Shown here piece after piece: positions 1 to 64,000 of a stretch of 64,000 nucleotides of DNA. This DNA comes from Pseudoxanthomonas sp. PXM02 (GTDB lineage Bacteria > Pseudomonadota > Gammaproteobacteria > Xanthomonadales > Xanthomonadaceae), in assembly GCF_014851805.1 (NCBI RefSeq), contig NZ_JACVAK010000001.1, positions 62,001-126,000 of the forward strand, given 5' to 3'. Under the pieces are notes generated by a model that was not told the origin of the DNA, made no database searches, and saw only the letters and a program-made list of their open reading frames with translations. Made by a program: the position numbers and the translations under genes. Numbering within the stretch: the first letter of the stretch is position 1; each line of letters begins with the position of its first letter.

Positions 1-294
1 GTCCAGGTCGCTTTTGGCCTTCGTCAATTCGTCCTCAAGGCGCTTCTTCATCAACGCCAGTTCCGATTTCGCCTGCATGGCGGCGTCGGATCGACCTTCT
101 GCCATGCCAGCCTGATAGCCGCGTTCACGCTGGCGTTCCAGCTCATCCTGCTGTTGGCGCTGTGCCGCGATCAGGCGCTGCTGCGCAAGTTCAGCCGCTT
201 CCTGCACGGGCGCATCCACGGCTGGCTCATCGCTGGACCACGCGCGCAACTCCAGGCCGGTCGCATCCAGGCGGCGGACGAGCGGCTTCGTCAT
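1..294 (-). CDS. fliH: FliH-like flagellar export protein, C-terminus cut by window edge
   Basis: Reading the minus strand from an ATG at 294 gives 98 open codons that run off the left end. The ATG overlaps the TGA of the preceding gene (ATGA), as elsewhere in this operon. The peptide is highly charged and Gln/Glu/Arg-rich, predicted helical. It contains GYQAGMAEGRSDA near residues 58-70, which resembles the glycine-spaced GxxxG/AEG helix typical of FliH, followed by a long Lys/Glu helix. FliH binds the export ATPase FliI and delivers it to the FlhA/FlhB gate. Its place after fliF and the fliG-like gene matches the common fliF-fliG-fliH order. Only the N-terminal part is visible, so the assignment rests on motif and order. 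Confidence 0.72.
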   Translation of the reverse strand, partial: MTKPLVRRLDATGLELRAWSSDEPAVDAPVQEAAELAQQRLIAAQRQQQDELERQRERGYQAGMAEGRSDAAMQAKSELALMKKRLEDELTKAKSDLD

Positions 295-731
295 GCAGGT
301 TCCGCCTTCAGCTGCGCGCGCGCGGCCACCAGCGCGGCGGACCGCAGGCGTTCCGGCATCGCAGGCAATTCTTCGAAGTGCGACTGGACGTTGTCCGCGA
401 AGCTGGAAGGCAGCAGCGAGAATAGGAACCCGTGATCGCGCAGCGGAGCGGCGGCAAGGATGCGCGCGAACGTTCGCGCGTCCACGCGAGCCGCAAGTTG
501 CACCAGCTCATCCAGGCCGAAGTCCGGAGGGCCTTCGAGTGCGGTCAGCGACTGGCCCAGCGCCAGTTCCACCAGGTCCCTTCGCGCCCATCCCCTACGT
601 TCCACCTCGTTGACCGCGTGACGCAGTTGCCGCGCGGCGGAGCGAGGGACACTGGCGAACAAGCGCCTGCGCTGGTCATGATCCATGAGGCTTGCGACCA
701 GCGCAGCCTTACGAAACGCCAGCGCGCTCAA
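291..731 (-). CDS. Short FliG-like protein (146 aa)
   Basis: The protein lies between fliF and fliH, where fliG normally sits, but has only 146 residues against about 330 for FliG. It is almost entirely helical. Two segments (about 10-60 and 70-140) look like FliG ARM/C-terminal helix modules: an L-x-x-L-x-x-x-D pattern, then FARILAAAP, FLFSLLP and a closing ALVAARAQL helix. The FliF-binding N-terminal domain and much of the middle domain would be missing. The first codon appears to be TTG at 731, whose last bases overlap the TGA of fliF (TTGA), suggesting translational coupling; an internal ATG at residue 16 is an alternative. If it is a FliG, it is a reduced switch or scaffold component, and torque generation is doubtful. 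Confidence 0.5.
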   Translation of the reverse strand: MSALAFRKAALVASLMDHDQRRRLFASVPRSAARQLRHAVNEVERRGWARRDLVELALGQSLTALEGPPDFGLDELVQLAARVDARTFARILAAAPLRDHGFLFSLLPSSFADNVQSHFEELPAMPERLRSAALVAARAQLKAEPA

Positions 732-2104
732 CGCACTTCACCCGCTAGCCATGCGCGGATGTTTCGCGCTGCCTGCTCGCTTTCCTCATGGCTCAGCGCT
801 TTGGGGGGCGTCGCCGAGCGCTTGCCACGCAGTACCCACATACCGAGTGCCCCCAGTACCAACGCGACTAGCATCCAAAGCGGATGGACTGACGGCACCC
901 CTTCGAACGCGCGCAACGTCGCACGGGATACGGCGGTTGACGATGACGCTTCGACGCTTGGTTGTTGGACGGGCGCTACGCGCGGTGATGCCACCGCCAC
1001 TTCCAGGCTATCCCCGCGTTTGAAATCGAGTCCCGCGGCAGCGGCGGCCAGCCGGCGCAGGTGCGCCTGCTGGGTGGCCGGCACGGAGGAAGGCAGCAGG
1101 ATCGCCACGGTGATCCGTTCGACGGCACCCGTAGCGCGGGTCACCTCCTGGCGCTCACGGCCGTGGGCGTACTCCAGTTGCTCGTTCAGCAAGCCTGCCG
1201 GGGCAGTGGCCCCTTCCGGCGCACGGTCGCCATTGCGATTGCTCCGGACCAGCAGCCCATGCTCCTTGCCCGGGGTTCCCAGCAGGCGTTCGCTGGTGGT
1301 GTGCACGCGATCGAAGTTCATCGCCACATTGACGGAGATCGCCGCTTGCTGGCCATCAAGGGCGTGCGCGACCACCTTGCCTATTTTCGCTTCGAGTGCG
1401 CTGGCCAGCTCATCGGCCGTACCGGAACTTTCGGCGATGCTGTCCGGCGCGGTGCCCCCGAGCAGTTGCATGCCGGAAGGACCCACCACGACCACGGACT
1501 CCGGCTGCAGTCCGTCCACGGCGGAGGCAACGAGGTTGCGGATGCCGGCCACCTGTTTGCGTTCCAGTGCGGCGCCGGGAACCAGCGTCAGTGCGACAGA
1601 TGCCTTGGATTGCGCTTCGTCCGCGAGGAACAGCCCCGGGCGACGGATGGACAGGTGCACGCGCGCGCTTTGAACGCCCGGAACGGTGGCGATCGTGCGT
1701 TCGATCTCGCCTTGCAGCGCCCGCTGGTAGTTGATCCGCTGGGCGAACTCGGTGACGCCGAACTCGTTGTCGTCGAACAGTTCGAAACCGACGTGTCCGC
1801 CGCGCGGAACACCGGCGGACACAAGACGCATGCGCAAGGCATGCATCTGCTCTTCATCGACCAGAATTCCGGTGCCATCCGGCGTGAAGTGGTGCGGGAC
1901 CTTCCACTCCTCCAGCGCCGCGGCAATCTCGGCCGCGTCTGCTTCCTCCAGATTGCCGAACAGCAGCGACTCGCGAGGCGAGAAGATCCACCACAGGGCC
2001 GCCACAGTGGCCAATGCGAGCAGGACCAGGCCGATCAGCAGGCCGCGCCTGGCTCCGGAGGCCAATGATTGATAAAACGCCTTGATCGAAGACACGACAG
2101 TCAT
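728..2104 (-). CDS. fliF: Flagellar MS-ring protein FliF
   Basis: FliF forms the inner-membrane MS ring that houses the export gate. The 458-residue product has a first membrane segment at about 23-41, ring-building motifs including ESLLFGNL, VPRGGHVGFELFD and YQRALQGEIERTI (about 45-140), and a SARVHLSIRRP strand region. A second membrane segment follows at about 405-422, then a C-terminal LSHEESEQAARNIRAWL helix of the kind that binds FliG. It is shorter than most FliF proteins (about 530-570 aa), chiefly in the region between the ring domains and the second membrane segment. The gene follows fliE by 3 bases and overlaps the next gene. Confidence 0.93.
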   Translation of the reverse strand: MTVVSSIKAFYQSLASGARRGLLIGLVLLALATVAALWWIFSPRESLLFGNLEEADAAEIAAALEEWKVPHHFTPDGTGILVDEEQMHALRMRLVSAGVPRGGHVGFELFDDNEFGVTEFAQRINYQRALQGEIERTIATVPGVQSARVHLSIRRPGLFLADEAQSKASVALTLVPGAALERKQVAGIRNLVASAVDGLQPESVVVVGPSGMQLLGGTAPDSIAESSGTADELASALEAKIGKVVAHALDGQQAAISVNVAMNFDRVHTTSERLLGTPGKEHGLLVRSNRNGDRAPEGATAPAGLLNEQLEYAHGRERQEVTRATGAVERITVAILLPSSVPATQQAHLRRLAAAAAGLDFKRGDSLEVAVASPRVAPVQQPSVEASSSTAVSRATLRAFEGVPSVHPLWMLVALVLGALGMWVLRGKRSATPPKALSHEESEQAARNIRAWLAGEVR

Positions 2105-2107
2105 TCC

Positions 2108-2407
2108 TTACAGTTGCATCCGCGACAGTTCCTGGTACGCCTCGACCACCCGGTTGCGCACTTCCGACAGCAACATCAACTGCATGCGGGCATCCTCCAG
2201 GGAGATCATCACGTCGTGCGTGGCGATCTCCTGGCCAGACGCAAGCAGACGGACGTTCTGATCGGCCGCGTGCAGGGCCTCGTTGGCGGACGCGACGCCT
2301 CGTTCCACGACCGCACCGAAATCGGCGCGCGGCGACGGGATGGCCGAAGCCGGTGCCTCGGCGAGGGAAGCCGCTCCGAGCGCGGCAATGGCGTCGATAC
2401 TCATCAT
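2108..2407 (-). CDS. fliE: Flagellar hook-basal body adaptor FliE
   Basis: FliE links the MS ring to the proximal rod. The 99-residue product ends with the conserved helical part: HDVMISLEDARMQLMLL, then RNRVVEAYQELSRMQL, the usual FliE C-terminus. Two adjacent ATG codons (2407 and 2404) are possible starts; the first overlaps the flgC stop as ATGA. FliE is among the first substrates exported through FlhA/FlhB, both encoded in the same operon. Confidence 0.92.
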   Translation of the reverse strand: MMSIDAIAALGAASLAEAPASAIPSPRADFGAVVERGVASANEALHAADQNVRLLASGQEIATHDVMISLEDARMQLMLLSEVRNRVVEAYQELSRMQL

Positions 2408-2769
2408 TTGGCTCCGATTTCCATGGCGCGCAGCAGCATGCCGCGCAGGACGTTGAACGAGCGGACGTTGGCTTCGTAGCCACGGCTGGCGGTCAGCAGC
2501 GTGGTCATCTCCTGCACCATGTCGACAGCGGGGTAATGCACGCGGCCCTGTGCGTCCGCGAGCGGATGCTTGGGATCGAGCACCGAACGCGTACCAAGGC
2601 CAGCGCCAAGATCCGTGCCCAACGCCTGCGCAAATGTGGCGCCCGAGCCGAGTGCCGCCGGATCAATCGGCTGGTTCGCTGCAGCAATGCGCCGACTGGC
2701 GAGATCCAGCCGCAGTCGCTCGTTCTGCATCCCTGCCCGGCTGGCTTCCAGGATCGCGTCAATGCTCAT
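2404..2769 (-). CDS. flgC: Flagellar proximal rod protein FlgC
   Basis: This proximal rod protein has 121 residues, a little shorter than the usual 134-140. It has an N-terminal helix with RIAAANQP in place of the canonical SxNxANxxTP, a middle segment with HPLADAQGRVHYPAVD, and the diagnostic C-terminal helix with ASRGYEANVRSFNVLRGML. It overlaps both neighbours by four bases (ATGA), indicating a single translationally coupled transcript flgB-flgC-fliE-fliF. Confidence 0.92.
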   Translation of the reverse strand: MSIDAILEASRAGMQNERLRLDLASRRIAAANQPIDPAALGSGATFAQALGTDLGAGLGTRSVLDPKHPLADAQGRVHYPAVDMVQEMTTLLTASRGYEANVRSFNVLRGMLLRAMEIGAK

Positions 2770-3140
2770 GCCCCGCTCCTTCCGCTGATGGCCAGGCGCA
2801 TCAGGCCAAAATGCCGGCTCAACGATTCGCTAAGCGCCTGGTAATTCATGCCGGCCGACACGGAGTCGGCGACGAGCTGGTCCAGCGACGGCCTGTCGGC
2901 GGTGTACTGCTCATGCACCACGGCCATGGTGGGTGAGCTTGGCGCAGCCAGCGCGTCCCGGATGACGCTCGTGGGTCCGTTCGCGGCCGCACCGAGCAAC
3001 GCGTCTGTCGCGCTCTGGTCGATGACGAACATCGGTGCGTCCACCGCGGAGGCGTTGACGATGTTCCAGCTGGTGACCTCGGCCTTCAGCTGGTTCAGGT
3101 TAAGCGCCATGCGTACGGCATCTATGGTCAGGTCAGACAT
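2766..3140 (-). CDS. flgB: Flagellar rod protein FlgB-like
   Basis: The 124-residue protein sits directly before flgC. Its N-terminal helix (LNLNQLKAEVTSWNIVNA) corresponds to the FlgB/FlgC rod helix, where canonical proteins read VLASNIANADTPGY; the Asn-Ile core is kept but the TPGY turn is lost. The C-terminal part, ADSVSAGMNYQALSESL, matches the FlgB pattern of a Tyr-centred helix followed by a hydrophobic end. Identification relies on this pattern plus gene order. The divergence fits the generally reduced character of this cluster. Confidence 0.78.
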   Translation of the reverse strand: MSDLTIDAVRMALNLNQLKAEVTSWNIVNASAVDAPMFVIDQSATDALLGAAANGPTSVIRDALAAPSSPTMAVVHEQYTADRPSLDQLVADSVSAGMNYQALSESLSRHFGLMRLAISGRSGA

Positions 3141-3152
3141 GCGGGCTCCGGG

Positions 3153-4268
3153 TCATTGGATGATCAACTCGCCGTCGAGCGCACCGGCGGCCTTGATCGA
3201 TTGCAGGACGGCGATCACGTCGCGGGTGCTCAGCTTGATCGTGCGCAGGGACGAAATCAGATCCGCGACCGTGGCGCCTTCGGCCACGCTCACCAGCGGT
3301 GCGGTGTCTTCGCGCGTCTCGATCGTGCTCTCGGGAACGACGACGCTGCGCACGCCATCGCCTGGACGCGAAAGCAGGCCATCGGGTTGCGACACGCTGT
3401 ACCGGGTCGAGATCTCCACACGGAGTTCGCCATGGGAAATGCTGACCTGGCCGAGGCGGATATCGCCGCCCGCGACGACCGTGCCCGTCCGCTCATTGAT
3501 GACCACTCGGGCCCGTCGTTCGCGGCTGACCAGTACGTTCTCGATCCGCGAGATCTGCGCGACGGTGTCTGCTACCGGCGCATCGAAGCTGATCGTCACC
3601 TTGCCCGCATGCTCGGCCCGTGCCAGCGAATCAGGCATGGCGGCGTTGATGGCGCCCGCGATACGGTTGGCAGTCGTGAAGTCCGGCTCGTTCAAGAGCA
3701 CTTGCAGTGAGCGCCCGTCACCGACGACGCCCAGCGACGCGGCACGCTCCACGGTTGCGCCAGAGGGGATCCATCCCACGGTGGGATGATTCTTCTGTAC
3801 GGACGCGGTGATGGCCTCGAACTGGTAGCCCCCCACCGAGATGGCGCCTTGGGCGATCGCGTACACCTTGCCATCCGGCCCACTCAGTGGAGCCAGCATC
3901 AGCGTTCCACCGGTGAGGCTGCGCGCATCGCCCGCAGAGGCAACCTGCACGTCGAGCTGCTGCCCGGGTTCGGCGAACGCCGGCAGCTTGGCCGTCACCA
4001 GCACCGCCGCGACATTGCGGCTGGACAGGTCGGTCAGATCTACCTGTACACCGAAGTTGCGCAGCGTGTTGGCAACGGACTGTACGGTGGCGCGATTGCG
4101 CGCGGTGTCGCCGGAACCGGAGAGGCCGAACACCAGCCCGTATCCGGTCAGCGGGTTGTCGCGCACACCGGCGATCCGCGCGATGTCGCGCACCTTGACC
4201 TCCTGGCTGGTGGTCCAACCCACCGTCGGCACGAGGGCCAACAAGATCAACAAGACGAAGCGGGTCAT
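3153..4268 (-). CDS. flgI: Flagellar P-ring protein FlgI
   Basis: FlgI builds the periplasmic P ring around the rod. From the ATG at 4268, which overlaps the flgH stop as ATGA, the product has 371 residues with a signal peptide (MTRFVLLILLALVPTVGWT). The mature protein follows the FlgI pattern closely: VRDIARIAGVRDNPLTGYG, GLSGSGD, VAAVLVTAKLPAFA, GGTLMLAPLSG, RARVVINERTGTVVAGGDI, and a C-terminal VADLISSLRTIKLSTRDVI. A longer reading with an ATG at 4283 adds five residues and is less likely. FlgA, its periplasmic chaperone, is encoded two genes upstream. Confidence 0.95.
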   Translation of the reverse strand: MTRFVLLILLALVPTVGWTTSQEVKVRDIARIAGVRDNPLTGYGLVFGLSGSGDTARNRATVQSVANTLRNFGVQVDLTDLSSRNVAAVLVTAKLPAFAEPGQQLDVQVASAGDARSLTGGTLMLAPLSGPDGKVYAIAQGAISVGGYQFEAITASVQKNHPTVGWIPSGATVERAASLGVVGDGRSLQVLLNEPDFTTANRIAGAINAAMPDSLARAEHAGKVTISFDAPVADTVAQISRIENVLVSRERRARVVINERTGTVVAGGDIRLGQVSISHGELRVEISTRYSVSQPDGLLSRPGDGVRSVVVPESTIETREDTAPLVSVAEGATVADLISSLRTIKLSTRDVIAVLQSIKAAGALDGELIIQ

Positions 4269-4858
4269 AGCAACCTCAGCCATTTCAGTACGCGGTAGAC
4301 AACGCTCTGTCGCTGCGAACTGCTGACCACGCCGCTCCCGCTGAACTCGACGCGCGCGTTCGCCAATCGATGCGACCAGACGCTGTTGTCGGACTCGATG
4401 TCGTCGGGCCGGACCAGCCCACTGAGGACGATTCGCTGGTCTTCTCCATTGATGACCAGCGACTGCGCGCCTTCCACGGCCAGCGTGCCATCGGGCAGGA
4501 CTTCGGCCACGCGCACGGAGAGCTGTGTCCGCAGCTCGCCTACGCGGGAGGTCTCGGCGCCGCCGCTATTGGATGCAGACAAGGCGCCCTGCGCCTGTGC
4601 CTGATAGTTCTTCGCGGAAGCCGCGGCACTCAGCCGGATGTCGGAGCTCGCGTCGGTTGCGGCTCCCGAGCGTGCCCTGGCCGCCTCCAGGACGTTGACC
4701 GTCAACAGGTCACCTTCCCGGTAGGCGCGTCGATCCGCCGCGATTCCACGGTAAGCGTCCGCATCGATCATGCTCTGTTGCGACCACGCGGGCAACACGA
4801 TGCAGCCCAGCAGCATCGCCGCCCATGCGCCCTCTCTCAGGTATCGCTTACCGTTCAA
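4265..4858 (-). CDS. flgH: Flagellar L-ring protein FlgH, apparently not a lipoprotein
   Basis: FlgH forms the outer-membrane L ring. Conserved parts are YREGDLLTVNVLEAA, the Ser/Ala-rich segment, LSVRVAEVLPDGTLAVEG, IVLSGLVRPDDI and RLANARVEFSGSGVV, ending in a hydrophobic VLKWLRLL. The start is uncertain. A TTG at 4858 overlaps the flgA stop and gives a signal peptide with positive residues (NGKRYLRE) and a core AWAAMLLGCIVLPAWS that looks like a signal peptidase I substrate. A Cys (LLGC) falls inside the hydrophobic core rather than after it, so a classical lipobox is not convincing. An ATG at 4816 would give only a very short leader. Confidence 0.87.
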   Translation of the reverse strand: MNGKRYLREGAWAAMLLGCIVLPAWSQQSMIDADAYRGIAADRRAYREGDLLTVNVLEAARARSGAATDASSDIRLSAAASAKNYQAQAQGALSASNSGGAETSRVGELRTQLSVRVAEVLPDGTLAVEGAQSLVINGEDQRIVLSGLVRPDDIESDNSVWSHRLANARVEFSGSGVVSSSQRQSVVYRVLKWLRLL

Positions 4859-5561
4859 TGGCCACCTCGCCGCGTGCCACGATTCTGGCCAGAACCGGGC
4901 GATCCGCACCCTCCGCGAGAACCTGTACCCACTGCCCCAACTCTCCCTCTCCATTCGCTACGGCGGGTACCGTCAACGCAACGGGACCTTGGCGCAGCGA
5001 GAGTCGCACGGCCTGTTCTCGGCTTACCGCGGGTCTTGGCGAAAAATCCGAACCCATGAGCGGTTCGCCAGCGCGTACCGAGCGCCGCAGACGCCAGTCC
5101 TCCAAAGCGACGATCGTGTCCAACGCAACCGCTGGCTCGCCGGCTCCTGCCATGTCGACCTCATCGGTGCGCACCCGAAGCTCGTTCAACGCCGTGCCGG
5201 ATGGCGCGTCCAGCGCGTACACGTCCACTTGCTGCCACCACTGGACCGAGAGCCACACCATTCGGGTCTGCTCCACGTGATCACCGCGCAGGATCTCCAC
5301 CGGCACGCCAACCCGGCGCCGGGGCCACGCGCCATCCACGGCGCGCGCCAGCAGCCTGATCTCTCCTTCACCCTCGATGCGCGAAGGTTCCGGCATTGCA
5401 CTTGCGGAGAGTGCAAGTCGTCCGGGCAGCAAGGCGCTACGTTCCCGCAGCGATGCTTCCGCACACGCCAGCAGCTGCTCGCCCGATACGGTATGCATCG
5501 CCAGGCACGGGGCGCTTACCGTGGCCAACAGCAAGATGAAGACGCGCGCAATTACGTTCAT
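4848..5561 (-). CDS. flgA: Flagellar P-ring chaperone FlgA
   Basis: FlgA is a periplasmic chaperone for P-ring assembly. The 237-residue protein has a signal peptide (MNVIARVFILLLATVSAPCLA). Its C-terminal half carries the SAF-domain pattern: LRRSVRAGEPLMGSDFSPRP, then AVRLSLRQGPVALTVPAVA and a Gly/Gln-Val strand (GQWVQVL). It lies between flgG and flgH, unlike the usual position beside flgM or divergent from flgB, so ring genes and chaperone are grouped here. flgH starts inside its 3' end. Confidence 0.9.
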   Translation of the reverse strand: MNVIARVFILLLATVSAPCLAMHTVSGEQLLACAEASLRERSALLPGRLALSASAMPEPSRIEGEGEIRLLARAVDGAWPRRRVGVPVEILRGDHVEQTRMVWLSVQWWQQVDVYALDAPSGTALNELRVRTDEVDMAGAGEPAVALDTIVALEDWRLRRSVRAGEPLMGSDFSPRPAVSREQAVRLSLRQGPVALTVPAVANGEGELGQWVQVLAEGADRPVLARIVARGEVAIER

Positions 5562-6328
5562 CAGCGGCGCAGGTTGTTGATGGTTTCCAGGACCTGGTCC
5601 GAGGCCTGGAGGACGCGAGCGTTGAGCTGGTAGGCACGCTGCGCCAGCACCAGTCCCGTCATTTCGTCGATCATGTCGACGTTGGCCATCTCCAGGTAAC
5701 CCTGCTGAAGCTTGCCGTACCCGTCCTGCCCGGCGGTGCCGCGCAAGGGTTCGCCCGCGCGCACCCCCGCACTGAAAACGTTGCCGCCCTCCGCTACCAG
5801 TCCTTCGGTCGAAACGAAGCTCACCAGGTCTATGCTGCCCAGCACAGTGGGCTCGGGGCCGCCATCGAGCACCGCACTGACCTCGCCTTCTGCGGAGATC
5901 CTGACGTCACTCGCGCCTTGCGGGATCTGGATACCTGCTGTCAGGCGCATGCCGTTGACCGCGGTGAGATAGCCTTGGTCATCCAGGCGGAACTGACCAG
6001 AGCGGGAGTAGAAGCGGCTTCCGCTGGCGTTCTCCAGTTCGAAGAAGCCATTGCCGTCGATCGCCAGATCCAGCGCGCCACGCGTGGGTTGCAGCGCGCC
6101 GATGGCGAACTCCTGGCTGGTCGACACCACGCGCGCGCCGGCGCCGCGATGCTGCTGTTCCAGGGAACCGACCTGGCCCGCCACGGGAAGGGCCGCCATT
6201 TCCGCGAAGTTCACCCGGCCCCGCTTGAAGCCCGGCGTCTGCATGTTGGCGACGTTGTTGGAGATCACGTCGATCTGTTCCTGCTGGCTGCGCAGGCCGC
6301 TGGAGGAGATATAGAGAGCGTCGATCAT
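5561..6328 (-). CDS. flgG: Flagellar distal rod protein FlgG
   Basis: FlgG forms the distal rod. The ATG at 6328 gives 255 residues, close to the normal 260, beginning MIDALYISSSGLRSQQEQID. The N-terminal motif VISNNVANMQTPGFKRGRV is canonical, followed by LDLAIDGNGFFEL and the C-terminal GYLEMANVDMIDEMTGLVL and AQRAYQLNARVLQASDQVL helices. A longer in-frame reading to 6514 lacks any FlgG-like sequence and overlaps flgF, so it was trimmed. It lies 17 bases after flgF. Confidence 0.96.
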   Translation of the reverse strand: MIDALYISSSGLRSQQEQIDVISNNVANMQTPGFKRGRVNFAEMAALPVAGQVGSLEQQHRGAGARVVSTSQEFAIGALQPTRGALDLAIDGNGFFELENASGSRFYSRSGQFRLDDQGYLTAVNGMRLTAGIQIPQGASDVRISAEGEVSAVLDGGPEPTVLGSIDLVSFVSTEGLVAEGGNVFSAGVRAGEPLRGTAGQDGYGKLQQGYLEMANVDMIDEMTGLVLAQRAYQLNARVLQASDQVLETINNLRR

Positions 6329-6345
6329 GGTGTGTCCTTGTTGCC

Positions 6346-7014
6346 TCAGTTGTCGCCGATACGATTGATGCCGGTATCGAGCGTGCGGTCGTAGATGGCG
6401 ATGGCGCGTTGCACGGACTCGGCATGCCGGCTGAGCTCGATCAGCCGCTGTGTTTCCTCCGCAGCATCGACATTGGATTGCTCGATAGCGCCTTGCTGCA
6501 CGGTGCCGTTCCACGTCGCCGCGACACCGTCGTAGCGGTAACCGCCGTCGATCGGCCGCAAGCGGGACGGCTCTGCGACATCGACGAGCGCGAGCTGCGC
6601 CATGCGCTGGTCGCCTTGCCAGATGACTCCGGAGTCGTCGATACGTACGTCCTGTTCCGGCAGGATCAGCGGGCCCGCATCCGTCATCACCTCGTCGCCA
6701 GCCAGCGTGGCAAGCACACCATCGGCTCGGCGGACGAATTGTCCGGCCCGGGTGAGCAGCACCTCGTCGCCGCGCTTGATCTGGAAGAAGCCATCGCCAC
6801 GCAGTGCTAGGTCAAGCGAGCGCTCGGTCTGCCTGAGTGGACCGTCCTGCAATTGCACGTGTTGCGCCTGGCCAAGCGCGCTGGCGAAATCGGGAAGCAC
6901 GCGGACGCTCTGGAAACCTGGCGTGGCCAGGTTGGCGACGTTGTGGCTGACCGCGTTGAGGCCTTGCACGTCCGCGCCGAGAGCACGACTGATGGCCTGG
7001 ATGGTGTCGCTCAC
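6346..7014 (-). CDS. flgF: Flagellar rod protein FlgF
   Basis: This rod protein has 222 residues. The start is a GTG at 7014 preceded by a good AGGAG six bases upstream; upstream in-frame codons read through into flhA and are not FlgF-like. The motif LNAVSHNVANLATPGFQSV marks the flagellar rod/hook family, with LDLALRGDGFFQI and a C-terminal AIEQSNVDAAEETQRLIEL. It is shorter than usual FlgF (about 245-250). Order and length relative to flgG support FlgF. Confidence 0.9.
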   Translation of the reverse strand: MSDTIQAISRALGADVQGLNAVSHNVANLATPGFQSVRVLPDFASALGQAQHVQLQDGPLRQTERSLDLALRGDGFFQIKRGDEVLLTRAGQFVRRADGVLATLAGDEVMTDAGPLILPEQDVRIDDSGVIWQGDQRMAQLALVDVAEPSRLRPIDGGYRYDGVAATWNGTVQQGAIEQSNVDAAEETQRLIELSRHAESVQRAIAIYDRTLDTGINRIGDN

Positions 7015-7039
7015 GTGATGCTCCTGGGCAAGGGTGATG

Positions 7040-9106
7040 TCATGGCGCAACCCCGACCGCGGCGAAAGATCGGACCATGGTGGTGGAAGGCACCTCGTTG
7101 AGGCCGACGATGGCCACATGCGGCAGCGAACGTTGCACGAGACCGCGCAACGGCCGACGAAGCGGCGACGGGCAAAGCAGGACGGGCATCAGGTTGCGCC
7201 CCATCATCGCTTCCGCCTGACGCGACAGATGCTTGATGAACGCATCCAGCTGACCCATGTCCGAGAACAGCGGTGCACGCCCTTCCGCCGTCCGCTGGGC
7301 GCCCAGCAATGAACGTTCAACCTCGGGCGCCAGCGTCAGTACATTGAGTTCGCCGCGGGCGTCGCTGAACTTCTGGCAGATCGACGAGCCCAGTCGTTCC
7401 CTCACGCGCTCGGCGAGGTCCTCGGGCGATTTCACTGCGCGGCCCGTATCCACCAGCACCTCGAGGATCGCTTCGATGTTGCGGATGCTGACCTGCTCCC
7501 GCAAGAGCAGTTGCAGCGTCTTCTGGATGTCGGAAAAGGTGAGGATGTTGGGTACCAGTTCGTCCACCAGCGGCCCACTGCTTTCTCGCACGCGACGAAC
7601 CAGGCGCTCTGTTTCCATGCGCGTCAGCAACTCCGGGGCCTGCTGTTTGACCAGTTCGTTGAGGTGGGTGATCAGCACGGTGTCAGGCTCGACCAGCGTG
7701 TAACCGGCAGTGCGTGCCGCTGTGCGCTGCTCCGGTTCTATCCACAGTGCGGGCAAGCCATACGCCGGATCGCGTGTCTCCAACCCCTCCAGCTTCTGGC
7801 GGACACTGCCCGGATTGATCGCCAGCACCTGTTGCGGTCGCAGGCTTCCCTGCCCGACCCGGTTACCCTGGACCAACACTTCGTAGGTATGCGCTTCCAG
7901 ATCCGGGCGCAGCGAAGTCTGCACCTTGGGGAGGACGAAACCGAGATCGCCCGCGACCTGCTTCCGTAAATGCACGATGCGGTCGGCAAGGTCGCCGGTG
8001 GCTCCCATCAGCAGGTCGTGGACGGCTGTTCCCATCCGGATTTCGATCGGCTCAAGCCGCATGGCCTGCTGCAGTTCGTCCTGTGCGTTGCCGGCACCCG
8101 TGCCCGCTTCGGCGCTGTTCGCGGCATCGTCTCCTTCGCCTGGCGACTTGACCGCGCGCATGGCGTACCACGCGAGCGCGACGATTCCCGCCAGTACGAG
8201 CAGTACGGGAAAACGGGGGAAGTCGGGCAGAAAGAGGATTACCAGCAATACCGCGGCGACGACCAGGAGGGCGCGCGGGCTCGAGAGCATCTGCTTCGGA
8301 ATCTCCTCGCCGAGCCGAGCATCGGCGGCGGCGCGGGTGATGATGATGCCGGTGGCGACCGCGATCACCAGCGACGGAATCTGGGTGACGATGCCATCAC
8401 CGACCGTCAGCAGGGTGAATCGCTGGACCGCTTCGGTCCACGGCATGCCCATCTGCGCGATGCCGATGGCCAGTCCACCGACGATGTTGATCAGGATGAT
8501 GATGATGCCGGCGATCGCATCGCCCTTGACGAACTTGGTGGCGCCGTCCATGGCGCCGTAGAAGTTGGCTTCCTTCTCGATCATCGCGCGCCTGCGGCGC
8601 GCTTCATGCTCATCGATCAGGCCCATGTTCATGTCGGCATCGATGCTCATCTGCTTGCCGGGCATGCTGTCCAGCGTGAAGCGGGCCGCCACTTCGGCCA
8701 CGCGCTGCGCGCCGTTGGTGACGACCACGTACTGCACCACGACCAGGATCAGGAACACCACGATGCCGACGACATAGTTGCCACGGATCACGAACGAACC
8801 AACGGCATTGATGACGCGACCCGCGTCCGCGCCATCGAGGATCAGGCGCGTCGCGGACACGTTCAATGCCAGCCGGAACATGGTGGCGATGAGCAGCAGT
8901 GTGGGGAACGTCGAGAAATTCAGTGGCGACTCGGTGAAGAACGTCACCAGCAACACCAGCAGCGCCAGGCTGATGTTGATCACGAGCAGGAAATCCAGCA
9001 CCGGCGGGGGAACCGGAACAAACAGGATGATCAGGATGCCGACGACCAGGGCGACCAGGGCCAGGTCGCGCTTGTCCGACCACAACAGGGCGAACAGGGC
9101 TTTCAT
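7040..9106 (-). CDS. flhA: Flagellar export gate protein FlhA
   Basis: FlhA is the nonameric gate of the flagellar type III apparatus. The 688-residue protein starts inside the end of flhB (ATGA) and has about eight membrane segments in residues 15-320, including VLDFLLVINISLALLVLLV. The FHIPEP-type loop reads ARFTLDSMPGKQMSIDADMN followed by ARRRRAMIEKEANFYGAMDG. The cytoplasmic part (about 360-688) has GYTLVEPDTVLITHLNEL and EQVSIRNIEAILEVLVD, both typical. Length and motifs indicate an intact gene. Confidence 0.97.
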   Translation of the reverse strand: MKALFALLWSDKRDLALVALVVGILIILFVPVPPPVLDFLLVINISLALLVLLVTFFTESPLNFSTFPTLLLIATMFRLALNVSATRLILDGADAGRVINAVGSFVIRGNYVVGIVVFLILVVVQYVVVTNGAQRVAEVAARFTLDSMPGKQMSIDADMNMGLIDEHEARRRRAMIEKEANFYGAMDGATKFVKGDAIAGIIIILINIVGGLAIGIAQMGMPWTEAVQRFTLLTVGDGIVTQIPSLVIAVATGIIITRAAADARLGEEIPKQMLSSPRALLVVAAVLLVILFLPDFPRFPVLLVLAGIVALAWYAMRAVKSPGEGDDAANSAEAGTGAGNAQDELQQAMRLEPIEIRMGTAVHDLLMGATGDLADRIVHLRKQVAGDLGFVLPKVQTSLRPDLEAHTYEVLVQGNRVGQGSLRPQQVLAINPGSVRQKLEGLETRDPAYGLPALWIEPEQRTAARTAGYTLVEPDTVLITHLNELVKQQAPELLTRMETERLVRRVRESSGPLVDELVPNILTFSDIQKTLQLLLREQVSIRNIEAILEVLVDTGRAVKSPEDLAERVRERLGSSICQKFSDARGELNVLTLAPEVERSLLGAQRTAEGRAPLFSDMGQLDAFIKHLSRQAEAMMGRNLMPVLLCPSPLRRPLRGLVQRSLPHVAIVGLNEVPSTTMVRSFAAVGVAP

Positions 9107-10170
9107 CGCGATGCCCTCCCCTGCGCGAACAGCTGCCGGTAAACCGGCGCGAGTTGGCCATACAGGCCCTCAGGCACCGGTCCGTCGATCTCGCAGTCGG
9201 CATACAACGCGCGGGCCAACGCCGGCATGCGCAACACTGGTACGTTCGCGGTGCCGGCTAGCGCGCGAATGCGTGCTGCCAGGAAGCCCCTGCCCTTGGC
9301 GAGCACCACCGGCGCCCGCATCGTCCGCGGCCGGTACTGCACCGCCACCGCGTAGTGGGTGGGGTTGGTCAGCACCACATCGGCATCCCCCACCCGTGGC
9401 AGGGCGCGTACCTTCTTCAGCAGTTCGCGCTGTTGCCGCTTCTGCTTGGACTTGACCTCCGGATCACCGTCCCGGCGCTTCACTTCGTCGCGCAACTCAC
9501 GACGACTCATCCGCATGCGCTTCATGTGATCGCGGCGGACGAAGAGCAGGTCAGCCAACGCGGCCAGGCCCAGCACCAGCAGGACGTAGAGGGACGTCTT
9601 CCAGAACCCGTCGAGCAGCAGCTCGGGGAGCTGCCGCGGCGATGCGGAGGCCACCAGCCCGACCAGCTGTGGGGCTGCGGCGAACGCGAGATAGCCGAGC
9701 ATCACCAGCAAGGCGAGCTTTACCGTCAGCTTGCCCAGTTCCCACAAGCTGCGCATCGAGAACACGCGCTTGAAGGCATTGGCAGGATTCATTCGCTGGA
9801 AGTCCGGCCGGATGGGATGTGCGCTGAAGATCGGTCCGGTCTGTGCGAGATTCGAGACCACGGCCACCACCACCAGCGCCAGTACCAGAGGCATCAGCGA
9901 CTGCATCAGTCCGCCGTAGACCTGCCCCAGCCAGCCAGTCATCTCCATGCCCAGCAGTGGCCTCGCGCCTGCCAGTTCAACCACGCGTCGCGTTGCGTCG
10001 GACAATGCGTGGGCGATGCCCGCCACCGTCAGCATCAGTACCAGCACGAAAACCAGCAGGCCGGCCACGCCGACGATGTCCGCACTTTTTGCGACCTCGC
10101 CCTTGCGCCGAGCCTCCTCAAGGCGGTACGGCGTGGGCTGCTCGGTCTTGTCCTGATCGCCCTGCGCCAT
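9103..10170 (-). CDS. flhB: Flagellar export switch protein FlhB
   Basis: FlhB controls substrate switching in flagellar export. The ATG at 10170 (shared base with the fliR stop, TGATG) gives 355 residues beginning with DKTEQPTPYRLEEARRKGEV, the family signature. Four membrane segments lie between about 35 and 205. The cytoplasmic domain contains the autocleavage motif NPTH at about 269-272 (VVLTNPTHYAVAVQY), so self-cleavage is expected. A longer open frame upstream of the ATG lies wholly inside fliR and is spurious. Confidence 0.97.
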   Translation of the reverse strand: MAQGDQDKTEQPTPYRLEEARRKGEVAKSADIVGVAGLLVFVLVLMLTVAGIAHALSDATRRVVELAGARPLLGMEMTGWLGQVYGGLMQSLMPLVLALVVVAVVSNLAQTGPIFSAHPIRPDFQRMNPANAFKRVFSMRSLWELGKLTVKLALLVMLGYLAFAAAPQLVGLVASASPRQLPELLLDGFWKTSLYVLLVLGLAALADLLFVRRDHMKRMRMSRRELRDEVKRRDGDPEVKSKQKRQQRELLKKVRALPRVGDADVVLTNPTHYAVAVQYRPRTMRAPVVLAKGRGFLAARIRALAGTANVPVLRMPALARALYADCEIDGPVPEGLYGQLAPVYRQLFAQGRASR

Positions 10171-10937
10171 CAGCGCGCCCCCAGGACAGCCGGCACCTGA
10201 TCGAACGCATCGCGGAATAGGCGTCCGATCAACGTGGGCGCATATGCGAGTGTCAGCGCCAGCAACCCCATTGCGACCGCGACTTTCAACGGGAGCGCCA
10301 GGAAGTAGATGTTCGCCTGGGGCATCGAACGGCTGGCGTAGGCGATCGCCAGATCCACGCAGAAGAGACCGATCACGACAGGTGCGACTACCATCAGGCC
10401 GGACAGGAAACTGCTGCCCAACATTACGAAGAATGCGTCCGGCTGAAGCCTGAGTACCGTGCTTCCCAGCGGCATCCAATCGTGGCTGGCGGCGATTCCC
10501 TTGAACAGGAGCACGTGCAGATCCAGCGTGAAAAACAACACGGTTGCCGCCAGCATGACCGCGTGCCCAAGCAACGATTCGCCGCTGTCCGAGCCGGGAT
10601 TGAACAGGGTGGCTGCACCGAGACCGGCCTGCATGTCCAGCAGCCACCCAGAGGTATGCAGTGCCGCGTTCGGCAGCATGAAACCAAGCCCGAAGACGAT
10701 TCCCACGAGCAGCTCGCCCAGTGCGGCCAACACCAACGCCACCGGCCACCCACGCGTATCGAAGACCGGCGTTTCCGGCAGCGCGAGGACGGTGAGCCAC
10801 GCAAAAGCCAGCAGCAGGACGATACGGACGAACGCGGGCGCCCAACTCAGCGGCGACAGGCCGGGCAACACCATGACCGGCAGATAGCGGAGCAATGCGA
10901 ACGCGAACACGATGGCGAAGGTGGTGATGGGATCCAC
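10170..10937 (-). CDS. fliR: Flagellar export protein FliR
   Basis: FliR is a membrane component of the FliPQR export gate. The 255-residue protein is strongly hydrophobic with about six membrane segments. It has the family patterns LALPETPVF, GELLVGIVFGLGFML and SMPQANIYFLALPLKVAVAM near residues 205-225. It follows fliQ by 2 bases and shares a base with flhB. FliP, its usual partner, is not in the window. Confidence 0.94.
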   Translation of the reverse strand: MDPITTFAIVFAFALLRYLPVMVLPGLSPLSWAPAFVRIVLLLAFAWLTVLALPETPVFDTRGWPVALVLAALGELLVGIVFGLGFMLPNAALHTSGWLLDMQAGLGAATLFNPGSDSGESLLGHAVMLAATVLFFTLDLHVLLFKGIAASHDWMPLGSTVLRLQPDAFFVMLGSSFLSGLMVVAPVVIGLFCVDLAIAYASRSMPQANIYFLALPLKVAVAMGLLALTLAYAPTLIGRLFRDAFDQVPAVLGAR

Positions 10938-10939
10938 GA

Positions 10940-11203
10940 CTACAGGCCCGCCGCGAACTCGAACAGGCGCTTGGCCAGTTCCACGGTGGTGGCGATCATC
11001 CAGCCACCGAGCATCAGGCTGACAACACCCACGGCGATGAGCTTGGGAATGAAGGTCAGCGTCATCTCCTGCACCTGGGTCACCACCTGCAGGATCGATA
11101 TCACCAGTCCTACGACCAGGGTGACCAGCAGGATCGGTGCCGCGACCTTCGCGGCGGCCAGCAGCGTTTCAGACAGCAGGTGCATCGCGGTATCGGCGTC
11201 CAT
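10940..11203 (-). CDS. fliQ: Flagellar export protein FliQ
   Basis: This small gate protein has 87 residues and two membrane segments. The signature GLVISILQVVTQVQEMTLTF is nearly canonical, followed by IPKLIAVGVVSLMLGGWM. It follows the upstream TPR gene by 12 bases. In most bacteria fliQ is preceded by fliP, but here the upstream gene is a TPR protein, so fliP must lie elsewhere or be missing. Confidence 0.95.
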   Translation of the reverse strand: MDADTAMHLLSETLLAAAKVAAPILLVTLVVGLVISILQVVTQVQEMTLTFIPKLIAVGVVSLMLGGWMIATTVELAKRLFEFAAGL

Positions 11204-11215
11204 GCCGCGTGCTCC

Positions 11216-12364
11216 TCAGCGTCGTCCGCCGCGATGCGCCGTAGCGCGATCGCGCAGACGTTGCGCCGCCACATGTGCGTCCTGGTCGCTGATGCCGGGC
11301 ATCGCACCGGCACGCATCAATTCTGCAAACAGCGCATCGGAGGCATCCTGTTCGCCGGTGTGCAGCAGCCACAGCGAGCGCGCGTAGCGCCCCGTAATGC
11401 AGGCGGGGTCCAGCTTGAGCGCGCGTTTCATGGCGCCCTCGCCTTCTTCGTGACGCTCGTCCAGCAGCGCGACGACGGCCAAGCCGCCATGCGACTCGGC
11501 AAAGTTTCGATCGAGTTCGAGTGCATTGCGGTAGCTCTGCTCAGCCGCTTCCAACTCGCCCGAGAGCAGCTGGATCCAGCCCAGCGCATGCCAGGTGCCT
11601 ACGTGGTCGGGCATGGCGACGACCGCGCGGTCGAGTGCGATGCGGGCCTGATCCAGATCACCCGCCAGCATGCGGCACTGGCCCATGCCGGACAGCGCAC
11701 GTCCGGAGTTGGGGAATCGTTCGAGCGCGCGTGCGTAGTGCCGTTCTGCCGACACGGCATCGCCCACCCACAGGCTGGATGTGCCCGCGGCCAACAGTGC
11801 TTCGTGCTGGTCGGGATATCGCGACAGGCACTGAGCCGCCGCGGCAGCGGCCTGTGCTTCCTCGCCGGCATCGAGGAACGCCAGCGCCCGAAGTCCCTGC
11901 GCGGTCGGTTCATGGGCATCCAGGCGCAAGGCATCGTCGAGCGCAGCTTGCGCCGCGGCGTAGTCCTTGTGCATTAGGGCGATGCGCGCCTGCAGGATGC
12001 GCAACGCCGGGCTTGCGCCGTAGCGCTGCAAGGCGGCATCGACGGTGCGCTGTGCATGCGCAAGGTTGCGCTGGCACAGTTGTGCGAACGCGATGTCGTG
12101 TGCGATGGCGGCGCTGTCGTGCCCCATCGCGGCGAGGTCGCGCAGTGTGGCTTCGGCTTGGGCGTAAGCGCCGGTGACGAGGTCGTGCCGCGCAATACGG
12201 AACTGCACGCCCGCCAAGGCCTGTGCGTCTGGCGGAAGTGAGGCTAAAGCACTGCGTGCCTGTTCGAAATCGCCGGCGGCGAAGTGAAGATCGAAGACTT
12301 CACACGCCAGTTCCGGATTGCCTGGATCCTGCGCCAGAAAGGCGCTCAACCGCTCTAACGACAT
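11216..12364 (-). CDS. TPR-repeat protein at head of flagellar-type operon
   Basis: The product has 382 residues from the ATG at 12364 (MSLERLSAFLAQDPGNPELA); an upstream ATG at 12391 adds nine residues. It is made of tandem tetratricopeptide repeats over most of its length, with typical patterns such as WHALGWIQLLSGELEAAEQS and A..HYARALERFPNSGRALS. No signal peptide or membrane segment is visible, so it is probably a cytoplasmic scaffold or chaperone. It is co-directional with and 12 bases from fliQ, so a role with the export apparatus is likely but inferred. An inverted repeat (GCCACT, 3-base loop, AGTGGC; 12395-12409) lies just upstream of the longer start. Confidence 0.75.
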   Translation of the reverse strand: MSLERLSAFLAQDPGNPELACEVFDLHFAAGDFEQARSALASLPPDAQALAGVQFRIARHDLVTGAYAQAEATLRDLAAMGHDSAAIAHDIAFAQLCQRNLAHAQRTVDAALQRYGASPALRILQARIALMHKDYAAAQAALDDALRLDAHEPTAQGLRALAFLDAGEEAQAAAAAAQCLSRYPDQHEALLAAGTSSLWVGDAVSAERHYARALERFPNSGRALSGMGQCRMLAGDLDQARIALDRAVVAMPDHVGTWHALGWIQLLSGELEAAEQSYRNALELDRNFAESHGGLAVVALLDERHEEGEGAMKRALKLDPACITGRYARSLWLLHTGEQDASDALFAELMRAGAMPGISDQDAHVAAQRLRDRATAHRGGRR

Positions 12365-12552
12365 GACTGCTGACTGCCTACGTCCCTGCATGGTGCCACT
12401 GGTAGTGGCGGCACCGTTGCTCGCACCAGATCCATGGAGCCCAACGCACTGCGGTGACGATTAAGGCAATCAACATTCACCCCGAATGTGACTGATCGTT
12501 CGCAGGAATCGTCGAGCGTCCCCCTTGGCGGCGGACTTTAATGCAGGCGAAG

Positions 12553-12572
12553 CTGCCGCTGTCAAGCGGCAG
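12553..12572 (-). terminator. Hairpin downstream of the 12579-12977 gene
   Basis: A perfect 8-bp stem (CTGCCGCT / AGCGGCAG) with a four-base loop lies 7 bases beyond the stop codon of the 132-aa gene on the minus strand. No long T-run follows, so it could be a weak terminator or a 3'-end stabiliser separating the two-gene unit from the flagellar-type operon. Confidence 0.45.
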
Positions 12573-12578
12573 ATGCAA

Positions 12579-12977
12579 CTACTTGTGTTTGCTGGATTTC
12601 AGCGCTTTAAGTAAATTCATGTACTTCTGTTTCTGCGCATCGTCGGCATCGAAAGCTGCGGAAACTTGATCCAGCAGGGGCTTCCAATCGGGGTGCTCGC
12701 GGAATGCTTCGCCGTATTCCCACAACAAGATCGACCGGACCAGGCGAACGCGCGAATTCTGGATGGACGCAGGATCGTCCAGGTCCACGTCGCGCGCGAT
12801 GTCGATCAGCTGGGCGCGTAGTTTTGCCGGGGATTTCGCAGACTCTCCACCTTGTTTCAGGCTTTCAGGCGCCTGTGTTGCAGGCGACGTTGGCGACCGC
12901 TTGCCTGCTTTGCGCAGCATGTCTCCGCGCAAGGCGGAGATCAGGGATGACGTGGAGGACAGCCGGTCGATAGCCAC
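12579..12977 (-). CDS. Hypothetical 132-aa protein
   Basis: I do not recognise this family. The first 50 residues are Ser/Thr/Pro-rich and probably disordered (RLSSTSSLISALRGD, SPTSPATQAPESL). Residues 52-130 look like a compact helical domain with RAQLIDIARDVDLDDPAS, RVRLVRSILLWEYGEAF and HPDWKPLLDQVSAAF, ending in a Lys-rich tail. No signal peptide or membrane segment is seen. The start follows the stop of the TPR gene by 6 bases, so the two form an operon. The disordered N-terminus and the neighbouring TPR protein and export genes would fit an exported protein or its regulator, but this is speculation. Confidence 0.7.
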   Translation of the reverse strand: MAIDRLSSTSSLISALRGDMLRKAGKRSPTSPATQAPESLKQGGESAKSPAKLRAQLIDIARDVDLDDPASIQNSRVRLVRSILLWEYGEAFREHPDWKPLLDQVSAAFDADDAQKQKYMNLLKALKSSKHK

Positions 12978-12983
12978 GGGATA

Positions 12984-13538
12984 TCAGTGTTGGCGACCGT
13001 AGTTGGATAGCAGGAAACTGGCGCCGGATACGGCGGTTTCAGGTTGTTCCTGATGTTGCTCGCGTTCTCTCAGTTGTTGCAGGAGGCGTGCCATGTCCTG
13101 CTCGAGCGCGGGTATGGGCTGCGGCTGTTCCAGGCCTTGCTGGAGGTGTTCGATGGCCGAGGGGACGTCTTCTGCAGCCAGGTGGCTGAGTGCGGCGGAA
13201 TAAGCGGCAAGAGAACCGCCTTGCCGGGTCAGCGGCTCGAGGACTTCCCGCGCTTCGTAGGCTTCGCCTTTAAGTACAAGCAGTTGCCCGAGTTGGAAGC
13301 GCGGCATCGGGAAATCGGCTGGTGCGAGACCTGCTGCCGTGCGGAAACCAGCTTCGGCCCGGTCCATCAAACCGAGCTGGGCATGCTGGGCGGCAAGCAG
13401 GTAGTGGCCATATGCGTGGCTAGGCTCGCGTTCGATCAAGACTTTGAGCAGGTCTGTAGCTTCGGCGTCCCTTTCAGCGTTCATGGCGGACAACGACAGC
13501 CTAAGCAGTTCTTCGTCATCAAGTCGTTCGTAACTCAT
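12984..13538 (-). CDS. Small TPR-repeat protein
   Basis: The 184-residue product has three or so TPR motifs (ATDLLKVLIEREPSHAYGHY, LLAAQHAQLGLMDRAEAGF, RFQLGQLLVLKGEAYEARE) and a Gln/Glu-rich helix near the C-terminus. The ATG at 13538 is preceded by AGGGA. Size and domain resemble small TPR chaperones of type III systems (SycD/LcrH class), but specific chaperone residues cannot be assigned by eye. It is the first gene of a two-gene unit upstream of the flagellar-type operon. Confidence 0.75.
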   Translation of the reverse strand: MSYERLDDEELLRLSLSAMNAERDAEATDLLKVLIEREPSHAYGHYLLAAQHAQLGLMDRAEAGFRTAAGLAPADFPMPRFQLGQLLVLKGEAYEAREVLEPLTRQGGSLAAYSAALSHLAAEDVPSAIEHLQQGLEQPQPIPALEQDMARLLQQLREREQHQEQPETAVSGASFLLSNYGRQH

Positions 13539-13920
13539 TTATTTCCCTGGTTGGCGGCCGGACGCAATCTAAAAGGCATTTCCAAGACAGTGCCCGCTTT
13601 GATATCAGAGTTCACTGCTGTCCATTCTGCTGCCCCCAAAACCTTGATCACTGGCTCCGCATATCAAACAGTTCCAGGGGCTTGGATCGTAAGAGTTTAC
13701 TCTGACCCCTACTTTCCTGTTCCTCAAGACAAGAACGAGGTGCCTTCGTTGGAGATTTCTGGAATATCCTGGGCGTAATGCTTGATTGTGAGCATCGCTG
13801 GGAGCAAGGCGACCATAAGGAGACACCCAACTGTCTCCACCCCGCTTCCGGGGGAAGTTACTCTAACTATCTACCCCTGTTGTCTTAGTAGCCCAAGGCT
13901 TAACTTGATATTTGCAACGG
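13539..13920. other. Intergenic region with tandem hairpins and a possible element remnant
   Basis: No gene is supported in these 382 bases. On the minus strand near 13684-13716 it reads GGGGTCAGAGTAAACTC, a phrase I associate with repeated intergenic sequences in Xanthomonadaceae; no intact transposase is present. Two small inverted repeats follow the SUKH gene: CCCCG/CGGGG (13840-13853) and GGAGACA/TGTCTCC (13819-13838). These may end the RHS-SUKH transcript. Base composition is lower in GC than the flanking flagellar genes. Confidence 0.4.
13819..13853 (-). terminator. Tandem hairpins after SUKH immunity gene
   Basis: Two adjacent inverted repeats, CCCCG-CTTC-CGGGG and GGAGACA-6 bases-TGTCTCC, lie 68-102 bases past the SUKH stop. 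The following minus-strand sequence is TTATGG without a T-run, so termination is only plausible. Confidence 0.3.
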
Positions 13921-14379
13921 TTACTCATGCAGCAGATCCAAGAATTCAAGAAATGAGGACGCAACTGAGGTCAACTCAGGAGTATCTTCTTCTGAGTTTT
14001 CGTGATCCCACAAAACAACCGATGGCTCAGAGCCTTGAGAAAAATCGAAGCATAGGAAGTCACCTGCAAAAAGACTTGCAAATGGCAACAACGAATCATT
14101 GAGTCGCGCCTCGATTTGACTCCAAACTACCTCAATGTCATAAATCCCCAGCGGATCTGACTTGTAGTCCTCCACTACAGACAAGAATCTTTCAACTACT
14201 TTCTCGTTCCCCTTCAGAAAAAAATATTGCCGCTTCGGGATTCCTCCATTTGCGCCCTCAAGGAAATCCACATAGTCACGGTGAAACGTGATCCCGATAC
14301 TCTTCTCAACCACAGCTAAGCGACCTCGCGAAAGCGACGAGGCCGAACTTCCTGGAAGCATAGAAATGTCAAATGTCAT
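13921..14379 (-). CDS. SMI1/KNR4 (SUKH) family immunity protein
   Basis: The 152-residue cytoplasmic protein has the SUKH N-terminal pattern: a helix with VVEKSIGITFHRDYVDFL, then GANGGIP, the family's Phe-Leu...Asn-Gly-Gly turn. LPFASLFAGDFLCFDF follows (the family's IPFA..GDxxCFD strand), then VVLWDHEN. SUKH proteins are the commonest immunity proteins of polymorphic toxins. It starts 6 bases after the stop of the giant RHS gene, whose last 150 residues are a nuclease domain, so it is very probably the cognate immunity protein. Its GC content (about 42-48% by local count) is well below the window average, as for the toxin tip. Confidence 0.88.
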   Translation of the reverse strand: MTFDISMLPGSSASSLSRGRLAVVEKSIGITFHRDYVDFLEGANGGIPKRQYFFLKGNEKVVERFLSVVEDYKSDPLGIYDIEVVWSQIEARLNDSLLPFASLFAGDFLCFDFSQGSEPSVVLWDHENSEEDTPELTSVASSFLEFLDLLHE

Positions 14380-14385
14380 TTTAAT

Positions 14386-17300
14386 TTACCTCGGTCCGAT
14401 GGACCAGATTGTGCGACCACCAACGTGATTTGTGATGTTGTGTGGTCCTAGAGGAACAAGCTGCATACTCCCGGGCACAACATCATGGTGCCATGTCGTA
14501 CCAAATGGTCGACCACCAATTAGCCGATCGAGGTACCCGAATTGTCGTCGGTCGCTTAGAGCCCAGTGGGACTCGGGCAACCGCTCTTGGCGAATCAGAA
14601 CACTACTGAAGTCCGCGGCGCCAGTCACAGGATCAACTGGGATCTTCGGAATCAAGCCAGCCTCTTCGGCAGCAGATCGAATGAGTTTCCTGTCGGCGCG
14701 CCCTATTCCCTCACCAATCTCACTCCAAGCCCAACGCTTGTTGGAATTTACAGCTTCTGCATAACGGGTAACACGTGATGCGGTTAGCTCGTCCAAATGA
14801 GCCAAGGAAGACCTTGTTGTGTTTGCCACGTCGGCGACTGCAGCCTGCGAGCTAGGCAATCTTATACCGGCAAGGTCGCCAACAGCACCAATCTGCGCAC
14901 GCCATGAGCCCATCGTTGGCCCGTCGAAGGCAGTAGCAAGCATCGTCTTACCAGCGCGCCAAGTGACCTTGCCTGCATTCCAAGCTCCGCTAGCCGCACC
15001 CTGCAAGCTGCCTGGCGCTATTCGAGCACCTCCAAACTTCCCAGTAGCGACTCCGAGCACCGTGCCAGCGGCCAAGCCGCCGATCTGAGATGCCACCGCA
15101 TCGTAGTCTCCTCTGCTATATGCCTGCCTAATCTCGTACTGGGCAACCAGTACCTGATACACCGGATTGAACTCGTGCAGCAGCTGCTTCGTACTCACCC
15201 CCATTTCGGCTGCCCGGCCCATAGAGCTCCACATCATTACCTGCTCGTGACGGCCCGTGAAAGCATCACGCCCAACCCCATAGCCGACGCGGACCAAGTC
15301 AGCCCCTTGCAGGATCGGCTGAACCACGAAGTTAATGCCCGTTTCGAGAGCTGTCTGGCCAGCCCTATACAGACGCCTGACAATTACTTCGCTGGTGGTC
15401 GCATCCGTCAGCGGAATATCATCGTGCTCGTAGACCGCGGCAATCGCTTCGTGCCCTGGCTCATACTCATAGTAGCGCCACACGGCGCTATCCAAACCTG
15501 GCGTTGGCATAACCACCAACTGACGGAAGGCGGCGCCGTACTGCTTGTTCATGGCGTGTGTTGTCCATGCGCTTAGATCATTCTCTTGGGCGCTGCGATT
15601 CCATATCGCCCCACCGCGAGCCATCTCGGCCTGCTGCTCTTGGAACATGCGGTCACGTTCTTCTCTAGTGAGAGGCTGGCTCAACTCTGGGTTGGATAGC
15701 AGCTCTTGCTGAATCTGCTTCAAATCCCATGAGGCCTGATCGCGATCGAACTTAGCCTGAAACCTATCGTTAGCCCTCTGCTCCAATGCACTTATTAGCG
15801 CGTCTGTATAAGCCCCCTCCTGTTCTTCGTCCAGCATGGAGACTGCATTGGCCTGGCCCGTCAACAAAAGTTCACTTTCTTGCTCCGCCCATCGCCGGTG
15901 GTTACCAGAAAGTGAGTTAATAATCGTGTTTCCGAATGCGTCGGCGATTAAGCGACCGTAATCGATGTCACCCCCAAGACCGAGCTTACGACCTACGTGC
16001 ATCGTTGCAGTCCGCCCTATAACGCCTCCGGCCATATCCATCATGAATTGCCCTCTCTCAGTAGCGGCCGGAAAGTCAAAAGCCGACACTACTCTAGGGG
16101 TAACTTTCGACACAGCGCCCGACGAGACTGCGGCCAGAGCGACTTGTCGCCAGCTAAAGTTCGCCTCAGTTCCGGCAACCCTGCTGGCTGCGTAACTGGT
16201 CACCTGGCTAGCGAACTCGGTGATTGCGCCGCGGAGAAACTGCGAATTCCCCGCAAGCGACATGGCACCTTGCATAAAGCTGGTGTTCGCCAGGCCTGCT
16301 GTGAGCAGACTACTGACACCCGCCTGCGCCACATTTCGCCAGCTGAAGCTAGCAACGCCCATTGCGCTGCCGACCGCCATGCCCGCTGCTGCGCCTGCGG
16401 CCGCCCCCGCCGCTACTGATACTGCCGTGCCAAGCGCTGTAAGAGATGCTGTTGTAGTGGTAACGCCAGCCACTGTCGTGACGGTCGCGGTAGACGCCAG
16501 CATGGTTGCGCCACCCGCCTGCGCAGCAGAAGTCATTGCGGCAGTGGCTGCCCCCGCCGTGAAGTAGCTCACCACAATGATGACCACCAACATGATGATC
16601 ATGCCCAAAGTGCCGCAGCCCTTATCCGGGGGCTCGATGTAAGGCAGCCCAGGAGTCGTCGGCCCCGTGATCTCGCCGGGGTTGTAGGGCTTGAACGTGT
16701 TGGCGTCGTTACTTGAGGTCTTCGCCTCCGGTACCGTCAGGCTGGTGCCTGCGACCAGGGCGCCATCCGGGCTGTTATCCAGCCCATTGGCTTCCGCGAC
16801 GAGGTACCACAGGTTGCCGTTGCCGTAAACGCGTTGCGCGATGGTACGTGGCGTGTCACCCGCTTGCGCCACGATCTGCGTCTTGCCAGACCCGGTATTG
16901 CTGAAGCCCGTCAACCGGCTAAGCACATCGATCCTGCCCGCTTCATCCAGGCCTGCGACGTGCTGCCCATTGGCATACACGTTGCGCAGGTTCATCTGCC
17001 CCAGACGGGTACCCGTCGCAGGCGCATTATTGAACCTCTGCTGGAAGACATTCGAACTGGTGACGGTGCCATCGCGACGGGTGATGATCATCCCATCGCC
17101 GTTGTACGTGAACGTGCGGACACGATCGTCCATCGTGATGCCGTTGGTGTGCTCACTGATTTCGATCTGACGTCCCGCACCATCGTACGTCATGGTGCTG
17201 GTTGTGGATTTGTAGTTCGTGTTGTCGCTGACACCCGCGACGGTCTTCTCGAGATAGCCACCCGCGCCTTCGTATTTGTACGTGTACGTGTGCTCGTAGT

Positions 17301-20300
17301 TTCCGCCTGAGCCTGCCATGCGTGACAGATAGCTGTATCCCTTCACCCGGCCCGCCGCGTCGTAGCCAAGTTCAGCACTTCCGGTATAACTGACCTTGGT
17401 CAGCTCCGTCAGGTAGGCCTCTTCCATCTCCTGTTCCGGCAAGGGCTGGTGCTGAGAGATCTGACCTTGTGCACTGGAGTATTCCCGACGCGACTTGGTC
17501 TCTACCGTCAGGACGCGACCATCCGCGTCATACGTCGTTCTTTCGATGGACTTGAGCCACCCACCGACATTTGTCTCAAACCAGGATCCATCGGCGTAAC
17601 GAATCCACTGCCAGCTGTCGCGCGGATACGCACGTCGCACCTCGGTGACCCTGCCGGCTTCGTCGTAGGTCCGACTCTCCACCGCGCCGAGCCCTCCCCA
17701 TAGGGGCAGACCATTGGGGCCGGCGGATGCCAGACGCTGGTCGTGCTCCAGCATCAGCTGACCACGCAGGTTGTAGTCCTGCTGGATGGCCGTCAGCTCG
17801 CCGTTGCTCCACTGCAGGCGAGCTACCTGGTTGCCTGCGGCGTCGTAGGCGAAACCGTGGCTGTTGCGATACTGCGAAATGACGACCTGCCCATTGGCGT
17901 CCAAGTCGCCATTCACCACCGCTACGCGGTTGAGCTTGTCGTAGGCGTACCAGGAGCTTTCGGTACGGGCGGTGGGCGTGCTTGTCGTCTGCATCATTGC
18001 CGACGCAGGCGACACCGTGCCGCTCTTTTCCATCGGCGTGGACGCCATGCTGAACATCTGCACCGGACCACCCGGAAGCGCCATGGGATCAGTGGGATTC
18101 CATGGGTCGTAGTAGTCGTACGAAGACGTCACATACAACGTCAGTGTCGCCGAAAGGCCGGAGGGATCGGTGGCCCTGATCTGAATGGTGTGCGAGTTGT
18201 AGGGGCTGGAGTCGTTGTTGACACCCTGGAACACGTGACCAGTACCCGGGACAAAGCTGTAGCTCAACCATGCCGGCTTCTGCAGGATGGTGTAGGTAAG
18301 CGGATTGTTGTCGGGATCGACAAACGCGCCGACCGGGACCGAGAAACTCTCGGACGGTACCGAGTAGCGGTTTGTAGAGTGGAAGTGGTAGTAGGTTTGG
18401 TTCTGCGCCACGTTGACATAAGGCGCCTGGTTCGGCGGTGCGGCGGCGTTGACGGTGATGGAGAAGTTGACCGACGTGGTGCCCCCTCGACCGTCGTTGG
18501 CAGTGACCGTGACCGTATAGGTTCCCGCCGTTGATGGCGTCCCGCTGATTACCCGACTCCCTGCATTGAACGCCATGCCTGCGGGGACTCCGCTGGCCGT
18601 GTACGTCATCACGTCGCCGTTGGGATCGGTAAACGAGGGCACCGTGTAGCTGAAGAGTGCCCCTACTGTCGCCGACTGGTTCGAGACACTGGGCGCCGTG
18701 GGCGCCGTGTTGGCCTGCACAGTCATGGTGAACGACACCGCGGTGACGCCGCCCTGCCCATCGTTTGCGGTCACCGTGACGGTGTACGTCCCCGCGGTCG
18801 CGGCCGTCCCGGAGATGGTCCTGTTGCCGGCATTGAAACTGAGTCCACTGGGCAGGCCCGTTACGCTGTAGGTAAGCGAGTCGCCATTGGGATCACTGAA
18901 GGCCGGTATCTGGTATGACCAGGGCAGCCCACTCTTGAAGCTCTGGTTGGGCACATGGCCGGTGGGCAACTCGTTCACATGGAGCGAAAAGATGCCCTCT
19001 GCCGTGCCGCCGTTGCCATCGTTGGCCACGACTTTGACACGGTAGTCGTGGGTAATCTGGCCTTGCACCATCGACGTGCCACTCTCGAGCACCATCGGCC
19101 ACGCAGTACCGGTGATCGCTCCACCGCTGAAGCTCAGGCTGTAGTTGCTCCCCGGGAACCACTGTGCGGGGACCCACCTGACATCCAGCTCTCCCGGGAA
19201 CGGTTCATAGCTTTGCCAGTAGCCGGGGCGTTCCACCCAGACGGTGTAACTCAGACCGTCGCCGTTGACGTCGCTGAAACTTCCGCCCGGTAGCGACCAG
19301 TTCACCGCACCCGCGCGGTTTGCGCTGCGGTCGACCAGCCCGCCGTTGTAGACGGGCGGCGTATTGACGACGCTGAGGGTAAAGGTGGTGCTGCGCGTGC
19401 CGCCGTTGCCATCCACGACCGTGACTGTGATCGTGTGGTTGCCGAGGACGCTGGGCGTGCCGCTCAGTGTGCGTGTCGCGCTGTTGTAGCTGATTCCTGC
19501 GGGCAGCGTGCCAACGCTGTACGTCAGCGCGTCGCCGTTGACGTCGGAGAACGTGCCCAGCGGGATCTGATACGACCAGCCCTGGTTGCGGCCCACTGAA
19601 TGGTTCCCCAGGCTGGTGGCCAGCACGGGCGCTACGTTTGGCGTTGAAACGGTGAAGGTTCGGGTCGCCGCGGCACCGGCCGTATCGGTGGCGGTGACGG
19701 TGATGTTCCAACTGCCAACAGGACCGGGCGTGCCATTGAGTGTGCGGTTGGCAGCGTTGAAGCTCATCCACGTCGGCAGGCCGCTGACGGTGTAGGTCAG
19801 GGTATCGCCGTTGAGATCGGTGAACGCCGGAATCAGGAAACTCCAGCCGGTGCCCGCGGTAGCGGTCTGATTGTTGATTGTCGGGGCCGTCGGCGCCGTA
19901 TTGCCGATGGTCAGTGTGAAAGCCTTGGCGACCGTGCCGCCCCGACCGTCATTGGCCGTCACCGTCACCGCATAACTGCCCAGCGCCACCCCCGTGCTGC
20001 CGCTGACCAGACCCGCGCTGGAGATGCTCAGTCCATTGGGCAGACCGGTTGCGGTGAAAGTCAACGCATCGCCGTTGATGTCGCTGAAGTAGCTGGCGAT
20101 GGAGAAGTTGCCGCTGATATTGCGATACAGCGTCTGCGTGGGGATGTTGACCGCAGTGGGATTGTCGTTGGGCGTACTGACGGTGAAGCTGCGGCTGGCG
20201 GTCAGGTTGGACGGGTCACGGGCGGTGACGCTAATGGTCCAGGCTCCAACCACGCCGGCGGTGCCGCTGAGCGTGCGGGTGGCGGGATTGAAGCTCATCC

Positions 20301-23300
20301 ACGCCGGCATGCCGGTGACCGTGTAGGTCAAGCCATCGCCATTCGGGTCGGTAAACTCGGGGACCTGGTAGCTCCAAGCCGTCCCGGCCGTGACCGTCTG
20401 GTTCTGGATCGTGGGTGCGACCGGTGCGCTGTTGGCGATCGCCAGGGTAAAGGTGCGCGAGACGGTGCCCCCGCGACCATCACTGGCGGTGGCCGTGACC
20501 GTGTAGTTGCCAAGGACTGCGGTCGAAGCACCGCTGATCACACCGGCCGCGCTGATGCCAAGTGCTGCCGGCAGGCCGGTGGCCGTGAATGTCAGCGTAT
20601 CGCCATTGACGTCACTGAAAAAACTGGCAATCGACACGTTGCCAGCGACGTTGCGATAAAGGGTCTGGGTCGGGATGGTCGCCGCCGTCGGGACACTGTT
20701 GGGCGTAGTAACGGTGAACGTTCGCGTTGCCGAAGCGCCAGCTGAATCGGTGGCGGTGACGGTGACGCTCCAACTGCCTACCGGACCAGGCGTGCCGCTC
20801 AGCGTGCGGGTGGCGGCATTGAAAGTCATCCAGCCCGGCATGCCGCTCACTGCATAGGTCAGCGCATCGCTGTTCGGATCGCTGAATGCCGGCACCAAGT
20901 AACTCCATGCGGTACCGCCAACGGCGTTCTGCGCCGGGATGGTCGGCGCGATCGGTGCGCTGTTAGTGACCGTCAAAGTAAAGGTGCTACTGCGCGTACC
21001 GCCCTGCCCATCGCTGGCAGTCACCGTGATGACGTGAACGCCCAACGTCTGTGGCGTACCCGAGAACGTGCGGGTGGCCGCATTGAAGGTGACACCACTG
21101 GGCATGCCAGACGCGCTGTAACTGAGGAAGTAGCCCTCCGGATCACTGAAGGCGGCGACCGGAATCTGGTAACTGAAGCTCGCGTTCCTGCCGGCGGTCT
21201 GGTTGGCCAGAGGCTGGTTCAGTACAGGCGCAAGATTGTTGAGCAACACCAGATCGAACTGCGCGTGAACACTTGCTCCCTGCGGGTCTTGGGCGATCAG
21301 GCGGATCGACAGACGGGTTCCGTCCGTGGTTGTACCTGGCGCCACGCCCTCCAGCCGCAGTATGCGCGGCGAGGCTTCGATCACGCTCAGATTGAGCCAA
21401 GGAGGTAGCGCCCCACCGTTGGCCAGTGTCGCGCTCAATGCCAGCGGGTCGCCATCCGGATCCAGGAACACCGAAGATACCGGCAGTTCGAGCAGGAACT
21501 GCCGGCCGATGCCGGCCTGTTGTTCGGCCGGTGTACTGACCACTTGCGGCGTCTGGTTCTGCGATACCACCAGATTGACGACGCGGGTGTGGGTTGCCCC
21601 GCTACTGTCCGTGGCTCGCAGCGTGACCGCATAAGTACCGGCATGGGCGGCCAGCGGGTTACCGCTCAAGCGCACCTGGCCAGGGTTGGTCTCCACCGTG
21701 AGCCACGACGCGGCAGGCGAAATGCCGATCAACGACAGGGTGAGCACGTCGCCGACATCGGCGTCCTGGAAGTAGTCGGCGACATTGAACTCACCGATCC
21801 AGGCCGTACCAATGCGCACAGGGACTTGGGTTGGTGCGGTCGGGTTGGATCCAGGCGCCGTATTGCTGCCCACGGTAAGGTTGAACGTCACCGCTGCAGT
21901 GGAGGTGCCATCGCTGGCGGTCAGGCGAATGCTGTAGGTGCCGGCGATGGAGGCGTTGCTGGATACGAACACTGCTTCGCCGGTGTTGGCATCGACGCTG
22001 TAGCTGAGCCAACCCGGGAGCGCCGTCGCATTGCCACTGACGATCTGTTGGGCCGTGATGGTCAACGGCTTGCCTTCCGGGTCGCGGAAGAGGTCCGTCA
22101 GGCGGACGCGGAACTCGCTGGCCACACCGGTGCGGATGCCTCGGGCGGGCGGCAGACCGATCACTTCCGGGGCTGCATCCAGGACCGTAATCGGCAAGGT
22201 GTTCTCGCCATAGCCGGTGCGTGCGACAACATGCGTTCGGTTGCCTGCTGCATCGTAGTCGTAGGTCAGTTCGAAGGCCCGCTGGCCGGTGGCCAGATCG
22301 TCCTGCACGACCCTCTGCAGACGGTTGTGGCTGTCGTAGACGATCTGCGTACGCAGGTTGAATGTCTTGCCACGGCTATCGCTGACCAAGGCCTGTTCCA
22401 GGATGCGGTTCCCCGCCTGGTCATAAGCGTAGGTGTACGTACCGCCACCGACCTCCTGGATCTGCTTGACCAGCCCATTGGCGTAGTACGTCGTGGTGCG
22501 ATTCAGAACGCGGGTGTCCGGAACGTATAACGGGTCCTCGTCGTGGATATCGTTCGTCGCTTGGCTCGTTTCGGTGACCAGCTGGCCAGAAGCGGTGTCG
22601 TACGTGAAGTTGTAGTCGCGTCCGCTCAGGTCGTTGCGGTCGATCAACCTTCCGAAGTAGTCGTAGTCCCAAGTCTGCTCGTTGCGACGCACGGTTTCAC
22701 CGTCGCGGTCCACGCCATCCTTATGGTCCAACGCATACCGTTCCAGCGAGCGTCGCCCGCCGAGATCGTAGCCATATTCCATCACTACGTTCATCGGTGT
22801 CTGGCTGCGGATGAGCGAGCCCCGACTGTCGTAGTCGTACTTGTAGGTCTGCCCCATCGCATTGGTGGACTGGAGGCGCTGGCCATTCTGGTTGAGCACA
22901 TAGCTCTCCAGCACCTTCCTTGTCCGGGTATTGCCACTGGAAGCAGGCAGGTAGTCGCCATGGGCAGTGACCCGGTCCAGCCGGTCGTACTCCTTGAATG
23001 TCAGATAGCCCAGCGCGTTCTGCGTAATACGCGCACGTCCAAGGGCATCGTAGGCAGTGAGGGTCACGCTGCCGTTGGCATCGATGACCTTGGTCTGCTT
23101 GCCGGCGTTGTCGTACTCGTAGCGGGTCAGATTGCCGTTGCCATCGCGACTGGCTACCAGTCGCCCCAACTCGTCATAGGACCAGCTCAACTCTGGTCGC
23201 TGCCACGTTCCGGTCTCGGTGTTCGTCACCACCTTCACCAGAGGCTGGATCTGCTTCACCAGCTGATTGCGATCGTTGTACTGGAAGGTGGTCTGGTAGC

Positions 23301-26300
23301 CGCGCGGATCCACCAGATCCAGTACATTGCCCCAGCGGTCTACGCGCTGGGACAGATAATTGACCTGGCCTACCGTATCGGTGTGCGAAGGCAGCACCAT
23401 CTGCACGGTGCGGCCCAACCGGTCGGTGATCTGTCGGGTCACCGCGGTGACATTGCCGGACCCCGTGTAAACGCTGTGCGACTCGCGGACCTGATGCCCG
23501 CCCAGGTTGTAGCCGTAGTCACGCCAGGCGCCGCCCTCTGCATTGCTACGTACAAGATTGCCGGCTTGGTCGTACTGGTACTGCGCCTGCAGCGTCGCTC
23601 CAGCGGTATCATCATCGCCCTTGGCGACGATCTCGCCGAAGGCGTTGTATCGCACCGCTTCGCGCTGGTCTGGCGCGCTGGATCCATCGCGCTGGGTACG
23701 GCTGCTCAGCTGGCGGCCAGCGCCATCGTAGCTGTAGTAGCTGTGCACGGTGGTGTCGCGACCATCGTTGCCTGACAGCGCATACCAGCTGTGCACCACA
23801 TGATCAGCCGCATCGTATTGCATGAACACGCGCTGGCCCTGCGCATCCTGGCTCATCACCGCCCTGCCCTGACGGTCGAACATGGTTACGCTGACCTGAT
23901 CATTGGCCGCATCGGCTACAGGTGCACTTTGCCCGCTCTGCAAGCCGTTTGCGTAACGTGTTACGCGCACCGCATTGCCGAACGCGTCGTACGCCATTGC
24001 AGTGTAGGCCGAGACCTGCACGTACACACTCTGCGTGCCCAGTCCGACGTTGATGGTTCCCAACAGCTGGCTTTCAGCACTGTTCGCCAGCCGTTGCTGA
24101 GCCGCTTCCTGCACCGCGCTGATACGCCCCAGCACGTCGTAGCTCGTTCGCGTCTGCTGGCCATCCAGGTCGGTAATCACTACCTGCCCAACGGCATCGT
24201 AGGTCCACTGCGTGCTTACATCACGTATGCCCTGCGAGCCGTCAGCCCTGCCATAGCGTCGCAACGCCGTCTCGCTAGCCCTTCGACCCATTGCGTCGTA
24301 GGTGTAGCTGATGATTCGGTCATAGCCGATCGATGCCTCCCCGGCCGGCGGCGCAGCGGGCGGCACTGTCGTCGTCAGGGCAGCCTGCGTCGCGGTCGAC
24401 AATGCGCGCGCATACTCGCGCACCTGAACCAGTTCACCCAAAGCGTTGTATTGGCTGGTGGTGACATAACCCTCCGCATCCACACTCAGCGTGGCCCGTC
24501 CCAGCTCGTCGTAATACTGCCAGCTGTGTGCCCAAAGTCCGGCAGCTTGATCCAGCAGAACGGAAGTTCTTGCCAGTTCGCCGAAAGCGTTGTAGCTGAA
24601 CTGCGTGGTGGGGGAAGCACTGGCAGTGGCGCCGGTCGTGCGCACGTAGGTGATCGCGGACTGGATGACCTGGGTCTTCAGGCCACGCCGGTCGTAGGAG
24701 GTGGTCAGCACGCGATCATTTGCGGCGTCTGTCACCACCGCGCTGGCGGTCATCTGCGACAGCGACAGCGCGTTGCCGGCTGTGAACCCGGCGATGGCGG
24801 CCGTGTTGAGCTTGGCCGCATGGCGACGCAGCGTGGTCTGCTCACCGAAGACGTTATAGCCGTAGGTCGTGACATAGCCATCGGCATCCACCTCATGGGA
24901 CACACGTCCTAGGGTGTCGTAGACCTTGTAGCTGTAGTAACCGCGCACGTCTTTCTGCACCACCGCCCGCCCCAGCGCGTCGTAGGTGACCTCGATCGTA
25001 GGCGCGGTGCCGGTAGCCACCAGCTGGCCGGTGGCCGGGTTGACCTGCCAGGCATCGGGGAAGATCGTGCGGATCTGGTGACCGCGGCTGTCGTAAAGGT
25101 ACTGCGTAGTCCGCGGCTGCGAGCCGGTGGCATCTTCGGTACGGCTGAGCACGTTGCCCAGCGCGTCGTAGGTAATGACGGTCTTGATCGCACGCGTGCT
25201 GGTGCTGACCGTACCGGTGATGCTGGCAGTGGCCACGGTCACCGCCGGACTGGTCTGCTCCACCATGCGTCCGGCAGCGTCATAGACGTAGGTCCAGACA
25301 TGCCCCAGCTTGTTCGTCAGTTGTACCCTCAGTCCTACGCCGTTATAGGCATAGCTTTCGGTTTCTCCGGCAGCATCGGTTACCGAGACCACCTGCCCTG
25401 CCGAGTCGTACGCGGTCTGCGTGACGCGCACGTTGGCCTGGCCATTGACGGCCGCAGTCATCGCCGACTCGCTGGCAGGTGTGCTCGGGCTGATCGACGA
25501 TGGATACTGGCGACTCTCCACCATCCGGCCGAGTCCGTCGTAGCGCAATTCGCTCACCGCGCCGGTGTCGTCCATGCGGAAGCGCAACTGGCCATTGGCA
25601 TCGAACACGTACCGCGTCACCCGATGCTGGGCCGCCGTATCGCCGCCGGCAGCGGTCATAGCTGCGGCCACACCGGCCACGGTCCGTGAAGTGCCGGAGG
25701 AGATGGTGACCGCATAGGCCAAGTCGGCCACCACTCGACCCATCGCGTCGTAGCGCTGCTCGCTCACGGTCCAAGTGCTGGCCGTATCGGCCTGCAGTGT
25801 GTAACGCGCGCGCCCGGCCGCGTCGTAGATCCAGATGGTGTTGCGGGTGGTGCCGCTCATCCAGCTGGCCAGCGTGGTTACGCTGGCCGTGCCGGCACGA
25901 AGCGCCGGCAACTGTGCATCCAAAGTGGCGCCGCTGATCGGCGTCTCGCGTTCTATACGTTCGATCAGGCGGCCTGTCTCGTCGTACTTGAACTCGGTCA
26001 TCAGGCCTGTGCCGGTGCTCGAGCTATCCCGCAAGACGTTCAGCGTGAAGCGCACCCGCCCGGCTGCATCTCGAACCTGATATTGCTCGACGTTGCGGAC
26101 ATCGCTGGCCGCCAACAGCCCGCCGACCTCTGCCACCGTCGCCGAACCTGCCTGCAGCTTGCCGCGAAGGGTCGCATCGACGGTGATCGGCGTGGCGTAC
26201 GCACGCTCGCCCACCACGTTGCCTGCGGCGTCGAGAAGACTTTCGCGGACCGCGCCGATCGCATCGATCGTGTAGCGCAGGCGACCAGCAGCATCGTGCA

Positions 26301-29300
26301 CACGGTACTGCACCTGATCGCGCGCGGCATCAGGAGTGACCTTGGCCAGAATGCTGGACTGGGTCGCCGTGCCTGCTTCCAGTTGCGTGCGCAGCGCTGT
26401 CGTCAGGGCGGCAGCCTGCGCGAAGGCGATGCTGCCGACCAACCGGCCAGCCGCGTCGTAATGCATTTGACGCACATTGCCCAGCCCGTCAATCAGCAGG
26501 CGGGCCTGTCCGGCCGCATCCAGCACGCGATAGGTGCGCTGGTCGCGCGTATCGTTCTGGGTTGCTGCAATCTCGCTGGGCACAGCGGTGCCGACGAGCA
26601 GCTTGGAAAGCAACGTGGTATCAGGATAGAACTTGGCAGCGTAAGCGCGTTCGCCTATCAGGCGGCCTGCTGCGTCGTACAACGATTTCCGCACCTCTCC
26701 GTTACGTCCGATCGACCAGTGCAGGCGACCATCCTGGTCATAGACGCGGTAATCGCCCTGGTCCGTGGCCCCCCATGTCAGGCGGGCATCCAGTTGCGCA
26801 ATCGTGTCGCTGTCGGTCAACGTCGCCGCATTGGTCGGCTGGACGAAGCTTCGCGTAGCCACTACCCGACCCGCTGCGTCGTACCAGTTGCGCGTCATCG
26901 CGCCTAGTGGGCCGACACTGTAGATCTGCCGATTGGCATCGTCGTAGTAGTACCTCGTTACCGTACCGTTGGCATCGGTACGACGGATTACGTTGTCATT
27001 GCTGTCGTACGCGTAGCCGATGGTCAGGTTGAGCTTCCCGACCCCGGGATCGATCACCTCGCTGGTGCGGCGGCCTAGTGCGTCATAGCCATACTGGATC
27101 GTGCGCGCCGCCGCCGTGCCCGCTCCTTCGATCACGCTGACCTGCCGGCCGGCGGCATCGTACGTGTACTGCGTGCGCAGGTTCAGTCCGCTGGGATCCT
27201 GTGCCACCTCCTTTAGGCGGCCCTCACGATCGTAGGCATACTGCACCACCCGGCCGCTGGGATCGGTCACCGCCAGCTGCCGGCCCTGCCCGTCGTACTG
27301 GTACTGCGTGATCAGCGGCGTGCCAGCCGGATCCTCGATCCGGCGCAGCACCCGGCCGACCGCATCGTAGGTGAACTCCGTCCGGCGGCCACTGCCATCG
27401 ACAGTGGCAGTCAGCAAGCCGCGGGCTACGTCGTACTCATCACTCTGCGAGGTAACGAGCGTGCCATCGCTCGCCCGGCGCTGGGTCAGCGTCAGCTGGC
27501 CGTCGCGGTTATAGGTGTACTCGCTGTAGCCCACGGCATCGGTCACGCGCACTGTCTGCCCGTGGCGGTTGTGCAGCGTGCTTACCACCACCCCCTCGGG
27601 CGAGGTCACCGTCAGGCTGCGCGCGGTGTCATCGTGCACATAGGTGGTCACCGCACCCAGCGCGTCGGTCTGGCTGGTTACCTGGCCGTAGGCGTCATAG
27701 ACGGTGGTGGTCGCCTCCACGCGCCCGGACACTGTCTGGCTCACGGCCAGCTGCCGACCCAGCCGGTCGTAGGTCAGACTGCGCACCGCACCACGCGCGT
27801 CGGTGGTGGTGCTCAGCCGCCCAAAGGCATCGTATGTAGCGGTGCGCTCACGTTGCAGGGCCGTGCCTACGCCCTCGATCACGCGCGTCTGCAGCCCACG
27901 AGCGTCATAGCGGTACTGCGTTGTCTGCGCAACTGCTGTGCCAGCGGCGGCGATCTGCTCGCGTAGTTGACCGAACGCGTCGTAGCTGTATTCGGTGGTG
28001 GTTCCTTCGGCATCGAGCAGGCTGGCCAGCTGCCCGCGGTTGGTGTACGTGTACTGGCGCCGCGTATCGGTAGCTGCCGCATAGCTGAGCACAGAGATCG
28101 CCGCCTGAGCACTGGCGCGGCTGCCCGGCGTGGCAAGGTTTATGCGGCCGGTGTAAGTAATCGTTTCGCTGGCCTGGCCGAAGGCGTTGTAACGTGTCTC
28201 GGTCACCTCGCCTTGCGCGTTGGCCACGTTGCCGCTATCGGCCACGCCGCGTACGGTGAAGCTAGGCCGACCCACGGCATCGTAGAAGTACCAGGTACGG
28301 TTGCCGGATGCATCGATGCTCTCGATCCGGCGTCCCAGCACGTCATAACCATGGCGAACGCCATGCTGGGCGTACACCGCATCCAACTGAGCCTCGGTCA
28401 TCCCCGGCAGCACCTGCAGGGCGCCCTCACCGCTGAGCTCACCGATCAGCTCGTTGAACGCGTTGTAACGTAGGTGGCCCTCGCGTACTTCGCTGGTGCC
28501 CTGGGCCACCTCCGTCTTCACCAGACGGCCGGCCTCATCGTAGGTGTAACGGGTGACCGTGCCTTCGGCGTTGGTCTGAGTCTGCACTTGCCCCAGCGCG
28601 TTGTAGGCCATGCGCTGTTCACGGTAGCTTCCTGCCCGGCTGCGCAGAGTAGCCAGGGTATCGTTGCTCGCCCAGGTCAACGCGTTGGAATAGCGGCGTT
28701 CGGCGCGCGCGTTGCCGGCTTCATCGAAGATCCATTCGGTCAGGTAGCCCTGCGCATCCAGCACACCTGTCTGGTTGCTTCGGCCGTCGTAGTAGTAACG
28801 CGTGGTCTGATCGTTGAGGGTGTTGGCCGCCGGACGCAGTTGCGCCAGCGTGCCGCTGGCCCATTGGGCCGAGGGCGAGACGGTGGCGTAGCGGGTCTGC
28901 GCCTGCACTCGCCCTGCACGGTCGTACTGCACCTCGGTCAGGTAGCCGGCCGCATCCAATGTGGCGATCTGGCGACCAGCGCTGTCGTAGAAAGAACGCA
29001 CAAGCCGCGCGGTGGCGGTAGTACCGACCGTGTCGGTCGTACGCACCTGCAACAGGCGATGCGCGCCATCGTAGGTGTAGGTGCTGATCGTGCGCGCTGC
29101 ACTGCTGGCAATGCCATCGGTCACTGTAGCGATACGCCCGGCACCGTCGTAGTTGGTCTCGGTGACGCGATCGCTCGTATTGCTGGCCACGATGCCGAGG
29201 CTGTCTACCTGGGTAGGCACCACCTGTCCGCTTACCAGCCAGGCCGTGGTGGTCAGGCGGTTGGCGTACCGGCGCGTGCCCACCACGCGGTCGGCGCCAT

Positions 29301-31464
29301 CGTAGTAGCTGCGGCTGACCGCACCAGTCGCGTCTACCGTGGCCTCCAGTCGGCCCTTGGCATCGTAGAAGAAGTACGTGCGCCCGCCGCCGGCGTCTTC
29401 GCTGGCACGCAGCTGGCCGGCGCTATCGTAATAGTTGAGCGTGGTACGGGTCTGGTTGCCACCCCCGCCGTTGCCGACCTCACTGACCGAGAGCAATCGC
29501 CCGGCCGCGTTGCGTGTCTCCGTGCGGGTCACGCCTGTATCGGTACTCGTGACGATCTGCTGGCCCGAATCAAGATAGGCGTAGCTGGTGTGGATCGTGC
29601 TCACGTCGGTGTCCGTGCTACCCACCTGGCGAACAGTGCTGCTCATCAAACGCCCCATGCCGTCGTAGGCATAGACCACTTGCTGGCTACCAGCCACCGC
29701 AGTACCCGTCAGCGTGCGACTGGTACCGCGCAGCGTGCTCTGCTGGCGCAGCAGGCCCTGGGCGTCGTAGGTGTAGCGGCTGATCGCAGTGGCTGCATCC
29801 AGCACGCCCCCGCCAGAGGCGTCGACCGTGGCGTAGTCGGTCCGCTGGCTCAGGCGACCCCAAGCATCGTAGCTGAGCTCGCTCAGCGTACTATTGGCCT
29901 TCTGTGTCGTGGTGGCCCAGGCCTGCAGGCTAGTCAGGTCGTACGCGCCGCTGTAGCTGGCACCCAAGTAATGGCGCAGGCTGCCCTGCTGACCGATGCC
30001 GTTGCCGCCTGTGGCGTAGGTAAACTCGCTGACGCTGCCCAGGGCATCGATCGCGAAGCGCAACCTGTCCTGTATGTCGTAGACGTAGCGCGTGGTCATG
30101 CCGCCAGTCGGCAGACTGGCGCCGGTGCGGTCCGGATCCACGCCGCTGTACTGGGTCACACTAAGCAGTTGATTGGTCGCACTCCAAGTGCGGCTGATTG
30201 CATTGCCCAGCGCATCCCACTCCCACGTCACGTTGCCCGCCGCGTCGTAGGCGTAGTCCACCTGCGCCAACACCGTGGCGCCACGCACGGTCTTTACCTG
30301 AGTCACATTGCCAGCCGCATCATACTGATAGGTCGTCACATCAGACTGGCCTGACAACGCCGGCGCAGTCAGGCTGGTCAGCTGGCCGGCCGCATCGAAG
30401 GCATATACCCAACTGCGGCCGAGACTGTCCGCCACCGTGGTGGTGCCGGTGCCATAGGTGTAAGTTTGCGTCTGGCCCACGCCATCGGCATCGTTGGCGT
30501 TGCCATCGCCACGTGTCAGGCTTTTGAGCCGCCCATCGGCGTGGTAGGTGAAGCTCACCAGCGTGCCATCGCTCTGCGTGACCGAAGCTAGGCGCAGGCT
30601 GGTGCCCTCGTAGCTGTACTGCGTGCGGAACAGCTTGCCGTTGTTGGCAGATGCCGTACTGTTCCACAGATTGTCGCCGCTGCGCGCGGTGGTGACGCTG
30701 GCCACCGTATCCGGGGTCAGATCCGTTACCACTGCGGCCAGCCGGCCGCTGACGTCGTACTCGTACCAGACCTGACTCTTGAGCGTGCCGTTCTCACGGG
30801 AGGCTATCGCGCTGAGGCGGCCGTTGCCGTCGTAACCGAACACCAGCGCATCGCCGGCAGTCGTGCCGTCCTCGCTCCGAATCTCGGCGATGCGGCCGTT
30901 GGCGTCATAGTCCACCAGCCAGGTCGTCGGCGTGGTGCCGTCGCTGCGCTGATCGCGAATGTAGGTGAGGCGCCCTTGTAGCAAGGGATCAGACACCTGC
31001 GCATAACCCTCTTCCCGCCGCGTGCTGCCCTCCACGTAGCGCCAGACCGTGCCGGTCCAGGTGAGCGTGTCGTGTGCACCATCGCCACCGGCGGACTGGT
31101 AGTTGTTGGCCGAGACGTAAGTGAAGTCCTGGTAGGACCCATCGCCGGTGTGTCGACGAATCACACTGCCGGCAGTGTTGAAGCTGCCGCTATGCATGGC
31201 CACCCGGCGCTCGAAGCCGGTGATCCACCCGTCGGCTCCACTGTCGGCAAGCTGCCCCCGGCTGTTGTAGGTCCGGTTCAGCCCTACGCTCAAGCCGCGG
31301 AACACCAGATGCTCGTCATTGCCCTGCCAGACCAGGTTGCCCGTGGCCACGTTCACGTACTGGGCATCGCGTCCTTGCCCCACCCCGGCCCCGCCTCCAT
31401 ACCCCAGCTGGCTCAGCGAGGTGTTGAACAGACCCAGGCCATTACCCGTGAACACTGCCGACAT
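14386..31464 (-). CDS. Giant RHS/YD-repeat polymorphic toxin with Ig-like block, LysM and WHH nuclease tip
   Basis: The single open frame encodes 5692 residues. In order: a short N-terminus without signal peptide or PAAR motif; a YD-repeat block (about 35-3090; many YDxxGRL units); 14 Ig-like (He_PIG/cadherin-like) repeats (about 3095-4450); a second YD block (about 4500-4845); a LysM-like domain (about 4861-4910; AGDTPRTIAQRVYGNGNLWY); a hydrophobic and Ala/Gly-rich stretch (about 4948-5045; MIIMLVVIIVVSYFTAG); a linker; and a C-terminal nuclease tip with TWHHDVVPGSMQLVPLGPHN (WHH at about 5655-5657). The last motif is the WHH class of the HNH/Endo VII superfamily. The canonical RHS core hallmark (DPxGxxG) before the tip was not seen. 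The ATG at 31464 has GGGGAG upstream. A SUKH gene follows. A contact or secreted competition toxin is likely; the delivery route is not evident. Confidence 0.9.
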   Translation of the reverse strand: MSAVFTGNGLGLFNTSLSQLGYGGGAGVGQGRDAQYVNVATGNLVWQGNDEHLVFRGLSVGLNRTYNSRGQLADSGADGWITGFERRVAMHSGSFNTAGSVIRRHTGDGSYQDFTYVSANNYQSAGGDGAHDTLTWTGTVWRYVEGSTRREEGYAQVSDPLLQGRLTYIRDQRSDGTTPTTWLVDYDANGRIAEIRSEDGTTAGDALVFGYDGNGRLSAIASRENGTLKSQVWYEYDVSGRLAAVVTDLTPDTVASVTTARSGDNLWNSTASANNGKLFRTQYSYEGTSLRLASVTQSDGTLVSFTYHADGRLKSLTRGDGNANDADGVGQTQTYTYGTGTTTVADSLGRSWVYAFDAAGQLTSLTAPALSGQSDVTTYQYDAAGNVTQVKTVRGATVLAQVDYAYDAAGNVTWEWDALGNAISRTWSATNQLLSVTQYSGVDPDRTGASLPTGGMTTRYVYDIQDRLRFAIDALGSVSEFTYATGGNGIGQQGSLRHYLGASYSGAYDLTSLQAWATTTQKANSTLSELSYDAWGRLSQRTDYATVDASGGGVLDAATAISRYTYDAQGLLRQQSTLRGTSRTLTGTAVAGSQQVVYAYDGMGRLMSSTVRQVGSTDTDVSTIHTSYAYLDSGQQIVTSTDTGVTRTETRNAAGRLLSVSEVGNGGGGNQTRTTLNYYDSAGQLRASEDAGGGRTYFFYDAKGRLEATVDATGAVSRSYYDGADRVVGTRRYANRLTTTAWLVSGQVVPTQVDSLGIVASNTSDRVTETNYDGAGRIATVTDGIASSAARTISTYTYDGAHRLLQVRTTDTVGTTATARLVRSFYDSAGRQIATLDAAGYLTEVQYDRAGRVQAQTRYATVSPSAQWASGTLAQLRPAANTLNDQTTRYYYDGRSNQTGVLDAQGYLTEWIFDEAGNARAERRYSNALTWASNDTLATLRSRAGSYREQRMAYNALGQVQTQTNAEGTVTRYTYDEAGRLVKTEVAQGTSEVREGHLRYNAFNELIGELSGEGALQVLPGMTEAQLDAVYAQHGVRHGYDVLGRRIESIDASGNRTWYFYDAVGRPSFTVRGVADSGNVANAQGEVTETRYNAFGQASETITYTGRINLATPGSRASAQAAISVLSYAAATDTRRQYTYTNRGQLASLLDAEGTTTEYSYDAFGQLREQIAAAGTAVAQTTQYRYDARGLQTRVIEGVGTALQRERTATYDAFGRLSTTTDARGAVRSLTYDRLGRQLAVSQTVSGRVEATTTVYDAYGQVTSQTDALGAVTTYVHDDTARSLTVTSPEGVVVSTLHNRHGQTVRVTDAVGYSEYTYNRDGQLTLTQRRASDGTLVTSQSDEYDVARGLLTATVDGSGRRTEFTYDAVGRVLRRIEDPAGTPLITQYQYDGQGRQLAVTDPSGRVVQYAYDREGRLKEVAQDPSGLNLRTQYTYDAAGRQVSVIEGAGTAAARTIQYGYDALGRRTSEVIDPGVGKLNLTIGYAYDSNDNVIRRTDANGTVTRYYYDDANRQIYSVGPLGAMTRNWYDAAGRVVATRSFVQPTNAATLTDSDTIAQLDARLTWGATDQGDYRVYDQDGRLHWSIGRNGEVRKSLYDAAGRLIGERAYAAKFYPDTTLLSKLLVGTAVPSEIAATQNDTRDQRTYRVLDAAGQARLLIDGLGNVRQMHYDAAGRLVGSIAFAQAAALTTALRTQLEAGTATQSSILAKVTPDAARDQVQYRVHDAAGRLRYTIDAIGAVRESLLDAAGNVVGERAYATPITVDATLRGKLQAGSATVAEVGGLLAASDVRNVEQYQVRDAAGRVRFTLNVLRDSSSTGTGLMTEFKYDETGRLIERIERETPISGATLDAQLPALRAGTASVTTLASWMSGTTRNTIWIYDAAGRARYTLQADTASTWTVSEQRYDAMGRVVADLAYAVTISSGTSRTVAGVAAAMTAAGGDTAAQHRVTRYVFDANGQLRFRMDDTGAVSELRYDGLGRMVESRQYPSSISPSTPASESAMTAAVNGQANVRVTQTAYDSAGQVVSVTDAAGETESYAYNGVGLRVQLTNKLGHVWTYVYDAAGRMVEQTSPAVTVATASITGTVSTSTRAIKTVITYDALGNVLSRTEDATGSQPRTTQYLYDSRGHQIRTIFPDAWQVNPATGQLVATGTAPTIEVTYDALGRAVVQKDVRGYYSYKVYDTLGRVSHEVDADGYVTTYGYNVFGEQTTLRRHAAKLNTAAIAGFTAGNALSLSQMTASAVVTDAANDRVLTTSYDRRGLKTQVIQSAITYVRTTGATASASPTTQFSYNAFGELARTSVLLDQAAGLWAHSWQYYDELGRATLSVDAEGYVTTSQYNALGELVQVREYARALSTATQAALTTTVPPAAPPAGEASIGYDRIISYTYDAMGRRASETALRRYGRADGSQGIRDVSTQWTYDAVGQVVITDLDGQQTRTSYDVLGRISAVQEAAQQRLANSAESQLLGTINVGLGTQSVYVQVSAYTAMAYDAFGNAVRVTRYANGLQSGQSAPVADAANDQVSVTMFDRQGRAVMSQDAQGQRVFMQYDAADHVVHSWYALSGNDGRDTTVHSYYSYDGAGRQLSSRTQRDGSSAPDQREAVRYNAFGEIVAKGDDDTAGATLQAQYQYDQAGNLVRSNAEGGAWRDYGYNLGGHQVRESHSVYTGSGNVTAVTRQITDRLGRTVQMVLPSHTDTVGQVNYLSQRVDRWGNVLDLVDPRGYQTTFQYNDRNQLVKQIQPLVKVVTNTETGTWQRPELSWSYDELGRLVASRDGNGNLTRYEYDNAGKQTKVIDANGSVTLTAYDALGRARITQNALGYLTFKEYDRLDRVTAHGDYLPASSGNTRTRKVLESYVLNQNGQRLQSTNAMGQTYKYDYDSRGSLIRSQTPMNVVMEYGYDLGGRRSLERYALDHKDGVDRDGETVRRNEQTWDYDYFGRLIDRNDLSGRDYNFTYDTASGQLVTETSQATNDIHDEDPLYVPDTRVLNRTTTYYANGLVKQIQEVGGGTYTYAYDQAGNRILEQALVSDSRGKTFNLRTQIVYDSHNRLQRVVQDDLATGQRAFELTYDYDAAGNRTHVVARTGYGENTLPITVLDAAPEVIGLPPARGIRTGVASEFRVRLTDLFRDPEGKPLTITAQQIVSGNATALPGWLSYSVDANTGEAVFVSSNASIAGTYSIRLTASDGTSTAAVTFNLTVGSNTAPGSNPTAPTQVPVRIGTAWIGEFNVADYFQDADVGDVLTLSLIGISPAASWLTVETNPGQVRLSGNPLAAHAGTYAVTLRATDSSGATHTRVVNLVVSQNQTPQVVSTPAEQQAGIGRQFLLELPVSSVFLDPDGDPLALSATLANGGALPPWLNLSVIEASPRILRLEGVAPGTTTDGTRLSIRLIAQDPQGASVHAQFDLVLLNNLAPVLNQPLANQTAGRNASFSYQIPVAAFSDPEGYFLSYSASGMPSGVTFNAATRTFSGTPQTLGVHVITVTASDGQGGTRSSTFTLTVTNSAPIAPTIPAQNAVGGTAWSYLVPAFSDPNSDALTYAVSGMPGWMTFNAATRTLSGTPGPVGSWSVTVTATDSAGASATRTFTVTTPNSVPTAATIPTQTLYRNVAGNVSIASFFSDVNGDTLTFTATGLPAALGISAAGVISGASTAVLGNYTVTATASDGRGGTVSRTFTLAIANSAPVAPTIQNQTVTAGTAWSYQVPEFTDPNGDGLTYTVTGMPAWMSFNPATRTLSGTAGVVGAWTISVTARDPSNLTASRSFTVSTPNDNPTAVNIPTQTLYRNISGNFSIASYFSDINGDALTFTATGLPNGLSISSAGLVSGSTGVALGSYAVTVTANDGRGGTVAKAFTLTIGNTAPTAPTINNQTATAGTGWSFLIPAFTDLNGDTLTYTVSGLPTWMSFNAANRTLNGTPGPVGSWNITVTATDTAGAAATRTFTVSTPNVAPVLATSLGNHSVGRNQGWSYQIPLGTFSDVNGDALTYSVGTLPAGISYNSATRTLSGTPSVLGNHTITVTVVDGNGGTRSTTFTLSVVNTPPVYNGGLVDRSANRAGAVNWSLPGGSFSDVNGDGLSYTVWVERPGYWQSYEPFPGELDVRWVPAQWFPGSNYSLSFSGGAITGTAWPMVLESGTSMVQGQITHDYRVKVVANDGNGGTAEGIFSLHVNELPTGHVPNQSFKSGLPWSYQIPAFSDPNGDSLTYSVTGLPSGLSFNAGNRTISGTAATAGTYTVTVTANDGQGGVTAVSFTMTVQANTAPTAPSVSNQSATVGALFSYTVPSFTDPNGDVMTYTASGVPAGMAFNAGSRVISGTPSTAGTYTVTVTANDGRGGTTSVNFSITVNAAAPPNQAPYVNVAQNQTYYHFHSTNRYSVPSESFSVPVGAFVDPDNNPLTYTILQKPAWLSYSFVPGTGHVFQGVNNDSSPYNSHTIQIRATDPSGLSATLTLYVTSSYDYYDPWNPTDPMALPGGPVQMFSMASTPMEKSGTVSPASAMMQTTSTPTARTESSWYAYDKLNRVAVVNGDLDANGQVVISQYRNSHGFAYDAAGNQVARLQWSNGELTAIQQDYNLRGQLMLEHDQRLASAGPNGLPLWGGLGAVESRTYDEAGRVTEVRRAYPRDSWQWIRYADGSWFETNVGGWLKSIERTTYDADGRVLTVETKSRREYSSAQGQISQHQPLPEQEMEEAYLTELTKVSYTGSAELGYDAAGRVKGYSYLSRMAGSGGNYEHTYTYKYEGAGGYLEKTVAGVSDNTNYKSTTSTMTYDGAGRQIEISEHTNGITMDDRVRTFTYNGDGMIITRRDGTVTSSNVFQQRFNNAPATGTRLGQMNLRNVYANGQHVAGLDEAGRIDVLSRLTGFSNTGSGKTQIVAQAGDTPRTIAQRVYGNGNLWYLVAEANGLDNSPDGALVAGTSLTVPEAKTSSNDANTFKPYNPGEITGPTTPGLPYIEPPDKGCGTLGMIIMLVVIIVVSYFTAGAATAAMTSAAQAGGATMLASTATVTTVAGVTTTTASLTALGTAVSVAAGAAAGAAAGMAVGSAMGVASFSWRNVAQAGVSSLLTAGLANTSFMQGAMSLAGNSQFLRGAITEFASQVTSYAASRVAGTEANFSWRQVALAAVSSGAVSKVTPRVVSAFDFPAATERGQFMMDMAGGVIGRTATMHVGRKLGLGGDIDYGRLIADAFGNTIINSLSGNHRRWAEQESELLLTGQANAVSMLDEEQEGAYTDALISALEQRANDRFQAKFDRDQASWDLKQIQQELLSNPELSQPLTREERDRMFQEQQAEMARGGAIWNRSAQENDLSAWTTHAMNKQYGAAFRQLVVMPTPGLDSAVWRYYEYEPGHEAIAAVYEHDDIPLTDATTSEVIVRRLYRAGQTALETGINFVVQPILQGADLVRVGYGVGRDAFTGRHEQVMMWSSMGRAAEMGVSTKQLLHEFNPVYQVLVAQYEIRQAYSRGDYDAVASQIGGLAAGTVLGVATGKFGGARIAPGSLQGAASGAWNAGKVTWRAGKTMLATAFDGPTMGSWRAQIGAVGDLAGIRLPSSQAAVADVANTTRSSLAHLDELTASRVTRYAEAVNSNKRWAWSEIGEGIGRADRKLIRSAAEEAGLIPKIPVDPVTGAADFSSVLIRQERLPESHWALSDRRQFGYLDRLIGGRPFGTTWHHDVVPGSMQLVPLGPHNITNHVGGRTIWSIGPR
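16900..18000 (-). repeat. Second YD-repeat block of the RHS protein
   Basis: About 360 residues after the Ig-like block return to YD repeats (YDKLNRVAVVNGDLDANGQV, YDEAGRVTEVRRAYP, YDADGRVLTVETKS, YDGAGRQIEISEH) and end with LDEAGRIDVLSRL just before the LysM-like domain. It is probably the closing end of the RHS shell. Confidence 0.8.
18120..22180 (-). repeat. Fourteen tandem Ig-like (He_PIG/cadherin-like) repeats inside the RHS protein
   Basis: By inspection of the protein I count 14 units of about 85-130 residues sharing the pattern FsDpNGDxLTYxVxGLPxWMxFN, RTLSGTP, and a closing TVTAxDGxGG strand before the next N-x-AP. Asp-rich loops (DPNGD, DVNGD) suggest calcium binding. Units 5, 7 and 9 are alike (TAWSYxVPxFTDPNGD) and alternate with 6 and 8 (TQTLYRNxxGNxSIASxFSD), showing expansion by a two-unit duplication. 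Unit 11 is longer, with a Trp/Tyr-rich insertion. Confidence 0.85.
22200..31360 (-). repeat. Main YD-repeat (RHS shell) block
   Basis: About 3050 residues contain dozens of YDxxGRLxxxxx units (YDAAGRVVATRSF, YDGAGRIATVTDG, YDAFGRLSTTTDARG). At DNA level these give the recurrent minus-strand TAYGAY-GGC signal. YD repeats form the hollow beta-barrel that encloses toxins in RHS and Tc proteins. The block is unusually long compared with the roughly 1000-1500 residues of ordinary RHS shells. Confidence 0.9.
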
Positions 31465-31850
31465 ACCCGAACTCCCCGATCGCCCCCGCCTCCTCCATGG
31501 ACGCTGTCAGGGCCTATCACTCCAAGTCCCGGGAAGTGGGAGAAGGTTTAGGGGGCAGGAACCGTCTGAGCCAGCTCGGACCCTAGTCACCGGGTCACGG
31601 ATCTACGGGAGACCTCTGGAAGTGGGTTTCGAACACTCCTCAGGTCCGCCACCATCGCGCGCGCACAGCCTCTCCGGGCGAGACATCGGGACTACCAGCA
31701 AGGGATGAGCCAGGGTCTGCAGCCGCCTTCGGCTTCGCTTGCCCGCCAGGACGGGCGGCGCTTGGCAGGTACCTATATATTTATCGCCTGCCAGACCGCG
31801 GGCCGCTCAGTTCTGCGAGCTATCGCCCGAGCGTGCGGGCACTTGGTCCG
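31465..31850. other. Intergenic region upstream of the RHS gene
   Basis: These 386 bases hold no supported gene. They must contain the promoter of the RHS gene, but no convincing -35/-10 pair was identified. An AT-rich island (CTATATATTTATCG, 31773-31786) lies between the arms of a perfect 7-bp inverted repeat TGGCAGG/CCTGCCA (31763-31793), the most promoter- or operator-like site here. A GCCCG/CGGGC repeat (about 31741-31757) is beside it. Confidence 0.4.
31763..31793. promoter_or_regulatory. Inverted repeat flanking an AT-rich core upstream of RHS gene
   Basis: TGGCAGG at 31763-31769 and CCTGCCA at 31787-31793 are perfect complements separated by 17 bases that are nearly all A/T. In this GC-rich DNA it stands out. 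It could be an operator around the -10 region of a distal RHS promoter or a 3' signal of the fructokinase gene. Confidence 0.35.
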
Positions 31851-32831
31851 TCACAGCAGCACACCAACCTCTTCAAAGCTCGGCATCGCAGCAAACGCGC
31901 CTTTGCGCGTGACGGCCAACGCGCCTACTGCTGAGCCGAAACGAATGGCGGAAACGATGTTGCCGTCATTCGCGACAAACCCGGCGAACCCATCGCGAGG
32001 TCCGCTCTGCCGGGTGATGTTGAAGAGCATTCCGCCGACAAACGCATCGCCTGCCGCCGTGGTGTCCAGTGCGGTGACCTGGAACGTCTCGACCGACCCG
32101 TGCGCCGCACGCGTGTACCAATGGATGGGCTTGGCGCCGTCCGTGATCACGAGCAGTTGCGCCCGGTGCTGCCAGAGGCGTGCCATGACCGCGTCTTCTC
32201 CACCCAAGGGGCCGGCCAGATACTCGAGCTCTTCGCGCGACAGCTTCACGAGGTCCGCCTCGGCAAGTGCTTGCCACAGCCGCGGTGAAGGATCCTCGCC
32301 ATGCGGCCACAACGCCGGACGCAGGTTCAGATCGATGCTGACGACGGCCCCACCGGCGCGCGCGAGACGCATGCCTTCGTAGGTCGCTTCGGCAATGGCG
32401 GCCTCGGTCAGACTGTTCGAGCAGACGTGGAAAACGCCCGTTCCTTCGAAGCACGCCGGCGTGAAGTCCCCCGCGCGAAACAGCAGATCAGCCGCCGGCG
32501 GACGGTAGAAACTGAAACTGCGCTCGCCCTGCTCGTCCAGCGCCACGAACGCCAGCGCCGTCTTCGCCTCGTCCGTCCGCACGATGCAATCCGTGGCGAC
32601 GCCGGCCGATGCCAGGCTGTCGAACAGGAAGTCGCCGAACATGTCGTTGCCCAGCATGCCGGCGAAATGGACGTCGGCACCCAGTCGGGCCGCTGCCACC
32701 GCGACGTTGGCAGGAGCGCCGCCGGCGTACTGCAGGAAATTGCGCGGCGCATCGGGAGTCGCCGGCGGTTGCGCCAGCATGTCGATCAATGCTTCGCCGA
32801 AGCAGACGATCTTGCGTGCCGGAGGGCTCAT
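31851..32831 (-). CDS. PfkB-family fructokinase
   Basis: The 326-residue product is a ribokinase-type sugar kinase. It has the N-terminal GEALIDML, the substrate motif FLQYAGGAPANVAVAAARLG (about 32-51), and the C-terminal anion-hole/catalytic motif LDTTAAGDAFVGGML (about 255-269, Asp in AGDAF as base). Sequence and length match bacterial fructokinases. In this locus it would phosphorylate fructose made from mannose by the AGE-family isomerase (43572-44852), giving fructose-6-phosphate. The ATG at 32831 has GGGAG ten bases upstream. It lies 169 bases after the LacI gene and may have its own promoter. Confidence 0.9.
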   Translation of the reverse strand: MSPPARKIVCFGEALIDMLAQPPATPDAPRNFLQYAGGAPANVAVAAARLGADVHFAGMLGNDMFGDFLFDSLASAGVATDCIVRTDEAKTALAFVALDEQGERSFSFYRPPAADLLFRAGDFTPACFEGTGVFHVCSNSLTEAAIAEATYEGMRLARAGGAVVSIDLNLRPALWPHGEDPSPRLWQALAEADLVKLSREELEYLAGPLGGEDAVMARLWQHRAQLLVITDGAKPIHWYTRAAHGSVETFQVTALDTTAAGDAFVGGMLFNITRQSGPRDGFAGFVANDGNIVSAIRFGSAVGALAVTRKGAFAAMPSFEEVGVLL

Positions 32832-33000
32832 GCGGCGCTCCCTGACAGGGGCGCCGAGGTTCGCGCGCGAGCAGGAGATGAAGCGTTTGAAGCGATCTGG
32901 TTCATGGGGAGTACGACGAAGGAAAGGAAAACAGGGCGCAGCACCAATCGCGCGGTGTCGCTTAGTGCGAAGGCAGGGAACGTGTGCGGCATCGCAGACA

Positions 33001-34155
33001 TCACTTCAGGCGTGCCCCGCTGCTCTCGCGGATCGACAGTGTCACCGGTGCGATGGTCCTTTGAGGTGATGCACCAGCGTCCAGTTGCTTGAGGACGAGC
33101 TGTGCCGCCTGGCGTCCACGTTCGCGCGGCTCGGCGGCCAGTGTCGTCAGCGGCGGCGTGGTCACGGCCGCTTCGGGAATGTCGTCGAATCCGGTGACCG
33201 CAAAGCCTTTGCCCGGTTGGATGCCGCGGGCCAGAAGCCCCAGCATCAGGCCCAGCGCGACCGTATCGTTGTAGCAGACCGCAGCGGTCGGCGGCGCATG
33301 ATCGTTGTCACCAAACAGCTCACCCGTACGTGCGGCCGCTTCCAGGCGGTTGGGTGCCGATTCGATCAGCCACGTGGGGTCGACGGGCAGTCCTGCCTTC
33401 TTCATCGCCTGCGCATGCCCTGCTCGCCGCTGGCGGCATGAACTCGAGTCGGCGTGCCCCCCATAAAACGCAATGCGTCGATGGCCGAGGGAAATCAGAT
33501 GTTCGGTAGCGAGCTGGGCGCCGTGCTGGTTGTCCAGGCCAAGGAAACCCCAATCGTCGGCACCGGTCAGTTCGCGATTGAAGAGCAACACGTTTGCGCG
33601 CGCGTCCAGCACCTTGTGCAGTTGGGCGGCATCGCTGCCCTCGGCGGGCGACAGGATCACACCTGCCGGCGTGTGCTCCATCAGGGAGGTCAGCACCGCC
33701 TGCTGCCGTTCGGGCGATTCGCCCGTGCTGCCCAGCAGGGTGACGAAGCCTCTGTCGCCGAGCGCCTCATCGACACCGGCCGCGAATTCGGCAAAGAACG
33801 GATTGGCCAGGTCATTGATGACCAGCGCGACACTGGATGACGTGCGTCGCCGCAGATTGGCCGCGCCGCGGTTGTAGACGTAGCGCTGCCGCTTGAGTTC
33901 GGCCTCTACCCTCGCCCGCGTATCCGCATGCACGAGCGGACTGCCGCGCAGGACCAGGGATACCGTGGCGCGCGAGACGCCGATGGCGTTGGCGATGTCG
34001 GTGACCGTAACCACACGCTGCGGATCCCGGCCGCGATCGGCGCCAGCCGGCTTGCCTGCCTTGGAACCTGGCACCGCATTCGCCTTCCTGGCCACCTTTG
34101 GTGTGGCTTTGGGCGCACGTGCGGTCTCCGGCCGGGGCGGGCGTTTCGGACTCAT
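33001..34155 (-). CDS. LacI-family transcription regulator of the mannoside locus
   Basis: The regulator has 384 residues from the ATG at 34155. A basic Pro/Lys/Ala-rich extension of about 45 residues precedes the helix-turn-helix VTVTDIANAIGVSRATVSLV, with the hinge-helix region YNRGAANLRR. The periplasmic-binding-like sensor domain follows (VALVINDLANPFFAEFAAGV, LISLGHRRIAFYGG, AVTGFDDIPEA). The long N-terminal extension is unusual for LacI proteins. A perfect palindrome ATGGATCGATCCAT abuts the start codon (34156-34169), and the same core recurs at five other promoter sites in the locus, so it is the likely local repressor and autoregulator. The effector is unknown; mannose or a mannoside is a guess. 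Confidence 0.9.
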   Translation of the reverse strand: MSPKRPPRPETARAPKATPKVARKANAVPGSKAGKPAGADRGRDPQRVVTVTDIANAIGVSRATVSLVLRGSPLVHADTRARVEAELKRQRYVYNRGAANLRRRTSSSVALVINDLANPFFAEFAAGVDEALGDRGFVTLLGSTGESPERQQAVLTSLMEHTPAGVILSPAEGSDAAQLHKVLDARANVLLFNRELTGADDWGFLGLDNQHGAQLATEHLISLGHRRIAFYGGHADSSSCRQRRAGHAQAMKKAGLPVDPTWLIESAPNRLEAAARTGELFGDNDHAPPTAAVCYNDTVALGLMLGLLARGIQPGKGFAVTGFDDIPEAAVTTPPLTTLAAEPRERGRQAAQLVLKQLDAGASPQRTIAPVTLSIRESSGARLK

Positions 34156-34169
34156 ATGGATCGATCCAT
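34156..34169. promoter_or_regulatory. Putative LacI operator at the regulator gene (site A)
   Basis: A perfect 14-bp palindrome ATGGATCGATCCAT lies immediately upstream of the lacI-type start codon. It shares the GATCGATC core with sites at 39974, 40085, 47639, 47798 and 52997. Binding here would occlude translation initiation and transcription of the regulator gene. Confidence 0.65.
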
Positions 34170-34230
34170 TGCGATGGTGCGCCCAGCGTAAACCATCACG
34201 CCGACCTCCATGCGCTCGCAACGCGACAAC

Positions 34231-36690
34231 TCAATGTCCCTGCCCCGCCACGGTGGCGGCATCCGCGGCGCAGGGCGACGCCGGCAGGTCGCCCTGCTGC
34301 GTGCCCCACCCTTGCGGCTGCGGCGTATCGGTGAGATCGAACCGAAGTCGGCCACCTTGCTGCAGGCGCTCCCAGTCCAGCCAGACCGCCGGGTGCTCGC
34401 GGCCGTCGAACGATACGCCGCGGACATAGCGGGGTTTTCCGTCATCGGCCCTGGGGGCCTCGATGTGCAGCGTGCGGCCCGACGCCACGTCGATGTCGAT
34501 ACGCGAGAAGCGGGGTGCATGCAGCACGAACTGCCCCGTGCCCGGCACGACGGGGTACAGGCCCATGGCACTGAACAGGTACCACGCCGACATCGTGCCC
34601 AGATCGTCGTTGCCGGTGACGCCGTTCGGTGCGTTGGTGAATAGTTGCTGCGCGGCGTGCAGCACCGTGGATGTCTTCCACGGCTGGCCGATCAGCGTGT
34701 ACATCCACGGCACGTGCAGGTCGGGCTCGTTGTTGGGGTTGTAGCGGAACTGGTTGTAGTAGCTGTACGGGCCTACGACCCATTCCTTGCGCGCCGCACC
34801 CGCGGGATCAGCGATCAACGCGTCGTAGGCGAAGAAGTCGTCCAGGCGGCGCGCCGCTTCCCCGGGTCCGTGCATGGCCTGTACCAGCCCGGGCACATCC
34901 TGTTGCGCCAGCCACTGGTACTGCCAGGCCGTGCCTTCGTGGAAGCCGTGGTGCGACCGTGGGCTGTAGTGACCTTCGGACGGTGTGTACCACTGTCCGT
35001 CCTCGGTACGTGGCCGCGGGAAGCCGCTGAAACCGGCTGCTTCATCGCGCACCGTCGCATCCCACAGCGTCTGCCAGTTGCGGCCGCGCCGCTTAAGCAC
35101 CGCAGCATCGTCGGCGTGTCCCAGGGCCTGTGCCATGACGGACAGGGAGCAATCGGCCAATGCATATTCCAGGGTTGCGGAGCCGCCGTGGTGCGGATCC
35201 ACATCCATGCCCTTGGACGGAAACGCGCGGTCATACTGCACGAAGCCTTGCGTCAGGTAGTTCGGATTGCCGGAGCGACCCGCATGTCGCGAGTTGAGCG
35301 GCGGCACATCGAAGGCATTCCTGCGCAGCGCGGCATACGCGTCTGCTTCGCGTCCCTGTAAAGCGCCGAAACGCCACAAGTCCACCAGGAACGGTGTCAC
35401 CGGATCGCCGGTCATGATGTTGGTTTCGAAACTGGCGTACCCCCAGCGCGGCAGCCAACCGCCTTGCTGGTCGATGGCCAGCACCGAGCGGGCGATGTCG
35501 GTGGCGCGCTGCGGTCGCAGCAACGCGATCAACTGGTTCTGCGAACGGTAGGTATCCCACAGCGAGAAGTACTCGTAGTACGTCCAGCCTTCGGCGCGAT
35601 GGATCAGATCGTCATACCCGCGATAGCGCCCATCGGCGTCGCTGCCGGTCAACGGCTGCAGCAACGCGTGGTACAGCGCGGTATAGAACACGGTCCGATC
35701 GTCGCGGTTGCCGCCCTGCACCCGGATGCTGGCGAGTTCCGCATCCCACGTCTTCTGCGCGCGTGCGCGCATCGCATCGAAGCCGAGCAGTCGGCCGCCG
35801 GACATGCCTTCGCTGCGCAGATTGGCGCGTGCACCTTCCGCATCGACATGGGAGATGGCGGAAACCGCGGTCACGGCGCGATCCTTCCCAAGGTCGAAGG
35901 TCAACCATGCCCCACTCGGCTTGCCCTCGCCCTCCATGACGTGGCGCGAGCCCGGTATGCCACCGCCCTCGCCCCACGTACCGAACGCCTTGAAAGGACG
36001 GTCGAACTCCATGCGGAACCACGTGGTGTACTGATGGCCACCGCAGAAACTCTTCGTCACCAGCTTGCCTTCCACCACACGGTCACCGACCACCGTTAGC
36101 GCGCTGCCGGTCACCGCGTGCCGCTCGTTGGCCTGGCCGATGTTGACCAGTACATGGCCCTCGCCGGTCGAAGTGAAGGTATAGCGTTCGGCTGCAGCGC
36201 GGGTCAGCGCGGTGGCTTCGGCATCAATCCCGCCGTAGTCCGTCAACCGCACCTTGTAATAGCCGGCCTGCCCGCTTTCGCCGTCGTGCCGATAGCGCGA
36301 TCCGTAACGCTTGTGGTCGAAGGCTTTCGGGTCTGCCGTGTCGAAATCGCCGCCGGGGCCGATGCGCCCGGTCACGGGCAACACCGACACCTGCCCGCCC
36401 TGCTCCCAGCAGCCTGCGCCGGAAAGGAAGGAATGACCGAAGCCGCGGATCTGCGGATCGTCGTAACGCCAGCCCGAGTAGTGCGAGCCGATCGGACTGA
36501 CCTGGATCATGCCGAACGGCGCGGATGCCCCCGGGAACGTGTTGCCGTCGTCCTTGCTGCCGATGAACGTATTCACCTCGGCACTGAGCTTCTGCGCGGT
36601 AGCGGTGGCGGACATCACCAGCAACAGCAACAAGGGAGCCGTGCGCCACAAGGAAAGGATCTGGGGGGGCTTCATGCGTTCGGGGTCCAT
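34231..36690 (-). CDS. GH92 alpha-mannosidase (first of three)
   Basis: The 819-residue exported protein has a signal peptide (TAPLLLLLVMSATATAQ; start at the ATG at 36690 or 36675). GH92 features in order: VNTFIGSKDDGNTFPGASAP, FGHSFLSGAGC, SLWDTYRSQNQL, the catalytic-acid motif NNEPDLHVPWMY (Glu about 655), and GNDDLGTMSAWYLFSAMGLY with the paired Asp base. All expected residues are present, so exo-acting calcium-dependent alpha-mannosidase activity is expected; linkage specificity cannot be read reliably. It follows the TonB receptor across a terminator and precedes the LacI gene. Confidence 0.93.
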   Translation of the reverse strand: MDPERMKPPQILSLWRTAPLLLLLVMSATATAQKLSAEVNTFIGSKDDGNTFPGASAPFGMIQVSPIGSHYSGWRYDDPQIRGFGHSFLSGAGCWEQGGQVSVLPVTGRIGPGGDFDTADPKAFDHKRYGSRYRHDGESGQAGYYKVRLTDYGGIDAEATALTRAAAERYTFTSTGEGHVLVNIGQANERHAVTGSALTVVGDRVVEGKLVTKSFCGGHQYTTWFRMEFDRPFKAFGTWGEGGGIPGSRHVMEGEGKPSGAWLTFDLGKDRAVTAVSAISHVDAEGARANLRSEGMSGGRLLGFDAMRARAQKTWDAELASIRVQGGNRDDRTVFYTALYHALLQPLTGSDADGRYRGYDDLIHRAEGWTYYEYFSLWDTYRSQNQLIALLRPQRATDIARSVLAIDQQGGWLPRWGYASFETNIMTGDPVTPFLVDLWRFGALQGREADAYAALRRNAFDVPPLNSRHAGRSGNPNYLTQGFVQYDRAFPSKGMDVDPHHGGSATLEYALADCSLSVMAQALGHADDAAVLKRRGRNWQTLWDATVRDEAAGFSGFPRPRTEDGQWYTPSEGHYSPRSHHGFHEGTAWQYQWLAQQDVPGLVQAMHGPGEAARRLDDFFAYDALIADPAGAARKEWVVGPYSYYNQFRYNPNNEPDLHVPWMYTLIGQPWKTSTVLHAAQQLFTNAPNGVTGNDDLGTMSAWYLFSAMGLYPVVPGTGQFVLHAPRFSRIDIDVASGRTLHIEAPRADDGKPRYVRGVSFDGREHPAVWLDWERLQQGGRLRFDLTDTPQPQGWGTQQGDLPASPCAADAATVAGQGH

Positions 36691-36737
36691 CTTGGTTCAC
36701 TGCACGCGGCATTGGGGTAGATTGCCGCGCGCGAAGG

Positions 36738-36764
36738 AAAAAGTGGCCCGGCCTGGGCCGGGCC
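36738..36764 (-). terminator. Rho-independent terminator after TonB receptor
   Basis: On the minus strand a GC-rich perfect stem (GGCCCGGCC / GGCCGGGCC) is followed by ACTTTTTCC, including five T. It lies about 65 bases past the receptor stop codon and before GH92 at 36690. A second hairpin (CCGCCCG-TTGC-CGGGCGG, 36777-36794) precedes it, giving a tandem arrangement that would limit readthrough from the highly expressed receptor gene into the GH92 gene. Confidence 0.75.
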
Positions 36765-36829
36765 GTCGGCTCCACGCCGCCCGTTGCCGGGCGGGAGAGA
36801 AAGCATGGAGCCAAACACGGAGCGCAACG

Positions 36830-39800
36830 TCAGAACTTGTAGGTCAGTCCAAGGTACGCGAGGCGGCCGGCATAGCCGTTGGTGTAGAAGCGATCCTTGG
36901 TGTCATTGCCCAGATGCGAGCGCGTCTCCTCTTCCGTCAGGTTCAGCACCGATGCGCTGATGCTGAGTGCCGGGGTGATGTTGTAAGCCGCGTTCAGATC
37001 AATCTGGTAGTACGGCTCATCGTAGACGTTCAGGCCATTCACCAAGCCCTGTACCACTTCGCCACGACGGTTGTACGAGGCGCGTAGCAACAGGTTCTGC
37101 GTCTCGTAAAACACGGTGAAGTTGGTCTGGTTCTTGGCGCTGCCCGGCATCGAGGTCTTGCCGACCTCGGTACCGTCCTCCAGGCTCACGGCTGCCTTGC
37201 TGGCGTCGTTGTAGGTGTAGTTGAACTGGAAGCCCAGGCCGAAATCCAGCGTGTGCTGCGCATACAGCTCGACGCCCTGCGAAACCGCATCCTGGCCACC
37301 GGCCTGGGTGCTGTAGTTCTGCACGGTGACCGTCTCGCCGCCGATGATCATGTTCACGTCACTGATCACGTCCACGGCGAAGTTCTCGACGTTCTTGCGG
37401 AACAGGCCCAGCCCCACGACGGAACCGGGGTGGAAGTACCACTCCAGACCCAGGTCGAACTGCGTCGCCTTGTACGGCTCCAGGTTCTTGTTGCTGCCCG
37501 ACCCGTACCAACCCAGCTCGCCCGCACCGCCCGTCAGTCGACGGTCGTCCACATATTCCTGACTGTAGAACGCCAGGCTGCCGGGTGCGGCGATATCGCT
37601 GTAGCTGGGGCGGGAGACCACCTTGGAGGCGGCAGCGCGCAGCAGCAGGTTCTCGGTCAAATCGTAGGCCAGATTGAAACTCGGCAGCACGTCCGTGTAG
37701 TTGCGGTCGAGCGACGAGACTTCGTACGTCTCCGGCCTACCCACGTCTTCATGTAGACGCCAGTATCCTTCACTGCCACAGTAGGTATCTACCGGTGATC
37801 CAACGGGCACCGGTGCGCCCTGCTGACAAGCCAGCGGGTTGCCGTCGGGGCCGTCGAAGAAGTAGTCGTTGTAGTTGGTGACCTTGTCTGTCGAGTCCGC
37901 ATGCTGTTTGGTACGCGCGATGCGTACACCGACATTGCCGCGCAGGCGGTCGGTACGGAAGTTGGCCTGCAGGTAGGTGGAGTAGATTTTTTCGTCGACG
38001 TTGTAGACGAAGTTGTCCTCCTCGCGGGTCTGCATTGCGCCGTAGGTGCTGTTGAGATAGGCGATGTAGCCCGGGAAGTTGATCGCCGGGTACGCGCTGG
38101 CGCTGATACCGCCGGGCAGGTTGCCCAATGAGGTGATGAGGTTCGGAGAGAACTGGGTCGCGACGTCGTTGCAGCGGCCTGCCCAATAGCGGTTGTCGTA
38201 GTCGCTCGGATCGGTACCCGGGCAGACCCAGTAGCTGTTGCCCGTGCTGCGATGAATGCCGCCGTCACGCCCCTTGACGCCGAACTGGAGCGATTCGAAG
38301 AAGTCCCCGTCGAAGTGCCAGGTACCGTCGGCCTGTGCGTACTTCTGCTCGGTGTCGTTGCGGGTCCACGACGAACCGGTCGATCCGAGGTCGACCTGCA
38401 GGATGCCGTTCTGCAGGTTCTGCATCAGTTCGGGCGAGAACGTCATCGTCGGCGTTCCCATCAGATTCCATGAGCTCGCGTAGTTGCCGTTCGTCCAGCT
38501 GCCGTCCGCATTCTGACGACGCGGCTTGATGGGCAGGCCGAACTGCAGCTCGGGACCACCTTCCGCCCAGGTGCGGCCGGCCTTGAACGAGACGTCGAGC
38601 TTCTCGCCACGCCACTCGCCGCCAAAATCGACCGTCTGGGACAGCGACTTTTCGATGTTGTAACTGCCGGTGATCTGCGGCGTAGGCACGGTGCAGTCGT
38701 CCGAACCCCAGCCACCCGGTTCCATGCCGCCGGCCGCAGCTTCTTCTTCACTGCAGTAGTAGGTCTTGCCGGGATGCAGGCTGTAATCAGCGCCGGTGAC
38801 GATGGTGCCACTGGGATCGAACGTAAGCCCGTCGAGCATGCGTCCCCCTGCCCAGTTACCGTCGCGGAAGTAGCGGGCGATGTTCCACTCCGGCACCTTC
38901 AGCGTGTTCGTCTGGGAATTCTGCGACAGGTCGAAGCGGAAGTAGTTTGCCGTCAGCGTGAGGTTGTCGGTAGGCTTGAACTGGAACGTCAGCTGGCCGC
39001 CCTTGCGTTCGCGCTCTTCTTCCTTGACGTTGAAGTTGACCGACGTCGGCATCATGAAGCCGGTGTAGTAGTTGCCGTTCTGGTCCCAGAAGCCCGTGCC
39101 GCCCCACCAGTTCGAATTGAAGTCCGACGGGTTGCCATTGACGTCGACGGCCGTGCCGCCTTCGTCCCGGCCATACCATTGCCAGCTCTCGGTGCTGGCA
39201 CCCATGGTGCGCGTGGTGCGCTTCTGCTGGGTGTAGCCGACGAAAACGCCGAACCGGTCTTCCTGGTCGTGCCAGGAGTAGGAACCCGAGAACTGTCCGT
39301 CTGTCTTCTTGGTAGTGTCGGCCCACGTGCCTTCGATGTTGACGAAGCCCGAGTTGGACTCCAGTTCCAGCGGGCGGCGGGTATGCAGGATCACCGTGCC
39401 GCCGATGCCGCCTTCGTCGATGCGCGCTTCCGGCGTCTTGAACAACTCGGCGCTGCCGAGCATGTTGGACGGCAGCAGCGTGTAGTTGAACGAGCGCGTG
39501 GGATCGCCGTTGGACTCGGCGCTGGCGACGTAATTGCCGTTCAACTGAGTCAGGACGAGCTCCGATGAAAGGCCACGAACACTGACATTCTTGCCTTCAC
39601 CGCCATCGCGGCTGATGAGCACGCCCGGCACGCGTTGCAGCGCATCGGCCACGTTCTTGTCGGGGAACTTGCCGACATCCTCGGCGGTGATCACTTCGAC
39701 CACGGCGTTGGCGTTGCGCTTCTGCTCCAGGCTCTGCTCGATCGAGTAGCGATACCCCTTGACCGTCACGGCGTCCAAATCGGTGGCCTGTACTTCGGCC

Positions 39801-39928
39801 TGGCCCGACGTTGCTGGCGCGTCGGCCTGCTGCGCAAGCGCGTTACCGGAGGCAATGGTGGCGGACAGCGCAATGGCGATACCTACGTACAACGTGCTGC
39901 GGTTGCGTGCGTGTGGCGTGCATTTCAT
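36830..39928 (-). CDS. TonB-dependent outer-membrane receptor for glycans
   Basis: The start at the ATG at 39928 is favoured by AGAGGG upstream; a GTG at 39937 is also in frame. The 1032-residue product has a signal peptide (YVGIAIALSATIASGNALAQ), a TonB-box/plug region (VTVKGYRYSIEQSLEQKRNA, VVEVITAEDVGKFPDKNVAD, ALQRVPGVLISRDGGEGKNV) and a long beta-barrel ending in the typical aromatic LAYLGLTYKF. The KGYRxSIxxSLxxKRxA plug belongs to the oligosaccharide-type receptors common in Xanthomonas/Caulobacter. It is flanked by three GH92 genes and two copies of the GATCGATC operator lie upstream, so it is probably the N-glycan or mannoside uptake receptor. Confidence 0.93.
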   Translation of the reverse strand: MKCTPHARNRSTLYVGIAIALSATIASGNALAQQADAPATSGQAEVQATDLDAVTVKGYRYSIEQSLEQKRNANAVVEVITAEDVGKFPDKNVADALQRVPGVLISRDGGEGKNVSVRGLSSELVLTQLNGNYVASAESNGDPTRSFNYTLLPSNMLGSAELFKTPEARIDEGGIGGTVILHTRRPLELESNSGFVNIEGTWADTTKKTDGQFSGSYSWHDQEDRFGVFVGYTQQKRTTRTMGASTESWQWYGRDEGGTAVDVNGNPSDFNSNWWGGTGFWDQNGNYYTGFMMPTSVNFNVKEEERERKGGQLTFQFKPTDNLTLTANYFRFDLSQNSQTNTLKVPEWNIARYFRDGNWAGGRMLDGLTFDPSGTIVTGADYSLHPGKTYYCSEEEAAAGGMEPGGWGSDDCTVPTPQITGSYNIEKSLSQTVDFGGEWRGEKLDVSFKAGRTWAEGGPELQFGLPIKPRRQNADGSWTNGNYASSWNLMGTPTMTFSPELMQNLQNGILQVDLGSTGSSWTRNDTEQKYAQADGTWHFDGDFFESLQFGVKGRDGGIHRSTGNSYWVCPGTDPSDYDNRYWAGRCNDVATQFSPNLITSLGNLPGGISASAYPAINFPGYIAYLNSTYGAMQTREEDNFVYNVDEKIYSTYLQANFRTDRLRGNVGVRIARTKQHADSTDKVTNYNDYFFDGPDGNPLACQQGAPVPVGSPVDTYCGSEGYWRLHEDVGRPETYEVSSLDRNYTDVLPSFNLAYDLTENLLLRAAASKVVSRPSYSDIAAPGSLAFYSQEYVDDRRLTGGAGELGWYGSGSNKNLEPYKATQFDLGLEWYFHPGSVVGLGLFRKNVENFAVDVISDVNMIIGGETVTVQNYSTQAGGQDAVSQGVELYAQHTLDFGLGFQFNYTYNDASKAAVSLEDGTEVGKTSMPGSAKNQTNFTVFYETQNLLLRASYNRRGEVVQGLVNGLNVYDEPYYQIDLNAAYNITPALSISASVLNLTEEETRSHLGNDTKDRFYTNGYAGRLAYLGLTYKF

Positions 39929-39973
39929 TTCAATCACCCTCTCCCAAGATTGATCGGCTGCTGACGCGATGAT

Positions 39974-39987
39974 TTATATCGATCTAA
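39974..39987. promoter_or_regulatory. Putative LacI operator at TonB receptor promoter (site D)
   Basis: TTATATCGATCTAA matches the 14-bp pattern TTNGATCGATCNAA with one mismatch and lies about 46-59 bases upstream of the receptor start codon. It pairs with a second site whose centre is 111 bases further upstream. Confidence 0.6.
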
Positions 39988-40084
39988 ATTTGCGGACGTA
40001 GAAAACCGTCCGCCAGGGAGGACCGGGTGCCAGCGTGGCACGCGACGGAACTCCCCTCTTTCCCTCCATCCTCCAGAACCCGAA

Positions 40085-40098
40085 TTAGATCGTTCTAA
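40085..40098. promoter_or_regulatory. Second putative LacI operator at TonB receptor promoter (site E)
   Basis: TTAGATCGTTCTAA matches TTNGATCGATCNAA with one mismatch; its arms AATTAGA/TCTAATT are perfect complements. Together with site D it would allow looping repression of the receptor promoter. The rest of 39938-40222 shows no gene. Confidence 0.6.
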
Positions 40099-40222
40099 TT
40101 CGACGGTGCGCATAATTACCACACCGTTTTCCAGGTTGCATGCTGCCTCGCAGCAACTCCGGGCTTCGTCCTTGCATGATCAGGGGCGGCGCGCCCACGC
40201 GCCTGCCCTAATGTGCCTCGTC

Positions 40223-43200
40223 TCAGGGAACCGGCGCGCGGGATACGGGCTGCAGTAGTTCAACTTCCGAGAGCGCCACGCTCGCGTCCCTCCCGAACCG
40301 CACGCGATAGTCCGTGTATTCCCCCGGGCGCTCAATGACGAATGGACGCAACTGATGCGCCGATACAAATGTCTGCGCGCTGCGCTGGTCCAGCATCGTC
40401 CAGCGGCCCTCGCCGGACCGCCCTTCCAGAGTCCACGACAGCCCTGTCAGCGGCTTGTCCGCACTGGTCAGCGTGTAATGACTGGTGCGCGTGGGCGTAT
40501 CGAAATGGAAGTCGATGCTGGCCGCTGCCGGCAGTGCGACCGATGTGGCGGCGTCGTCATCGACCAGCGCCGAGACTTGTCGCACGCCAGAGACGGAGAT
40601 GTTCTTGGCTCGCGAAGCCACGTCACCCAAACCACGGGGTGCAGCGCCCCGCGGCGTCAGCGATGGCGGCAAGGCGTCGGCATCACTGCCCCACGTCGAC
40701 GGCCTGTCGCCCATGACGAACTCCAGCGTTCCGCCGCCGGCGATGTCGGCGTGGCGTAGCCATGCCTGTGTCCAAGGTTGCCCGTTGACCTTCAGCGACT
40801 GCACATACACGTTGCCCGCACTGTTGTTGTGGGCGATCACGGTGAGCTTCTTTCCGTCGCTTAGATCGACTTCGGCATACGGAAAGAGAGGGGAACCGAT
40901 GATGTACTCCGGCGCCCCCATCCTGAGCGGGTAAAGACCGAGCATGCCGAACAGATACCACGCCGACATCTCGCCGTTGTCCTCGTCGCCGGGATAGCCC
41001 TGCCCTATCTCGCTGCCCAGGTACAAGCGGCCCAGGATGTCGCGGGTGATGCGCTGCGTCTTCCATGGCTGTCCAGCGGCCACGTACATCCATGGAATGT
41101 GGTGCGAAGGCTGGTTGCTGTGCGCGTACATGCCCATGCGTACGTCGCGGGCCTCGGTCATCTCGTGGATGACGTTGCCGTACGAGCCAGCAAATTGCTT
41201 TTCCGCTGTTTCAGGCGTGGCGAAGAACTCATCCAGTCGCTGCGCGAGTGCATTCTCGCCGCCGAGCAATGTCGCCAGTCCTGCCGCGTCGTGAGGCGCC
41301 GTGAAGGCGAACGTCCATGCATTGGCTTCGGTGTAGTCGCCGCCCCAGACACGAGGATCGAATCCCGATGCGGCGGGCTGCCAGTGGCCATCCGGCGTGC
41401 GACCACGGAAGAACCGGGTGGCAGGGTCGAACAGATGAACGTATTCCGTCGCGCGTGCCTGGAAATACTCCGCCTCCTCACGGTAACGACGTGCACGCAC
41501 GGGATCCTTTTCATCTTCCGCAAGGGCGAGGCCGAGCTGCGCCAGGCCGAAGTCGTTAAGCGCGCCTTCCAGCGTCCAGGAAAGACCCTCGTGGACGCTG
41601 TTGTCTGCGTAGCCGCGATACATCGACCTTGAAATGCCTTTTCGCCCCACGTTGGACACGGGCGGTACCACGGTGGCGTTACGCAATCCGGCTTCATACG
41701 CGGCGTGCGCATCGAAGCCGCGCACGCCCTTCAACCAGGCGTCGGCGAACGCTACGTCGGAACTGGTGCCTACCATCAGGTCCGCGTAACCGGGCGATGA
41801 CCAGCGGGCGATCCAGCCGCCATCACGATACTGCTGCACGAAGCCCTCGACCATGTCGCCGGCACGCTCGGGTGCGAACAGCGCGTACGCCGGCCACGTC
41901 GTGCGGAACGTATCCCAGAAACCGTTGTTGACGTAGATCCTGCCCGGTTTGACGGGCGCGGACGTGCGTTCGGCGTTGCCGCCGGCATTCTCCTTCGACC
42001 AACTGTTCTGGTCGGCGTGACGCCAGTCTGGATGTTCCACCGTACCGACGTTCTCGTGGGCCACGTTGGGATACAGGAACAAGCGGTAGAGGTTGGAGTA
42101 GACCGTCACCCGCTGGTCGTGGCTCGCTTCCTGCAACCTGACCCGTCCGAGCAGTGCGTCCCAGGCGTCTTGCGCGCGCGCCCGGACCGTGTCGAAGTTC
42201 GCATCGCCGATCTCCAGGTCGAGATTGCGCTTCGCCTGCTCCACGGAGATCAGCGACGTGGCGATGCGCATGACCACGCCGCCCTTCTCGTCCGGCGAGA
42301 ACTTCACGTAGCCGGTGGGCCGGCCCGTCGCGATCATGCCACTGTCGGTCCAGGGCCGATCGAAACGTGCATAGACGAACATGCGGGTCGCGCCATTGGA
42401 CAGGCCGCTCCGGGTATCGGTGTAGCCGCGGAGCGTCTGCGAAGCCTTGTCCAGGATCAGGCCACCGCGTGCATCGACGTTGTCGAACAGCAGGTTGACA
42501 TCGCCTCCTTTGGGGAAGTGGAACCGGAACACTGCCGCGCGCTCACTCGGGGCGATCTCGGCACGGATGCCGTTATCGAAGTCAATGCGGTAGAGATGCG
42601 GGCGGGCTTCCTCACGTTCATGCGTGAACGGCAGCGCACGCTTCTGGCGGTCCGCTTCGGGAATGCCTGCTGCCGAGGACGGCATCACCTGGAACGTCTG
42701 GCGGTCGCCCATCCACGGACTGGGCTGGTGACTGAGCGACAACGCCTGCAAACGGGGCCGGTTGTCATCGCCGTTCTGCTCGTTCCACCGGTACAGCCAG
42801 CTGAGTGAACCCGCGTCGGTCACGGGCACCCAGAAGTTGAAGCCGTGGGGCATGGCCGTGGCCGCGATGTTGTTGCCGCGCGAGAACGTACTGTTGGACT
42901 GCGTGCCACGCGTGGTGAGCACGTAATCGCTGGGTCGTATTGCGTCGTCAACGGATTCCTGCCGGAGGGCGATGTCGTCGATCCATCCCGCCGCGCTGCC
43001 GCCAGGGCCGGGCAACACCTGCAGTTCGATAGCGCGGATGCGCTTTCCGCGCAGGCCAGCCACGTCACCCACGCGTACCTGCTTGTGCGCCCACTGCTGC
43101 GGATACAGCGTCATCGACGCGGCCTGGCCTTGCGCACCGACCGGGGCACCGTGCTGGTCCGTCATCCCGAGTTCCGACAAGCGGCGACCGTCATCGAACA

Positions 43201-43579
43201 CCAGGTCCAGCGAAACGCCCGTGGATGCCGCCGTGTGCCCGGACACGATTTCGGGCAGGACCATCCAGGACAACGTCGTATACTTCCCGACCTTGATGTC
43301 GACCTCGAACAATGACAGACGGCCGCTGGCATCGGCGCGATAACCCAGCGCCTTCTGCCCGGTATAGCCTTTGCCCGGCCTTGCTGCATAAGGTCGTTCG
43401 GGTCCGCCACCTACCTCGACACGCACCTCCCCCCGCCCTGCCACGGCTGGAAGGATCTGGCCTTCCTCGAACGACGTGGAGAAGGCTGCGTCTTCTGCAA
43501 AGGCCGGGCGTGTGCTTGCCAGCAGCAGGAGCATCGCCGCCGCCGCGGACGCGCGCCTCACGAGCGAGTACTCAGTCAT
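40223..43579 (-). CDS. GH92-family protein with catalytic-acid Glu replaced by Gln (second of three)
   Basis: From the ATG at 43579 (overlapping the isomerase stop by 8 bases) the protein has 1118 residues: a signal peptide (AAAAMLLLLASTRPAFA), an N-terminal beta-sandwich of about 200 residues (AAFSTSFEEGQIL onward), the GH92 domain, and a C-terminal discoidin-like domain (VSALVDDDAATSVALPAAAS to the end). In the motif where the other two GH92 proteins read NEP, this one reads HSNQPSHHIPWMY, with Gln at about 823 encoded by CAG. The paired-acid motif is GDEDNGEMSAWYLFGMLGLY. In the GH92 family a Gln at the acid position is known from mannosyl-phosphodiesterases acting on mannose-1-phospho-6-mannose, whose leaving group needs no acid catalyst. 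The upstream in-frame extension to 43867 is spurious. Confidence 0.9.
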   Translation of the reverse strand: MTEYSLVRRASAAAAMLLLLASTRPAFAEDAAFSTSFEEGQILPAVAGRGEVRVEVGGGPERPYAARPGKGYTGQKALGYRADASGRLSLFEVDIKVGKYTTLSWMVLPEIVSGHTAASTGVSLDLVFDDGRRLSELGMTDQHGAPVGAQGQAASMTLYPQQWAHKQVRVGDVAGLRGKRIRAIELQVLPGPGGSAAGWIDDIALRQESVDDAIRPSDYVLTTRGTQSNSTFSRGNNIAATAMPHGFNFWVPVTDAGSLSWLYRWNEQNGDDNRPRLQALSLSHQPSPWMGDRQTFQVMPSSAAGIPEADRQKRALPFTHEREEARPHLYRIDFDNGIRAEIAPSERAAVFRFHFPKGGDVNLLFDNVDARGGLILDKASQTLRGYTDTRSGLSNGATRMFVYARFDRPWTDSGMIATGRPTGYVKFSPDEKGGVVMRIATSLISVEQAKRNLDLEIGDANFDTVRARAQDAWDALLGRVRLQEASHDQRVTVYSNLYRLFLYPNVAHENVGTVEHPDWRHADQNSWSKENAGGNAERTSAPVKPGRIYVNNGFWDTFRTTWPAYALFAPERAGDMVEGFVQQYRDGGWIARWSSPGYADLMVGTSSDVAFADAWLKGVRGFDAHAAYEAGLRNATVVPPVSNVGRKGISRSMYRGYADNSVHEGLSWTLEGALNDFGLAQLGLALAEDEKDPVRARRYREEAEYFQARATEYVHLFDPATRFFRGRTPDGHWQPAASGFDPRVWGGDYTEANAWTFAFTAPHDAAGLATLLGGENALAQRLDEFFATPETAEKQFAGSYGNVIHEMTEARDVRMGMYAHSNQPSHHIPWMYVAAGQPWKTQRITRDILGRLYLGSEIGQGYPGDEDNGEMSAWYLFGMLGLYPLRMGAPEYIIGSPLFPYAEVDLSDGKKLTVIAHNNSAGNVYVQSLKVNGQPWTQAWLRHADIAGGGTLEFVMGDRPSTWGSDADALPPSLTPRGAAPRGLGDVASRAKNISVSGVRQVSALVDDDAATSVALPAAASIDFHFDTPTRTSHYTLTSADKPLTGLSWTLEGRSGEGRWTMLDQRSAQTFVSAHQLRPFVIERPGEYTDYRVRFGRDASVALSEVELLQPVSRAPVP

Positions 43580-44852
43580 GTGCGCGCAGGATGGACAGAA
43601 CGTCATGGCAGGCTCCCATGGTGTGGTAGTCGGTCTTCCCCGCGGGGCTCTTGTCGTCGTCGTACTTGCGATTGCGACGGTCGAGGATGCGGAACCATGC
43701 GCCATGGACGTGATCGACCATGTGGGCCCACGCGTAATCCCACAGCCGGTCATACCACTGCCAGTAACGTTCACTGCCTGTGGCGACCGCCAGTCGTGCC
43801 GCACAGGCCAGCGACTCGGCCTGCACCCAGAAATACTTGTCGTCGTCGCAGACGAAATGGCGACCATCCGGCAGCTGCGGACCGGTGATGTCCTTCCTCA
43901 GTGATTCCGGCGCGAAGCCGTACACCAAGCCGCCGTGCTCGTGGTCCCACGACGCGTCCATGGAACGGTCGAAAAGTTCCTGAGCACGCGGTAACAGCCA
44001 GTCAGTGCTTTCGCCCGCCCGGCGCAGGTGTCCGTCAAGGATCAGTAGCAGCTTGGCCCACTCCGTCTGATGCCCGGGCTGAAACCCCCACGGACGGAAC
44101 AGGTGCTTCGGATCATCGCGGTGATAGTCGGTGTCCACCTGCCATTGCACATCGTAGTGCTCCCACACCAGTCCCTCGCTCTGTGCGGCCTGGCGGCGGG
44201 TCATGTTGTCGGCCAGCAACAGGGCACGATCGCGATAGCGCACCTCACCGCTGGCCTCGTACGCCGCCAGCATGGCCTCGCACATGTGCATGTTGGCGTT
44301 CTGGCCGCGGTAGTCACTGAACTGCCAGTCGCGTGTGGCTTCGTCGCGGTAGAGCCCATGCGAGGGTTCCCAATAGCGGGCCTCCAACAGGTCCCAGTGC
44401 GCATCCATCCACGGGCGGCAGCCTTCGACACCTGCCTTCAAGGCGATGGAGTACGCCAGCAGCACGAAAGCCGCGCCATAGCAGTGCTGTGTGGTGTCTT
44501 CCGGCACACCATCTCTAAGTGTCCAGAAGTAGCCGCCGCTCACCGGGTCCATGTGTCGCTCACGCAGGAACGCCAGGCCGTGATTCACTGCGTCCATGTA
44601 GGTCTGCCGCAGCGCCAGATCCTCGCCACCGAACTCCATCGCCGCCGTGGCGTAGTTGAAGACGAAGCGCGTGCTGCTGACGAGATGGCGATGCGATGCA
44701 TCGTAGACGCGTCCATCATCCTTGAAGTAGTGGTAGAAGCCTCCTGCCGGATCGATGCAGCGGGGATGGTAGAAGGCCATCGTTTTGCGGATGTGGTCGC
44801 GCAGGAACGCCTCACTACGAAAATTGTCATGTGCGGGAGCAAGCTGGGTCAT
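43572..44852 (-). CDS. AGE-family D-mannose isomerase (or 2-epimerase)
   Basis: The 426-residue cytoplasmic (alpha/alpha)6-barrel protein belongs to the N-acylglucosamine 2-epimerase superfamily. Conserved segments include YHPRCIDPAGGFYHYFKDDG, HLVSSTRFVFNYA, HCYGAAFVLLAY, QNANMHMCEAMLAAYEA, the catalytic-His region FQPGHQTEWAKLLL, WVQAESLAC and the C-terminal KTDYHTMGACHDVL. The family contains D-mannose isomerase, which converts mannose to fructose. Overlap with the beta-mannosidase gene (ATGA) and with a GH92 gene, plus a fructokinase in the locus, favours mannose isomerase over GlcNAc 2-epimerase. An RBS GGAG lies inside the end of the GH2 gene. Confidence 0.9.
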   Translation of the reverse strand: MTQLAPAHDNFRSEAFLRDHIRKTMAFYHPRCIDPAGGFYHYFKDDGRVYDASHRHLVSSTRFVFNYATAAMEFGGEDLALRQTYMDAVNHGLAFLRERHMDPVSGGYFWTLRDGVPEDTTQHCYGAAFVLLAYSIALKAGVEGCRPWMDAHWDLLEARYWEPSHGLYRDEATRDWQFSDYRGQNANMHMCEAMLAAYEASGEVRYRDRALLLADNMTRRQAAQSEGLVWEHYDVQWQVDTDYHRDDPKHLFRPWGFQPGHQTEWAKLLLILDGHLRRAGESTDWLLPRAQELFDRSMDASWDHEHGGLVYGFAPESLRKDITGPQLPDGRHFVCDDDKYFWVQAESLACAARLAVATGSERYWQWYDRLWDYAWAHMVDHVHGAWFRILDRRNRKYDDDKSPAGKTDYHTMGACHDVLSILRAHD

Positions 44853-47557
44853 GGTGATGCGGTACTCCGGGGGAATGAGGTTGTGGACAGGGCGTCCGCC
44901 AGCGTGCGCACATGAAGCGAGCTTCGCAGTGCCTCGGGCGCAGCGTTGGATTTGATGCGCAGTCTGACGCGCTCGCCGGGCAGCAACGTAAGGGCGTTGT
45001 CGGAGATCTCGACGTCAAGGTCACCGAAATCGATCCACACGGCGCGTGCTAGCGAATCCGAGACAACGTCGAGCGACGTGCCGTTGGCGTCACGATGTAG
45101 TCCGGCCTGCACGCGGGACACCGGCCAGTCGATGTTCTTCGCCTCGGTGAAGTAAACGATTTCTCGCGATGGCGCCTCGCCATCCACACTGAGGTCGACA
45201 ACGGCAACCGTTCGCCTTGGATCGGCGCTGCCGAGCAGTTCGCCGTCGTTGTACGAGGCCAGGCGAGTTGCCGACAGTGGCTTCACGCTGATCTGCCTGC
45301 GCTCGTCGCGGAGCGTACGGCCCTCCAGATCCATCACCCGCAGCCGCCATTCTCCCTGGCGCGCGGTGGTGCGATCCGATACCACGGTGATCGTCGTGCT
45401 TGCATCCTTGCGCAATGCCGCCAGCGCCACGGGCGCGAAGAACCGGCGCGCATGAAACTGCAATGCCTTCCAGCGCCCGAACCAGTCGACTCCCGACCAC
45501 GACGCTCCGGGCCACACATCATTGAGTTGCCAGTACAGCGAACCCATGGTGTAGGGCTGGCTGGCGCGATGGTGGCGTGCGGCCAGTCCTATGCCTTCGG
45601 CCTGCATGACCTGGCTAAGGTAGACGAAGTCGGCGAAGTCGCGCGGTTCACCGAACTCCATGCGGATGTAATGCAGTAGCCGCTCATTGCCTTTGCCGGC
45701 GAGAAACTTCTGATGCGCTTCAATCACCGGCGAATCGATGCGTTGCTCCTGCCGGCCGACGAAGTGGTCGATCGTCCTGGGGACCGGCCACGCCTGTAAG
45801 CCGTACTCGGACATGAAACGCGGCGTGATATCCAGGTATGCCGCGGGAGCGCGTGCGGGATTCCCCCAGACCTCCCAGTAGTGCATGTCACCACTTGTGG
45901 GGGTGTTGGCCGTCTCCGCCATGTCATCGCTGGGCGAACTCGGCCAGTAGGCGATACCGCCCGCTTCTGCCTCCACCACGCCACGCAGGTCGCGGTCGAA
46001 CAGCTGCACGTAGCCGTTCCAGACACGATCAGCGAAGGCAGGATCGGCCTCTTTCAGCGTCTTGCCGTGGCCCCAGTACTTCCAGGCGATCTCTTCTTCG
46101 TTGTTGCCACACCACAGGACAATGCTGGGGTGATTGCGGAGCCGTCGGATCTGGTCTTGCGCCTCGGCCACCACATTGGCGCGGAACGCTGGATCGTAAG
46201 CGGGCTGCATGCCGCCACCGAACATGAAGTCCTGCCACACCAGCAGGCCCAGTTCGGCGGCGATGTCGTAGAACGCATCGCTCTCGTAGTAGCCACCGCC
46301 CCAACTCCGTACCATGTTCATGTTGGCATCTGCGGCCGACTGCAGGACGCGCCGGATCTGTGCCGGCGTGACCCGCGAGGGAAACATGTCGAAGGGAATG
46401 GAGTTCGCCCCCTTGGCGAAGACCGGGATATCGTTGACGACGAAGGCGAATTCCCTTCCCTTCCCGTCAGCCTTACGGCTGAGCTCCACGCTCCGCAAGC
46501 CCGTGCGCACGCGGCGTGTGTCGACGATCTGCGTTCCCAGTGCAAGCTCCGCTTCGAACACGTACAACGGTTGCGCTCCGTAACCGGCCGGGTACCAGCG
46601 CTGTGGTCGTTCGATGCGGATAGGCGCGGGAACGCGACTGGTTCCCGCAGGCAGCGTGATGCGTTGCTCTGCTGCCACCGTTCTCCGTCCATTGGGGGCG
46701 GTCTGCCAGACGCGCATCAGATAGTTGCCTGGCTTGGCCGCATCCACGGTCGCTATCGCGGTGACGTTGGCGACTTCTTCATCTACAAGATCCTGACGCA
46801 GCTGAAGATCGTCCACGCGTGCGGCATTCCAGCTGGCAAGCCGCACGGGACGCCAAAGTCCGGCGGTCACGTAGCGCGGACCCCAGTCCCAACCGTAGTG
46901 ATAACCCGGCTTGCGTACGAAGTTCGCCGTCATCGCGTCCTTCGGCTCGTCGCCGTACGGCGACGGATAGTTGCCGGCGATGCGGTACGGCATGTCCTGC
47001 ACGTGCGGCAGCATGCGCCGTATCGGTGAGCGCAGGATGACGCGCAGTTCGTTGCCGCCTTCCCTCAGCCTGCCTTGTACCGGAATGCGCCATGTGCGGA
47101 ACGCGTTGTCGGCTTCCAGTACCCTCTCACCGTTGAGGAAGACCTCGGCAAAGGTATCCAGCCCCTCGAACGTCAGCTCGCTGCGCGCGGCGTCGCGCAT
47201 TCCAGTGGTCGCCTGGAACGTGGTGCGATATTCCCAGTCCGCCAGGCCGATCCACTGCAGTCCGGCTTCCGGCGCCCCGACGTAGGGATCGGGAATCAGG
47301 CCATGGGCAAGCAGATCGGTATGTACCGTGCCGGGCATCGATGCTGCCCGCCACGAAGTTCCGACACTCGATTCCTTCTCCGTAGTTCCGTCCGGCGCCG
47401 GCATCTGCCGGAACTCCCAGCCCTGGTCAAGAACGCTCACCTCCACGGCCTGCGCGCCAGCCGCCAGGACGGACAGCACGATCAGCGAAAGCAAGCGCAG
47501 CGTCCTGATGCCGAGCACTCTGTGGATTGCAGCAAGCGTCGTGAACCGGGTGTTCAT
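44849..47557 (-). CDS. GH2 beta-mannosidase
   Basis: The 902-residue exported enzyme has a signal peptide ending around AAGAQA. Domain order is that of GH2 beta-mannosidases: a jelly-roll with WRAASMPGTVHTDLLAHGLI and DPYVGAPE, LTFEGLDTFAEVFLNG, the family-specific RKPGYHYGWDWGPR, then the TIM barrel with GANSIPFDMF, RSWGGGYYESDAFYD, the acid/base motif VLWCGNNEEEIAW and the nucleophile region FMSEYGLQAWP, and C-terminal beta domains. It would cut the Man-beta-1,4-GlcNAc bond of the N-glycan core after GH92 trimming. It heads the operon GH2, isomerase, GH92. A perfect LacI-type operator lies 82-95 bases upstream. Confidence 0.95.
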   Translation of the reverse strand: MNTRFTTLAAIHRVLGIRTLRLLSLIVLSVLAAGAQAVEVSVLDQGWEFRQMPAPDGTTEKESSVGTSWRAASMPGTVHTDLLAHGLIPDPYVGAPEAGLQWIGLADWEYRTTFQATTGMRDAARSELTFEGLDTFAEVFLNGERVLEADNAFRTWRIPVQGRLREGGNELRVILRSPIRRMLPHVQDMPYRIAGNYPSPYGDEPKDAMTANFVRKPGYHYGWDWGPRYVTAGLWRPVRLASWNAARVDDLQLRQDLVDEEVANVTAIATVDAAKPGNYLMRVWQTAPNGRRTVAAEQRITLPAGTSRVPAPIRIERPQRWYPAGYGAQPLYVFEAELALGTQIVDTRRVRTGLRSVELSRKADGKGREFAFVVNDIPVFAKGANSIPFDMFPSRVTPAQIRRVLQSAADANMNMVRSWGGGYYESDAFYDIAAELGLLVWQDFMFGGGMQPAYDPAFRANVVAEAQDQIRRLRNHPSIVLWCGNNEEEIAWKYWGHGKTLKEADPAFADRVWNGYVQLFDRDLRGVVEAEAGGIAYWPSSPSDDMAETANTPTSGDMHYWEVWGNPARAPAAYLDITPRFMSEYGLQAWPVPRTIDHFVGRQEQRIDSPVIEAHQKFLAGKGNERLLHYIRMEFGEPRDFADFVYLSQVMQAEGIGLAARHHRASQPYTMGSLYWQLNDVWPGASWSGVDWFGRWKALQFHARRFFAPVALAALRKDASTTITVVSDRTTARQGEWRLRVMDLEGRTLRDERRQISVKPLSATRLASYNDGELLGSADPRRTVAVVDLSVDGEAPSREIVYFTEAKNIDWPVSRVQAGLHRDANGTSLDVVSDSLARAVWIDFGDLDVEISDNALTLLPGERVRLRIKSNAAPEALRSSLHVRTLADALSTTSFPRSTASP

Positions 47558-47638
47558 GCGGATTTCCGTGTCAACGGCGAACTGACCATGATCGATATGC
47601 GGCCCTCCCCGGGCAGCGCGCTATCGTCCGAAGAGAAT

Positions 47639-47652
47639 TTGGATCGATCCAA
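47639..47652. promoter_or_regulatory. Putative LacI operator at GH2 promoter (site B)
   Basis: TTGGATCGATCCAA is a perfect 14-bp palindrome and the best match to the pattern shared by six sites of the locus. It lies in the 265-bp divergent region between the GH2 operon and the third GH92 gene. Confidence 0.7.
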
Positions 47653-47770
47653 TTCACGTGCAGATTTAGCATGCTCCTGGTCATCTTGCATGCTGCTCCG
47701 CAACAGCCACCCTCGCCTGCCACCAAACATGATCGCGTGCACGTTGCCATCACTCTCGTGCTAGCGGGGC

Positions 47771-47811
47771 TTGACACCTGTGCTAGTTTTGCCCGCATTC
47801 GACCGATCTAA
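47771..47811 (+). promoter_or_regulatory. Putative promoter and LacI operator of third GH92 gene (site C)
   Basis: A perfect -35 hexamer TTGACA (47771-47776) lies 47 bases upstream of the GH92 ATG. The -10 is weak (CGCATT at 47794-47799 with 17-base spacing). TTCGACCGATCTAA (47798-47811), one mismatch from TTNGATCGATCNAA, overlaps the expected start of transcription, a position suited to repression. Confidence 0.5.
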
Positions 47812-47822
47812 AGGGTGCGCGG

Positions 47823-50174
47823 ATGAAGCAGTTCGGTACGGCCATGGTCATGCTGGCAGGAATGGCAGGCGTCACTGCGCTGGCTTCCGGGAGCGCGTTC
47901 GCCGCGTCGGCCGGCGCCGGCGAGGCGGCTTTCCAGGCCGTGGATCCCTTCATCGGTACCGGAGGCGAAGGCCACACCTACCCCGGTGCCACGGTGCCGT
48001 TCGGCATGGTGCAACTCTCCCCCGACACCCGCATCCAGCCCCGCAAGGACGGATATGGCTGGGCTGCGGGCTATCGCAACAGCGACACCACCATCGTCGG
48101 TTTCTCGCATACCCATTTCTCCGGCACGGGCCACTCGGACCTGGGTGACCTACTGCTGATGCCCATCACCGGCGAGCTGAAGCTCGAGCGCGGGAATCCC
48201 GATCAGCCGCGGAGCGGATACACCTCGCGGTTCCGCCATGCCACCGAATCCGCCCAGCCGGGCTATTACGCCGTCACGCTGGATGACCACGACGTACGTG
48301 CCGAACTCACGGCCAGCCCACGCGTCGGGATGCACCGCTACACCTTTCCCAAGGACAAGCCCGCGCATGTGGTGCTGGATCTGCGTACCAGCATGTACGA
48401 CTACCCTGGCAAGGTGTCGTGGTCGCGTGTGCGCGTGCGCCCTGATGGCACGGTCACAGGTTTTCGCGAAACGCGAGGCTGGGCGCCGGGCCGTCAGCTC
48501 TACTTCGCTGTGCGGTTCTCGCAGCCGCTCAAAGCTCACCAGTTGCACAACACGGAGCAGGACATCCCCTACAAGGGCTTTCCGCCGCCCGGCGACAAGG
48601 ACCCTGGCCAGCGTGCGCAGATAGAAGGCCGCCAGCTGGTCGCCGCGTTCGATGTGGCGCCACCCGCCGGACAGCCGCTGCTGGTGAAGGTGTCGATCTC
48701 GCCCGTCAGCGAGGACAACGCCATCGCCAATCTCGAAGCGGAAGCCCCGGGTTGGGATTTCGATGGCATGCGCGCAGACGCAAAACAGCAATGGAGTGAT
48801 GCGCTGGGCGCAGTGGAAGTCCAAGGCGACCAGACACAGCGAACGAGCTTCTACACCGCGCTCTATCACACGCTACTCGGCCCCACGTTGTTCATGGACA
48901 GCGACGGCCGCTACCGCGGCCCCGACAATGCAGTCCATCAGGCCAAGGGGTGGACGAACTACTCCACCTTCTCGCTATGGGACACCTATCGCGCCCTGCA
49001 TCCGCTGACCACGCTGGTCCAGCCTCCGCAACGCACGAATGACTTCGTCAATTCCCTGCTCGCCGCGCGACGCGAAAGCCCGTATGGCGTGCTGCCGGTG
49101 TGGTCGTTCCACGGCCTGGAAACGTGGTGCATGATCGGCTACCACGCAACACCGGTAATCGCCGATGCCTACATGAAGGGCATCCGCGGCTACGACACCG
49201 AGGAGGCCCTGCAGGCGATGGTGGCCAGCGCCAACTACGGACCGTACGACGGCATCGCCGCCTACCGCGAGCTGGGCTACGTGCCGATCGATGAGGAAGG
49301 CGAAGCGGCGAGCAAGACGCTGGAGTACGCCTACGACGACTGGACCATCGCGCAGATGGCGCAGGGAATGGGCAAGACCGATGTTGCTCGGGAATTCAAC
49401 GGGCGTGCTGCCAACTGGAAGCATGCGTTCGATCCGGCCACCGGCTTCATGCGGGCGCGCAAGCGCGATGGCGTGTTCCGTGATCCGTTCGATCCGACCG
49501 CCAGCGGGTACGGTACCGACTACACCGAAGGCAATGCCTGGCAATACTCCTGGTATGTACCGCAGGATGTCGCCGGACTGGCGGCGGCGCACGGCGGCAG
49601 CGACGCGTTGCTGGCCAAACTGGATGCGGTGTTCGACGCCAAGGTCGATCCGGCCGTGTTCGAACACATGGAGGACATTACCGGCCTCATCGGCTGGTAC
49701 GCGCATGGCAACGAACCGAGCCATCATGTCGCCTACCTGTACGCCTATGCCGGCCAGCCCTGGCGTACACAGGCGCGCCTGAAGCAGATCATGGACACGC
49801 AGTACGCGCCGCGGCCGGACGGCCTGGCCGGTAACGACGATCTTGGCCAGATGTCGGCCTGGTACGTGTTCACCGCACTCGGCTTCTATCCGGTCACGCC
49901 GGCCAGCAACCAGTACGTGCTGGGGCGTCCGTTCCTGCCCCGCGCCACGCTGCATCTTCCCAACGGCAAGCGCTTCACCGTCGTCGCCGAAGGCCTGGAT
50001 GATGCCCACACCTACGTCGGCAGCGTGACGCTCAATGGCAAGCCGCTGGAGCGCACGTATCTGGAGCACGCGGATATCCTGGCGGGCGGCGAACTGCGCT
50101 TCACGATGCAGGCCGCACCGGACAAGATACCTGCGGGCGGGCGTCTGGCGCTGCCGTACTCGATGTCGCGGTGA
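47823..50174 (+). CDS. GH92 alpha-mannosidase (third of three)
   Basis: The 783-residue exported enzyme (signal peptide ending near ASGSAFA) is transcribed divergently from the GH2 operon. It shows the full set of GH92 motifs: VDPFIGTGGEGHTYPGATVP, FSHTHFSGTGHSDLGDLLLM, SLWDTYRALHPL, the catalytic-acid motif HGNEPSHHVAYLYAYAG (Glu about 631), and GNDDLGQMSAWYVFTALGFY. The HxNEPSHH and AYLYAYAG variants are typical of the well-studied Bacteroides exo-alpha-mannosidases, so alpha-1,2/1,3-mannosidase activity is probable. A LacI-type operator lies 12 bases before the ATG. Confidence 0.95.
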   Translation: MKQFGTAMVMLAGMAGVTALASGSAFAASAGAGEAAFQAVDPFIGTGGEGHTYPGATVPFGMVQLSPDTRIQPRKDGYGWAAGYRNSDTTIVGFSHTHFSGTGHSDLGDLLLMPITGELKLERGNPDQPRSGYTSRFRHATESAQPGYYAVTLDDHDVRAELTASPRVGMHRYTFPKDKPAHVVLDLRTSMYDYPGKVSWSRVRVRPDGTVTGFRETRGWAPGRQLYFAVRFSQPLKAHQLHNTEQDIPYKGFPPPGDKDPGQRAQIEGRQLVAAFDVAPPAGQPLLVKVSISPVSEDNAIANLEAEAPGWDFDGMRADAKQQWSDALGAVEVQGDQTQRTSFYTALYHTLLGPTLFMDSDGRYRGPDNAVHQAKGWTNYSTFSLWDTYRALHPLTTLVQPPQRTNDFVNSLLAARRESPYGVLPVWSFHGLETWCMIGYHATPVIADAYMKGIRGYDTEEALQAMVASANYGPYDGIAAYRELGYVPIDEEGEAASKTLEYAYDDWTIAQMAQGMGKTDVAREFNGRAANWKHAFDPATGFMRARKRDGVFRDPFDPTASGYGTDYTEGNAWQYSWYVPQDVAGLAAAHGGSDALLAKLDAVFDAKVDPAVFEHMEDITGLIGWYAHGNEPSHHVAYLYAYAGQPWRTQARLKQIMDTQYAPRPDGLAGNDDLGQMSAWYVFTALGFYPVTPASNQYVLGRPFLPRATLHLPNGKRFTVVAEGLDDAHTYVGSVTLNGKPLERTYLEHADILAGGELRFTMQAAPDKIPAGGRLALPYSMSR

Positions 50175-50180
50175 CGCGCG

Positions 50181-50921
50181 CTACCGCCCGTCCAGCGCCG
50201 CGCGCAACGCACGCACCCGCGCGGGATCGGTCTCGCTCCAGTCGGGCGATAAACCGTCCAGCGCCGGAGGTGTGAAACGCATTGCGGAAGCGCGTGGCGC
50301 TTTCGCGGACGCATGGAATTCATGTGCGCCGGTAAGGTCAGCGAGCCTGGCGATGTTGGTGGCGTCGATGCCGGCGCCCGGCATGACGTGCAGTCGTCCT
50401 GCGGCCTGGCGAACGTGCGACGCGATGTCTTCGCCGCCTTCCATCGCGGTGGCGCGGCCGCCCGAGGTCAGCAAACGGGTGAAACCCAGGGTGATCACCT
50501 GCTCCAGCGCCGCAGGTGGGTCGCGTGTCGCATCGAATGCTCGATGGAAGGTCGCTGGCAGTGTTCCGGCCGCCGCGACCAGTTGCCGACACAACGACTC
50601 ATCAAGGGCACCTTCGGAATCCAGCGCCCCCACCACGACGCCGTCACAGCCGAGTCGCACGCAGACGTCGATATCGCGCAGCATCACGTCCGCGTCCTGC
50701 GTGCTGTAGAGAAAATCACCGGCACGCGGCCTGATCAGCACGAAGAGCGGGATGCGCAAGCGATCACGTGCGCAGGCAAGCGCGCCATAGGAAGGTGTGA
50801 GTCCGCCGGTTTCGAGCGCATCGCAGAGCTCGACCCGGTCCGCCCCTGCTCCCTGGGCGACGAGTGCGGATGCCAGCGATCCTGCAGCGATCTCCAGCAC
50901 CGGACGGGCGGAACCGGTCAT
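50181..50921 (-). CDS. cutC: CutC family TIM-barrel protein
   Basis: The 246-residue protein has the CutC signatures LEIAAGSLASALVAQGAGAD, RVELCDALETGGLTPSYG, FVLIRPRAGDFLYS, GCDGVVVGALDSEG and HVMPGAGIDATNIARL. CutC was named for copper homeostasis, but that link was later attributed in E. coli to a small RNA encoded in the gene (MicL), leaving the protein without an assigned reaction. Here it overlaps the glycosylasparaginase gene (ATGA) in an operon with a hexokinase, which points to a role in sugar or glycosylamine metabolism rather than copper. Confidence 0.9.
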   Translation of the reverse strand: MTGSARPVLEIAAGSLASALVAQGAGADRVELCDALETGGLTPSYGALACARDRLRIPLFVLIRPRAGDFLYSTQDADVMLRDIDVCVRLGCDGVVVGALDSEGALDESLCRQLVAAAGTLPATFHRAFDATRDPPAALEQVITLGFTRLLTSGGRATAMEGGEDIASHVRQAAGRLHVMPGAGIDATNIARLADLTGAHEFHASAKAPRASAMRFTPPALDGLSPDWSETDPARVRALRAALDGR

Positions 50922-51934
50922 GCGCCCGAACCTGCGTAGATCGCGTCCGAGGCATGCAGCGCATCCTGTTTCGTGGCATCGCAGACCGCGTAGACGAATC
51001 CTTCGTGCAAGGCGAAGGCACCCACCTCGCCGTGCCTGTTGATGGCGAGGAAACAGACCTGCAATGACTTACTCGCCTCGGGCCGCTTGCGCACCACGCG
51101 TTCGATCGCTTCGTGACAGGCGTCCATCGGCGTGCGTCCCTGGCGCATCAGTTCCACCACCAGGAAGCTCGCTGCATTGCGGATCATTTCCTCGCCCACG
51201 CCCGATGCCGTCGCCGCGCCTACCTCGTTGTCCACGTAAAGCCCCGCGCCGATGATGGGACTGTCGCCCACGCGTCCATGCATCTTCCACGCCATGCCGC
51301 TGGTGGTGCAGGCGCCGGCAAGCCGGCCATGACGATCGATCGCAAGCATGCCCAACGTGTCGTGGTTGTCCTTGTCGCCGGGTCGCTGCCGGCGTTCGGC
51401 ATTGATCTGCGGCTGGTACTCGGCGCGCTCACGCCATGCCTGCCACGCCTGTTCGGCTTCCGGGGTGAGGAGGCGCTGCTTGCGGAAACCCTTGGACACG
51501 GCAAACTGCTGCGCGCCCTCGCCCACCAGCATGACGTGTGGCGTATCTTCCATGACCCGTCGCGCCACGCTGATGGGGTGGTCGATGTCTTCAAGTGCAG
51601 CGACGGCACCGCATCGGCCATCGCCGTCCATGATGCTGGCATCCAGCGTCAGTACGCCGTCCCTGTCCGGGTTGCCGCAGCGGCCCACGGTCGGATTGCA
51701 TAGATCGGTTTCAGCCCAGCGCGCCCCCTGTTCGACGGCGTCCAGCGCACTGCCTCCCGCGATCAGCCGCGCCCATGCCGCCTGATTGGCGCCCACGCCG
51801 AAATCCCAGGTGGACACCACGCGCCCACCTTCGGGCGCTCGGGGATCCGGGGACTTCGCATCCAGCCCGCTCGACACGGCGAGTGCGCCCGCAGACAGCG
51901 CCATCTGCCCGAGGAATTTCCTTCTGTCGTTCAT
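50918..51934 (-). CDS. N4-(beta-N-acetylglucosaminyl)-L-asparaginase (glycosylasparaginase)
   Basis: This Ntn-hydrolase splits the GlcNAc-Asn bond of degraded N-glycoproteins. The 338-residue precursor carries a Tat-type leader (NDRRKFLGQMALSAGALAVS). It shows the family motifs NPTVGRCGNPDRDG, LDASIMDG, and NHDTLGMLAIDRHGRLAG, where the Thr of HDT is the expected self-cleavage and catalytic residue, then MHGRVGDSPIIGAGLYVDN and TASGVGEEMIRN. These match glycosylasparaginase rather than plant-type isoaspartyl peptidase. The start overlaps the end of the Glk gene and the stop overlaps cutC, so the three genes are one operon. Confidence 0.92.
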   Translation of the reverse strand: MNDRRKFLGQMALSAGALAVSSGLDAKSPDPRAPEGGRVVSTWDFGVGANQAAWARLIAGGSALDAVEQGARWAETDLCNPTVGRCGNPDRDGVLTLDASIMDGDGRCGAVAALEDIDHPISVARRVMEDTPHVMLVGEGAQQFAVSKGFRKQRLLTPEAEQAWQAWRERAEYQPQINAERRQRPGDKDNHDTLGMLAIDRHGRLAGACTTSGMAWKMHGRVGDSPIIGAGLYVDNEVGAATASGVGEEMIRNAASFLVVELMRQGRTPMDACHEAIERVVRKRPEASKSLQVCFLAINRHGEVGAFALHEGFVYAVCDATKQDALHASDAIYAGSGA

Positions 51935-52947
51935 GCATACGCCTCAAGATATTGATCCCGATGATCGCTCAGGTGAGTGCGCCAGTAAGCGGCAGCGCCG
52001 ACGAGGCCCAGCTGTCCATGGTCGATTCGCCACACCGCGGGAGCCGTCCGCGCGCCTTCGAATCTGTCGAGGTAACGCTGCTGGAACGTTCCTGCATGCA
52101 GGAATCCGGCGATGTGGGTGGTGACGCCTCCGGCCAGATACACATCGCGCGCACCCAGCGTCAGCACGAGATCGGCCACCGTACTACCCAGCCAACCGCA
52201 GAAGACGTCCAACGTTTCGCGTGCAATGGCATCGTCAGCCCCTGCGGCCTCGACCACCTGTTCCACGCGTGGCCAGCGCGGGGCCTCGCCTCGCAACCGG
52301 GACAGGCTTCCATAGAGGTTCATCAGCCCGGTACCCGACAGGGCGCGCTCGATATCTACATGCCGCCATTGGTGGCTAAGGTCTTCCAGTACATCCAGCT
52401 CTTTCGTGTTGCCGGCCGTGAGCGCCGCATGTCCCGCCTCGGTCAACAGCACGTCGCTGCCCGCCGGGTCGAGGCACATCGCAGCACCCAGGCCAGTGCC
52501 TGGGCCGATCACCAGCGCGGGCGCCTGCATGCCGTGATCATGTTGTCCCGGCAACAGGGCAACCAGTGTGTCCCGTCGTATCCCCGGAAGCGCATGGGCG
52601 ACGGCACCGAAATCGTTGATGAGCGCCAACGATCCGAGACCGGCAGCCTCCGACGTGCGACTGACCGACACGTCCCAGGGCAGGTTCGCGTTCACCAGGC
52701 GATCGCCATGGAGGAATCCCGCGATGGCCACGACGGCTTCGGAAGGCCGCCGTCCATCATGCTCTGCCGCGATCCGTTGGATATACGCGTCCAGGATATC
52801 GGCAAGAGCGCGGTAGTCTCCGCAGCGATACGTGGACACATCCAGCACCTCGCGTCCGTCACGCGTCCATCCGAGGCGCGCGTTCGTGCCACCGACGTCG
52901 GCAACAAGGCAAGTCCGGGCGCCGTCATCGTGATGCGCAAAGTCCAT
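51931..52947 (-). CDS. Glucokinase-family (Glk) hexokinase
   Basis: From the ATG at 52947 the product has 338 residues, with an ATP-binding motif LVADVGGTNARLGW near the N-terminus, ALINDFGAVAHALPG (catalytic Asp), LVIGPGTGLGAAM, and TEAGHAALTAG. An upstream in-frame extension to 53046 overlaps the operator at 52997 and lacks family sequence, so the shorter start is chosen. It heads an operon with glycosylasparaginase and cutC; the substrate may be glucose, or GlcNAc released from GlcNAc-Asn. Substrate choice cannot be decided from the sequence. Confidence 0.88.
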   Translation of the reverse strand: MDFAHHDDGARTCLVADVGGTNARLGWTRDGREVLDVSTYRCGDYRALADILDAYIQRIAAEHDGRRPSEAVVAIAGFLHGDRLVNANLPWDVSVSRTSEAAGLGSLALINDFGAVAHALPGIRRDTLVALLPGQHDHGMQAPALVIGPGTGLGAAMCLDPAGSDVLLTEAGHAALTAGNTKELDVLEDLSHQWRHVDIERALSGTGLMNLYGSLSRLRGEAPRWPRVEQVVEAAGADDAIARETLDVFCGWLGSTVADLVLTLGARDVYLAGGVTTHIAGFLHAGTFQQRYLDRFEGARTAPAVWRIDHGQLGLVGAAAYWRTHLSDHRDQYLEAYA

Positions 52948-52996
52948 GAAACTGTCCCCGAACGGGGCCGCTGGATCGTCGCCGGGATCATCCCAT

Positions 52997-53010
52997 TTAA
53001 ATCGATCCAG
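52997..53010. promoter_or_regulatory. Putative LacI operator at Glk operon promoter (site F)
   Basis: TTAAATCGATCCAG has two mismatches to TTNGATCGATCNAA. It lies 50-63 bases upstream of the chosen Glk start, the same spacing as site D before the TonB receptor, which ties this operon to the mannoside regulon. Confidence 0.5.
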
Positions 53011-53118
53011 CGTATGCCTCCCGCCGGTCACTGCGGGCGCCAGCATGCCGTCCTAGTCGGGTATGAGCGATCGCCTTGACGCGTTGCGATCCCGCGACCG
53101 GCCCGAAGCGGCTGCGAG

Positions 53119-53928
53119 CTAGGCGCCTCGATCGTTCGCCAACCTGGAAGCATGGCTGTAGATCACATGCCGGTCGCTGCGAAGAAAGCCGACCAGTGTC
53201 AGCCCGCAGCTGTCCGCCAGATCCACTGCCAGTGCGGTCGGCGCGGAGATGGCGGCAAGCAGCGGCATGCCGGCGGCGGCCGCCTTTGCGACCATTTCAT
53301 AACTTGCGCGACTGGTCACCACGGCGAAACCCGAGGCCGCATCGATGCCCTCGTGCAGCATCCCGCCGATCAGTTTGTCCAGCGCGTTGTGGCGACCGAC
53401 ATCTTCGCGAACCAGCCGCAGCGATCCATCAGCCATCGCCCACGCCGCGGCATGAAGAGCGCCGGTGATGGCGTTGAGAGGCTGGTGAAGGTGCAGTGCG
53501 GTACGCGCCACATCAAGCGATGCAGAGGCGATGGCAATGCCCTGCCCTACACGGTCGGGGTGCCGGATGACGTCCTCCAGCGACCGGTTGCCGCAGATGC
53601 CGCAGCCGCTGCGACCGGGCATCCAGCGCTCCGGTCGTGCCGTAAGCGGTTCGAACGTGTGGATGTCCACCGCGATGCCTTCCAGCAGCGCCTGCACCTT
53701 CACCGACGACAGACCGTCTCCCGCGACGCCCAGCTCGGTCAGTGCGAAGCCACGGGCGAAGTCTTCCAGGTCGCAGGGCGTCACCATCATCACTGCCAGC
53801 GGTTCGCCGTTGCAGCGGACTTCGAGCGGTACTTCCTCGGCCAACCGGTCCGATCGCGTCGTTGCCACGTCGCGCGTGATGTCGACGACCTCCCGCCACG
53901 CGACGCCGTCGAGGCGATCAGGCTGCAT
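53119..53928 (-). CDS. fdhD: FdhD sulfurtransferase for molybdopterin oxidoreductase
   Basis: FdhD transfers sulfur from a cysteine desulfurase to the molybdenum cofactor of formate-dehydrogenase-type enzymes. The ATG at 53928 lies inside the end of the oxidoreductase gene (11-base overlap) and gives 269 residues. The redox motif GRSGCGICGNRSLEDV contains the required Cys-x-x-Cys; VREDVGRHNALDKLIGGML and TSRASYEMVAKAAAAGMPLL are also typical. Coupling to the YdeP-type gene implies it serves that enzyme. Confidence 0.95.
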   Translation of the reverse strand: MQPDRLDGVAWREVVDITRDVATTRSDRLAEEVPLEVRCNGEPLAVMMVTPCDLEDFARGFALTELGVAGDGLSSVKVQALLEGIAVDIHTFEPLTARPERWMPGRSGCGICGNRSLEDVIRHPDRVGQGIAIASASLDVARTALHLHQPLNAITGALHAAAWAMADGSLRLVREDVGRHNALDKLIGGMLHEGIDAASGFAVVTSRASYEMVAKAAAAGMPLLAAISAPTALAVDLADSCGLTLVGFLRSDRHVIYSHASRLANDRGA

Positions 53929-56227
53929 CGTCTTCCGCAAGCTGCAGCTTCCGCACGGTGACCGGGATCGACTTGTAGGCCGGTGTTCCGGAGGTTGGAT
54001 CATGGCTGTCCAGCGGGACCAGGCGATTGCCCTCCGGGTAATACATTGCCGCCGATCCCGGCGGCAGATCGTATTCGACTGCGATGAACCCCGAGACCGT
54101 TCGCGATCCTCCACGGTCGTCGTCGAAAGACGATGCCACGATGATCCGATCGCCCTGCGCCAGCCCGCGGATGCGCATGTCGTCCCGATTCATGAACACG
54201 ACATCGCGTCGCCCGCTGACACCGCGGTAGCGATCATCGAAGCCATAGATCGTGGTGTTGTACTGGTCGTGCGAACGGATCGTGGTCAGCGTCAGCAGAT
54301 CGCGTCGGTCGGTACCCGGGTCCTCGTCGAGGCTGGGTGCGACCAGGAAGCGGGCCTTCCTGCCCGGCCCCCAGTCGCGCTCGGACGCACCGATATACAG
54401 TCGGAAACCGCCGGGCTCGCGCACGCGCCGGTTGAAGTCCTTGAACATCGGGAACACCGCTTCGATGTCGTCGCGGATGCGGTCGTAATCGGCGACCAGG
54501 CCATCCCAGTCCACCTTGGTCTGCGGCAACGTCGCTTTCGCGATACCGGCGACGATGGCGGGTTCGGACAGCAGATGCTCGGAGGCCGGTGTCAGCCCCC
54601 CCTGCGAGGCATGCACCATCGACATGGAGTCCTCCACGGTCACCGACTGTAGCCCGCTCGCCTGCTCGTCGCGTTCGGTGCGTCCCAGGCAAGGCAGCAG
54701 GAATGCCTGCTTCGCGGGAATCAGGTGCGAGCGGTTCAACTTGGTGGCGATATGCACGGCGAGATCGAGCGTGCGCATCGCAGGAATCGTCGTGTCCGGA
54801 TCCGGCATCGCCACGGCCAGGTTGCCGCCCATGCAGACGAGTGCACGCGAACGGCCATCGCGGATCGCACGCACCGCCTCGACCGCGTCATGGCCGTGCG
54901 TCAGCGGAAACTCGAATCCGTAGGTCCGCTTGATCGCATCGACCAGCGCCTGCGTCGGTTTCTCGGTGATGCCGACGGTCCGGTCACCCTGCACGTTGGA
55001 ATGGCCACGGATCGGCGCAATGCCGGCGCCCTGCTTGCCGATGTTTCCGCGCAGCAGCATCAGGTTGGCCATCTGCTGCACGTTCTGCGTACCACGACGG
55101 TGTTGCGTCATGCCCATGCCGTAGCAGAGGATCACGCGTTCTGCCTTCGCGTAGAGGCTTGCTGCGGCCGCAATATCTTCATACGACAGACCGGAATGCG
55201 CGACGATCTCGTCCCATGACGTGCTCGCCAGATCTTCGCGAAGCGCGCCAACGCCCTCGGTATGCTCGGCGATGAAGGCGTGATCCAGCACCCCAGGCCC
55301 GCCCTTCGCAAGGTCTTCGGCATCGGCCTGCAACAGCCACTTCATCATGCCCTTGAGCAAGGCGAGGTCGCCGCCGATCTTCACCTGGTAGTATGTCTGC
55401 GCGATCGGCGTGGCGGTGTTGGTCAGCATCTCCGCGGGATGCTGCGGCGAGGTGAAGCGCTCCAGCCCACGTTCGCGCAACGGGTTGACCGCCACGATGG
55501 GCACACCGCGCTTCGAGACCTCGCGCAGCGTGGAGAGCATGCGGGGATGGTTGGTGCCGGGATTGTGGCCGAAGCTGAAGAGCGCATCGCAATACTCGAA
55601 GTCTTCCAGCGTCACCGTGCCCTTGCCGACACCGATGGATTCCGGCAGGCCGACGCTCGTCGCCTCGTGGCACATGTTGGAGCAGTCGGGGAAGTTGTTG
55701 GTGCCGTACTCACGCACCATCAGCTGATAGAGGAAAGCGGCTTCGTTCGATGTGCGGCCCGACGTGTAGAACTCGGCCATGTCGGGATCCGGGAGCGCGC
55801 GCAATGCATCGCCTATCCGCGTGAAGGCGTCATCCCAGCCGATCGCCACGTAGCGATCCGCATCTGCGTCGTACACCATCGGATGCGTCAGGCGACCTTC
55901 GTCCTCCAGCGCGTGATCGCTCCACTCCCACAACTCGGACAGCGTGTGTGCAGCGAAGAAGGCGGGCGTCGCGCGCTTGCCGGTGGCTTCCCACGACACC
56001 GCCTTGGCGCCGTTCTCGCAGAACTCGAAGGATGACGTGTGGCGCGGATCAGGCCATGCGCACCCCGGGCAGTCGAAACCGGCGGGCTGGTTGACACGGC
56101 GCAACGCCGATGTCTCGCGACCGACCGCCATCTGGCTCTTCACGGCCCGTGCGACGGCCGCGAGCGCACCCCACCCGCCTGCGGCGCCTTCGTAGTCGTC
56201 GATGCCGGGGACTTTGCGTTCGCTCAT
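53918..56227 (-). CDS. Molybdopterin oxidoreductase, formate dehydrogenase-like (FdhF/YdeP family)
   Basis: The ATG at 56227 gives 769 residues, the usual size of the YdeP-type alpha subunits; a longer reading to 56467 adds unrelated sequence. The N-terminal FDCPGCAWPDP is the family hallmark, followed by FYTSGRTSNEAAFLYQLMVR, CSNMCHEATSVGLPESIGVG, LFSFGHNPGTNHPRML, MGMTQHRRGTQNVQQMANL, and the C-terminal MoCo-binding domain (LTLTTIRSHDQYNTTIYGF, YYPEGNRLVPLDSHDP). No TAT or signal peptide and no partner iron-sulfur subunit gene is adjacent, so it is cytoplasmic with unknown electron acceptor. YdeP in E. coli is linked to acid resistance; the substrate is unknown. Confidence 0.93.
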   Translation of the reverse strand: MSERKVPGIDDYEGAAGGWGALAAVARAVKSQMAVGRETSALRRVNQPAGFDCPGCAWPDPRHTSSFEFCENGAKAVSWEATGKRATPAFFAAHTLSELWEWSDHALEDEGRLTHPMVYDADADRYVAIGWDDAFTRIGDALRALPDPDMAEFYTSGRTSNEAAFLYQLMVREYGTNNFPDCSNMCHEATSVGLPESIGVGKGTVTLEDFEYCDALFSFGHNPGTNHPRMLSTLREVSKRGVPIVAVNPLRERGLERFTSPQHPAEMLTNTATPIAQTYYQVKIGGDLALLKGMMKWLLQADAEDLAKGGPGVLDHAFIAEHTEGVGALREDLASTSWDEIVAHSGLSYEDIAAAASLYAKAERVILCYGMGMTQHRRGTQNVQQMANLMLLRGNIGKQGAGIAPIRGHSNVQGDRTVGITEKPTQALVDAIKRTYGFEFPLTHGHDAVEAVRAIRDGRSRALVCMGGNLAVAMPDPDTTIPAMRTLDLAVHIATKLNRSHLIPAKQAFLLPCLGRTERDEQASGLQSVTVEDSMSMVHASQGGLTPASEHLLSEPAIVAGIAKATLPQTKVDWDGLVADYDRIRDDIEAVFPMFKDFNRRVREPGGFRLYIGASERDWGPGRKARFLVAPSLDEDPGTDRRDLLTLTTIRSHDQYNTTIYGFDDRYRGVSGRRDVVFMNRDDMRIRGLAQGDRIIVASSFDDDRGGSRTVSGFIAVEYDLPPGSAAMYYPEGNRLVPLDSHDPTSGTPAYKSIPVTVRKLQLAEDDAA

Positions 56228-56387
56228 CGAAACACCTGTCTGTTGCATGCCAGCGCCGCTACGGCGGCAGGATACCCGATGGCATCGCGCAGCATGTGCG
56301 CGGTGCATGACGGCGCATGTGAACCGGTCGCTCAGGAACGGGTTGCTAGCATGTCGGGCGTCCTTTTCCAGGTAACGCCCGCACATC

Positions 56388-57632
56388 GTGTTGCGCATCC
56401 TGCTTCCCATCACCGCCCTGCTCGCGAGTGTCGCCCTCCTGTTGGGTGGCAACGGCTTGCTGGGCACGCTGCTGGCGATGCGCAGTCAGGTGGAGGGATG
56501 GGGTGAGCGAACGACGGGCCTGGTGATGTCGGGCTACTTCATCGGCTTTTTCCTCGGCACGTTCACCGCCCCGCCCCTCATCCGCCGCGTCGGCCACATC
56601 CGTGCGTTCGCGTTCCATGGTGCGTTGGCGGCTGCGGCAGTGCTGGTCTATCCGCTGTGGATGGAACCGGTGGGTTGGATGCTGTTGCGCGTGGTCACCG
56701 GCATCGCGCTGGTCGGGCTCTGCACCGTGATCGAAAGCTGGTTGAACGCGCAGGCCGCCCCCGAGCACCGCAGTCGCGTGTTCGGCGTGTACATGGTGGT
56801 GTCCCTGCTGGCGCTGGCAGCCGGCCAGTTGCTGCTGGACCTGCAGCCGCCCCGCAGCCCCGTGTTGTTCAGCGTGGTGGCGATCCTGTTCGCCCTGGCC
56901 ATCCTGCCCGTCAGCGCGACGCGCCTGACGCCGCCCACGATGACCGTGGCGCCGAAGATCCATCTGCTGCAGATCTGCCGGGTCGCGCCCAGTGCCGCGG
57001 CGGGAGCGCTGCTCGCCGGTCTGGCACTGGGTGCGTTCTGGGGAATGGGGGCCGTATACGCGGCTTCGCTGGGGCTGGACCGCGCCGGTGTCGGCACCTT
57101 CATGGCAGTGACCATCGTGGGCGGTGCCGCGCTGCAGTTGCCGATCGGCCGCCTCTCCGACCGCGGTGATCGCCGCAGCACCCTGGCCCTGGTCGCGGCG
57201 CTCGGCGCGGTAACGGCAGTGCTCGCGCTGCGGTTCGAGGCGCAGTCGCATGCGCTGTTCTTCCTGTTCGGCGGGTTGGCATTCGCGCTGTACCCGCTGG
57301 CGGTCGCGCATCTGCTGGACCGCTTGCCGGCCGAGCAGTTGCTGGCGGGATGCAGTGCGCTGCTGCTGCTCAACGGCATCGGCGCGGCGATAGGCCCCGC
57401 GGTGGCGGGCGGACTGATGCAGCAGTTCGGTGCGGCGGCCCTGCCCCTGTTCTTCGCTGCCACGCTGGGCACATTGGCGCTGGTGGCTGGCGGGCGCCGC
57501 CTGTTCAAGGCACGTCGGCTGCTGTCGGCCGCCCGGTTCCACCCCATGCTGCGCACCACGCCCGCGGCACTGGAAATGCTCCCGGAGATTCCGGATGCCG
57601 AGGTCGGCGACCGCGCTTCACGGGTGAATTGA
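56388..57632 (+). CDS. MFS transporter, YcaD-like
   Basis: The 414-residue protein has 12 predicted membrane segments and the architecture of the YcaD-type major facilitator subgroup: GYFIGFFLGTFTAPPLIRRV, an MFS loop pattern, the signature ALVGLCTVIESWLNA, and QLPIGRLSDRGDRRS in the mid-loop. The proposed start is the GTG at 56388 (AGGTAA 14 bases upstream); a TTG follows. It is divergent from the oxidoreductase gene across 160 bases that hold no recognisable site. Substrate is unknown. The stop codon lies inside the FNR box of hemN. Confidence 0.9.
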   Translation: MLRILLPITALLASVALLLGGNGLLGTLLAMRSQVEGWGERTTGLVMSGYFIGFFLGTFTAPPLIRRVGHIRAFAFHGALAAAAVLVYPLWMEPVGWMLLRVVTGIALVGLCTVIESWLNAQAAPEHRSRVFGVYMVVSLLALAAGQLLLDLQPPRSPVLFSVVAILFALAILPVSATRLTPPTMTVAPKIHLLQICRVAPSAAAGALLAGLALGAFWGMGAVYAASLGLDRAGVGTFMAVTIVGGAALQLPIGRLSDRGDRRSTLALVAALGAVTAVLALRFEAQSHALFFLFGGLAFALYPLAVAHLLDRLPAEQLLAGCSALLLLNGIGAAIGPAVAGGLMQQFGAAALPLFFAATLGTLALVAGGRRLFKARRLLSAARFHPMLRTTPAALEMLPEIPDAEVGDRASRVN

Positions 57633-57642
57633 TTCCGATCAA
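57629..57642 (+). promoter_or_regulatory. FNR/Anr box upstream of hemN
   Basis: TTGATTCCGATCAA is a perfect match to the FNR/Anr consensus TTGAT-N4-ATCAA. Its centre (57635.5) lies 42 bases before the hemN ATG, and TAGCCT at 57665-57670 could be the -10. At the usual class II position (-41.5) transcription would start at about 57677, one base before the ATG. Confidence 0.85.
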
Positions 57643-57677
57643 TGCGGCCGGCTGACGCGCCCCGTAGCCTGTGCGCC

Positions 57678-59081
57678 ATGGGTATCGTCTCCCCTTCCCC
57701 GCTGTTCGATGCTGACCTGCTGCGGCGCTACGACACGCCCGGTCCGCGCTACACGTCCTATCCGACGGCGCCGCAGTTCAGTGCCGGATTCGGCGCACAG
57801 GAACTCAGTGACCATGCGGCCGCCACCAACCGGCAGGAGCACGCCCGCGCACTGTCGCTGTACGTCCATGTGCCCTTCTGCACCAGCCCCTGCTTCTACT
57901 GTGGCTGCAACCGGGTGATCACCCGCGACAAGGCGCGTGGCGAGCTCTATCTCGACTATCTGTACCGCGAGATCGCCCGCATGGCGCCATTGTTCGCAAG
58001 CGGCCGGCCGGTGGAGCAGCTGCATTTCGGCGGCGGCACCCCCAACTTCCTGACACCCGCGCAGATCGCGGACTGCGTGGCCGAGCTGCGCAGCCAGTTC
58101 AGCTTCGGCGCGGCGGGCAGGATGGATTTCTCGATCGAGCTGGACCCGCGGTTCGTCACGCCGGCCGATATCGGTGACCTCGCGCGGATCGGATTCAACC
58201 GCGCCAGCCTGGGGGTACAGGACTTCGACCCCGTCGTGCAGAAGGCCGTCAATCGCGTTCAGGGGATCGAAGAGACGCTGGCCATCGTGGCGGCGTGCCG
58301 CGAGCACGGCATGCGGTCGGTCAACATCGACCTGATCTACGGCCTGCCGAAGCAGACACGCGCGGGGTTCGAGAGGACACTGGATATCGTGATCGACGCG
58401 CGTCCCGACCGTATCGCGGTGTACAGCTACGCGCACCTCCCCCAGTTGTTCAAGCCGCAACAGCGCATCGCACAGGAAGACCTACCGGATTCGGAAGCGA
58501 AGCTGGCATTGCTGCAATGCGCGATCGAACGACTCGTTGCCGCGGGTTATGTCTATATCGGCATGGACCACTTCGCCCTGCCGGACGATGAACTGGCGCG
58601 AGCGCAGGAGCGCGGCGACCTGCACCGGAATTTCATGGGCTACACCACGCATGCCGAGAGCGATCTGATCGGCTTTGGCGTGAGCGCCATCAGCCATATC
58701 GGCGACAGCTTCAGCCAGAATCCACGCGACATCGCCAGCTGGGAGCGTGCCATCGACGATGGCCGGTTGCCGGTCTGGCGCGGGATGCCGCTGGACCACG
58801 ACGATGTGCTGCGCGCCGAGGTGATCCAGGAACTGATGTGCCATGGGCGACTCGACTACGCCCGCATCGGCAAGCGATTCGACATCGCGTTCACCGACTA
58901 CTTCGCCGATGCCCTGCCGCGATTGCAGGCACTCGCCGACGACGGCCTGCTGACGTTCACGCGGGTGGGCTTCCAGGCCACGCCGAAAGGCCGTCTGTTG
59001 CTGCGGGTGATCGCAATGTGCTTCGATCGCTACCTGCCGGCGACGCCAGCGCCCGACGCGCCGAGGTTCTCGCGGACGATT
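57678..59081 (+). CDS. hemN: Oxygen-independent coproporphyrinogen III dehydrogenase
   Basis: HemN is the anaerobic radical-SAM enzyme of haem synthesis. The ATG at 57678 gives 467 residues starting MGIVSPSPLFDADLLRRYD. Family motifs: YDTPGPRYTSYPTAPQF, LYVHVPFCTSPCFYCGCN with the 4Fe-4S cysteines at about 68, 72 and 75 plus Cys77, FGGGTPNFLT, and NIDLIYGLPKQT. A perfect FNR box precedes it, so induction under low oxygen is expected. No Shine-Dalgarno is visible before the ATG, consistent with a leaderless transcript. Confidence 0.96.
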
Positions 59082-59094
59082 TGAGCTGAGCTGC

Positions 59095-59544
59095 TCAGCG
59101 GCAGGCTTCGTTGACGCGATCGTCCAGCTTGCGGCTGGTTGCAAAGTCGCGCTTGAGACCAAGCCGTGCATACGCCTGGTCGCGCGCCTTCTTCGCCCGT
59201 TCGCAGGCGACGGCATCGCGATGCATCGAGATGACGGCGCCCTGCGCCGATGAAGCCCGTCTGCGCGGACCTGAGCGGCTGCGCTGTCGCGTGCCTTCGG
59301 ATCGCGCGGCCGCGGCTGGCTCGGGTGTCGTGGAGGTCGCTGGTGGCGATGGGTCCTGCGGAAACTCGCGTACCCATTCCGTTGTCTGGACCGCATTGCA
59401 TGACGTTGCCTGGTACTGCGAACGGCCGTCGCGATCACGGCACTTGTGGATGGGATCGCTGGCCCACGTGCTGGTGCCCGCAACAATCAGGCCGCACGCC
59501 AGCAACACGCGCCAGGCGCAGGCGGAGGCGGAGGATGAGGACAT
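59095..59544 (-). CDS. Exported DUF4124-like protein
   Basis: The ATG at 59544 gives 149 residues with a signal peptide (WRVLLACGLIVAGTSTWA). The start of the mature part, IHKCRDRDGRSQYQATSC, follows the DUF4124 pattern of a short Tyr/Cys strand (YKCxDxxGxxxYQxxPC). A Pro/Ala/Ser-rich low-complexity linker (about 70-105) and a charged C-terminal helix with DAVACERAKKARDQAYARL follow. Such proteins are frequent in Xanthomonadaceae and have no known reaction. It converges on hemN with a 13-base gap. Confidence 0.75.
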   Translation of the reverse strand: MSSSSASACAWRVLLACGLIVAGTSTWASDPIHKCRDRDGRSQYQATSCNAVQTTEWVREFPQDPSPPATSTTPEPAAAARSEGTRQRSRSGPRRRASSAQGAVISMHRDAVACERAKKARDQAYARLGLKRDFATSRKLDDRVNEACR

Positions 59545-59700
59545 GGAAGACTCCCGTGACGAGGAGTCTCCAGCATCTGGAGGCGCTGACCTCGGGCGTA
59601 TCGGCGGACGCCACGGCATGTCGTCGGGGTTTGCCGCATGTTCACTGCGCCGTCACCGCATGGCGTGCAAGAAGAAGGGAGACCTTTCCGGAGACGTCCC

Positions 59701-60075
59701 GTGGCGGCGGCCTATCTCTATCTCAATGCGGTGATCTACCTGCTGCTGGCATGCTGGTGTGTACTGGCACCAGCGCGCACCGCAGCAGCAGTCGGCTACG
59801 CCTCACTGACCCGCTCCGGGCAAGTGGAGTACCTGTCGATCTACGGCGGACTCCAGTTTGGCCTCGCGTTCCTGTTCGCCTGGTTCGCGTGGAGCCAGCA
59901 GATGCGGACCGGCCTGGTGCTGGCACTCGCGCTCTACGTGCCGATCGTGCTGTTCCGCGGCATCGGACTGCTGCGCTGGTGGCCGGTGGAACCCACCACG
60001 CTGGCGCTCGCTGCCGTCGAATGGCTGATGCTGGCCGCGGCCCTGTGGCTGTGGTGTCAGGGTCGTCCAGGCTGA
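59701..60075 (+). CDS. Small membrane protein, four predicted segments
   Basis: From the GTG at 59701, preceded by GGAGA at good spacing, the protein has 124 residues and about four membrane segments (YLYLNAVIYLLLACWCVLAP, GLQFGLAFLFAWFAWS, TGLVLALALYVPIVLF, EWLMLAAALWLWC). An ATG at 59638 would add 21 Arg/Pro-rich residues that do not look membrane-targeting. It resembles the DUF4345-type small membrane proteins, but I am not certain of the family. Confidence 0.65.
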   Translation: MAAAYLYLNAVIYLLLACWCVLAPARTAAAVGYASLTRSGQVEYLSIYGGLQFGLAFLFAWFAWSQQMRTGLVLALALYVPIVLFRGIGLLRWWPVEPTTLALAAVEWLMLAAALWLWCQGRPG

Positions 60076-60084
60076 CCTGACGGA

Positions 60085-61584
60085 TCAGAAATTGATCGGC
60101 AGGCGCGCGGTGAACGTCATGTCCGGGCTGTCGCGGGTAACGCCGACACCGAGCGCCACGTTGAGCGACATGCGGTCACTGAACCGGTAGGTGCCGCCGA
60201 GCAGCAGCGTGCCGAGGGTGGTCCGTACCGCGCCGGCGACCTCTTCGCCATTCTGTTCGGTCTTGTCGACGATGCTCTGGTCGTAGCCGATGCTGATGGC
60301 GGCTTTCTCGTTGAGCGCCAGGCCCATGCCGAGATTGAAGCCGAGGATGTCGCCAGCTTTGATGTCGCCCAGGAACTCGGTCTGTCCGCCCAGCACGCGG
60401 CGCGACACATCACTGCGTTTGAAGTTGTGCAGATAGCTCAGGCTGCCGAAGAACACGACGGGATCGGACGGATACAGCCAGGTGATGCCGGGCTGCACGG
60501 CGTTGAATCCGCTGCCGGTCGGCAGGTCCAGCGGCAGTCCCGTGCCAGTGGTGTTGGCGACGCAGCGCGTGACGCAGTCGGTCGTCACCTCGAACAGGTC
60601 ACGTCCGGTGCGACTCTTGTAACGCAGCCAGGCGATGTAGAACGGCTTGTCCGCCCCACCCTGGTTCAGCTGGTAGCGACCGGTGACCTCGATGTCGCCC
60701 ATGCCGTTGCCGCGCGCATTGAACACCCGGTCCTGCGCGGAACCGGTGAAGATCTCGCGGCTGACCGTATCGCTGTGGATGTAGACATACGGCAGCTTCG
60801 CTTCCACCTCCATGCGTCGGCTGAGGCCGTAACGGCCGGTGAGCGTGGCGACGGCCGTCGTTGTCTTCACCTGGCGCACGTCGATCAGGCCGATGAGGAT
60901 CGCCGGAATGATGGTGTACCCGACCAGCGCGACACGGTCGTTCGCCGAGTAGCCGTACTGCACGGCCGGCTCCACCACCAGCTTGCCCTTGGGAGTCAGC
61001 ACCCCGGGCTGGTCGAAGATCTGCGCCACTTCCGGTGGCCGCGAGTCGCTCTCCGGGGCCTGCCCCACCCGCTGCGGCGCCGATGCACCATCGCCCTGTC
61101 GGGGTGTTGTCTGCGTCTGCGCCTGCGCCACGGCAGCTGGTGCAGCAGACTGCGGCACGCCGGATTGCGCCGTCGTTGCCGGCGCGGGCGCCGGGCCAAC
61201 CACGATGTAGCCGGGCGATGGCGCGGGCGCGTCGCGGAACGTCGGTGCCTGGTTCAGCGACGGCACGATGACCGGTGCAGGCGCGCCCCGTGCACGCGCG
61301 TTCGCGAGGATCTCTTCGTTCAGGGCGTTCTGCAGGCCGAAGATCTGTTGCTCCTGTGCCTGCATCAACGCGCGCATCTGCTCCAGGCGTTGCGTCTGCT
61401 CATTGAGCTGCCGCTGCAGCGCATCCAGTCGCGCATCGGCGGTGACTTCGTAAGGCTGCACCGGGATCGGTGGCGGCGATGCGGGGGGCGTCGAAACGTC
61501 CTGCGCCCGCACCTGCCCTGCCTGCATGCCCAGCCCGACGGCCAACGCCAGCGGTGCGACTTCGATCAGCGACGTCCCTTTCAT
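60085..61584 (-). CDS. fapF: FapF-like outer-membrane pore of amyloid export
   Basis: FapF exports amyloid subunits across the outer membrane in Pseudomonas. The 499-residue protein has a signal peptide (LAVGLGMQAGQVRA), a coiled-coil segment (about 50-95; RLDALQRQLNEQTQRLEQM, QEQQIFGLQNALNEE) as in the FapF N-terminal trimer plug, and a Pro/Ala/Gln-rich linker to about 205. A beta-barrel follows, starting PEVAQIFDQPGVLTPKGKL and including YTIIPAILIGLIDVR, LPTGSGFNAVQPGITW and DILGFNLGMGLALNEKAA, with a terminal Phe. It is the last gene of the operon, the same place as in fapABCDEF. Confidence 0.85.
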   Translation of the reverse strand: MKGTSLIEVAPLALAVGLGMQAGQVRAQDVSTPPASPPPIPVQPYEVTADARLDALQRQLNEQTQRLEQMRALMQAQEQQIFGLQNALNEEILANARARGAPAPVIVPSLNQAPTFRDAPAPSPGYIVVGPAPAPATTAQSGVPQSAAPAAVAQAQTQTTPRQGDGASAPQRVGQAPESDSRPPEVAQIFDQPGVLTPKGKLVVEPAVQYGYSANDRVALVGYTIIPAILIGLIDVRQVKTTTAVATLTGRYGLSRRMEVEAKLPYVYIHSDTVSREIFTGSAQDRVFNARGNGMGDIEVTGRYQLNQGGADKPFYIAWLRYKSRTGRDLFEVTTDCVTRCVANTTGTGLPLDLPTGSGFNAVQPGITWLYPSDPVVFFGSLSYLHNFKRSDVSRRVLGGQTEFLGDIKAGDILGFNLGMGLALNEKAAISIGYDQSIVDKTEQNGEEVAGAVRTTLGTLLLGGTYRFSDRMSLNVALGVGVTRDSPDMTFTARLPINF

Positions 61585-61632
61585 GATGGTCCCCTTGTCG
61601 TGTGTGCGATGGTGCTGCCGATCGCCGCGTGT

Positions 61633-62136
61633 TTACGGGCTGCCGGGCGCGCGGATCAACGCGTCGGTCAGTGCGCCACTTGCATTGAGGTTCTGGTAAG
61701 CGCCCAGCGTGTCGACGCCCACGTCGATGCGGGTGACCGTCCGGATATCCTGGTCGTCGAGGGTGTTCTGGATGACCAGACCACCGGCCGCCTGCGTGGG
61801 ATCAAAGTGGTTGCCGTCGCCGATCTGCACGACCAGTCCGCGATTGAAGTCGGCCAGCGCCTGCGCCTGTTCCGGCGTGATGCGCGCCACGTCGGGTATC
61901 TGCACCGCGATACGCGCGCTCAGTTCGCCATTGACGAACACGACACGCTCGATGCCGAACGACAGCATCATGCCCGACGGCATCTCGAATCCACCGCGCA
62001 TCTGCGCAAGGCGAGCGGGATCGACGGGTTGCCAGTCAGCGCCCAGTTCACCGGTCTGCCCGCGTGCGCCCACGGGCATCAACAACAGCGCTAACAAGCC
62101 GGTGGCGCACAACAGGCTGCACTTGTTGCCGTCCAT
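61633..62136 (-). CDS. FapE-like secreted protein with double-glycine motif
   Basis: The 167-residue exported protein (signal peptide ATGLLALLLMPVGARG) lies between the C39 peptidase and the FapF-like pore, the position of fapE. Residues 37-49 read VDPARLAQMRGG, with Gly-Gly at 48-49, Met -4, Leu -7 and Val -12: a double-glycine leader pattern. The rest is beta-rich (SGMMLSFGIERVVFVNGELS, GLVVQIGDGNHFDPTQAAGG, VIQNTLDDQDIRTVTRIDVG) and contains the VIQNT phrase also found in the subunit protein at 62839. Assignment as FapE rests mainly on position and these shared patterns. Confidence 0.65.
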   Translation of the reverse strand: MDGNKCSLLCATGLLALLLMPVGARGQTGELGADWQPVDPARLAQMRGGFEMPSGMMLSFGIERVVFVNGELSARIAVQIPDVARITPEQAQALADFNRGLVVQIGDGNHFDPTQAAGGLVIQNTLDDQDIRTVTRIDVGVDTLGAYQNLNASGALTDALIRAPGSP

Positions 62137-62137
62137 G

Positions 62138-62842
62138 TCAGATGTCTCCCGGACCGCGCCGTGGCACGGTGATGTTGCGCAGGCCGTCGCGCTGGATTCC
62201 CATGTCGAGCGGCGCCGGAGGTGCGGTCTGCCAGTCGCGGGCCTGGTTGAAGCGGGCGCGTTCGCGCCGGTTGTGCACGACGAACATCACCCGGTTGTCC
62301 CACAGCGCCTCGAATCGCGAACGCGGCATCGCGCGGGTGCCGCGCGCCGGATCGCCGAGCAGTACGCGTCCGTTGCGCAGCCCCTTCACCACGACGAAGT
62401 GGCGGTAACCACGGTCGTTGAGCAGCACGATGGCCGGCACGTTCTCTTCCTGCAGCTTGTCCAGCGGCAGTTCGAAGCCGTCGGCCTCATAGCCTTTCGT
62501 GCGCAGGTAACGCCGCATGTCGAGCAGCGAGAAGCCCTCCTTGCGGATCCGTGCCTGGTCGCCGTTGTTGTACATCTGCACGAACACGTCCACCTCGCTG
62601 ACGGGATGGCCGTACTGGTGCGTCAGCAGCGTCGCCGTCGCGGCCGAGCCGCAGCTGAAGTCGTACTGCTGCGGCAGCGTGGTCTTGAACCTGGCCTCCT
62701 TCAGGCTGGTCAGACGCACGTTGTAGGCACCACCCGGCACGCGCAGGTCACTGGTGGCCGCCGATGCGCCGCCCAGCCCGGCAGACGCACACGCCAGTGC
62801 GACGTAGACAGGCCAGCGCCAGGCGCGCAGGCGGCGTTTCAT
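62138..62842 (-). CDS. fapD: C39-family cysteine peptidase, FapD-like
   Basis: The 234-residue exported protein (signal peptide to about 28) is a stand-alone peptidase C39 domain. Catalytic residues are visible: Gln-x5-Cys in QQYDFSCGSAATATLLTHQ (Cys about 64), His in GYRHFVVVKGL (about 148) and Asp in LLGDPARGTR (about 164). C39 peptidases cleave after double-glycine leaders. Unlike bacteriocin exporters it has no ABC transporter domain. It overlaps the upstream subunit gene (ATGA) and sits where fapD sits in Pseudomonas fap operons. Its likely substrates are the two neighbouring secreted proteins with RLxxMRGG motifs. Confidence 0.88.
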   Translation of the reverse strand: MKRRLRAWRWPVYVALACASAGLGGASAATSDLRVPGGAYNVRLTSLKEARFKTTLPQQYDFSCGSAATATLLTHQYGHPVSEVDVFVQMYNNGDQARIRKEGFSLLDMRRYLRTKGYEADGFELPLDKLQEENVPAIVLLNDRGYRHFVVVKGLRNGRVLLGDPARGTRAMPRSRFEALWDNRVMFVVHNRRERARFNQARDWQTAPPAPLDMGIQRDGLRNITVPRRGPGDI

Positions 62843-63258
62843 TGCGGGCCGCCGGTGAAGTCGACGGTCACGATCATGGCGTTCTGGATCAGCACGTTGC
62901 TGCCGGTGTTCTGGATGACCGTGTTGATCCCGCTGGCGTTGTTGAACGCGCCGTCGGCGATGCTGTTGGAACCGCTGGTGATGTGGTGCGCCGTGTTGTC
63001 GTCCACCGAACCATCGATATCGATCAGGTTCTCGGTCTGGCTGGCGTCACCACCGCGCATGGTGGACAACCGGTCCGTCGCGATCGCGCGCCCCAGCTCG
63101 CTGATCGCCGCGATGGGCACGTCTGGCGTGCGTGTGTCGGCGAGGATCGCCGGCGGCACGTCGAGTATCGGGCCGACGTTCTGCGCTTCTGCGCCGAATG
63201 CGACGGCGTGAAGCCCGCAGGCTGCAAGCAGCAGCCCGGTCTGTTGGAGCGTAAGCAT
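62839..63258 (-). CDS. Fap-like small amyloid subunit with double-glycine motif
   Basis: The ATG at 63258 with AAGGAGA upstream gives 139 residues: a signal peptide (GLLLAACGLHAVAFG to AEAQ), a segment with ELGRAIATDRLSTMRGG (Gly-Gly at 69-70, Met -4, Leu -7, Ile -12), then an Asn/Ser/Ile-rich region with NSIADGAFNNASGINTVIQN and TGSNVLIQNAMIVTVDF at the C-terminus. The N-x-G-I-N-x-V-I-Q-N repeats resemble the strand motifs of Fap subunits (FapB/FapC), but it is far shorter than FapC. It is probably a minor subunit or nucleator. Confidence 0.7.
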   Translation of the reverse strand: MLTLQQTGLLLAACGLHAVAFGAEAQNVGPILDVPPAILADTRTPDVPIAAISELGRAIATDRLSTMRGGDASQTENLIDIDGSVDDNTAHHITSGSNSIADGAFNNASGINTVIQNTGSNVLIQNAMIVTVDFTGGPQ

Positions 63259-63335
63259 GGTCGGTCTCCTTGCCATGCGTCCGCCGCGCAGCCGTGCGGT
63301 GCCCCGCGTCCTGCGGGACACCGGCGCCCACGCGG

Positions 63336-63364
63336 GATATCCCGGCCACGAAGGCCGGGATATC
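63336..63364 (-). terminator. Strong hairpin between Gly-rich subunit gene and rest of fap-like operon
   Basis: A perfect 12-bp inverted repeat GATATCCCGGCC / GGCCGGGATATC with a five-base loop starts 10 bases after the stop codon of the Gly-rich gene. No T-run follows on the minus strand. It may attenuate transcription or protect the 3' end of the first cistron so that the major subunit is made in excess of the export proteins. Confidence 0.6.
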
Positions 63365-63374
63365 GGCGGAGCGC

Positions 63375-64000
63375 TTACGGGCCTACGGTCAGGTTGGCCT
63401 GGACAGTGATGCCCTGCTGGATCAGCGAGGCCATGCCACTGTTCTGCGCGGCCACCATGATGCCGGCCGCGGACTGACCAACGCTGGTCATGTTGTTCGA
63501 CATGTCGAACGTACCCGCATCGACGGCCAGCGAACCGCCGGCACCGCCGGCGCCACCGGTCGCGCCGTTGCCGACGCCGCCATTGCCATCGCCGCCCATG
63601 CCGTCGCCGCCGTTGCCGACGCCGCCATCGCCACCGGTCGCACCGACCGCGCCCGCGGCGCCATTGCCTGCCGTCGCGTCACCGTTGCTGGCGCTCGAGG
63701 AGGCGCTGCCATTGGTCGCGTCGCCATTGTTGGCATCGCCACCATTGCCGCCGGTGCCGCCGGTGGCGGTCACGCTGCCGCCCGCGCCGCCCCAGCCATT
63801 GCCAGCGCCACCGGTGGCGGTCGCGTCGCCGCCCGTGCCGGAGCCTGCACCACCGGTGCCCGTCCCTGCACCTCCGGTTCCCGTGGCGTCACCCGAGGTG
63901 CCGTTGCCTGCGGTTGCCGTGCTGGTGCTCCCGGTTGCGGTTGCATCACCCGACGTACCTGCGCCGCCCGTGGCCGTGCCGGAGCCGCTGGTGCCGTCAC
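63375..64000 (-). CDS. Gly/Ala/Thr/Asp-rich repeat protein, probable major amyloid subunit (N-terminus outside window)
   Basis: The reading frame is open from the right edge to a TAA at 63375, giving at least 207 residues; the true start is beyond 64000. About 160 residues are low-complexity, with degenerate repeats around GDAT (SGDATATGS, SGDATGTGGAG, GGDATATGGAG, NNGDATNGS) and runs of GGxGG. The last 45 residues differ: DAGTFDMSNNMTSVGQS, AAGIMVAAQNSGMASLIQQ and a beta-prone VQANLTVGP. They resemble the end of the next subunit (VIQNTGSNVLIQ). As first visible gene before the FapD/E/F-like genes it takes the place of fapC, but its Gly-rich body is unlike Pseudomonas FapC. Confidence 0.7.
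   Translation of the reverse strand, partial: DGTSGSGTATGGAGTSGDATATGSTSTATAGNGTSGDATGTGGAGTGTGGAGSGTGGDATATGGAGNGWGGAGGSVTATGGTGGNGGDANNGDATNGSASSSASNGDATAGNGAAGAVGATGGDGGVGNGGDGMGGDGNGGVGNGATGGAGGAGGSLAVDAGTFDMSNNMTSVGQSAAGIMVAAQNSGMASLIQQGITVQANLTVGP

Follow-up and report, generated by a model that had tools for sequence, protein, structure and literature searches.

Among the described systems closest to the locus analysed here is the Fap amyloid system, whose C39 peptidase, FapD, acts in the periplasm (Rouse et al. 2017, PMC5557850; this and the other papers given by PMC number are cited from excerpts of their text). In that work the FapD mutation C38A abolished secretion of FapC, and mass spectrometry recovered no FapE peptides from the first ~70 residues. 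Its authors described the Fap proteins as being without a canonical C39 sequence and the FapD target as unclear, naming FapE as the most likely one (PMC5557850). The idea that FapD cuts FapE is therefore already published, in the excerpts of that paper without the site proposed below. A docking paper from 2023 has FapD modifying FapC (PMC10638192), a role for which the leader evidence presented here does not speak. For C39 domains of other systems, the leader consensus of PCAT1 is L-12xxxE-8L-7xxxxGG and the cleft at the cut site is described as very narrow (PMC6959990), while LahT needs leader positions -4, -7 and -12, and LahT150 tolerates changes of the leader Glu at -8 (PMC6363468). No later paper on a FapD substrate was found by title or abstract in the open literature searched, subscription papers and most preprints aside. 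As far as that literature shows, the site itself, a second substrate in the clade of the locus and the Arg/Lys form of the site in FapE appear to be new.

The window, by which we mean the whole stretch of 64,000 nucleotides analysed, carries an operon of a Pseudoxanthomonas-like bacterium that is best explained, with good confidence in the reading as a whole, as a Fap-type secretion system. All window genes discussed here lie on the minus strand and are transcribed in the order Gly-rich protein, small subunit, C39 peptidase, FapE-like protein and FapF-like pore (Table 1). The 3' end of the subunit gene shares 4 bases with the C39 gene, and 1 base separates the C39 gene from the FapE-like gene, so co-transcription of these three is very likely. 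An alternative GTG start at 63321 would lengthen the subunit to 160 aa. The FapF-like pore is presumed to be the exit for the processed proteins, and the Gly-rich protein, for which searches with Pfam and the Fap models gave no match, would perhaps be the main fibre subunit. By eye the Gly-rich protein, the subunit and the FapE-like protein resemble one another at their C-termini (roughly G....V.QN.G....IQ...I.V), and an iterated profile of the mature part of the FapE-like protein recovers subunits and also, though weakly, the Gly-rich protein.

Table 1. Features of the operon, in positions of the window; signal peptides of window proteins were assigned by eye.
Feature	Position	Strand	Remark
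FapF-like outer-membrane pore, 499 aa	60085..61584	-	NF058560 E=9.2e-45, 153.2 bits (cut-off 700)
FapE-like secreted protein, 167 aa	61633..62136	-	signal peptide, propeptide of ~22 residues, RGG, mature part
Leader core of FapE-like protein, V38-DPAR-L43-AQ-M46-R-G48-G49	61990..62025	-	predicted cut after G49
Stand-alone C39 peptidase, FapD-like, 234 aa	62138..62842	-	N-terminal signal peptide
C39 Asp164 codon	62351..62353	-	
C39 His148 codon	62399..62401	-	
C39 catalytic Cys64 codon	62651..62653	-	
C39 Gln58 codon	62669..62671	-	
Small secreted subunit, 139 aa	62839..63258	-	leader ~46 residues past signal peptide
Leader core of subunit, I59-ATDR-L64-ST-M67-R-G69-G70	63049..63084	-	predicted cut after G70
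Gly-rich secreted protein, 508 aa	63375..64000	-	runs beyond the window end (63375-64901; L038:4376-5902)

The initial annotation of this DNA had proposed that the two secreted proteins flanking the C39 gene share a leader of the double-glycine type. The residues that it named are exact (Gly-Gly at 48-49 in the FapE-like protein and at 69-70 in the subunit, Leu at -7, Met at -4, and Val38 or Ile59 at -12), and their spacing is indeed that of the leaders bound by the C39 domains of PCAT1 and LahT, with a hydrophobic residue at -12, Leu at -7, a hydrophobic residue at -4 and Gly-Gly in both proteins. The Glu of the PCAT1 consensus at -8 is Arg in both; it is present in 16 of the 32 rows of the group of sites that end in Gly-Gly. 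In all six frames of the window the motif L..M.GG occurs exactly twice, both times in the genes that flank the C39 gene. The same annotation had asked whether the Gly-rich protein carries the motif beyond position 64000, and its full 508 aa, extended past that point, hold no match to the leader pattern, nor does the FapF-like pore of the window. The predicted structure of the FapE-like protein was set aside because its mean pLDDT is 47.

The annotation's further claim, a stand-alone C39 peptidase with intact Cys, His and Asp, holds as well. The window enzyme matches PF03412 (E=2.2e-20, 73.3 bits against a gathering score of 22), has a predicted C39 fold, and carries Gln58, Cys64, His148 and Asp164, which are invariant across a 20-row alignment. 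It is a 234-aa ORF with a signal peptide only, not fused to an ABC transporter, and is 95% identical to the C39 of P. japonensis. Among 149 genomes of the family, the 31 with a FapE-like gene are the same 31 that have an adjacent C39 at an E value of 2.7e-98 or better; in 22 further genomes all C39s are more distant (E up to 1e-40). Eleven of the 149 Xanthomonadaceae genomes (G031, G765, G770, G775 and others) carry a more distant C39 in addition to one of the window type, both matching at 1e-40 or better; in G031 this second enzyme scores 260.8 bits on the FapD model. An apparent natural fusion of C39 and FapE (L030, CP060419.1) was dropped: the C39 is frameshifted in that complete genome.

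A short motif in Gly-rich genes of a GC-rich genome might arise by chance, and both the brevity of the motif and the base composition lend themselves to that explanation; its conservation excludes it, leaving it a negligible probability, and the window-wide count, a blind profile, shuffled sequences and the relatives all speak against it. A profile of the mature FapE-like protein, blind to the leader, found 61 downstream ORFs in 60 loci (a redundant set, 60 of the ORFs at E<1e-3), mostly from gammaproteobacteria, with one (L062) from another class of the phylum. RGG lies directly upstream in all 61, and position -7 is Leu in 60 and Met in one. The leader pattern gave 144 sites in 6,446 six-frame ORFs (1,144,693 residues), compared with 9.4 on average over 20 shuffled sets, and 137 of them stand beside a C39 gene on the same strand. 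By slot, 97 lie after C39, in the FapE position, 40 before it, in the subunit position, and 7 elsewhere, one of the last (L099) in a small ORF of a Fap-type locus. Two records labelled as alphaproteobacteria (L025 and L027) have MADEELEDARGG and LSNEELADLRGG in the FapE slot, by the pattern only.

Direct reading of relatives gives the same picture. Among the matches listed, 120 of 120 FapE-like relatives (346 found) have [LM]..xRGG, and in a 38-row alignment Leu43, Met46, Arg47, Gly48 and Gly49 are invariant. Lack of conservation in orthologues, which the initial annotation had named as the result that would refute its claim, was thus looked for, and the FapE-like site was present in every relative of the clade that was read. 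All 30 Xanthomonadaceae loci fetched have RGG in both the FapE-like protein and the subunit, a read-out that is not blind, because the model used to find these loci (A1) includes the leader. In five of these loci (L172, L173, L175, L176 and L182) the site of the FapE type was read by eye.

The subunit site is conserved over a narrower range. Among the matches listed, 120 of 120 subunit relatives (255 found) have [LM]..xxGG within their first 110 residues, and the subunit alignment, poorly conserved from the signal peptide to about residue 50, keeps RGG. Conservation of the subunit motif thus stands for the Xanthomonadaceae loci and does not extend to the whole clade: a short upstream relative is present in 31 non-redundant loci, of which 18 have GG, 10 have RAR, RAM, RAK, RGR, RGM or SGR and 3 could not be read, in a read-out that takes the best-scoring site and so favours GG and Arg at -3. 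The loci that lack GG keep Leu at -7, and in L066 and L101 a subunit with RGR stands beside a FapE-type protein with RGG. Either the enzyme tolerates such sites or the subunit is uncut there. The FapE-like protein could then be the only true substrate, with the subunit leader a remnant for docking or regulation whose cleavage is not required. The loss of Gly-Gly in those 10 loci with Leu -7 retained, the constancy of the FapE-like site in all relatives read, and a scan of 17 FapD-type loci that yielded no acceptable leader in FapB or FapC are all in keeping with this explanation; we nevertheless consider it unlikely, given RGG in the subunit of 30 of 30 loci of the window's family and xGG in 120 of 120 subunit relatives among the matches listed.

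A homologous site is present in FapE itself. The mature part of one FapE (L039), used as a profile, found 35 ORFs, 8 of them from loci whose C39 exceeds the NCBI cut-off for FapD (L039-L046) and the rest from relatives below it. All 35 have Leu or Met at -7 and Gly at -2; position -1 is Arg (25) or Lys (10), position +1 is Tyr or Phe, and Arg stands at -3 in 33. One example reads FKPIELKDQELATLRGR before the putative cut and YVMPGR after it, the frame of the leader being kept with Arg or Lys as its last residue. In a longer stretch around L039 (L134), FapA, FapB, FapC, FapD and FapE all pass their NCBI cut-offs (FapE with 346.1 against 250 bits), so the gene order can be taken as correctly read. 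An hhalign comparison of the two FapE groups gave a probability of 94.9% (E 4e-8) with the leader and 0.8%, not significant, without it, making the leader the best-kept stretch between these sequence groups. The comparison supports a homologous register of the FapE and FapE-like sites, although invariance at the filtered positions is partly by construction, because the FapE labels of the C39 loci came from a motif filter (Leu, Ile or Met at -7, Gly at -2, Gly, Arg or Lys at -1, hydrophobic at +1). The filter left -3, -4 and -8 free, though Arg at -3 broke ties, and four labels were set by hand (L030, L064, L074 and L058).

Since Arg or Lys replaces the last Gly in a homologous site, cleavage by FapD at this position, through an altered S1 pocket, is probable. 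Against it stands that Arg or Lys at P1 is, to our knowledge, foreign to known C39 enzymes, with their narrow cleft. An in silico trypsin digest of five FapE proteins reduces the leader to an 8-mer, GR or GK, and a peptide that begins in the signal sequence. Trypsin cuts after the same Arg or Lys, so the mature end of FapE would be indistinguishable from any tryptic end in the trypsin-based mass spectrometry of 2017, and the gap of ~70 residues, which extends past the proposed site at about residue 40, does not fix the site (PMC5557850). We lean towards the more general view that in all Fap-type systems a periplasmic C39 cuts a double-glycine-type leader behind the Sec signal peptide of FapE, that in FapD-type systems the site became L(S/K)DxELxx[LM]-R-G-[R/K] followed by [YF], and that FapD cuts after the basic residue, leaving a new N-terminus that is also a tryptic end and hence invisible to trypsin-based mass spectrometry.

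The 17 FapD-type loci that yielded no acceptable leader in FapB or FapC (L134-L150) were read again with larger flanks, in a scan that required a signal-like stretch and overlooked two FapE sites, those of L148 and L150, which the FapE profile had shown as L056 and L058. A few leader matches in FapC-type and other ORFs (for example in L141, L145 and L148) were judged to be chance. A FapA profile found 17 ORFs, 7 of which (L134-L140, all Pseudomonas-type loci) have L[SG]DxD[FI]xx[VI]x[SG]G. FapA, with LSDxD[FI]xx[VI]xSG in such loci, may be a further substrate of FapD or a decoy, and we treat this as a lead because FapA peptides were detected throughout the protein in 2017 (PMC5557850).

A leader-like stretch around [LIV]..xxL..[VI].G[RK], again with a basic P1, also occurs in small ORFs of Fap-type loci that are not of the Pseudomonas type (L141:2285-2729 and 6523-6997, in reverse-strand offsets, L142:3894-4251 on the plus strand, and others in L079, L119 and L128), several of these ORFs ending in ILWDE or LLWDE. 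Outside Fap, L112 has a stand-alone C39 with a bacteriocin-like ORF about 1.4 kb before it that reads IDTSEMDEVRGR and then FGPVGAAIGAITGAAG, a leader-like sequence with Arg at P1, and in L126 a bacteriocin-like ORF that reads LSDQEMKNTEGA followed by WFNFVSAGWGAVGGG is separated from a stand-alone C39 by about 2 kb.

The peptidases themselves bear on what the leader does. The 58 FapE-labelled C39s retain Gln, Cys, His and Asp, apart from a gap at the last two in one row. Gly103 and Leu107, which in our reading of the alignment correspond to the leader-binding A55 and I59 of PCAT1, occur in all 58 C39s that have a leader-bearing FapE and in 15 and 13, respectively, of 25 others. These 25, out of 83 non-redundant C39s, are mostly outgroup stand-alone enzymes, together with L128, which falls inside the FapD clade and showed no FapE, the fragment L132, and L097, which was removed by hand. 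The motif could be a binding signal and not a cut site, the C39 serving as a chaperone, like degenerate C39-like domains, or the leader docking on the FapF-like pore. In some type 1 systems C39-like domains bind but do not cleave (PMC5557850), and the last two residues of the site vary in subunits and are G-R/K in FapE. We think this improbable in view of the retained catalytic residues in the labelled enzymes, the abolition of secretion by FapD C38A and the absence of N-terminal FapE peptides in mass spectrometry (PMC5557850). In the C39 tree the enzymes of the GG type all fall on one side of a single branch (SH-aLRT 100), which amounts to one change. Tyr60/Thr, Ser66/Ala and Asn142/Asp (GG type/FapD type, window numbering) separate the groups, among many such columns, and since the split between Gly and Arg/Lys is that one branch, these differences are no independent test and are not counted as evidence; Tyr60 to Thr and Asn142 to Asp are only candidates for altered residues of the S1 pocket.

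Another target has been proposed. In the view taken of FapF in 2016-2017, the essential C39 substrate would be the linker of the pore, which has GG or GA (PMC5557850, PMC5135000). FapF-like ORFs of L172, L173, L175 and L176 have RARGG or RGRGG after the coiled coil and the window protein has RARGA, yet Leu at -7 is absent there and the leader scan of the window pore was without a match, which makes this target very unlikely. The stretch NEExLAxARARG[GA], or a variant, is kept after the coiled coil in all five of these FapF-like proteins.

We therefore return to cleavage of the leader in both secreted proteins. Conservation, spacing, neighbourhood, catalytic residues and the predicted fold are directly supported here, and it is likely that a Sec-exported C39 removes the propeptide after RGG from the FapE-like protein and the subunit before their export via the FapF-like pore. 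Both proteins would enter the periplasm via Sec and lose their signal peptides, each retaining a propeptide that ends in a C39-type leader (hydrophobic -12, Leu -7, hydrophobic -4, Arg -3, Gly-Gly). The exported C39 would bind this leader as a short helix in a hydrophobic groove and cut after Gly-Gly, and removal of the propeptide might then license the mature proteins for export or assembly through the pore. Such licensing is suggested by analogy with the Pseudomonas FapD and FapE mutants (PMC5557850). The initial annotation had offered cleavage as the role of FapD: the leader-cleavage reading is supported as a prediction from sequence, while the window peptidase is FapD-like only, with 133.9 bits against the cut-off of 330 of the FapD equivalog NF058616, and its FapE-like neighbour has no match to the FapE model. 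The finding is also broader than that claim, pointing to one shared candidate cut site for Fap-type C39 peptidases, with a basic P1 that is unexpected in the best-studied members. It suggests that the leader is a tag marking C39 cut sites that permit secretion of amyloid-type surface fibres. A precise, conserved candidate site in FapE makes the question of 2017 about the FapD target directly testable by a peptide assay, and its Arg/Lys form would explain why a trypsin-based search could not place the cut.

Of the known systems, the putative pilus system FilB/FilC resembles the locus in that the window C39 and FapF-type pore match its models (NF050078, NF050079), at 118.8 bits against a cut-off of 475; none of the five FilB-like loci that score best (L069-L073), all of them below that cut-off too, showed a leader in the FapE slot. 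The locus also departs from the canonical fapABCDEF operon. Up to E 0.1, the FapE equivalog NF058559 does not match the FapE-like protein, and the FapB and FapC models NF058557 and NF058558 match neither the subunit nor the full 508-aa Gly-rich protein, the two proteins encoded next upstream of C39. The scores of the window C39 and of the pore lie well under those required for FapD and FapF (for the pore 153.2 against 700 bits), and a Gly-rich upstream protein, RGG instead of RG[R/K], a second leader-bearing subunit and a C39 in a separate clade set it further apart. It nonetheless shares with Fap the succession of C39, FapE-type gene and FapF-type pore, and a homologous leader site in FapE. 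Compared with the PCAT/AMS enzymes (PCAT1, LahT, ComA), the window peptidase is a stand-alone, exported protein without an ABC transporter, and its predicted substrates leave the cytoplasm through Sec, which places the leader behind a signal peptide and, on this reading, its action in the periplasm. If this is true, the double-glycine leader moves from cytosolic ABC exporters to a route made of Sec and an outer-membrane pore.
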